Assembly: GCA_030445695.1 (NCBI GenBank)
Contig: JASUTF010000009.1
Location: 1 to 30,136, forward strand
DNA length: 30,136 nt
Source: Candidatus Iainarchaeum sp.
Lineage (GTDB): Archaea; Iainarchaeota; Iainarchaeia; JAADDC01
Direction: 5' to 3'
The stretch's first letter is position 1. Every line of letters starts with the position of its first letter. Made by a program: the position numbers and the translations under genes. Shown here in pieces: positions 1 to 30,136 of this stretch. The notes beneath the pieces are model-generated. The model was not told the DNA's origin. It worked only from the letters and a program-made list of their open reading frames with translations, and made no database searches.

Positions 1-602
1 GGCAGGAATCTCATTCGCACTCCTGCCAGCGCCCCGTAGTTTGCCAGCGCCTCCTCCACCGCATCTTCCCACGGCTGCAATGTCCTGTCTGCGTGCATGA
101 TCGCGTGGAAGATCTCGTGCCGAAGCAGGTAGCCCCAGACGTCAATCATTCCAGGCAGCGGCACCTTTTTCCCCGATGGGAGGAAGCCGAGGTCTTCTTT
201 CCTGTATCTGCTGTCGAATGCAAACGCCGCCAACAGGGAATACCTGTCGATGAGGTCGTAGAACTCCAGCACGCGGTCCGGTGCGATGAGTATCTCCTCC
301 TCCCCGTCCTTCCAGCGGTAGCACGCAACGGGTTTCCAGAACAAGTCACAGGGTTCGACCAGCGCGTTCAGGCGTTCATCGGACGGATTCTCCTCCGCTG
401 CTCGCAGGAGATCTTCGCTCACTTTACGGACGCAGTAGTGCCTGTGCCTGCATGCCTTGTCAATCGTGCTTGCGCTCACCGCACGCACGGGTATCCTGCT
501 CCAGATCCCGTAGACGTCGTCCAGCCACCGGGCGAACGCCTTCCTGTCCAGGTAACGCAGGTCTTCAACGCTCCAACCGCTGTCCAGTTCTTCTGTCCAC
601 AT
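1..602 (-). CDS. Putative zinc metallopeptidase-like protein (HExxH), C-terminus beyond window
   Basis: This is the last visible gene of the minus-strand MoxR/VWA operon and it runs off the left edge, so about 200 residues are seen. Near residue 162 it carries HEIFHAIMH, a gluzincin-type HExxH motif, followed about 13 residues later by a helix beginning WEDAVEEALANY. The Glu residues of that helix could supply the third zinc ligand. The rest is rich in Trp, Tyr and Arg and matches no family I recognise. The ATG at 602 is preceded by GGAGGTGA five bases upstream, a near-perfect ribosome binding site that overlaps the end of the small membrane gene before it. I infer a metal-dependent peptidase or a structural relative. 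The HExxH is direct evidence, but the motif is short and could occur by chance. Confidence 0.6.
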   Translation of the reverse strand, partial: MWTEELDSGWSVEDLRYLDRKAFARWLDDVYGIWSRIPVRAVSASTIDKACRHRHYCVRKVSEDLLRAAEENPSDERLNALVEPCDLFWKPVACYRWKDGEEEILIAPDRVLEFYDLIDRYSLLAAFAFDSRYRKEDLGFLPSGKKVPLPGMIDVWGYLLRHEIFHAIMHADRTLQPWEDAVEEALANYGALAGVRMRFL

Positions 603-607
603 CTTCT

Positions 608-751
608 TCACCTCCACGGCGTGTACGATGCAACCTCGCGCAGCGTCTCTAACAGCACGCCTTTTCCGTATATACCGTCCAACACGACGGCGGCGAACAA
701 AGCAAACAGCAACGCCCCCGCTGTCAGCCAGTCCTTCAACGCTTTGTCCAT
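608..751 (-). CDS. 47-residue single-pass membrane peptide
   Basis: A short open frame of 47 codons fills the space between two operon genes. Its ATG overlaps the stop of the upstream gene by one base (TGATG), and its own stop lies five bases before the next ATG, so it fits the coupling seen along the operon. The product has a polar start (MDKALKDWL), one hydrophobic stretch at about residues 9-26 (mostly Ala, Leu, Phe and Val), then a charged tail ending in SYTPWR. The likely topology is one transmembrane helix. Function is unknown. It could anchor the operon products to the membrane, by analogy with small membrane partners in other AAA+/VWA loci; that is inference. Precise packing between coupled neighbours is the main reason to believe it is translated. 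Confidence 0.6.
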   Translation of the reverse strand: MDKALKDWLTAGALLFALFAAVVLDGIYGKGVLLETLREVASYTPWR

Positions 752-1077
752 CAGACCACCTTTTCCGTTTCGTAATCTATCCTCAGGACCCTCTGGAGCC
801 CCACGGGGATCCTTTTCACGCGGCCGTCGGGCAGCCGGATCGTGCTGGTCCGGAACTGATACACCTGGCCGCCGTTCTCAATGATTTTCTGCACTCTGTC
901 CGGCGGCAGGTCCCCCACGACGGTCAAGCTTCCATGCTGCTGTATCATTTCGAATACTTCCCAGCTCATTATCGTCTTCCGCATCCTGAGTTCTATCTCG
1001 TCTCCGAATGCCCGTGCGAGTATCTCCAGGTGCCTTTTGCTCGGCGGATTCCCACCAACCCAGATTACCACGGTCAT
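751..1077 (-). CDS. Hypothetical protein, 108 aa
   Basis: The start ATG overlaps the stop of the preceding gene (ATGA), and its stop overlaps the start of the membrane peptide, so it belongs to the coupled operon. The N-terminus MTVVIWVGGNPPSKRHLEIL reads as a beta strand, a loop and a helix. A second strand (LTVVGDLPP) follows around residue 51 and a helix (DRVQKIIENGG) after it. This pattern suggests a small Rossmann-like alpha/beta fold, similar in general shape to small proteins of archaeal mobile elements and CRISPR accessory loci such as Csx16. The similarity is only an impression of secondary structure. No catalytic residues are evident and I do not recognise the family. Confidence 0.6.
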   Translation of the reverse strand: MTVVIWVGGNPPSKRHLEILARAFGDEIELRMRKTIMSWEVFEMIQQHGSLTVVGDLPPDRVQKIIENGGQVYQFRTSTIRLPDGRVKRIPVGLQRVLRIDYETEKVV

Positions 1078-1583
1078 TGCGATTCCCCCCTCACGCTGCC
1101 TTCAGCGGATTTTTCAGGAACGAGAAGCTTATCCGTGCCCCACGACCGTTTCACAGCCCCCTTGAAACTGGGATATCCTGCGATTGCCGCGAAGAGCACC
1201 CAGTCCTGGACGCGTTCCGTGTGAGGATCTACCCTGCTTAAATCCGGCACGTCCCCGCCGTTGTAGAACGCGTGTATCGCGAGCGTCGTTTCGTCCGGTT
1301 CCAGTGCAATTGCCAGTTTCGGAATCGTGGTAAGGTCAATGCACTCGAGCGCCACGTTTCCAGCCACGCCCTTGCAGTGCTTGGTGATGGTGAGCGTTTC
1401 CCTGAGAACGAGGGCCCAAGGCGTCCTGTCAGTTCTGAGGACGAACTTGTTTGCCAGTTCCTCCCTGTCCAGAACCGCCATCGCCAGCCGCATGAGTATC
1501 TTGCCCTTCGGCGTGCTGGCTCCCTTTGCCAGCTCCTCTGCCCTGCTCAGCACGCGTCCCCACCACTCTTCAAACTCCACCAT
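1074..1583 (-). CDS. Hypothetical protein, 169 aa
   Basis: This operon gene has two possible starts. A GTG at 1592 overlaps the preceding stop as GTGA, and an ATG at 1583 has a strong GGTGATC site just before it. I prefer the ATG because that site matches the 16S rRNA 3' end well. The product begins with a Trp-rich helix (MVEFEEWWGRVLSRAEELA), has a mixed central region with three nearby Cys and His residues (TKHCKGVAG, LECIDL), and ends in a charged tail. The two cysteines are too isolated to call a metal site. There is no recognised domain. Its value lies in context: it is part of an eight-gene coupled cluster with a MoxR ATPase and a VWA protein, so it is probably a partner or substrate of that ATPase. 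Confidence 0.6.
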   Translation of the reverse strand: MVEFEEWWGRVLSRAEELAKGASTPKGKILMRLAMAVLDREELANKFVLRTDRTPWALVLRETLTITKHCKGVAGNVALECIDLTTIPKLAIALEPDETTLAIHAFYNGGDVPDLSRVDPHTERVQDWVLFAAIAGYPSFKGAVKRSWGTDKLLVPEKSAEGSVRGESQ

Positions 1584-1588
1584 TCCGA

Positions 1589-1804
1589 TCACCCTGCAAA
1601 GACCTGCAGCCGTTTCAGGTAGTCCTTCAGACGGTTGAGCCCCCCGCTCATCAGGGCCAGCCGCATGGCCGTTACGTGATCCAAGGCGGTGCCCACGGGG
1701 TCCACCTCTGACTGCATTGCTATGCGTAGCACCGTGTCCAGTGCGTCCACAACCTCGCGGGCGATTTCTTCCGGATCTTCTGCCTTTCTCCTCTTCGGTT
1801 TCAC
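1589..1804 (-). CDS. Hypothetical small helical protein, 71 aa
   Basis: The frame is open from 1828, but a GTG at 1804 overlaps the preceding stop as GTGA and has GGAGGGG about eight bases upstream. That start gives 71 residues and avoids a 28-base overlap, so I chose it. The product starts VKPKRRKAEDPEE, a basic patch, and the rest looks wholly alpha-helical with alternating hydrophobic residues (DALDTVLRIAMQSE, LDHVTAMRLALMSGG). It could be a small adaptor or a nucleic-acid-binding helical hairpin, but nothing proves either. The family is not recognised. Support for its being real comes from coupling and a good ribosome binding site. Confidence 0.55.
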   Translation of the reverse strand: MKPKRRKAEDPEEIAREVVDALDTVLRIAMQSEVDPVGTALDHVTAMRLALMSGGLNRLKDYLKRLQVFAG

Positions 1805-2379
1805 GGCTTTTTCCCCTCCGTTGCCCACAGCACGTCGGCTGCGAGTGCCAGGTTCGGCTCTATCTTTATCCTGGACGCGGCGAGCATGTGCACGGGGTTG
1901 CCCACCTTAAAGTCCTCCTGCATGGGCAGGTCAAACATCGCCTCGCCTTCGAGGTAGTCCGCCAGGAACCGTGCCACGGGGTCATCCTTCTTTGCCTTCA
2001 ACTGGAGCGTTTCCAGGGCGACTGACAGTTCGCCTTCTACCTCTATTTCCGGATCTCTTCTGCTACCGTATCCCGCGGTGATGCCCTTCATGTCGTCAAC
2101 GTTCACGTCGAATGTGACCTGCTTAGTATCCGGTATTACCGTGATGATCTCTCGGAGCGTTCGCGTGGGCATTCGGCAGAGGTGCATCGTCGCCACGAGC
2201 TTTGAGATCTCGGAAACAGGTATTCCGTAGTATTCAAGCCGTCGCGGGAGTATGTGGCGCCGCAGGATTTCCATGCGCGTCACGAACCTGTCCATTTCCG
2301 TGGCAATGTCCTTTATCCTGCTCATTGCGGAGTGTTGGATGAACTGCCTTGCCCATTCCCTTGCCTCGGGATACGTCAT
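1801..2379 (-). CDS. Hypothetical protein, 192 aa
   Basis: The ATG at 2379 overlaps the stop of the VWA gene (ATGA) and follows a GGTGAG site, so translation is coupled to it. The N-terminal half is helical and basic (residues 1-75). A stretch of alternating beta-type residues follows (ITVIPDTKQVTFDVNVDD), with a short Gly-Tyr-Gly loop (AGYGSRRD), and then an acidic helical C-terminal part. No known motif, signal peptide or membrane segment is visible. Genes placed directly after a VWA gene in MoxR operons often encode partners of the VWA protein, so a binding partner is a reasonable inference, but nothing in this sequence identifies it. Confidence 0.65.
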   Translation of the reverse strand: MTYPEAREWARQFIQHSAMSRIKDIATEMDRFVTRMEILRRHILPRRLEYYGIPVSEISKLVATMHLCRMPTRTLREIITVIPDTKQVTFDVNVDDMKGITAGYGSRRDPEIEVEGELSVALETLQLKAKKDDPVARFLADYLEGEAMFDLPMQEDFKVGNPVHMLAASRIKIEPNLALAADVLWATEGKKP

Positions 2380-3515
2380 ACTCTCACCACCTTTCCAAAG
2401 GGCGGGTTTTCATCCGAGCCCTCCTCCGGAACCGCCCATATCGCCGGTGTCTTCGGCTCCCAATCCGGGAACCTCCCGTAAAGGTCTGTGAAGTATATGA
2501 TCCCGTCTACCCTGAGCTGTTCCGCCTTCTCCAGCGCCTCCACGAAGGACGTTCCGCCCCTCCCGCTCATACTCATGGCCGATTTCACGTCTGACAACTT
2601 CATCACGTCGTGCACCTTCACGTCCGCGGTTATCAGGTATCCCTCCACGTCGTTCGCTTTCATCATCCTCAGAACCTCACACAGGAATTGTGAGAGCATC
2701 TCGTCGCGTATGCTCCCGCTGGTGTCCAAGATCACGGCGAGCTTTGCCCTCCCCCTCGTGTATCCCGGCATCACGATGTCCCTGTAGAGCAGGCGCTTCT
2801 GCGGGCGGCTGTATGACGTGTTCCTGTATGAAATCCTCCGCATGAACGCCGCTATCACGTCCCTCCAGTTCCTTCTGCCCCCCGTCGCCGCAACGTCGCT
2901 CACGTATTCCCCGGGCTTTGCACCGTACTTCCTTGCTTCTTCCTCTACCTGCTGCTTTGCCCGCAGGTATCTCTTCATCCTCTCGCTCTTTGGACACTGC
3001 ACGGACCACTGGAACGTGGCCCCGGATCTCAGATACCTCTTTCCGTCCAGATTCGCGTGCAGCTTAAGGAACGTGGCGATTTCCTCAGCGCTCTTTCTCT
3101 CGCTCACCATCTGCATCAGCGCTTCTGCTTTCTCTCTGCTCAGCCCTGCCTGCCGCAGTGCCCTCAGCACGGCGTATCTCATCTCCTCCGCTGTTTTTGC
3201 CAGGCCGTAGTTTCTGCCCCTCCTCTCTGACAGCATTGTCGTGATGAGGAGATCTGACGCTGCGTGGAACGCGGGGTCATCTGCCCCCCGCCACACGTGC
3301 CCCATAGCCACCTGGAACAGCCCGATCAGTGCGATGTGTGCCGTTAAAGACGATGCGTGGGCTGGAACTGCTATGGTAACCTTTCCGTTTCTGTCCACTG
3401 TTATGCTCGGCGGCTCGTCCCGGCCCCGGCGAACTATCTCCGTTCTCTCCAGCACGCCCTGAAGGTAGGGGAAATGGGTCTTTACTATCTCACGCAGTCT
3501 TGACTTCGCGAGCAC
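2376..3515 (-). CDS. DUF2201/COG3864-type VWA protein with degenerate peptidase-like N-domain
   Basis: The C-terminal part is a clear von Willebrand A-like domain of the DUF2201 type. It shows MIDAS motif DTSGS at residues 264-268, GRGGTSFVEAL near 340, IIYFTDLYGRFP near 357, and a family-typical ending with Trp and PPFG. The N-terminal part resembles the metallopeptidase-like domain of that family (ADDPAFHAASDLL around residues 78-90). However, the position where relatives have HExxH reads IGLFQVAMGH, so the zinc site is lost. The start is a GTG with GGGAGG about four bases upstream, and it overlaps the MoxR gene by 26 bases. VWA proteins of this class normally work with a MoxR ATPase, here the upstream neighbour, as chaperone-like pairs acting on a third protein. 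The family call is firm; the biological role is not known. Confidence 0.85.
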   Translation of the reverse strand: MLAKSRLREIVKTHFPYLQGVLERTEIVRRGRDEPPSITVDRNGKVTIAVPAHASSLTAHIALIGLFQVAMGHVWRGADDPAFHAASDLLITTMLSERRGRNYGLAKTAEEMRYAVLRALRQAGLSREKAEALMQMVSERKSAEEIATFLKLHANLDGKRYLRSGATFQWSVQCPKSERMKRYLRAKQQVEEEARKYGAKPGEYVSDVAATGGRRNWRDVIAAFMRRISYRNTSYSRPQKRLLYRDIVMPGYTRGRAKLAVILDTSGSIRDEMLSQFLCEVLRMMKANDVEGYLITADVKVHDVMKLSDVKSAMSMSGRGGTSFVEALEKAEQLRVDGIIYFTDLYGRFPDWEPKTPAIWAVPEEGSDENPPFGKVVRV

Positions 3516-4602
3516 TTTCCTCCCCCCTTAGCAGGGAAACAATGTGCGGGGGCACCCTGTTTCCTACGATGAGCATCACGAACACTCTTCTGTCCATCTC
3601 CCTTATTTTCCAGAGCAACTGCACGTGGTACTCGTCTTCCAGGACGTTCTTCACCCTGTCGTAGTACTCCGGATCGCGGACAATCTTCCTCGCCAGTGCC
3701 CTGATCGTTCCCACCTTCCATCTGTCCGGCCTGCTCTTCCATATGCTCTCGAAGTTCTCCCAGTCCATTTCCCTCCTCTCGAGGAACTCCATGAACTCCA
3801 GCGCCGCCTCCACGCCCACTAGCCCCACCACCGTGGCGAACCATTCCTGCTTCTGCCCGCCGTCGTAGAGGTCCATGTGGTGCGAGACGAACTCCCACGT
3901 TCTGGGCGACGGGAAGTTCCTGTCGGCGAAAACGGGCACGTAGAGTTTTCCCGTCTCCTTTACGAACTCGATTACCCTTTTGTCAATCCCGTTCTCCTCA
4001 GCCCACCTCAGCCATGCGTCCATGTCCGGCACCACGTTGTATATGGCCATCCTGTTCCTCAGAGGCGCTGCCATCTCTTCAACGAACGCCCCGTCCTCTT
4101 CCCTGTTCCCCGCAGCGACCACCATCCAGCCCTCCGGCAGGCGGTAGGAGCCCACCTTCCTCTCCAGTATGAGTTGATACAGCTGCGACTGTATGTGCGG
4201 CGGCGCGAGGTTTATCTCGTCCAGGAAGAGTATTCCCTGCCCCTCTCTCGGCAGGAAGTCGGGCAGCATCCACGTCGTCGCCTTTCTTTCCCTGTCAGGG
4301 AAGGGCACGCCACGAACGTCCGCTTCCCCCAGCTGCGATGCCCGCAGGTCGATGACCGTGAAGTAGTTCTCCCCTACCTCGTCCTCCCTGAAATCAAGCC
4401 CCATCTTCTCTGCTATGATTTTTGCCGCTTCCCTGACCGCCATGCTCTTTCCTATGCCCGGGGGACCGAAGAACAGCCGCGAAACCCGTCTTTTTCTCTC
4501 GTCCAGATAGCTATTTACGAGTATCGACACCATTGTATCTACGGTGATGTCGGTGTCGTACCTGTTGTGCAGAGGTATGTTACCACCATCGCCAGGTACC
4601 AT
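3490..4602 (-). CDS. MoxR-family AAA+ ATPase
   Basis: This is a AAA+ ATPase of about 370 residues. Numbering from the upstream GTG at 4611, it has Walker A GPPGIGKS at 49-56, Walker B ILFLDE at 127-132, a sensor-1 Asn in AAGN near 169, and an arginine-finger region PLRNR near 183. These features and the partner VWA gene place it in the MoxR group, whose members remodel or insert cofactors into target proteins. I chose the ATG at 4602 because GGTGA lies five bases before it; the GTG at 4611 has no such site. It is the first gene of the operon. A weak TATA-like CAATAAC around 4637-4645 on the minus strand could be its promoter. The C-terminal region lacks any extra domain. Confidence 0.9.
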   Translation of the reverse strand: MVPGDGGNIPLHNRYDTDITVDTMVSILVNSYLDERKRRVSRLFFGPPGIGKSMAVREAAKIIAEKMGLDFREDEVGENYFTVIDLRASQLGEADVRGVPFPDRERKATTWMLPDFLPREGQGILFLDEINLAPPHIQSQLYQLILERKVGSYRLPEGWMVVAAGNREEDGAFVEEMAAPLRNRMAIYNVVPDMDAWLRWAEENGIDKRVIEFVKETGKLYVPVFADRNFPSPRTWEFVSHHMDLYDGGQKQEWFATVVGLVGVEAALEFMEFLERREMDWENFESIWKSRPDRWKVGTIRALARKIVRDPEYYDRVKNVLEDEYHVQLLWKIREMDRRVFVMLIVGNRVPPHIVSLLRGEESAREVKTA

Positions 4603-4694
4603 ATTCCTCACCGTAGAAAATATGGAGGGAGGTTATTGAAAAAGGAACTTCATTGAAAATTCGAACTCAATGTATGAAATTCTTACTACAACAT

Positions 4695-4702
4695 TTATAA
4701 GC
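4695..4702 (+). promoter_or_regulatory. TATA box for the 4723 gene
   Basis: TTTATAAG is centred about 25 bases before the ATG at 4723, the spacing expected if transcription starts at the start codon. No ribosome binding site is present, so a leaderless mRNA is inferred. The motif is nearly symmetric and could also face the MoxR operon, but it lies too far from that start. Confidence 0.55.
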
Positions 4703-4722
4703 AAGGGTACCGTTCTGAACAT

Positions 4723-5832
4723 ATGGGAGAATCCGGGCAAATTCCGTTCCGCGACGCCCGTCTTGAAAAGTATCTGGCTTTTTCAGAGCGGATATATCGG
4801 CCCGCGGATGTAATAAGGGAGGTTATGGGTAACGCCTACTTTTTGGTGCGATATTCTCTGGGCGGGAGGCAAAACGTGGCGCCATTCCCTATATCGGAGC
4901 TTGCAGCTTATTTCTTTGAAAAGGATGGTAGTATTAGTGAAGAAGGCATTCCCGTTGATGCACCCGAGCTTCCGGACGAATATCCAGACCTTGTGAGTGT
5001 ATATTTAGAAGCTCTGAGTAAGATTCGCCCAGCTTCACGAAAAAATACCGTTGTGCTTTCCAACAAGCAGTGGAAAGAACAGATAGAGAAGCTATTTCCG
5101 CGACAGAGCGATAAACCACATCTCTGCGCATGCATGCCCGCAATTTATGTTGCGTACGGCGAAAATACGTTGGATTACTGGGGAATATACTTCAATATGC
5201 CCATTCTTGCAGATCTTTTCTTCAACATCTCCAACAAGGATCGTCCAACGTTCGTGCACACCGCATATGCTCTCGTAAGAACCGTTTCTGACTCTCTTGG
5301 CAATCGTTTGCTGGCGGATGTTTCGGTGGAAGAGATTATCGAGGATGGCTGGCGTTCATTTATCACTTTCTGGGCAAACTACTGGCTGGCCATTCACGTC
5401 CTTCAGGATATTTACATGCTGGATGGGAAGTTAGACGATTTTGAGCACCTCTTTGACCTGGAACACCTCGACGCCTTCCGTTTTGCGACCATTGCGGCTT
5501 TGCTGGAAGGCAAGAGCTTTGGTGCACAGGTCGTGGCGAGGCCTCTTCTGGATGCCTTCAAAGAGGTCGGTTCCCGTAAAAAAACGCAATCCCTGTCTGC
5601 AGATGAGCGGAAACTTCTTGATGCCATATTCCGCGTTTCCGCTTTCCTGACGAGCTACGACTATATCTCCGGCCCCGACTATCTGCCTGCGGTGTCTCAG
5701 TCGCTTCTGGGTGCAATCAATGGCAGGTGGTCAGCGTACTGGCTTGCCCACGCCTCCGGAACCGCTGACCCGATTCTCATAAAAACGGGTGATAGGTACC
5801 GGGGCGTGAGAGGGTTTGTCAGGCAATTGTAA
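4723..5832 (+). CDS. Hypothetical protein, 369 aa, in an AT-rich island
   Basis: I do not recognise this protein. It is a soluble, mostly helical product with many aromatic residues, such as GYLVRY-like and FWANYWLAIHVLQDIYMLDG segments. A possible flexible linker lies near residue 85 (acidic, with Pro). There is no signal peptide, membrane helix or clear catalytic motif; the CACMP near residue 138 is isolated. The ATG was chosen because a TATA box sits about 25 bases upstream. Base composition is more AT-rich than in the chaperonin or GatDE genes, and the gene shares this with the methyltransferase that follows 147 bases downstream. That suggests joint acquisition. It could be the specificity or effector partner of the methyltransferase, but this is only positional inference. 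Confidence 0.7.
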   Translation: MGESGQIPFRDARLEKYLAFSERIYRPADVIREVMGNAYFLVRYSLGGRQNVAPFPISELAAYFFEKDGSISEEGIPVDAPELPDEYPDLVSVYLEALSKIRPASRKNTVVLSNKQWKEQIEKLFPRQSDKPHLCACMPAIYVAYGENTLDYWGIYFNMPILADLFFNISNKDRPTFVHTAYALVRTVSDSLGNRLLADVSVEEIIEDGWRSFITFWANYWLAIHVLQDIYMLDGKLDDFEHLFDLEHLDAFRFATIAALLEGKSFGAQVVARPLLDAFKEVGSRKKTQSLSADERKLLDAIFRVSAFLTSYDYISGPDYLPAVSQSLLGAINGRWSAYWLAHASGTADPILIKTGDRYRGVRGFVRQL

Positions 5833-5958
5833 AATGACAAAATAAAATGATAAAGGCAGGAAAGATAAAGTAAAGTGTACAGAAAAAATGCAAAAAACAG
5901 TCGGACTTTCGATTACTATCTTTGCAACGTTTTTAGCGGAAAGGCACTCTCTTAACCC

Positions 5959-5967
5959 GTTATAAAA
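5959..5967 (+). promoter_or_regulatory. TATA box upstream of the DNA methyltransferase gene
   Basis: TTATAAAAA lies only about 17 bases before the ATG at 5980. A start of transcription about 26 bases downstream would fall near 5988-5990, past that ATG. If this box is used, translation must begin at a later codon, such as the ATG at 6025. The 147-base gap before it holds no gene that I can see. Confidence 0.5.
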
Positions 5968-5979
5968 AGTTGTTGTGAA

Positions 5980-8088
5980 ATGTACATTGTGGATAAAGAA
6001 AGAGCGATAGAGCAAGATTTTCCGATGTCTGAAATCAATAGGATCAGCGTGTCTGAGAGAATAGCCCTTAAACCAATATATATGATGCATCGCATTTTCG
6101 CAAGGCGTGTGGGGTCTGTTTTCCGTGCAATCATTCTGGGAGCACTAAAGGACGCGGGTACAGACATCATGAAGGAGTTCTATCGTTCTCACAGAGACGA
6201 TCCGGATACTGTAGGCAAAGTGATTCTCGACCCCATGTGCGGGGGAGGCACGACTCTCGTAGAGGGATCTCGCCTTGGTGCTACGGTTATAGGGATCGAT
6301 ATTAATCCCATTCCATGGTTTGTAACGAAATGTGAGTTGACTGTAGTGGATCCAAATAAGCTAAGGGATGCTTTTGTAAAGTTAGAGCAAACAGTTGGTA
6401 AGAAAATAAAGGAAATGTATACAACGAAGTGCCCGTATTGCGGAAGGGACGCGGAAATCATATATACTTTTTGGATAAAACACGTGGATTGCCCAAAATG
6501 TGGGAGAAAGGTAGATCTATTCAAGGACTTCGTTGTTACGTATGATAAGAAAGAAACGGAATACTACATCGTTTGCCCAGAGTGCAAGCACGTTTTCCGG
6601 TTGGATCATGCTCCTGGTGAACGAGAGGTTTGCCCCGCCTGTGGGCACGAGTTTTCCCCTAACAAGGGCTTCGTGGTGAATAATCATGTTACCTGCCCGC
6701 ATTGTGCCCACGAATTTCGTGTTGTTGATGTTCTGCGCGAACAAGAGTCGCCCCCTGAAGCGACACCATACGCGATTGATGGGTGGTGTCCTCACTGTAA
6801 GCGTCGTTTTGTCAAGGGGTTCGATGAGGATGACCTTGCACGGCTTCAACGGGTAGAGCACGAATTCGAGGAAAAGAAGGAATCTTTGCTGTTTCCCAGA
6901 GATCCCATACCAGACGGATACAATACTAACCAGATGAAAAAGCACAACTACAGATACTGGTATCAGATGTTTAATAAGAGGCAGCTTCTAGCCCTTTCGC
7001 TTCTTCTTGACGAGATCCGTAAAATAGAGGATCAGGATATTAGAGAACTGTTTTTGCTTGCGTTTTCCGAAACTTTAAGATCCAACAATATGTTCTGCTA
7101 TTATGATAAGCGCTGGGCGAAACAACTAACGCCGTTGTTTGCTCGGAAAGATTTCGCACCGGTAAACTTTCCACTGGAACAGAATGTTTGGGGCAGCAGG
7201 TTTGGGAGGGGTTCATTTGTACAAGTATTTGGGAGATTGCTTCGTGGTAAAGAGTATAATCTTCGCCCCTTTGAGCGGGTGTACTCAGGTAAGAGCGTGA
7301 AGAGAGTATATCTTGATGAAGTTATCGGCGATGCCCCGTGGGCAGTGTATTGTATGGATGCGCAGTATCTTGATAGCGCGGTTAAGACGAAGGTAGATCT
7401 TGTTGTAACAGATCCACCATATTTTGACAGCATCAACTATTCGGAGACGTATGATTTCTTTTACGTTTGGTTAAAGCAAGTACTTGATTACCCCTGGTTC
7501 AAAAGAGACACTACCATACATCCCTCTGAAGTCATTGTGAACAAGGTGCACGGAAAAACGGAGGAAATGTTCAAGCAGAAGTTAACTAACATATTTCGAA
7601 GGGCCGTGAGCGTGTTGCGTGATGACGGTCTCTTCATATTTACGTTCCACGATATTGATCCCGCTGCCTGGAAGCATATGCGGGAGATTGTTAGTGCTGC
7701 TGGCCTGCGCGTTGTAAAAATCCACTTTTATCATGGTGAAAATGTGAGTGCGGGCCATTTTGGCGGTCAAAAAAGTGTTTTCGATAGTATCTGGGTTTGT
7801 AGGAAGAAGTCGTGGGCAAAGGGGAGGCACCGTATTTCTCTGAGCGATGCTGTTTCACATATACTGCGGGAAGTTGAGGGTGTTGTTGCCGCAGTAAAAA
7901 AGAGCAGATACTTTAAACTTGACGAAAACGATCTGCGCGTCTTTGTATATGGCAAGACCGTAGAGATACTTGAGAGATATGCGGTTCCCGAAGATTTTGA
8001 CGAAATCGTGCGGATTGTGTTAGATGATGAACGCCTACAGGGCATTCTGGAGCACAAGGCCGGTCGCAGGATTACGGATTATCTATGA
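5980..8088 (+). CDS. DUF1156/COG1743-type adenine-specific DNA methyltransferase with zinc ribbons
   Basis: The product is a SAM-dependent amino-methyltransferase. The N-terminus resembles DUF1156 (IYMMHRIFARRVGSVFRA, near residue 33). The SAM motif DPMCGGGT is at about 84-91 with GIDINP at 105-110, and the catalytic VTDPPY is near 476-481. The order SAM motif, middle region, DPPY is the alpha-class arrangement. The middle carries several Cys pairs (CPYC 151, CPKC 171, CPEC 199, CPAC 218, CPHC 239 and 270) forming about three zinc ribbons, likely for DNA recognition. No nuclease or ATPase gene of the DUF499/DUF1156 defence type is adjacent. The start is uncertain: ATG 5980 is listed, but the TATA position favours ATG 6025 (Met16). 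The stop overlaps the convergent gene by 10 bases. Composition is AT-rich relative to the flanks, which suggests transfer. Confidence 0.85.
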   Translation: MYIVDKERAIEQDFPMSEINRISVSERIALKPIYMMHRIFARRVGSVFRAIILGALKDAGTDIMKEFYRSHRDDPDTVGKVILDPMCGGGTTLVEGSRLGATVIGIDINPIPWFVTKCELTVVDPNKLRDAFVKLEQTVGKKIKEMYTTKCPYCGRDAEIIYTFWIKHVDCPKCGRKVDLFKDFVVTYDKKETEYYIVCPECKHVFRLDHAPGEREVCPACGHEFSPNKGFVVNNHVTCPHCAHEFRVVDVLREQESPPEATPYAIDGWCPHCKRRFVKGFDEDDLARLQRVEHEFEEKKESLLFPRDPIPDGYNTNQMKKHNYRYWYQMFNKRQLLALSLLLDEIRKIEDQDIRELFLLAFSETLRSNNMFCYYDKRWAKQLTPLFARKDFAPVNFPLEQNVWGSRFGRGSFVQVFGRLLRGKEYNLRPFERVYSGKSVKRVYLDEVIGDAPWAVYCMDAQYLDSAVKTKVDLVVTDPPYFDSINYSETYDFFYVWLKQVLDYPWFKRDTTIHPSEVIVNKVHGKTEEMFKQKLTNIFRRAVSVLRDDGLFIFTFHDIDPAAWKHMREIVSAAGLRVVKIHFYHGENVSAGHFGGQKSVFDSIWVCRKKSWAKGRHRISLSDAVSHILREVEGVVAAVKKSRYFKLDENDLRVFVYGKTVEILERYAVPEDFDEIVRIVLDDERLQGILEHKAGRRITDYL

Positions 8089-9167
8089 CATTCACCGGGA
8101 GGCGGGAATATGCCCTCCGGGTCTATTGTGTATTCAATCCTGCCCCTAGAAGTTATCGCTAGAGATACTGGACATTCACGTATTGCACGATTGTAGTCTC
8201 TTGCACGCAGATTATTACTTGTGATCGTCCTCTTTTCTAGATGAAAAACGTGCAGGTGCGCATCCGTTACAGGCCAAAGATCGCGTTTAAACTCCCAGTT
8301 AAATTGGTTGCTGAGATATTCTAAATATTGTATCAGTGCGGATTGAGTAGCTTCTCGAAGCGAATGCTGCTGCCCCCTTTCGTACAAATCTTCCCGGAGG
8401 TTTAGCTTACCTTGCTTCTGTCTTCCTCCTACATCTTTCCAGATGTCCGAGAGCGTGTTAAAGAAACGGCGCATCATCTTCATCGATTCTATCAGCGATA
8501 ATTTCTTTCCGCCCGTATCTTGAGTGTTGCCCAGGATTCGTATCACCGGGTTCTTCTCATCCATCTTTGTGAGGAATTCCAACCAGGAAAGACAATTTTC
8601 TGGATAGTTGAACATGTTCTTAAACACTCCATCTGCGTAAATAGTCGGCGCGAGTGCATTCTTACTGTCGAAATCGAACGCACGCTGATCTTTGTGGATG
8701 AGATACAGCAGTGATAGCAAAAGATGGAATGTGCCAAAAGGATATTTTTTGCTGAAGTCCTGTTGTACGTCGTAGTTCCTTAGAATATTTGGTTGGATGC
8801 ATACCTTTTCTATGCTCTTGATGAGTTCAGGCACGTCATCCTTTCGTCTTACGATCATATGGTGACCTATGCTGGGGATGCTCGGCCGTAGAATTTCCAC
8901 ATCAATGAACGCGTATTTAGTTAGATCTGGTGTGCCCTTTTCTTCGTCTATTCTGTTGTGATCTTCAAGTATTGCCAGTGTTCTACCGTCGTAGAATCCA
9001 ACCACTTTCCATCTATTGATTACGTTTAACAGGAGTGCAGAAAGAAATCCATCAGTATCCGGGCTTATAATCATTCCATCTATCTCTTCTCGGTTTTTAT
9101 ATATCCATTCGTATTTTCTACCCGTCTTTATGTCGGGGACTATCTCATGTATGTGTGAAACACTCAT
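8079..9167 (-). CDS. DHH-like protein of unknown function, 362 aa
   Basis: The N-terminal region reads like a DHH phosphoesterase start: SPDTDGFLSALLL at about residues 36-48 (DxDG type), VVGFYDGRTLAIL after it, then YAFIDVEI near 86, and SIGHHM near 101 where DHH proteins have their DHH triplet. The last is GHH here, so the metal site is altered. The remaining 250 residues are helical and unfamiliar, with Gln-rich and aromatic stretches. It converges on the methyltransferase with a 10-base overlap and shares its AT-rich composition. A role in nucleic acid or nucleotide cleavage alongside the methyltransferase is inferred. The DHH relation rests on motif spacing only. The start ATG at 9167 follows a TATA-like box at 9193-9201. 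Confidence 0.6.
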   Translation of the reverse strand: MSVSHIHEIVPDIKTGRKYEWIYKNREEIDGMIISPDTDGFLSALLLNVINRWKVVGFYDGRTLAILEDHNRIDEEKGTPDLTKYAFIDVEILRPSIPSIGHHMIVRRKDDVPELIKSIEKVCIQPNILRNYDVQQDFSKKYPFGTFHLLLSLLYLIHKDQRAFDFDSKNALAPTIYADGVFKNMFNYPENCLSWLEFLTKMDEKNPVIRILGNTQDTGGKKLSLIESMKMMRRFFNTLSDIWKDVGGRQKQGKLNLREDLYERGQQHSLREATQSALIQYLEYLSNQFNWEFKRDLWPVTDAHLHVFHLEKRTITSNNLRARDYNRAIRECPVSLAITSRGRIEYTIDPEGIFPPPGECHR

Positions 9168-9192
9168 TAGTGTATCTTGTGATTAGAACCGA

Positions 9193-9201
9193 CTTATTAA
9201 T
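9193..9201 (-). promoter_or_regulatory. TATA-like box for the DHH-like gene
   Basis: On the minus strand the sequence reads ATTAATAAG, centred about 30 bases before the ATG at 9167. The resulting mRNA would have almost no leader. Confidence 0.4.
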
Positions 9202-9221
9202 CTGATGGTATACCAACACTA

Positions 9222-10733
9222 TTAACTTTTTACTTTCCCGTCCCACCTCTCGTAGAACCAGCCCCTCTCCAGCGTGTGCACCGGGATTAACCGATCAGGA
9301 TCAATCACATCAACCGTTCTGGCTATCTCCTCCGCGCTGGCGTGTCCGGAGGCGTGGAAGTTCCCCACGAAGAACGGTCGTTCCCTGCCAAGCATCCTGT
9401 CGTACCGCATCTCGAAGCCCACGATTTCAATCTTGTAGTGCTTCAGCCAGTTGGACATGCGCACGAAGTCGAACTCCTGCTCTTCCCCGAACGCTTCCGA
9501 CGCCGAGTGCACGTAGGTTCCCCCGTCCGGCCGGATGTCCGCCAGGTCCTTCACGTTGTAGTAGTTCAGGTAGATGACGTATTCTTCCAGCCGGTTCCGC
9601 ACGTCGGGAATTGTTACGAACAGGTCGGGATATGCGTCCCTGAGGTTCTTCTGCCATGCGCGCACCGTCGAGGACGCGAAGGGAAGCAGGACTTTGATTC
9701 CGTCCAGAGAACATGAGTATCCCGCGCTGTTCGCTGCCAGAAGTTTGTAGAGCAGTTTCTCCGTTATGAGCAGTGTCCTCCCGTTCTTTTTCGCCGCCTC
9801 CGCCACTGTTCGCAATCTGTCCAAGTCATTTCCGTTGAAGTTCACGAAGAGCGGCCCGTCCCTTTCTGAAAACTCTGCGTTTATTGCCTGCTGCACGTCT
9901 TCCTCGCTCACGTAGTGGTCGTTCTCCCTGCTGACGCGCGTACCCTCAATGATAAGCGTGGACACCCCTGCCTTCTTCGCTTCCTTTATGAACCGCTCTG
10001 TATCTCCGCCGTGCGTTCCGTGGAATCTGAAATCACCGGTATATGCAATTGTTTCGTCCGCCTCCACGATGAAACCAACGGCACCGGGAATGGAGTGGTC
10101 CACGGGGATTGCCTTCACGTCGAAGGGAAGCTCGTCGGCGCTCCTGATGTCTGGCTCGGGCAGTTCAGCCCTGGCGTATGGGGATGCACGCATGAATTCG
10201 TAGAACGTGTCGTCTGCTTCTCCCGTTGCATACAGAGGTCTCCACACCGGTGTTGCGTTGCGTGGTGGTTCAAGCACAAAGCCATCATCGTCCGACGGAA
10301 TTCTTTGCTTGAAGTAGGTGAAGTCAGAACCGAGGTACGTCTGCCCGGTGTCCTTGAACGATTTGAGCAGGGCGAGGGAGAGCGGCGATGCGACCACGGC
10401 GATGTCTTCCCTCAAAAGTCCAATCATCCCTGCGTGGTCCGCGTGTGCGTGGGAGAGGAGAACTGCCTGCACGGGAACGTTCTTGAACGAGGAGACGTCA
10501 AGGTCTGCGGGGATCAAATCAGCGCGGTAGATGTTCAGTTTCGGAATCATGTCCAGCTCCACGTAGGTGTTTATGCCCCCAACGCTCCGTTCAACGAGGT
10601 AGTCGTGGAAATACTTGTCGGACGTGGAGAAGTTGTTGCCGAAATCAAAGAAGAAGCCCGTTTTGTCGTCTATCTGCACGTAGATTTTATTTCCACCGAT
10701 GCAGTCCTTCCCGTCGTAGACCGTTATTCGCAT
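9222..10733 (-). CDS. Metallo-beta-lactamase/beta-CASP hydrolase, RNase J-like
   Basis: The protein of 503 residues has the metallo-beta-lactamase zinc motif HAHADH near residue 95. It is followed by VDHSIPGAVGF near 215 and IAYTGDFRFHG near 231, the pattern seen in RNase J-type enzymes. Further beta-CASP-like features are IIEGTRV near 259, FASSTVRAW near 353, SGHASAEE near 471 and a terminal PVHTLERGW segment where RNase J has PVHGE. The final His-to-Glu context differs (HTLERG, not HGE). Function is probably RNA cleavage or trimming in the cytoplasm, with manganese or zinc. It starts at ATG 10733, divergent from the DUF505-like gene. An AAATAAAAG box near 10771 may be its promoter. Exact RNase J orthology is not certain. 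Confidence 0.8.
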   Translation of the reverse strand: MRITVYDGKDCIGGNKIYVQIDDKTGFFFDFGNNFSTSDKYFHDYLVERSVGGINTYVELDMIPKLNIYRADLIPADLDVSSFKNVPVQAVLLSHAHADHAGMIGLLREDIAVVASPLSLALLKSFKDTGQTYLGSDFTYFKQRIPSDDDGFVLEPPRNATPVWRPLYATGEADDTFYEFMRASPYARAELPEPDIRSADELPFDVKAIPVDHSIPGAVGFIVEADETIAYTGDFRFHGTHGGDTERFIKEAKKAGVSTLIIEGTRVSRENDHYVSEEDVQQAINAEFSERDGPLFVNFNGNDLDRLRTVAEAAKKNGRTLLITEKLLYKLLAANSAGYSCSLDGIKVLLPFASSTVRAWQKNLRDAYPDLFVTIPDVRNRLEEYVIYLNYYNVKDLADIRPDGGTYVHSASEAFGEEQEFDFVRMSNWLKHYKIEIVGFEMRYDRMLGRERPFFVGNFHASGHASAEEIARTVDVIDPDRLIPVHTLERGWFYERWDGKVKS

Positions 10734-10790
10734 GTGTAGTAGAGGCGGTGGTGGAATAAAAATGATCTTTTATTTGCCACACATCAAATC

Positions 10791-10848
10791 TTTTTAATAT
10801 CACCCCAAAATAATTATTATTGAGAGAAAAAGCGGGCGGAGGTGAGGG
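10791..10848 (+). promoter_or_regulatory. TATA box and ribosome binding site fixing the 10853 start
   Basis: TTTTTAATAT at 10791-10800 predicts transcription from about 10820. A strong GGAGGTGAGG at 10839-10848 then precedes the ATG at 10853. The open frame extends up to a TTG at 10820, but that would be the transcript's first base, so the ATG is the better start. Unlike many genes here, this one has a leader of about 33 bases. Confidence 0.6.
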
Positions 10849-10852
10849 GATC

Positions 10853-12565
10853 ATGTTCATAAGGAAGAACGATCTGCGGGTTCTGAACGAGATTGCCTCC
10901 GGAGTTTCCGAGAGGGACGCCGGCCGGTCCTTCCGCTCCGAGGCAATGATGCTCTACCTGAACGGTCTCGTTCGATTCGTTGACGACAAGGTGGAGCTCA
11001 CGGACGCTGGCAAGGTGCTTCTGGACGCCGTTCGTGGTGCGGACATAGAATCGTTGCCGGAAGTGGTTGTGGACTCCGCAGCGGTTGAGGCACTCCGCCT
11101 CTGGACTGAAACGGGCATCGTTCCCGACGAGTGGAAGCGTTTCCTTGCAAACAGGGGGCTTGTTGACGGAGAGGATATGAACGCACTGGGCAGAGCAGTC
11201 CTCGAGGCCTATGAAAGGGCAAGACCGGTCTTCGTGCTCACCAACGAGGTTATCTCCTTCCTCTCGACGGTGCCGCCGCTTGGCACTTACGACGATTTGG
11301 TTGAGTTCACGGAGCTCGGTGGCTACGGTAAGAACGTTGTCGCTGCCCTCCAGGCCATGCGATTGCTCCGCATCTCACCACCCACCGGCGGGAGGGCTTC
11401 GTACGTTATTACCCCCGCTGCCAAGAAGCTCCTGGAGGCCATGGGCCACTCTCCCAAGGTCGTGGTGTCCATCACCTTTGGTCCAGAGGAGGCGGCGGCA
11501 GTAGATGCGGAAAAAGTCATTGAATCGCTCCTCTTCTCCGGGATGGCCGACGAAGGCGGGATCACTGAGTTCGGCCGCCTGATGAGGGAGGCGTACCGTC
11601 TTACCACGGAGAGGAGAAAGCTAATCGCACCTGTGTTCCTCTCCCGCGAGGAGCACGATGTTTTGGAGGCAATCAGGGAGATTCAGCAGATTCACAGGAA
11701 GACACCATCTATTGTTTCGGACTACAACACAATTCGCGAGCGATTGGAGAAGATGGAGAGCCCTGCCGCGGAGGACCTTGGCGAACATTTACACATGCTC
11801 GAGGCGAAGGGCTTCATCTTCCGCGGCGAGGAGGACGGCAAGTTCGTCTACCTGCTAACTGACGAAGGGCGGAAAGCGTTGGCGTTCGGGCCTGTCCGTG
11901 CAGAGGCGGTCAAGGCGGTTGCATATGCACACGCCGGAGAACTTCCGTTGGCCAGGTGGATCGACATAGCAAGGGAGGACGGCGTTCTTGCCACGTACGT
12001 CACGGACAAGGGTTCCTTCTACCTTGAGCACTCCAAGAAGCGTCCCGACGTGGTTTACATAACGGGCTACGACGCGGCGGTGGTTTCCAAGGTGCCCAGG
12101 GAGAAGTACATACTGTTCGACGACCTGGTTCGTGCAGTTGCCGAGTACTACGAGGACGACGAGGAGTTAGCGAGAAGAGCCGTGGAGATCGCTGAATCCA
12201 AGAACCTGATAGATATACTGCCCAACGCTGCGGTACGGCTGACGGAGCGCGGTGACCGTCTCAAGGATATTGTGGAGATGGCCAAGTCCCGCGAGTTTAT
12301 CCACACACGCTTCGCCGTAACGCCACTGGCGTACAGCATCGTCGTTGAGATGTACGAGAATGCAGACGAGGTGAACCGCATCTGGAAGAAGGCATACGAT
12401 AAGAAGAAGGACTTCTACGGCGAGTTGGCAAAATGGCTCACCAACAGGGTCCGCGCCAGCGTTGAGGATGTCGTCAAGACGCTGGAGATACTGCACAAGA
12501 TCGGCATCGTAGGCGAGAAGTCTCTGACAGACGCTGGAAAGAAACTGGCGGAGATTCTCAAATAA
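10853..12565 (+). CDS. DUF505-like protein made of repeated winged-helix-like units
   Basis: This 570-residue protein carries a recurring motif of the type LTDAGKxLL, the usual end of a winged helix. It is seen near residues 48 (LTDAGKVLLDAV), 109 (MNALGRAVLEAY), 186 (ITPAAKKLLEAM), 237 (ITEFGRLMREAY), 336 (LTDEGRKALA), 463 (LTERGDRLKDIV) and 558 (LTDAGKKLAEIL). The spacing of roughly 50-130 residues suggests about seven tandem domains. From memory this matches the archaeal DUF505 family, whose function is unknown. Many wHTH units suggest nucleic-acid or protein binding, but no enzyme motif is present. It is divergent from the RNase J-like gene, which could share its regulation. The DUF505 assignment is moderate; the repeat pattern is direct evidence. 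Confidence 0.75.
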   Translation: MFIRKNDLRVLNEIASGVSERDAGRSFRSEAMMLYLNGLVRFVDDKVELTDAGKVLLDAVRGADIESLPEVVVDSAAVEALRLWTETGIVPDEWKRFLANRGLVDGEDMNALGRAVLEAYERARPVFVLTNEVISFLSTVPPLGTYDDLVEFTELGGYGKNVVAALQAMRLLRISPPTGGRASYVITPAAKKLLEAMGHSPKVVVSITFGPEEAAAVDAEKVIESLLFSGMADEGGITEFGRLMREAYRLTTERRKLIAPVFLSREEHDVLEAIREIQQIHRKTPSIVSDYNTIRERLEKMESPAAEDLGEHLHMLEAKGFIFRGEEDGKFVYLLTDEGRKALAFGPVRAEAVKAVAYAHAGELPLARWIDIAREDGVLATYVTDKGSFYLEHSKKRPDVVYITGYDAAVVSKVPREKYILFDDLVRAVAEYYEDDEELARRAVEIAESKNLIDILPNAAVRLTERGDRLKDIVEMAKSREFIHTRFAVTPLAYSIVVEMYENADEVNRIWKKAYDKKKDFYGELAKWLTNRVRASVEDVVKTLEILHKIGIVGEKSLTDAGKKLAEILK

Positions 12566-12607
12566 CCCCTTTAATTCTTTCTTTGCTGAATATTCTGGGT
12601 GGTGGCG

Positions 12608-12865
12608 ATGCGTGGCGTGGTCGTCTCGCACCGCCGTGGCCGGAATTCTATTCATGAGTACCAGGCAATCGTTGAGGTTGACGGTGTGACGAGCAGGGAG
12701 CAGGCCAGCACGCTGGTGGGCAAAAGGGTCGTCTGGACAACGCCCGGCGGTAGAAAATTCGTCGGGAAAGTTCTTGCGCCCCACGGGAACAAGGGGAGAG
12801 TCCGCGTGCGCTTCGCAGAGGGCGTTCCCGGCCAGATGATCGGCGATTTTGTAGAAATTTTATAA
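12608..12865 (+). CDS. rpl35ae: Ribosomal protein L35Ae (eL33)
   Basis: The 85-residue product has the core L35Ae features: GVVVSHRRG at the N-terminus, LVGKRVVWTTPGGRKFVGKV in the middle, and HGNKGRVRVRFAEGVPG with a terminal GDFVEIL. It is a structural protein of the large ribosomal subunit in archaea and eukaryotes. I chose ATG 12608. A GTG at 12599 would add three residues and lies about 26 bases from a weak TTTAATTC box, so a leaderless GTG start is an alternative. The gene follows the DUF505-like gene by about 40 bases, and its stop codon overlaps the promoter of the next gene. Confidence 0.93.
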   Translation: MRGVVVSHRRGRNSIHEYQAIVEVDGVTSREQASTLVGKRVVWTTPGGRKFVGKVLAPHGNKGRVRVRFAEGVPGQMIGDFVEIL

Positions 12866-12866
12866 A
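12859..12866 (+). promoter_or_regulatory. TATA box overlapping the L35Ae stop codon
   Basis: TTTATAAA is centred about 26 bases before the GTG at 12888 and contains the TAA stop (12863-12865) of the L35Ae gene. It would give a leaderless mRNA for the HAD gene. Confidence 0.55.
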
Positions 12867-12887
12867 CATCCGCTTCTTCTTATCTCT

Positions 12888-13571
12888 GTGGGCAGGAACG
12901 TGAAGAGGTCGATATTCCTCGACATTGACGGCACTGTCTACAGGAAAACAATCATTTTGAACGCGATGAAAAGGAATCCCCGCTTCCTTCTTAGAACGAT
13001 CTTGAAAAACCCGAAGTTCTTCATATACGGTGCGATGTATAAGTTAGTTCCGCTTGATGGGCTGCGTAGGCGGATCTACGAGCAGATGAGGCGCATGCCG
13101 CCCATACAGGACTTCGACGTCAAGCATATGGATCCGGAGTATGAGCGCATTCTCCGCCTCGCCGAGATGAAGGGCCACAGGGTCGTTTTTCTGACCACGA
13201 ACCCGGAGGGTGTGGCTGAGCTGTGGGAAAAGTTCATCAGAGACACATTCCCCAATCTGAATTTTGAGGTCCGGCCCGTCCCCACGGTGGAGGAGAAGGA
13301 GAGAATAGTTATGGAAGAATGGAAAAAGAATCCCCACGGTGTGCACTTCTTCGACGACTCCCTGCCTGCAACGAGCGGGCTTTTCAACCGATTCAAGATG
13401 AAGTGGGACAAGTCCGTGCTTTTGGCCGAGTATGAAAAAACAGTACGAGAGATGGACGCGGAGAACGAGTTGCGCTTCAAGCAGAGAATCACAGAGCTGG
13501 AGGGTAGGACAGAAATGCGTGAAGAGGGCGAACGAATGTTTAAATTGCCCAGACGCACGAAGAAGGATTAG
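12888..13571 (+). CDS. HAD-superfamily phosphatase-like protein
   Basis: HAD motifs are present in order. Motif I is FLDIDGTVY near residue 10, with the nucleophile Asp and the acid Asp two residues later. The Thr of motif II is in VFLTTNP near 103, and motif IV is HFFDDSLPA near 157. Together these indicate a magnesium-dependent phosphohydrolase of 227 residues; the substrate is not evident. A long basic insert (RNPRFLLRTILKNPKFF) after motif I is the likely cap region. The last 50 residues are charged and helical, perhaps a coiled coil. The GTG start at 12888 fits the TATA box 26 bases upstream; a GTG at 12900 is possible but fits the promoter less well. It lies 12 bases before the dCTP deaminase-family frame. 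Confidence 0.8.
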   Translation: MGRNVKRSIFLDIDGTVYRKTIILNAMKRNPRFLLRTILKNPKFFIYGAMYKLVPLDGLRRRIYEQMRRMPPIQDFDVKHMDPEYERILRLAEMKGHRVVFLTTNPEGVAELWEKFIRDTFPNLNFEVRPVPTVEEKERIVMEEWKKNPHGVHFFDDSLPATSGLFNRFKMKWDKSVLLAEYEKTVREMDAENELRFKQRITELEGRTEMREEGERMFKLPRRTKKD

Positions 13572-13586
13572 TGCGATCAGACGGTG

Positions 13587-13595
13587 ATTAATAAA
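13587..13595 (+). promoter_or_regulatory. TATA box fixing the 13620 start
   Basis: ATTAATAAA, centred near 13591, predicts transcription at about 13618, two bases before the ATG at 13620. Earlier in-frame starts at 13584 (GTG) and 13599 (ATG) lie inside or too near this box, so they are less likely unless the gene is also read from an upstream mRNA. Confidence 0.45.
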
Positions 13596-13619
13596 ACGAT
13601 GGTCGCATGTATTTCTTCC

Positions 13620-14114
13620 ATGCCTGCACTGACAGGGGAAGATGTTGCCCGCTACGTTTCTGAGTATGTGAAGGTAAACCCCGCAGGCGTGGATATCGCC
13701 CCGAAGAAGATTTACAGAATTCCAGAAAATGTTGATGCCGTTCTGGATGGAAGAATAAGGGGATTCACGCGCGGTGAGGAAGTGACGTGGGACGTGTACG
13801 AAGAAATTGCCCCGAAGAACGGCTACTGGGTTCTGGAACCGGGCATTTACGTGGTAGCGTTCCCCAAGGTGGTTGTTCCAAAGGACGTTGTCGGTTTTGC
13901 ATACCCCCGGAGCACGTTGAACCGTCTTGGCCTTGTTAAAGTCCAAACGGCGGTCTTTGATCCGGGCTACGAGGGAGAGTTCACGCAGACCTGGCTCGTC
14001 CCCATACGCGCGAGAATACGCGTCGGTGAGGCGTGGGTGCAGCTGGTCTATATCCGTCTTGAGCGTGAGGCGAAGGAAGGGTATAACGGCTACTGGCAGG
14101 GGGAAATGCATTGA
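13620..14114 (+). CDS. dCTP deaminase/dUTPase-superfamily protein
   Basis: The 164-residue product has the family marks: GVDIAP near residue 23, AYPRSTLNRLGL near 95, and AVFDPGYEG near 114. Enzymes of this group deaminate dCTP or hydrolyse dUTP and so keep uracil out of DNA; archaea often have one that does both. In E. coli Dcd the segment after DPGWSG holds the catalytic Glu (E138). Here the matching stretch reads EFTQTWLV, apparently with Thr at that place. This suggests dUTP hydrolysis rather than deamination, or an altered site. That alignment is by eye. The start at 13620 is based on TATA spacing and on the family's usual N-terminus. Its stop overlaps the next ATG by one base (TGATG), so it is coupled to the PlsY-like gene. 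Confidence 0.82.
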   Translation: MPALTGEDVARYVSEYVKVNPAGVDIAPKKIYRIPENVDAVLDGRIRGFTRGEEVTWDVYEEIAPKNGYWVLEPGIYVVAFPKVVVPKDVVGFAYPRSTLNRLGLVKVQTAVFDPGYEGEFTQTWLVPIRARIRVGEAWVQLVYIRLEREAKEGYNGYWQGEMH

Positions 14115-14515
14115 TGCAGTATGTCATTGACGCGATTGCGGGTTACCTGCTCGGATCTCTGACGTTCTGCCAGATCTTCGCCCGTCTGAGAGGGAAGGAT
14201 CTCGGGAACAACCTCGGCGGCTCTGCGTATCTGCAGGTTACCCAGGACAAGGCGGGCGCTGTGGTTTGCGTTCTGCTCGACGTGCTGAAGGGTGCTGCCG
14301 CTTTTTACTTCTTCGGGCCAGTGGGCGCTGTCTTCGCGGTGATCGGTCACATGTGGTCTCTGTTCTTTGGGTTCCGCGGCGGCAGGGGCGGGGCAACCAC
14401 TGCAGGCATTTTCCTGCTTGCTGACTGGAGGATACTTGTGCTTTACGTTCTTTACACGGTTGCACGCCTTCCGTTTATCCGGGAGCGTGAAAAGAGGGAA
14501 GAGTTCGATCAATGA
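14114..14515 (+). CDS. PlsY-like membrane protein A, ended by an in-frame TGA
   Basis: This hydrophobic protein matches the PlsY (DUF205) glycerol-3-phosphate acyltransferase pattern: AGYLLGSLTF near residue 9, LLDVLKG near 52, and GHMWSLFFGFRGGRGGAT near 76. PlsY transfers acyl groups from acyl phosphate in the membrane. The substrate motif around residue 30 (LGNNLGGSA) departs from the usual GSGNxGATN. The frame stops at a TGA (14513-14515) after 133 residues, whereas bacterial PlsY has about 200 and the paralog at 15158 has 172. Reading past the TGA gives 36 more residues with two hydrophobic stretches, so the gene may be broken or mis-sequenced. A GTG or TTG just upstream is less likely than the ATG coupled to the previous stop. 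Archaea are not known to make ester-linked lipids by this route, so the substrate is open. Confidence 0.75.
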   Translation: MQYVIDAIAGYLLGSLTFCQIFARLRGKDLGNNLGGSAYLQVTQDKAGAVVCVLLDVLKGAAAFYFFGPVGAVFAVIGHMWSLFFGFRGGRGGATTAGIFLLADWRILVLYVLYTVARLPFIREREKREEFDQ

Positions 14516-14626
14516 GCAAGGGTAGCGCTTTTATTTGTCCTCCCCTTTACTGGTTACGAGTACTGGCAGATGCTCGAGGCAATCGTCGCGGCAATAGTGA
14601 TCAAGTATGCAACGGTGAGATCATGA
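14516..14626 (+). other. In-frame continuation of PlsY-like protein A after the TGA
   Basis: In the same frame, 36 sense codons follow the TGA at 14513. They read ARVALLFVLPFTGYEYW, then QMLEAIVAAIVIKYATVRS, and end in a second TGA that overlaps the ATG of the phosphatase gene (ATGA at 14623). The hydrophobic pattern matches the end of the paralog at 15158. The total with the TGA codon would be about 170 residues, nearly the paralog's 172. This is probably the lost C-terminus of protein A. Confidence 0.6.
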
Positions 14627-15183
14627 GGGCTGTCCTGTTCGCCGATGCGCACATACACGATGCGGAGACGGCAGAGCTCGTCCATCGTTTCCTCGATGAG
14701 AAGAACGACGTCTATTTTCTGGGGGATATGTTTGACGGCCCGGAGGACATGGCCAAGTACGACGGGTTCCTCGAAAAGTATGACTTTGTCTGGCTGAAGG
14801 GGAACCACGACTACTGGATGGACCTCCCCGAGCGTGTGGAACTTGGTGATTACGTTCTGACGCACGGGCACAAAGTTCTTCCCACGTGGAAAGTGGAACG
14901 GTATTTCGTTAAGTACACGCCAGCTGCACAGCGTTTTGGTCTCTTCGGCCCTGCCATGTCCTTTAGTCGACTTCTGAGGGGCAGCCCACTTGAGCGTTAC
15001 TTCGGGGATGCGGTTCTGCGGCTAAAGAGCATTTTGAGGGGCTCGGAGCGACGCCCGGTGATTATGGGGCACCTGCACCACTATCTGGTGAAGGATAATA
15101 TTGTTGTCCTGCCCCGTTTCCCCGAGTATGCGGTTCTTCGGGGTTCCCGCCTGGAGATCAGGAACTACCTTGACGAAATCTGA
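14623..15183 (+). CDS. LpxH-like calcineurin-type metallophosphatase
   Basis: The 186-residue product has the full metallophosphatase set: ADAHIHD near residue 7, LGDMFDG near 36, KGNHDYW near 60, THGHK near 82, and MGHLHH near 146. These residues bind two metals. The size and the C-terminal part resemble the LpxH/UDP-diacylglucosamine hydrolase group, but archaea do not make lipid A, so a different phosphodiester substrate is likely. I chose ATG 14623: a GGTGAGATC site lies just before it and it overlaps the PlsY-like frame's second stop. An upstream ATG at 14512 is in frame but adds an unrelated basic stretch. It sits between two PlsY-like genes, which suggests a lipid or envelope role; this is inference. 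Its end overlaps the convergent gene by 26 bases. Confidence 0.82.
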   Translation: MRAVLFADAHIHDAETAELVHRFLDEKNDVYFLGDMFDGPEDMAKYDGFLEKYDFVWLKGNHDYWMDLPERVELGDYVLTHGHKVLPTWKVERYFVKYTPAAQRFGLFGPAMSFSRLLRGSPLERYFGDAVLRLKSILRGSERRPVIMGHLHHYLVKDNIVVLPRFPEYAVLRGSRLEIRNYLDEI

Positions 15184-15676
15184 CGTAGTAGAACCAGGCA
15201 TGGCGGAGAAGTAGGATAACGTAGGCGGGAACCGCATACGTGTAAATCACTGCCGGAACACCCCTGATTAGCAGGTAAATGAGGTGTCTCCACTTCGTTC
15301 GCAGAATTCTGGACGTGAAGAACTCAGAGATTGCACAGAGGAGAACGAGCTCCGGGGTTATGGCGAAGAGTCCTCCGTAGTATACGGATACGGCGTTTCC
15401 ACCCCGAAACCCGAAGAACAGGGGAAACATGTGCCCAAGCATCGCCACAACGAGCCCCCAGACACCGAAGAAGTGGTATGCGATAAGTCCCTTTGCGGCG
15501 TCCAGCACGCCGAGAACGACGAAAAGAACGGGGGATTTCGTGGCGGTGTATATGCTCGTTGCGCCTAGATGTCCCTCGCCGTCGCGGTGCAGGTCTATTC
15601 CCCTTATCTTTGCGTAGAGCCCAGGGAAGGAAACGGAACCCAGAAGGTATGATACGAAGATACCGAGAATGTCCAT
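15158..15676 (-). CDS. PlsY-like membrane protein B
   Basis: This 172-residue integral membrane protein follows the PlsY pattern closely: SYLLGSVSF near residue 9, GEGHLGATS near 33 (consensus GSGNxGATN), LDAAKG near 58, and GHMFPLFFGFRGG near 80. The conserved GGKGxAT of motif 3 reads GGNAVSVYYG, so the basic residue is lost. It is about 25 residues shorter than bacterial PlsY. About five hydrophobic segments are visible. Paralog A on the other strand has motif 3 but a changed motif 1. Transcription likely starts at the ATG, from a TATA box shared with the glycosyltransferase gene. It may act on glycerol-phosphate or archaeal lipid precursors, or be a non-catalytic paralog. The acyltransferase activity is not established. 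Confidence 0.75.
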   Translation of the reverse strand: MDILGIFVSYLLGSVSFPGLYAKIRGIDLHRDGEGHLGATSIYTATKSPVLFVVLGVLDAAKGLIAYHFFGVWGLVVAMLGHMFPLFFGFRGGNAVSVYYGGLFAITPELVLLCAISEFFTSRILRTKWRHLIYLLIRGVPAVIYTYAVPAYVILLLRHAWFYYVRFRQGSS

Positions 15677-15695
15677 GCAGTCCTATGCGTGGAAG

Positions 15696-15703
15696 TTTAT
15701 AAA
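15696..15703. promoter_or_regulatory. Symmetric TATA box shared by divergent leaderless genes
   Basis: TTTATAAA is a perfect palindrome. Its centre is about 24 bases from the ATG at 15676 (minus) and about 28 bases from the GTG at 15727 (plus). Both distances fit transcription that starts at the start codon. No second TATA box is visible in the 50 bases between the genes. Confidence 0.6.
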
Positions 15704-15726
15704 ACCAAACACGCCTTCTTTCTTCC

Positions 15727-16785
15727 GTGGCTCGCCTCGCTCTTGTCACGAGCAACTGCGCCTCCCGCGAGCGTTTCTTCCGTGCGGGCGGCATACGTTT
15801 TATCGCGGACATCCTTCCATACCTCGCGGAGCGGTATGATGTGGAATTCTACGTTGCCGGCGGGGAGAACGACGTTTTTGATTACCGTGGGGCGCGGGTG
15901 CACATAGTTCAATCCAGGAAGATCCCATTTATCGACAAACGTTTTTTGCCGCCGCTGGACATCGATGCGGACGTTTTCCTGTTCCTGGACTACGCGGCGG
16001 CCATATCCCGGAACGGGGGTGAGCACAACCTCGTTGTCTTCCACCACCTTGCACAGTCCTTCAACGACGAAAACCCCGAACTGTACAGAAAGTACTTCGG
16101 GCGGATTGGCCAGCGTTATCTGCAGATGGAGCGGTTTGTCCTTGGAAGAGTACAGAAGAAAACGGAGCTTGCTCTCGCCGTTTCCAACGTCTCTGTCCCT
16201 TACCTCCGGGAGCTCGGTTTTGACGTTCGCATCGTGGGCAACGGCATCGACGTCTCCCGCTACCGCCAGGGAAGGAAAGAGGACTACGCTGTGGTTATCG
16301 GGCGGCTCGTGAACTACAAACGCGTTGAGTGGGCGCTGGAGGTTGCCCGGAAGACAGGAATCCCGCTGAAAGTTATTGGAACAGGACCAATGGAGTCGTG
16401 TTTACGTAAAATCGCACCGAAGAACGTGGAGTTCCTCGGATACGTTGATGAGGAGGAGAAGATCGACATCCTCTCCCGGGCAAGGTATCTCTTCGCCTTC
16501 TCTGCTTTTGAGGGGTTCGATTTGCCCGTTATCGAGGCCATGGCAACAAAGACGGTCCCCATTGTTAGCAGGATAAGGGCGCACGAGTTCATCTTTGCCG
16601 GCGAGGATGCTGGAATTATGGTGGACTCTGTCGGTGGTGCCGTGGACGCCCTGAACCGTCTCGAGAGGGACGAGAATCTCCACGACCGACTGGCGGAGAA
16701 CGGTAGACGTCTGGTGGAGACGAAGTGGAACGCTGAAATCGTCGCCGGGAAGTACATTGATGCCATTGAATCAGTAACGGGTTAA
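15727..16785 (+). CDS. GT4-family glycosyltransferase
   Basis: The 352-residue protein has a GT-B fold pattern. The N-terminal domain has a Gly-rich acceptor loop (AGGIRFIADI near residue 20), and NGIDVSRYR near 174 is typical of family 4. The nucleotide-sugar site ends in FSAFEGFDLPVIEAMA near 258-273, matching the usual E-x-FGLPxxEAMA. It transfers a sugar from a nucleotide sugar, probably in the cytoplasm to lipid-linked or protein glycans. A ManC-like GDP-mannose enzyme is encoded elsewhere in this window, so mannose is one possible donor, but the donor is not identifiable here. The GTG start at 15727 is set by the shared TATA box. The stop is two bases from the convergent helicase stop. 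Confidence 0.88.
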   Translation: MARLALVTSNCASRERFFRAGGIRFIADILPYLAERYDVEFYVAGGENDVFDYRGARVHIVQSRKIPFIDKRFLPPLDIDADVFLFLDYAAAISRNGGEHNLVVFHHLAQSFNDENPELYRKYFGRIGQRYLQMERFVLGRVQKKTELALAVSNVSVPYLRELGFDVRIVGNGIDVSRYRQGRKEDYAVVIGRLVNYKRVEWALEVARKTGIPLKVIGTGPMESCLRKIAPKNVEFLGYVDEEEKIDILSRARYLFAFSAFEGFDLPVIEAMATKTVPIVSRIRAHEFIFAGEDAGIMVDSVGGAVDALNRLERDENLHDRLAENGRRLVETKWNAEIVAGKYIDAIESVTG

Positions 16786-16787
16786 TG

Positions 16788-18710
16788 TCATTCTGGCTGC
16801 TTTTTGGCGAGCGTGACGTATTCTCCGCGTCGCTTGACGTGCTCTATTAATCTTTTGTACGTGGGGTGGCTGCCCAACGTTTCCGAGTCACCCACAAGAA
16901 CGAGCTTTCTCTTTGCCCGCGTGAGCGCCACGTTTAACCGTCTTAGATCGTTTAGGAAGCCAATATTGCCTGCCCTGTTGGAACGGACAAAGGATACGAC
17001 AATCACCTCCTTCTCCCTGCCCTGAAATCCATCTACGGTGTTCACTTCAACGTCCTCCGGCAGTATTCTGGACAGGAAATCCCTCTGTGCGTCGTAAGGT
17101 GTTATCACGCCGATCCACTCTCTCTTCACACCTCTTTCGAGCAGTTGATGGACAGCCCTCGTCACGACCTCCGCTTCCACGGGGTTGTAATACGACTCGC
17201 TGCCCCTGTCTTTCTTCTCGTGCTTTGCCGGCAGTTCCCGCGTGTCCAAAAACACCAGTACTTTCGTGTCGTTCACCCCCAAGTCCCTCAGCGTTATGTT
17301 CTTCACGTTCTCCGCCGTTTTTACTTTTCCTCCGTAGAACTCCTTTGAGGGGAACTCGGCGAGACGTTCGTTCATGCGGTACTGCACCTCCAGCATTGCG
17401 GAGTGGTCTGGGCATCTTTCTACGAGCATCTCAAACAGCGTCCTTTCTAGTATCTTTGCCTTCTGCGAGAGTATCGTGGGCGGTAACTGCTTATGGTCTC
17501 CCGCCAGAACGAACTTGCGTGCCTTAGATATGGGAATCAGAACAGAGGGAATCGTTGCCTGGCTCGCCTCGTCGATTACTGCAACGTCAAAGTTGTTCGG
17601 AACGTAATCCAAGGCGGCAGAGGAATTTGTCGTGAGCACGACGTCAGAATTCCGGATTATGTCGGTGATTATTCTCTCTTCGAGCGCCTTTTTTTCTGAA
17701 ACCAGTCGTTCTACTTCTTTCTGAACTTGGATCCACTCTGCCATGGCCCTCATTGTTGCGGCGTTCACGCCCCGGATTCCTTTTCCTTTTTCAGCCAGTT
17801 TTAAGATCTGTTCGTCTGTCATGCCTCTCCTAAACTTCGGAACGGGCTTTACAAGGAGCTCCTGCCGTTCCCTGAGTTCATCAATCTTGTTTTTAAGTTC
17901 TGTTAGTTTCCCGTAGTCGGGGTGTCCCTCCATCTTTGCGTAGAGTGTCGTTGAGATTAATTTATCTGAAACGCGGGCCGGGTTGCCGATTCTAACGAGC
18001 TTCACCTTGCCGGCAAGTTTTTCCACCAGGTTGTCCACCGCCACGTTCGTCTCAGCCGTTGCCAGCACTTTCTTGCCTCTTCTAACTTCCTGAACAATAT
18101 ACTCCGCCAGTGCCGTTGTCTTCCCCGTTCCAAAAGGCCCGTGGATAATGAAGAAGTCCTTCGCACCCAGCGCCTTGGAAATTGCACGCATCTTACTGTC
18201 GTCGAGCTCTCTGTTCACCGGCACGAACGTTGTTTCTTCTACGGGTTCTGGTTTTGCGTTTCCAATTGCCAGCTCCAGTGCCTTTTGTGCATTTTCTGGC
18301 AGTGTTTCCAGCACGTCCAGCCAGCGGCGGAACGTTGTGTCGTCCACGATCAGGTCAATCCTCACGTCTCTGCGCATCCAGTTCTGGAACTTCTGCACCG
18401 CAACGTCCACGAATCGCTTGCCGACGCGGACAACCGTTCCCTTCACGTCTGAGCGGAGCGGGTTCCCCCTTGAAATGAGAACGACGTCGCCCACGGATAT
18501 TTTCGTCTTGATTTCTCGTTCTCTTCCGAATCTCACCACGTCTTGGTCCAGAAGTTCTCCAATTCTCTTTCCTCGCAGCCCCAGAATTGCATGCCCTCGT
18601 CGTTCCCTTTCCTCACCGCTCAGTCGCTTTATCTCGGACATCATTGCCGCAATCTCTGCCCTTTTTTCCTCCTTGACTGCTCGAACGAGTCGGCGGATGA
18701 ACTCCTTCAC
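16788..18710 (-). CDS. SF1B helicase, Upf1/SMUBP2-like
   Basis: All SF1 motifs are visible over 640 residues. They are Walker A GPFGTGKT near 191, a DEASQ Walker B near 378, GDHKQLPPT near 402, a YRMNERLAEFPS helicase IV-like motif, VDGFQGREKEVIV, and RLNVALTRAKRKL near the end. The N-terminal part (to about 175) resembles the beta-barrel domain of SMUBP2-type 5'-3' helicases (VLISRGNPL and following). It is likely an ATP-driven DNA or RNA translocase. The frame is open to a TTG at 18755, but a TATA box on the minus strand at 18733-18740 sits downstream of that codon. It predicts transcription near 18710, exactly at a GTG (VKEFIRRL), so I use that start. The start region overlaps the trm1 promoter. 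Confidence 0.88.
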   Translation of the reverse strand: MKEFIRRLVRAVKEEKRAEIAAMMSEIKRLSGEERERRGHAILGLRGKRIGELLDQDVVRFGREREIKTKISVGDVVLISRGNPLRSDVKGTVVRVGKRFVDVAVQKFQNWMRRDVRIDLIVDDTTFRRWLDVLETLPENAQKALELAIGNAKPEPVEETTFVPVNRELDDSKMRAISKALGAKDFFIIHGPFGTGKTTALAEYIVQEVRRGKKVLATAETNVAVDNLVEKLAGKVKLVRIGNPARVSDKLISTTLYAKMEGHPDYGKLTELKNKIDELRERQELLVKPVPKFRRGMTDEQILKLAEKGKGIRGVNAATMRAMAEWIQVQKEVERLVSEKKALEERIITDIIRNSDVVLTTNSSAALDYVPNNFDVAVIDEASQATIPSVLIPISKARKFVLAGDHKQLPPTILSQKAKILERTLFEMLVERCPDHSAMLEVQYRMNERLAEFPSKEFYGGKVKTAENVKNITLRDLGVNDTKVLVFLDTRELPAKHEKKDRGSESYYNPVEAEVVTRAVHQLLERGVKREWIGVITPYDAQRDFLSRILPEDVEVNTVDGFQGREKEVIVVSFVRSNRAGNIGFLNDLRRLNVALTRAKRKLVLVGDSETLGSHPTYKRLIEHVKRRGEYVTLAKKQPE

Positions 18711-18743
18711 GTTTAACAATACCTTCGCATTGCTTATATTGTG
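18708..18743. promoter_or_regulatory. Interlocked divergent promoters, helicase and trm1
   Basis: The start codons of helicase (GTG 18710, minus) and trm1 (GTG 18741, plus) are only 30 bases apart. A plus-strand TTTAACAA at 18712-18719 lies about 26 bases before 18741. A minus-strand AATATAAG at 18733-18740 lies about 26 bases before 18710. Each TATA box touches the other gene's start, so both polymerases cannot bind at once. Confidence 0.5.
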
Positions 18744-19790
18744 GATCTCGTGCAATACCGCGAGGGCAAGGTGGAGGTTCTCGTACCGAATCCAGAGGAA
18801 TCGTGGAAGAGTGCAGATGTTCCCGTTTTCTTCAACCCCCGTGCCGCCCGCGTGAACCGCGATGTTTCAGTACTTGTTCTCTCCGTTCTAAGGCCGAAGG
18901 ATGTTCTTGACGGCATGACCGCGTCGGGCATTCGTGGCGTTCGTTATTTCGTCGAATCAAGCGTTCCAGAGGTGTATTTCAACGATTTGAACGGAGATGC
19001 TCTCGAACTTGCCCGCAGAAACGCGGATAAGTATGGTGTCATGGGAACATTCTTCAACGAGGACTTCAATGTTCTCTGCCATACGAAACGCTTCTGGGCG
19101 GTTGATCTGGATCCTTTCGGATCTCCCGCTCCCTTTGTCTGGTCTGCCGCACGTGCGGTCCGTTCCGGCGGGTATTTGCTCGTCTCTGCCACTGACACCC
19201 GCCCCCTCTCCGGAGCATCCCCGAAGCAGGCGCTGGCGAAGTACGGGACGATTTTGCGAAAACCGGAATGGTATCCTGAGCTCATGGCGCGCGTCCTTTA
19301 CTTCTTGGTGTTCCACGCGGCAGCCATCCACGGGAAGGGAATAGAACCGGTCCTCGCGTTTGCCTACGAGCATCACGTAAGGGTAATTGCCCGTCTGCGG
19401 GAGAAGCCGTCCCTAATCACAAAGAACGCAAAGCAAATTGGCTTTTACGAGGTCGACGGAAAGCAGTACGGTCCGATATGGGCAGGCCCGCTCCAGGATC
19501 ATGATGTGGCTGGGGAAGCACTGGAACGCTGGGATTCGGACTATTCCAAGGCCAGCCGGAAGATTCTGGAACTCGCAGCGGTTGAGCCGGACGTTGTGGG
19601 CTACTATAACGTGCACTTCTGGGCGGAAAAATTGAAACTGAAGCAGATCCCAAAATTTGACTCGGTTCTCAACGCTTTGCGCGAACAGGGATACGTTGCC
19701 GAGCGTGTTTTGTGGTCCGATAAGGGAATAAAGACGGACGCGGATGAAGAAACGTTTGCAGAGGTGCTGAGGCGTGCAGCGAAGGATTGA
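18741..19790 (+). CDS. trm1: tRNA (guanine26-N2)-dimethyltransferase Trm1
   Basis: The product of 349 residues has the Trm1 hallmarks. EGKVEVLVP lies near residue 8 and VFFNPRAARVNRDV near 28. The SAM motif is VLDGMTASGIRGVRYF near 52, and the catalytic DLDPFGSP is near 120, followed by LLVSATDT. It uses SAM to methylate G26 of tRNA in the cytoplasm. The length is close to archaeal orthologs (about 380). The start at GTG 18741 fits the family's N-terminus and the TATA spacing. The end overlaps the following gene by 17 bases, so the two are likely cotranscribed. The C-terminal half (WAGPLQD, YYNVHFWAEKL) also fits Trm1. Confidence is high. Confidence 0.93.
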   Translation: MDLVQYREGKVEVLVPNPEESWKSADVPVFFNPRAARVNRDVSVLVLSVLRPKDVLDGMTASGIRGVRYFVESSVPEVYFNDLNGDALELARRNADKYGVMGTFFNEDFNVLCHTKRFWAVDLDPFGSPAPFVWSAARAVRSGGYLLVSATDTRPLSGASPKQALAKYGTILRKPEWYPELMARVLYFLVFHAAAIHGKGIEPVLAFAYEHHVRVIARLREKPSLITKNAKQIGFYEVDGKQYGPIWAGPLQDHDVAGEALERWDSDYSKASRKILELAAVEPDVVGYYNVHFWAEKLKLKQIPKFDSVLNALREQGYVAERVLWSDKGIKTDADEETFAEVLRRAAKD

Positions 19791-20469
19791 CGACTACCTT
19801 GTTCGTAGAAAAATCGTGCGTGAATTCATGGAAAGAGTTGGAATGCTTGTATTCCACGGCACATCTTCACGGGCACTGCCCAGTATAAACCGCCATGGGG
19901 CGGTTCTTCCCCCGTCGGATCTTGAAAGGGTTGGGATCTATGCTCAGCGCACCTCCCGCGCCCGCTATGAGGATATACGCCGGGGATCGAGGGATATCCG
20001 TGACCATGTAGTGTCTGTTACCGACGACCCCTCAGTTGCGTACATATATGCCGTCGAGGATCGGCTGTCTCGCCTGAGGGATTCCAATTATCTGGAGAAC
20101 TTATACTGGGATCTTTTTACCGTGAGACAGGAGTACAGAGGAGTTTCCATGGGATGGCCGTCGCACTTCGCCTTCTCCAACATCAAGGCATTCCTTCCCA
20201 TGCTAAGAAAGGGATACCATAACGTCAGGGACATTCCCCACTTTCCTGTGGTTGTTGCCGTCCCTGCGCCAAACGCTCCATATTTGCAGCAACTGGATGA
20301 GAAGATCCGCGCGGAACCCCGGGAGAGAGGGCTCGTCCAGATACCTGCACACATGGCGTTTTTCTTTGTGCCGGATGAGCGTCTTGCGGATGCGAAGAAA
20401 CTACTGTGGCGCTACAAGCATCGAGTTCTACCTATCTCCCTTCTTTACAGAAGGATAAAGAGAAAATAG
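19774..20469 (+). CDS. Possible ADP-ribosyltransferase-fold protein
   Basis: The gene starts inside the end of trm1 (17-base overlap; GTG). An ATG at 19828 in MERVGMLVFHGTSS is an alternative start. Near residue 28 is LVFHGTSSRALPSINRHG, the type of start found in ADP-ribosyltransferase (ART) and KptA folds, where His begins the H-Y/S-E triad. VVSVTDDPSVAYIYA near 88 matches the strand and Ser/Thr region of that fold, and RGLVQIPAHMAFFFV near 187 could be the last strand, with Gln in place of the catalytic Glu. The protein is soluble with a basic C-terminus. It might modify RNA or protein, perhaps linked to tRNA through trm1. This is motif-level inference; no family was recognised with certainty. 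Confidence 0.65.
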   Translation: MQRRIDDYLVRRKIVREFMERVGMLVFHGTSSRALPSINRHGAVLPPSDLERVGIYAQRTSRARYEDIRRGSRDIRDHVVSVTDDPSVAYIYAVEDRLSRLRDSNYLENLYWDLFTVRQEYRGVSMGWPSHFAFSNIKAFLPMLRKGYHNVRDIPHFPVVVAVPAPNAPYLQQLDEKIRAEPRERGLVQIPAHMAFFFVPDERLADAKKLLWRYKHRVLPISLLYRRIKRK

Positions 20470-22800
20470 TTATTTGAGTAACTCCTTGACGATTCTTGCC
20501 ACGACGCTGCCAGGTGCCTTGCCCTTCAGCTCCGCCATGGCTCTGCCCATGATTACGTTCATCCTCGGCTCTTCTCCGCGCTCCTTGAACTCGGTAATGA
20601 TTCTCTGAACGACTTTGCGTATCTTCTCCTCGTCCAGCATCTCAATGCCCTTCTCTTTCAGCACTTCGTCCAGTGTTTTGCCCTTGGCGAGTTCTGGCAC
20701 GATCTCGTCCAGCGCTTCCTTCGGATACTTCTTGTTGTATCCGTGAATGAGTTCCCTTATTTGCTCTTCACTGAGTTCCCAGCCCTGACGTTTCCAGTAT
20801 GGCAGGAACGTGAGGAGGATGTTTGCCGCCGTCTTCGGGTCTGCCCCCTCTTTAACGACATCGTCAAAGAGGAAGACATAGCGCGATTTGATTAACGTCT
20901 TGGCCTGCTCCTCGTTCAGGCCCATCTTCCTGAACTCTTCGTAGCGCTCCTCTGGTAGGGGTGGCAGGTTCGCCCGTATCTTCTCCAATCGCTCCTCCGT
21001 TATGAACACGGGTGGGACGTCCGTCTCCGGGTACATGCGTGCTGCTCCGGGTAATGGGCGCATGAAGCGTGTTGTTCCGTCCGGGTTTGGCCCCCTCGTC
21101 TCCTCTGGAACGCCGTGCAGCGCTTTCTTCAATCTCTCCTTCACCACTTCAAGCGCCTTTCTTGCCTTTTCTTCCTTGTCAACGACAATGATGAAAGCAT
21201 CGTCCTCGTTACAGTTGAGTGCCGTTCTAACTGCTTTCACTTCTTCTTCGGTGATTCCGTACTTGGGCAGCTCGTCCGAGTGAAGAATGCCACCTACTTT
21301 TGCGTAGACCTTTGCATAGTCCGACAGTTCTGTCCCGAAACGCCTGCCGTTCTGTATCTCCTTTCCTATGAGCCCCTGCATTCTGGGGACGCGGATGGCG
21401 AGTGCCTTTCCACCGCTCTGGATTGTTTTCCTGACGAACTTCGCTTCTGTGTTTTCAAAGATCTCCGTGACGTCCACGATGTCCTGCTCGAAGTCCTTTT
21501 CTGTCAGACCACGGTTCTTCATCTCATCACGTATTTCAAGAAGCCCTAACTGTCTTCTCACTTCGTTCTTTACGTATTCTGGGATCAGGTCCAGTTCCTG
21601 CGCGCCTTTTATCTCTATTCGTGCGCCGCCACGGATGGAGATGTTTATGTCCTGACGGATCGTTCCTATGCCGCGTTTGACCTTTCCCGTTGCCCTTAAA
21701 ATTATGCCGATGCGTTCTGCGGCGTCGCGGACCTCTTCTGGCGTGTGCATGTCCGGACCCGTGGCTATTTCAACGAGAGGAACGCCCAGACGGTCCACGC
21801 GGTAAACGATATACTCGTCAGTTCTCTCTATGGGGCGTGCGGAGTCCTCCTCCAAACAAATGGTCTGTATGCGAATGGGCGCCAGTTTGCCCTCTATTTG
21901 TCCATCTGTGGCGACGAGCATGGTTCTTTGAAATCCGGACGTGTTGGATCCGTCAATGACGATCTTGCGCATGACCTGAATGGCGTCCACGGGCCGTGCC
22001 TTCACCAGTTCGGCGAACGTTAGCGTTATATCCAGTGCTTCCTCGTTGGGCATGTGTGGCGGTTCTTCGTCCAGTTCAACGAGACAGGTGGTGTCCGTAT
22101 ATGCCTGATATATGTATTTCCTGCCCTTCTTGAACTCGGCGAGGGCTGCTGGGTCAAATGTTCCCATCTCCGACGCTACAGGCCGCTGGAAACGCTCGAC
22201 CACCACGTCTGGCTCGTCGTCGCGAAGAATGGACGGGCAGGAGCAGAAGAGCTTGTGCGTGTCCAGTTGTTGGTGTATCTCGATCCCGCTCTTCAGTCCG
22301 ACCAGATAGTATTCGATGTTCTTCACGAAGTACTCTGCTTTTTCTTTCAGTTCGTCCAGCGTCCCGTTGTTCTCCACGATTATGTCTGCTATTTCTCTTA
22401 TCCTGTCGAGCCCGCGTGCCCTGTCTTCCTCCTCTCTTTCCGGGTCTGCTCCTCGCTCTCTTCTTATCTTTTCGTCTGCCTCGATCCAAACGATCGCATG
22501 TTTTGGGAAGTTATCCTTTACGAACTGAACTTCGCCCACTGTGCGGGGGCCGACCAGAATGATGGTCTCTTCACCTGCTTCCTCTGCGATCGTTAGGGCA
22601 TAGCGGGTCAGGTAGTCATCTCCTTTTTCCTTTCTCCACCTGTCTGCAATTTTCCCCAGTTCCTTCTTGTCCTTTATATCCCTTCCGGCGATTGCCCTGA
22701 TGAGTTCCGAATACACGATCTTCTTCCACGGCAGGTGAGACGCAAAGGAGTCCTTTCCCGAGCGTGGATAGCCCGCGACGATGATCACGTTCATGAGCAT
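20470..22800 (-). CDS. gatE: GatE with an N-terminal P-loop kinase domain (fusion)
   Basis: The main part is archaeal GatE, subunit E of Glu-tRNA(Gln) amidotransferase. It starts near residue 166 with LVGLKSGIEIHQQLDTHKLF and ends with a YqeY-like tail (PRMNVIMGRAMAEL). With GatD it converts Glu-tRNA(Gln) to Gln-tRNA(Gln). The first about 160 residues are an added P-loop kinase: GYPRSGKDSFA at 11-21, an R-rich lid (WIEADEKIRRERGADPE), and IVENNGTLDELK near 143. It resembles dephospho-CoA or nucleotide kinases. GatE alone is about 620 residues; this protein has 776. The Walker A ends in GKD, seen in some nucleotide kinases. The start ATG 22800 overlaps the gatD stop (TGATG); ATG 22794 is also possible. 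Both parts read without a break, so the fusion appears real. Confidence 0.9.
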   Translation of the reverse strand: MLMNVIIVAGYPRSGKDSFASHLPWKKIVYSELIRAIAGRDIKDKKELGKIADRWRKEKGDDYLTRYALTIAEEAGEETIILVGPRTVGEVQFVKDNFPKHAIVWIEADEKIRRERGADPEREEEDRARGLDRIREIADIIVENNGTLDELKEKAEYFVKNIEYYLVGLKSGIEIHQQLDTHKLFCSCPSILRDDEPDVVVERFQRPVASEMGTFDPAALAEFKKGRKYIYQAYTDTTCLVELDEEPPHMPNEEALDITLTFAELVKARPVDAIQVMRKIVIDGSNTSGFQRTMLVATDGQIEGKLAPIRIQTICLEEDSARPIERTDEYIVYRVDRLGVPLVEIATGPDMHTPEEVRDAAERIGIILRATGKVKRGIGTIRQDINISIRGGARIEIKGAQELDLIPEYVKNEVRRQLGLLEIRDEMKNRGLTEKDFEQDIVDVTEIFENTEAKFVRKTIQSGGKALAIRVPRMQGLIGKEIQNGRRFGTELSDYAKVYAKVGGILHSDELPKYGITEEEVKAVRTALNCNEDDAFIIVVDKEEKARKALEVVKERLKKALHGVPEETRGPNPDGTTRFMRPLPGAARMYPETDVPPVFITEERLEKIRANLPPLPEERYEEFRKMGLNEEQAKTLIKSRYVFLFDDVVKEGADPKTAANILLTFLPYWKRQGWELSEEQIRELIHGYNKKYPKEALDEIVPELAKGKTLDEVLKEKGIEMLDEEKIRKVVQRIITEFKERGEEPRMNVIMGRAMAELKGKAPGSVVARIVKELLK

Positions 22801-24098
22801 CACCAGAACGCATCCGGACGCGAGCGTTTCGTTATCTCGCCCGCATAGTTCGTGAGCATGATCTCCTTCACCTTTTCCCTATCCTTCGAATGACCCAGCG
22901 CCCACATGAGCTTAACGAGGGCCGTTTCGGGAAGCATGTCCTCCAAGTAAACGGCACCGGCTTCCATCATCTTAACGGCCGTCGAGTAGACGTGTGGGTG
23001 TACTCTCCCGAACAGGGGTTGTGGCGTTATCCCTACAAAAACACCGCTCTCCGTCGCCTCTGCTATCACGGGAATTAGTTCCTGTCTGACGTGGCCGAGG
23101 CCTGTCCCCTCGATGATCACACCGTCGTGGTTCAGCAGTATGTGCTCGAATATGTCTTTCCGTAGTCCCGGGAACGACTTGAGCAGGAAAACGTTGGAAT
23201 TCGCCTTCGCATCTATCTTGAATCCTTTCTGTCCCCGCTTCTCGAACTCATGGCGCCAGATCTTGATCTTTCTATCCACAATTTTTCCACCCTTTGTTAC
23301 GACGAGGGAACGGCCCACTGGTTTATCCCCAACCGTCTTGAACGTGTCTCTCCTGCTCGTGTGCATCTTCCTCGCTCTTGTGCCCGGGTGTATTGTCGTC
23401 CATGCATCGTCCATTGTTTCGTGCATGACGATGAAGGTTCCTGCGAGATCCGAATTCACGGCCACGTTTATGGCGTTGAGCAGGTTGATCGCCGCGTCGG
23501 AGGACGGTCTGTCTGAAGAACGTTGGGCACCGACGAGGACAACGGGTACTGGAACGTTCTGCAGCGCGAAGGAAAGGAATGCGGCGGTGTAGTGCATGGT
23601 ATCCGTCCCGTGGGTAATTACAACGCCGTCAACCCCGTTTTTAATCATCTCCCCGACGCCCTTCGCTATCCTTACCCAGTAGTCGGGCATCATATCCTCG
23701 GAGAAGATGTTGGACACCTGTTTGAGTTTAAGGTTAGCCAGTTCGGCGATTTCAGGGAACGATAGTAAAAAGTCCTCAGCAGTGAACTCTGCCACCACTC
23801 CACCCGTTTTGTAATCCACGCGCGACGCAATCGTCCCCCCCGTTGCGACCAACGCGGCGGTGGGCAGTTCTGGATTGTGCTCAACCTTTATCGGGGCGGA
23901 ATATTTTTTGGGCGGTTCTCCCTTCTCCAGAATTCTTATCTCCGTTTCAGGGGTGATCTTTATGCCGATGTTGTAGCCGTTCTTCAGTTTTATCATCAGA
24001 ACGTTGTCTGGTATTTCCTCCGTGCGCGGGAGAACGGTTCCCCTATACGTAACGCCGTTTTTGACGACCTCGACAACGTCACCCGGTTCAAGTGCCAT
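22800..24098 (-). CDS. gatD: Glu-tRNA(Gln) amidotransferase subunit D
   Basis: GatD is an asparaginase-like subunit that releases ammonia from an amide donor for the amidation done by GatE. The product of 432 residues has an N-terminal beta-rich domain (VVEVVKNGVTYRGTV). It is followed by the asparaginase-like catalytic motifs GGTIAS at 87-92 and HGTDT at 163-167, then further core segments GAQRSSDRPSSDAA and GTGLGHV. The frame is open 41 codons upstream, but those codons are not family-like. ATG 24098 begins the typical start (MALEPGDVVEV), and a TATA box lies about 27 bases before it. It is coupled to gatE. The two genes have their own promoter inside the end of the upstream gene. Confidence 0.95.
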   Translation of the reverse strand: MALEPGDVVEVVKNGVTYRGTVLPRTEEIPDNVLMIKLKNGYNIGIKITPETEIRILEKGEPPKKYSAPIKVEHNPELPTAALVATGGTIASRVDYKTGGVVAEFTAEDFLLSFPEIAELANLKLKQVSNIFSEDMMPDYWVRIAKGVGEMIKNGVDGVVITHGTDTMHYTAAFLSFALQNVPVPVVLVGAQRSSDRPSSDAAINLLNAINVAVNSDLAGTFIVMHETMDDAWTTIHPGTRARKMHTSRRDTFKTVGDKPVGRSLVVTKGGKIVDRKIKIWRHEFEKRGQKGFKIDAKANSNVFLLKSFPGLRKDIFEHILLNHDGVIIEGTGLGHVRQELIPVIAEATESGVFVGITPQPLFGRVHPHVYSTAVKMMEAGAVYLEDMLPETALVKLMWALGHSKDREKVKEIMLTNYAGEITKRSRPDAFW

Positions 24099-24120
24099 CG
24101 TAGAAAAAGGGAGGAAATGG

Positions 24121-24129
24121 TTTTTATCG
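24121..24129 (-). promoter_or_regulatory. gatD TATA box overlapping the upstream stop
   Basis: On the minus strand this reads GATAAAAAC, centred about 27 bases before the gatD ATG at 24098. Its TAA is the stop codon of the isomerase gene. A leaderless mRNA for gatD is inferred. Confidence 0.55.
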
Positions 24130-24813
24130 CACTGCGTTCCACAGTTTCCACGGTCTGTTAAGCCAGTCGAACAGGTATGGATAATCCACGAAGAGCGAGT
24201 AGATGTCCGGCGGGAGCGCACTTGGAGATAGCGTCTTTATCTTCGGGTGGTTCTCGTAGCGTTCGTTCGGGATCCAGCCCTCCGTGGTGTAATACCATGC
24301 AAACCCGTGCTTCTTCTTCACGGGCTCGTAATTCGATGAGAACTCCGAGGAAACGAGGTTTGCCATGATAAGTGGTTCGTCGCCGATGTTCACCGTCACG
24401 TGCCCGTGGTTCGGGAGCATTATGACGACGTCCCCTGTCTTCGCCTCAATAACAAAAAAGTCCGACGCGTCCGGTTTCTGCTCCAGGAAGAGCGCGTGCC
24501 CCTGAAGCACCTCGTAGACCTCGGGGTATGAAAGCCCGTGACCGGCCTCCGGGTGGTAGTGCCCGTAGGTCTTGATATACTCCCTTCCTACGATGCGCGG
24601 GGGGATCACCGTTATGTCGTAGCGTATTTTGTGCTCCTTGAACTTCGCCTCGTCCTCCGGACGGTGCACGTCACGGAACATGTAGTATGCGTCTCCATCT
24701 TCCTCCGGCTCGTCGAGAAGAACGTCTTTCAGCTCGGATAGTTTTCTGACCGCACCCTCATACGTTTTCCATTCCGTTTTCAGCTTACTGCCGTTCCACT
24801 CAAACTTGAACAT
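24124..24813 (-). CDS. pgiA: Cupin-type glucose-6-phosphate isomerase
   Basis: The archaeal type of phosphoglucose isomerase interconverts glucose-6-phosphate and fructose-6-phosphate. It uses a metal held in a cupin barrel. The 229-residue product shows ITVIPPRIVGREYIKTYGHY, then GHYHPEAGH with two metal His residues, the YPEVYEVLQG Glu site, and PNHGHVTVNIG with the later His. These match the Thermococcus-type enzyme. The frame is open to 24828, but the TATA box at 24835-24843 predicts transcription at about 24813, which is an ATG (MFKFEW), so I chose that. The gene is divergent from the thermosome and lies upstream of gatD. Confidence 0.92.
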   Translation of the reverse strand: MFKFEWNGSKLKTEWKTYEGAVRKLSELKDVLLDEPEEDGDAYYMFRDVHRPEDEAKFKEHKIRYDITVIPPRIVGREYIKTYGHYHPEAGHGLSYPEVYEVLQGHALFLEQKPDASDFFVIEAKTGDVVIMLPNHGHVTVNIGDEPLIMANLVSSEFSSNYEPVKKKHGFAWYYTTEGWIPNERYENHPKIKTLSPSALPPDIYSLFVDYPYLFDWLNRPWKLWNAVR

Positions 24814-24834
24814 GTGTTCAGAACGCATCGGTGG

Positions 24835-24843
24835 TTTTTAATC
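24835..24843 (-). promoter_or_regulatory. TATA box for the isomerase gene
   Basis: On the minus strand ATTAAAAAC is centred near 24839, about 26 bases before the ATG at 24813. This supports the shorter start. Confidence 0.5.
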
Positions 24844-24856
24844 CTTCCTCGCTTTG

Positions 24857-24919
24857 CTTAAAAACATTGCTGGGCATCGAGTTATATGAGTGTATATCCA
24901 TCATAAATTTGTGGAGGTG
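24857..24919 (+). promoter_or_regulatory. Thermosome promoter and ribosome binding site
   Basis: A TATA-like GCTTAAAAAC starts at 24856. A second AT-rich site, GTTATATGAG, lies near 24880. A strong GGAGGTGG at 24912-24919 precedes the ATG at 24925, so this gene is translated from a leadered mRNA, as expected for a highly expressed chaperonin. Which box is used cannot be told from sequence alone. Confidence 0.5.
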
Positions 24920-24924
24920 GTAAG

Positions 24925-26553
24925 ATGGTAGACATACAGAGGCAGCCGGTTGTGTTCCTCGGCGAGGGTGCCCAGCGTGTTGTGGGTCGCGATGCCCAGC
25001 GTCTGAACATTCTGGTTGCCCGCGCAGTTGCCAACGTTGTTAGGACGACCCTCGGTCCAAAGGGTATGGACAAGATGCTTGTGGACGAACTTGGCGACAT
25101 TACCATTACGAACGACGGTGCTACGATTCTCCAGGAGATGAGCATTGAGCACCCCGCCGGTAAGATCATGGTCGAGGTTGCCAAGGCACAGGACGAGGAA
25201 GCCGGTGACGGAACAACAACAGCGACGGTTCTCGCAGGTGAGCTCCTCGGAAACGCTGAACGTCTCCTCGACCAGGAGATCCACCCGAGCATCATCATAA
25301 AGGGTTACCGCATGGCTGCGGAGAAGGCAGTTGAGCTTCTTGACGAGATCGGGGACAAGGTGGACATCAACGACGACGAGATCCTCAAGAAGATCGCCAT
25401 GACGTCCATGACATCTAAGATCACCGACTCCCGGGAGAAGCTCGCCCAGATGGTCGTTGATGCGATAAAGATGGTGGCAGAGGAGTACGACGGCAAGATT
25501 GTCATCGACATCGACCAGATCAAGATAGAGAAGAAGCAGGGCGGCTCCATGGAGGACACGCAGCTCATAAAAGGTATCGTCATCGACAAGGAGCGAGTCC
25601 ACCCGCAGATGCCCCGCCGCGTTGAGAATGCAAAGATCGCCCTTATCAACAGCGCCCTCGAGGTGAAGGAGACGGAGACCGATGCAAAGATCCAGATCAC
25701 GTCTCCGGACCAGCTCCAGGCATTCATCGAGCAGGAAGAGATGATGCTGAAGGAGATGGTCGAGAAGATCAAGGAGGCCGGTGCGAACGTGGTCTTCGTC
25801 CAGAAGGGTATCGATGATCTGGCACAGCACTACCTGGCGAAGGCGGGCATTCTTGCGGTCCGCCGCGTCAAGAAGAGCGACATGGAGAAGCTCGCCCGCG
25901 CAACGGGTGCGAAGATCGTCACCCGCGTTGAGGACCTCAGCCCCGAGGACCTCGGTGAGGCAGAGCTCGTCGAGGAGCGCAAGATCTCCGGCGAGAGCAT
26001 GATCTTCGTCGAGGGCTGCAAGAACCCCAAGGCAGTAACGATTTTGGTGCGCGGCGGTGCAGAGCACGTTGTTGATGAGGCGGAGCGTGCACTCCGCGAC
26101 GCCATCGGTGCAGTGGCATCCGCTATCGAGAGTGGGAAGGTGGTTGCGGGCGGTGGTGCGCCCGAGATGGAGCTCGCCATACGTCTCCGCGAGTATGCAC
26201 AGACCGTTGGCGGGAAAGAGCAGCTCGCCATAGAGGCGTTCGCGGATGCCCTCGAGATCATACCCAGGACACTGGCAGAGACGGCGGGCATGGACCCCAT
26301 TGACACGGTGGTCCGCCTCCGCAGCAAGCACGCCAAGGAGAAAGACGGCAAGTACTGGGGTGTTGATGTCTTCGCGGCAGACATTGCCAACATGAAGGAG
26401 AAGAACGTCCTCGAGCCAGTGAAGGTCAAGAAGCAGGCAATCATGTCCGCCAGCGAGGCAGCACGCCTGATACTGAAGATCGACGACATCATAGCCGCTA
26501 CGAAGAAGTCCAAGGAAGGCGAGGAGTCCGAGAGCGAGACGGAGTTTGACTGA
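24925..26553 (+). CDS. ths: Thermosome (group II chaperonin) subunit
   Basis: The product is an archaeal chaperonin subunit of 542 residues. It shows [18 protein letters not shown] near 36-53, NDGATIL near 63, GDGTTTA near 94, the apical-domain segments ([12 protein letters not shown]), and a late [10 protein letters not shown] near 410. Subunits form an ATP-driven double ring that folds proteins in the cytoplasm. The length is typical. The C-terminus is an acidic tail ([13 protein letters not shown]) without the GGM repeats of many homologs. A strong ribosome binding site supports ATG 24925. Codon choice is GC-rich and biased, as expected for high expression. It ends beside a shared terminator. 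Confidence 0.97.
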
Positions 26554-26568
26554 GGGCGATCAGCCCTC
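26552..26568. terminator. Hairpin shared by convergent genes, containing both stops
   Basis: GAGGGC (26552-26557), loop GATCA, GCCCTC (26563-26568) form a six-pair stem. The thermosome TGA overlaps its start and the stop of the ManC-like gene lies in the loop. The plus strand continues CAATTCTTTTAAT. It may end or block transcription from both sides. Confidence 0.5.
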
Positions 26569-27918
26569 CAATTCTTTTAATATTTCCACGTAGGGGTTGG
26601 TTTTCAGGTTTGCAATCACGGTCATGACTATTTCTGCCGGATCGCGCTCGAGGTTCTCCAATTCAATGATTTCGTTGCTGGTGGACACAGCGTTGCCGGT
26701 TTCAAGTATCTTCCTGTCCTTTCCGGAGGCAACGGCCACGGATCCCTTCACCACGGAAACGGTCGCCGGGTATTCAATTTGTATCTTTGCCCTTGCGCCC
26801 GGGCGGAGGAATATCTTCGCAATTGTGTAGTCCTCCGTTGACTCCACTATCTGCACGTGCCCCCATCTCATTTCTATACGGGTGTGGTAGTCCGTGACGG
26901 GGTGTTTTCTCTGTTCCAACATCTTGAATATTGTCTTCACGTCCTGCGATCTGCTGTGTGGCCCTATGATGAGTGCGTCCGGCGTGTCTATGACGAAGAG
27001 GTCGTCAACGCCGATCATGGCGACGGTTTTCCCGTTGTATGTCTCCACGAAGTTCCCGTGCGCGTCAAGGGAGATGAAGTTCGTGTTAGCCACGTTACCG
27101 TTTTCATCCTTGTCAGAGAGCTTGTGCATGAGGTCGTATGAACCCATATCGCTCCACGTGAGCGCCACGGGTATGACAGCATTCTTTTTCGACTTCTCCA
27201 GAACCTGTGATGAAAGAGAGATTGGCTCGATGATGGGATATATCCTCTCCGCGTCGCAGTTATACTTCTTGAACGTGAGGTAGACCTCCGGCGCGTACTT
27301 CTCGATCTCCTTGAGCATGAGGTTGCGGGAGAAGACGTGTATGAACGTGTTCCACAAATACTTCTTCTTCACGTAGGTTTTTGCCGTTTCTATGTCTGGC
27401 TTCTCCTTGAACTCGTCCACTTCGTACACGTTTTCGTCTATCTTTCTTCCCGGTTTGATGTATCCGTATCCCGTGTACGGCTCGGTGGGCTTCACCCCGA
27501 TGGCCACGATGTGCCTGTCTGCATACTTCTCTGCTAGTTTCACCGCCTCCGCCAGCCGTTCTACCTCTTTGACGTACTGGTCAGAGGGCATGAGGGTTAC
27601 AACGTCTTCGGGCATCCTGAAAAGGGCATAGAGAACGGCGGGCAGCGTGTCCCTCTGCGTCGGCTCTATGAGTATGTGGTCTTCCGGGACTTCCACACCC
27701 ATCTCTTCGAGCTGGTTCCGGACGATGGTGTCGTGCCTGTCAGCCACTACGATCCATGTGTTTTCAGAATCAGTGATCGCGAGTGCCCGCTCAACCGTTT
27801 TCTGGAAGAGTGACTTTCCGCCGAGCTGGTGGAGCTTGATGAACGGTTTTGGGTAGTATTTTCTGCTAAGCGGCCAGAGGCGTGTCCCCTTCCCGCCGGC
27901 GAGGATGAGGACCTGCAT
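26560..27918 (-). CDS. manC: Mannose-1-phosphate guanylyltransferase, ManC-like
   Basis: The 452-residue protein begins LILAGGKGTRLWPLSRKYYP, the GDP-mannose pyrophosphorylase signature. It continues with PKPFIKL, MPSDQYV near 116, FKEKPD near 171, and LWNTFIHVF near 190. It makes GDP-mannose from mannose-1-phosphate and GTP for glycan synthesis. The C-terminal 110 residues form a cupin-like part as in ManC/AlgA, but the expected metal residues of the isomerase motif (QxHxxRxExW type) are missing: the stretch reads AKIQIEYPATVSVVKGS. Thus phosphomannose isomerase activity is unlikely. ATG 27918 starts eight bases after the Sec61-beta gene, so they are probably cotranscribed. The stop is inside the shared hairpin. 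Confidence 0.9.
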   Translation of the reverse strand: MQVLILAGGKGTRLWPLSRKYYPKPFIKLHQLGGKSLFQKTVERALAITDSENTWIVVADRHDTIVRNQLEEMGVEVPEDHILIEPTQRDTLPAVLYALFRMPEDVVTLMPSDQYVKEVERLAEAVKLAEKYADRHIVAIGVKPTEPYTGYGYIKPGRKIDENVYEVDEFKEKPDIETAKTYVKKKYLWNTFIHVFSRNLMLKEIEKYAPEVYLTFKKYNCDAERIYPIIEPISLSSQVLEKSKKNAVIPVALTWSDMGSYDLMHKLSDKDENGNVANTNFISLDAHGNFVETYNGKTVAMIGVDDLFVIDTPDALIIGPHSRSQDVKTIFKMLEQRKHPVTDYHTRIEMRWGHVQIVESTEDYTIAKIFLRPGARAKIQIEYPATVSVVKGSVAVASGKDRKILETGNAVSTSNEIIELENLERDPAEIVMTVIANLKTNPYVEILKELEG

Positions 27919-27926
27919 GGGACCGC

Positions 27927-28091
27927 CTACTCAAGCGGTGCAACGTAGTTCAGCAGAAGTACGAGGGCCACGAATCCGAGTATTATTCCAAGGACCACTT
28001 TCGGTTCGAGCCGTATGCGTGTGGTGTCCACGTCAAACCGCATGATTCCCAGCATGCTCGGCGGGGTCTCCACCTTGGCTTTCTTGGGCAT
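27927..28091 (-). CDS. secG: Preprotein translocase Sec61-beta subunit
   Basis: This small frame of 54 codons reads MPKKAKVETPPSMLGIMRF, then a charged linker, then one transmembrane helix (KVVLGIILGFVALVLLL) and a short tail. It matches archaeal Sec61-beta in size, order and motif (basic Lys-rich start, PPS, GIMRF, tail helix). The protein associates with SecYE in the membrane. It starts at an ATG about 26 bases from the TATA box shared with the divergent gene, so it is leaderless. The ManC-like gene follows eight bases later. Confidence 0.88.
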   Translation of the reverse strand: MPKKAKVETPPSMLGIMRFDVDTTRIRLEPKVVLGIILGFVALVLLLNYVAPLE

Positions 28092-28112
28092 GTTTTGAAT
28101 TGAGGGGAGATG

Positions 28113-28121
28113 CTTTTATAC
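28113..28121. promoter_or_regulatory. TATA box shared by Sec61-beta and the divergent orphan gene
   Basis: The box reads CTTTTATAC on the plus strand and GTATAAAAG on the minus strand. Its centre (28117) is 26 bases from both ATG 28091 (minus) and ATG 28143 (plus). The symmetric spacing points to one box used in both directions, giving leaderless mRNAs. Confidence 0.6.
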
Positions 28122-28142
28122 CTGGGGGTCGTTATGGTTCAT

Positions 28143-29069
28143 ATGTCAGAGGAGTCACCCGAGTTTATCCGCAGGCGTGCACGCTTTGCAGCTGATGTTG
28201 CTGGCAAGGGCGTTGGCAGGGAAAACCACCCCATCTTCGAACGCAGGACCGATGGGCGGATCCCGGGCCTTCAGAAGAGGGGTTGGATCCGCAAGGAGTA
28301 CCGCGTCTTCGGTCTCGCGGGAGAACATCCCGAGCATCCATACATGCCCCTGCCACTCGCCGGCGCTGTGAGGGTCGGGGAAAAGTACATTCTGTTCCGC
28401 CTGGAGCCGGATTCGAACAGCCATGAGATCCGTGTCCACGTTCTCGGCAAGGCAGACGAAATATCCCCGGAAAACGTGACGCAGAAAATATATTCCGAGA
28501 TGATAAAGCCCGTGGCGGGCACGCCCGTGAAAGAACGCGCCGTGCTTGAGCGGGAAGTAACGGCCCACACCACAAAGCCCCTCGAAGACGAGGAAGCGCG
28601 CGCTTTTGAGGAGCTTTTGAAGAGGATGTTCTTGCTGGACGCCGGCGAGGTGAAAAAAGAATACTTCGACTCCCTTCTGGAAAAGATAGGCGAGGCATAC
28701 CGGCAGGTTGCTGAAAAGCTTCCGTTTACCGAGCCGGAATCAGGGCTGCGCCAGGCAAGGAAAGAATCCTCCGCGGGAGAACTGCCGGTATTCAGTGGTT
28801 ACTCGGTTTTGAGAGAGATACTCGGCGGATCCGAGGAGAGAATGCCCTGGCTGCAGTTCGAGGCGCTGAAGAACATTTACAATTTCCAGAAGCGGCTGAC
28901 GGGCAGGACAGATCTGAAGGCGAAGGTCAGCGGTCTGGAGGAGAAGAAACTACACACCCGCATGCTTTCAACCACGTTCCACTATATGAACATACTGAAG
29001 CGTGCAGTCCGTGAGGGAAAGCCGGCAAAGGTCGTAATTATGTATCCCAACCGGGTGAATGTTGAGTGA
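28143..29069 (+). CDS. Hypothetical protein, 308 aa
   Basis: I do not recognise this soluble protein. It has a basic N-terminal region (SPEFIRRRARFAADV), a possible beta-rich part (YILFRLEPDSNSHEIRVHVL, about residues 85-105), an acidic helical middle (KKEYFDSLLEKIGEAYRQV), and a basic helical end with a Lys/Arg-rich C-terminus. There is no signal peptide or membrane segment. The ATG at 28143 is set by the TATA box 26 bases before it; ATG 28134 in the same frame is also possible. It is divergent from Sec61-beta and may share its promoter, so expression is probably steady. A structural or RNA-related role is possible given the charge pattern, but this is a guess. Confidence 0.7.
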   Translation: MSEESPEFIRRRARFAADVAGKGVGRENHPIFERRTDGRIPGLQKRGWIRKEYRVFGLAGEHPEHPYMPLPLAGAVRVGEKYILFRLEPDSNSHEIRVHVLGKADEISPENVTQKIYSEMIKPVAGTPVKERAVLEREVTAHTTKPLEDEEARAFEELLKRMFLLDAGEVKKEYFDSLLEKIGEAYRQVAEKLPFTEPESGLRQARKESSAGELPVFSGYSVLREILGGSEERMPWLQFEALKNIYNFQKRLTGRTDLKAKVSGLEEKKLHTRMLSTTFHYMNILKRAVREGKPAKVVIMYPNRVNVE

Positions 29070-29072
29070 ACC

Positions 29073-29081
29073 AATAAAAAT
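29073..29081 (+). promoter_or_regulatory. TATA box for the membrane-anchored protein gene
   Basis: AATAAAAAT is centred about 26 bases before the ATG at 29102, so leaderless transcription is inferred. The region between is pyrimidine-rich. Confidence 0.5.
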
Positions 29082-29101
29082 AACCTTTCCTTTTTCTTCT
29101 C

Positions 29102-30052
29102 ATGCGTGGTCAGGTCGTGAAGAACCCCACATATCAGATTGTCATCCACGCCGTTGCCATAACGCTCCTCCTTCTCGCCGCACTCACCCTGGCGACCAAG
29201 TTCGGCATGATCCACTGCTCGCAGGTGCCCTACTGGTGCTCCGGGTACCGGGCGATCATTTCCGCCATATACGGGAGGACGTATCCGGCGGTCATCATAC
29301 TCCACGGCGACGAGGGTATGGGGGACCCCCGGCTTCTCTCCCGGTTGCTGGAGGACAAATGCAGGATATACGCGGACGTGGAGGACGTGGACACCGTATC
29401 CCCGGGAAACCTCGACCGTTATGACGTGGTTATCATCGAACGTGCCCGGAAGCTCTCCCCGGAGCAGATGGACATGCTCTGGGACTTCACTGCGAAGGGC
29501 GGGCGCATTCTGATTATAGGCGACGTAGGCGTGGAGCCGGAGAGCCCCGCGGAGTACGTGCAGGTGGAGGAGTTCAACGAGGAGACCAACACGACGACGA
29601 AGCGTGTTGTCAATACTTGGGACCGCCAGGACGAGTTCGGGAACTACGTGCTCTTCGGCACCCGCTTCCTGGGCCTGAAGTATCACGGGAACTACTGCGA
29701 GGACGAGGACTGCGAGATCTCCGGAACGATTTCCTTCAAGCCGGACGTCCTCACGGCTGGTCTCCCCAACTCCGCCCCGTTCCCGCTGAACTTCGCCGTT
29801 GTTGAGGACCTCAGGAGCTCCGTTCTGGGCCCCCACACCGTTGTGGCCACCATAGACAACGTTGCCCCTGTGTACGGCCAGAAGGCACCTTATCCGGCGA
29901 TTATACGTACGGGCTACCGCATGATATACATGGCATTCCCGCCGGAGGATCTCTGGGAGCTTGTGGACAGGGAAACGAGGTCCGGCACCGTTCCGCCCTA
30001 CGCGTCCGTCGCTCTCATCGTTCTGAACATTTGCAACTGGGCCAGTAGTTAA
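29102..30052 (+). CDS. Membrane-anchored protein with Rossmann/GATase-like domain
   Basis: The 316-residue protein has one transmembrane helix at about residues 14-33 (VIHAVAITLLLLAALTLA), followed by an outside-facing part. In that part YPAVIILHGDEGMG near 60, YDVVIIERARKL near 106 and GGRILIIGDVG near 133 alternate as strands and helices. This is similar to ThuA/glutamine-amidotransferase-like folds in archaeal surface proteins. No Cys-His-Glu triad is seen, so it may only bind sugar or ligand. Cys pairs (HCSQVPYWC, CEDEDC) could form disulfides outside the cell. The protein ends with a hydrophobic stretch (VALIVLNICNW). The name of the family is not known to me. Confidence 0.75.
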   Translation: MRGQVVKNPTYQIVIHAVAITLLLLAALTLATKFGMIHCSQVPYWCSGYRAIISAIYGRTYPAVIILHGDEGMGDPRLLSRLLEDKCRIYADVEDVDTVSPGNLDRYDVVIIERARKLSPEQMDMLWDFTAKGGRILIIGDVGVEPESPAEYVQVEEFNEETNTTTKRVVNTWDRQDEFGNYVLFGTRFLGLKYHGNYCEDEDCEISGTISFKPDVLTAGLPNSAPFPLNFAVVEDLRSSVLGPHTVVATIDNVAPVYGQKAPYPAIIRTGYRMIYMAFPPEDLWELVDRETRSGTVPPYASVALIVLNICNWASS

Positions 30053-30061
30053 ATTTAAATA
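30051..30061 (+). promoter_or_regulatory. TATA-like box for the last gene
   Basis: AATTTAAATAC lies about 35 bases before the ATG at 30091 and overlaps the stop of the previous gene. A second AT-rich TTTTATTT near 30073 is too close to the ATG for a leaderless start. Confidence 0.35.
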
Positions 30062-30090
30062 CCCGGATCCATTTTATTTCGGTGTTTATC

Positions 30091-30136
30091 ATGTACGGCG
30101 GTAATCCTCAACAGGGTGGCGGCGGAGGAGACGATG
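30091..30136 (+). CDS. Start of a glycine-rich protein (cut by window end)
   Basis: Fifteen codons are visible: MYGGNPQQGGGGGDD. The start is Gly and Gln rich and then acidic, suggesting an unstructured N-terminus. Nothing more can be said about function. The ATG has no clear ribosome binding site. Confidence 0.45.
   Translation, partial: MYGGNPQQGGGGGDD

Follow-up and report, generated by a model that had tools for sequence, protein, structure and literature searches.

MoxR proteins form ATP-driven rings, and VWA proteins bind a client through their MIDAS site. Pairs of the two are very common AAA+ modules, and their clients are mostly unknown. One such pair, a MoxR ATPase with a DUF2201-type VWA protein, corresponds to phage families PHROGs 1297 and 1314, which we take to be, probably, core genes 24 and 25 of phage N4. 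In jumbo phages the pair comes with a metallopeptidase domain and has been proposed to act in virion assembly (PMC7824862). MoxR–vWA ternary conflict systems have VMAP, iSTAND, FtsH or a beta-propeller as their third core part, and their vWA proteins often carry fused effectors (Kaur et al. 2020, PMC7159879), and vWA–MoxR–VMAP genes have been reported near type III CRISPR/CARF loci (PMC10910872).

The locus described here lies at the left end of a 30,136-nucleotide stretch of DNA (the window), which makes up all of contig C12 in the genome assembly (G000; 664 kb, 88.6% complete) of a tiny, uncultured archaeon. With all frames checked, the minus strand from 1 to 4611 proved to be filled by eight open frames forming one coupled operon (Table 1). 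The MoxR and VWA genes overlap by 26 bases, VWA/p3 and p5/p6 by ATGA, and p3/p4 and p4/p5 by GTGA, with p4 starting at 1804 and p5 at, or a few bases after, 1592; p6 and p7 meet in TGATG, and a 5-base gap after GGAGGTGA stands between p7 and p8. The operon is truncated inside its eighth gene, p8, where the contig ends at base 1, leaving this frame without a stop codon. The initial annotation had described these eight open frames with the same overlaps and gap; its extent of 1–4602 holds for the operon, with the MoxR start corrected to about 4611/4602, and omits the divergent gene.

Table 1 Features of the operon and its divergent neighbour in the window
Feature	Coordinates	Strand	Basis or remarks
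MoxR-type AAA+ ATPase, 373 aa	3490..4611	-	Pfam AAA_5, phrog_1297, Walker A/B, 64% identical to G003
DUF2201-type VWA protein, 379 aa, MIDAS DTSGS	2376..3515	-	PF09967, phrog_1314
p3, 192 aa, family unrecognised	1801..2379	-	Likely counterpart at this position in G003; similarity in C-terminal third
p4, 71 aa, family unrecognised	1589..1804	-	Weak likeness to 65-aa protein directly upstream of p5 in G003
p5, 172 aa, family unrecognised	1074..1592	-	Small protein best conserved in G003
p6, 108 aa, family unrecognised	751..1077	-	Window only
p7, 47-aa single-pass membrane peptide	608..751	-	Hydropathy and 48-aa G003 counterpart
p8, at least 200 aa, HExxH protein (zincin-like motif), truncated by contig end	3..602	-	
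Divergent gene, 369 aa, family unrecognised	4723..5832	+	Counterpart in G003
16-base element	4685..4700	.	Same in window and G003; MoxR strand reads TTATAAATGTTGTAGT

The first two genes belong to known families. MoxR has Walker A (GPPGIGKS, 49–56) and Walker B (LFLDE) motifs and matches Pfam AAA_5 (E = 4.8e-7, 30.3 bits against a cut-off of 22) and the phage ATPase family phrog_1297 (1.7e-70). The VWA protein carries its MIDAS motif at 264–268 and matches PF09967 (6.6e-25, 88 bits against a cut-off of 26.4) and phrog_1314 (1.4e-36), for which the PHROGs label 'HNH endonuclease' is not supported by the domains found here. Relatives of MoxR were found in 800 phage records, in 41 viral contigs and, within the GTDB genome collection, in 291 stretches, the best 80 of which came mostly from Campylobacterota. 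The earlier description of the two as a known pair thus agrees with their Pfam and PHROGs matches and with their occurrence in hundreds of phages, many bacteria and archaea. In a MoxR tree the two Micrarchaeota sequences grouped together, alone on a long branch, and viral and cellular origins were not separated. The pair is also present in the Diapherotrites genome G064, where it lies beside phage-type genes (locus L006 on contig C31; phrog_4652, 3.4e-25) in what is likely a virus or provirus.

Like the phage pair, the window pair consists of neighbouring genes of these same two families, but its VWA protein has no recognisable N-terminal metallopeptidase part. The corresponding domain, DUF2201_N (PF13203), could be recognised neither there nor in the VWA protein of G003, the relative described below, and no HExxH was found in the window protein; PF13203 was found in the VWA proteins of L006, L020 and L092. 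We rejected the idea that loss of HExxH sets this lineage apart, as 40 of 71 MoxR-linked VWA proteins also lack it. The locus further differs from the phage pair in its host-like codon use and in six additional genes, for which no phage relatives were found.

These six genes, p3 to p8, are new: none matches a known family in the libraries searched, and five partners had been called unrecognised from the outset. Searches of p3–p8 against Pfam and PHROGs, of p3, p6 and p8 against NCBIfam, and of p3–p6 and p8 against PADLOC gave no significant match, PDB sequence searches gave no real match for those partners tried, and PADLOC, a defence library, returned nothing beyond generic ATPase matches for the operon. 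We found p6 neither in the libraries searched nor in phage records, and p8 had no match in libraries, PDB, phage records or the other genomes of the window genome's family. AlphaFold models of p8 from its single sequence (pLDDT 49) and of p5 from two sequences (pLDDT 43) were too poor for use. Two of the six have telling features, both proposed earlier and both present. One strong hydrophobic segment marks p7 as a membrane peptide (best 19-residue Kyte–Doolittle mean of 2.18, all other operon proteins staying below 1.7), and the HExxH at the operon end is the HEIFH of p8, at residues 167–171 of a 205-residue frame, with 0.01 occurrences expected from the protein's own composition. HEIFH is followed by EEALANY, a pattern suggestive of a zincin.

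The locus resembles the MoxR–vWA ternary systems (PMC7159879) in that a MoxR/vWA core shares an operon with further partners, and some of those systems are connected with a zincin and with a gene for a small peptide. It differs from them in that its VWA protein has no recognised fused effector domain, and no Pfam (E up to 1) or NCBIfam (0.5) match to VMAP, iSTAND, FtsH or a beta-propeller was found in the operon. The initial annotation had known of no described system with this whole set, and we too found no description in the literature searched.

Among 87 genomes of Micrarchaeota, the phylum of the window genome, only one other shares the set: G003, a Candidatus Micrarchaeota assembly placed in the same genus. 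Its locus (L005) lies on contig C36 (JALTCQ010000036.1; 9.4 kb, 3x coverage per its title) and reads divergent gene, MoxR, VWA, p3-like, two unmatched small proteins, p4-like, p5, p7-like, so that the order MoxR, VWA, p3, p4, p5, p7 is conserved (64%, 42%, 32%, 24%, 49% and 39% identity, respectively). By alignment, the counterparts of MoxR, VWA, p5 and p7 are certain: p5 matched with an E value of 1e-48 and was found in no other of the 87 genomes, and p7 scored above 500/500 shuffles against the G003 peptide at the same place, whose best 19-residue hydropathy mean is 2.32. The weaker matches of p3 (local alignment above 499/500 shuffles; 32% identity over a MAFFT alignment) and of p4 (global alignment above 500/500 shuffles, local above 499/500) were accepted as likely counterparts, most unrelated pairs tried as a control having come nowhere near 499/500. 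Co-occurrence of at least four members, set beforehand as support for a system, was therefore found once, with four certain and two likely members in G003. We found no counterpart of p6 or p8 on the G003 contig, which places the possible protease, included in the complex as first proposed, outside the conserved core. The case for calling the locus a system comes from two genomes of a single genus and concerns a core that is widespread and well known; the three further genomes of the genus examined lack the operon, as does nearly all of the phylum.

Conservation extends to the divergent gene. It had no Pfam match, and among the 87 genomes it is present only in G000 and G003, where a 53% identical and likewise divergent counterpart lies at 525–10 of L005. 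The longest word common to the two intergenic regions between the divergent gene and MoxR is the 16-base element of Table 1 (best of 500 shuffles, 13 bases). The element is best read as a candidate promoter of the divergent gene, since its TATA-like part lies around 26 bases before that gene's ATG.

In G003 the operon continues unbroken, on the same strand, into cas6–cas8b–cas7–cas5–cas3 of a type I-B system. A 68-aa gene lies between the p7-like gene and cas6, with ATGA and GTGA overlaps at the junctions, and matches were found to Cas6 (4.7e-27), Cas8b/TM1802 (Pfam, 9.3e-63), Cas7/Csh2 (7.5e-72), Cas5 (4.7e-41) and the start of the Cas3 HD domain (3.4e-7). The unit thus ends in genes of a known type I-B (TM1802/Csh family) system, but nine non-cas genes precede them. 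At 3x coverage the contig could conceivably be an assembly chimera, but the overlapping junctions argue otherwise. From this arrangement the G003 module, ahead of and translationally coupled to the type I-B operon, is probably co-expressed with immunity genes. No MoxR–DUF2201 operon continuous with type I-B cas genes was reported in the literature searched. Linkage of MoxR–vWA genes to CRISPR recalls the vWA–MoxR–VMAP loci (PMC10910872), but in G003, the one genome concerned, the genes adjoin a type I-B effector operon, and no CARF or VMAP was recognised in the operon. The CRISPR link is a single-locus observation: cas linkage is seen in one of the two loci, the other, that of the window, stopping at its contig end after p8 has followed p7 where G003 has the 68-aa gene and cas6. 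No cas genes similar to those of G003 were found in the other MoxR-bearing loci compared.

We then compared codon use with the long open frames of the window genome, some of which may be spurious, scoring G003 on the same set. The MoxR-to-p8 genes measured were host-like (61st–87th percentile), and G+C stands at 58% in the operon against 55% in the genome; on these grounds a recent viral origin is not obvious. The divergent gene (4th percentile) was not host-like, nor were the csm genes of the window genome and the cas genes of G003 (0.3–15 percentile). Since the cas genes look foreign in codon use and the MoxR genes do not, module and cas genes appear to have different histories.

We tentatively favour, at a probability of roughly 0.4, a host-resident MoxR–VWA remodelling module with lineage-specific partners, of the conflict or defence type. 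MoxR would form the ATP-driven ring, to which the VWA protein would present a client through its intact MIDAS site; p3, p4 and p5 would serve as adaptors or clients of the ring and p7 as the membrane tether of the assembly, with p8, where present, perhaps adding a metallopeptidase output. We infer these adaptor, tether and defence roles. Such a module is suggested by the shared gene order and junction overlaps in G003, by the continuation into cas genes and by the intact motifs and membrane segment, as well as by the host-like composition and by the published MoxR–vWA conflict systems and CRISPR-adjacent vWA–MoxR genes; against it stand its restriction to two loci of one genus and the foreign-like codon use of the cas genes, which may have been joined to it by chance insertion. 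Host-like codon use would equally suit a housekeeping maturation chaperone, in which the pair, as NorQ–NorD or CbbQ–CbbO do, would activate a host enzyme or envelope protein or supply it with cofactors, with the small proteins as its subunits or clients. MoxR–VWA pairs do occur among ordinary chromosomal genes, for example in the archaeon of L020 and the Campylobacterota of L092, and p7 suggests membrane work. Yet the operon has no enzyme gene, it is missing from the three other genomes of the genus and nearly all of the phylum, and its neighbours at 5980–9167 are a phage-type methyltransferase and an orphan of atypical codon use, making this explanation rather unlikely.

It is unlikely that the pair is a viral or mobile module, a virion-assembly chaperone as proposed for jumbo phages (PMC7824862) and Acidianus two-tailed virus, either as a remnant in the chromosome or at the border of a provirus severed by the contig end. 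The matches to phrog_1297 and phrog_1314, the relatives in 800 phage records and the viral-looking Diapherotrites locus, which groups with viral MoxRs, all fit this explanation. However, no structural, packaging or integrase gene was recognised in or beside the operon, and no structural or packaging gene anywhere on the window and G003 contigs, the left side of the window being truncated; searches turned up neither p5 nor the divergent gene in viral contigs and neither p6 nor p8 in phage records, and G+C and codon use are host-like. The unbroken G003 operon could also be taken to mean that the module is a dedicated CRISPR accessory servicing the crRNA complex or nuclease, the window copy having served cas genes lost in an assembly gap. 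At the end of one of its contigs the window genome does have csm genes and a CRISPR array, and its assembly shows no cas6. We hold this to be very unlikely, given the one instance, the different codon use of the two operon halves, the ends of C4 and C12, which share no overlap, and p8 sitting where cas6 would be expected; that a membrane-tethered MoxR–VWA remodeller with dedicated partners makes up the leading half of a type I-B cas operon, regulating or recycling the interference complex of an ultra-small archaeon, is equally doubtful. The locus is most likely a membrane-tethered module that is defence-associated in one genome. The conserved small partners and membrane peptide are concrete adaptor candidates, the cas run-on in the relative makes a defence role directly testable, and, if the linkage proves recurrent, an ATP-driven remodeller would be added to type I CRISPR systems.

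The window genome has CRISPR genes of another type. On contig C4 (19501–38169, locus L176), a type III-A csm operon with an upstream CARF-like gene precedes the CRISPR array that ends the contig (11898–18669 of the locus; repeat containing CTCAACCCCTAACGGTGATTTCTCGAC). The csm genes matched Cas10/Csm1 (2.1e-60), Csm3 (1.3e-55) and Csm5 (6.4e-13), and the CARF-like gene matched Csx14/Crn1 models below cut-off. With every contig of the assembly covered, Cas6 was not found, and neither Cas7 nor the other type I-B genes of G003 have a relative there. The ends of C12 and C4 share no overlap by which the contigs could be joined. The repeat was found in G000 only, and the idea of one shared between the genomes was discarded. 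A CRISPR-like repeat near MoxR in L092 had no cas-like frame among the open frames listed, and was likewise set aside. A cas6 contig of another same-genus assembly (G002 contig C80, L197) was rejected as a second instance: G002 has no MoxR match, and the locus, judged by reading, is of the type III csm kind and encodes Cas6, a pair of CARF-like proteins and Cas1, possibly on a contaminating bacterial contig.

Elsewhere in the window, a DUF1156-like DNA methyltransferase gene (5980–8088, plus strand; phage family phrog_10183, 4.7e-117) is overlapped at its end by an orphan gene (8079–9167, minus strand). Both are AT-rich and not host-like in codon use (percentile 0.9 for the orphan), so the two are likely a recent arrival, and from its composition the operon looks like a long-standing resident with newer arrivals next to it. 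By reading, the gene at 20470–22803 (minus strand) encodes a GatE-type amidotransferase subunit that carries an additional P-loop kinase-like part (GYPRSGKDS) at its N terminus, possibly an unusual fusion. Two similar small membrane proteins (GHM..LFFGFRGG), PlsY-like by reading, are encoded at 14111–14515 (plus strand) and 15158–15676 (minus strand), with a phosphoesterase-like gene between them.
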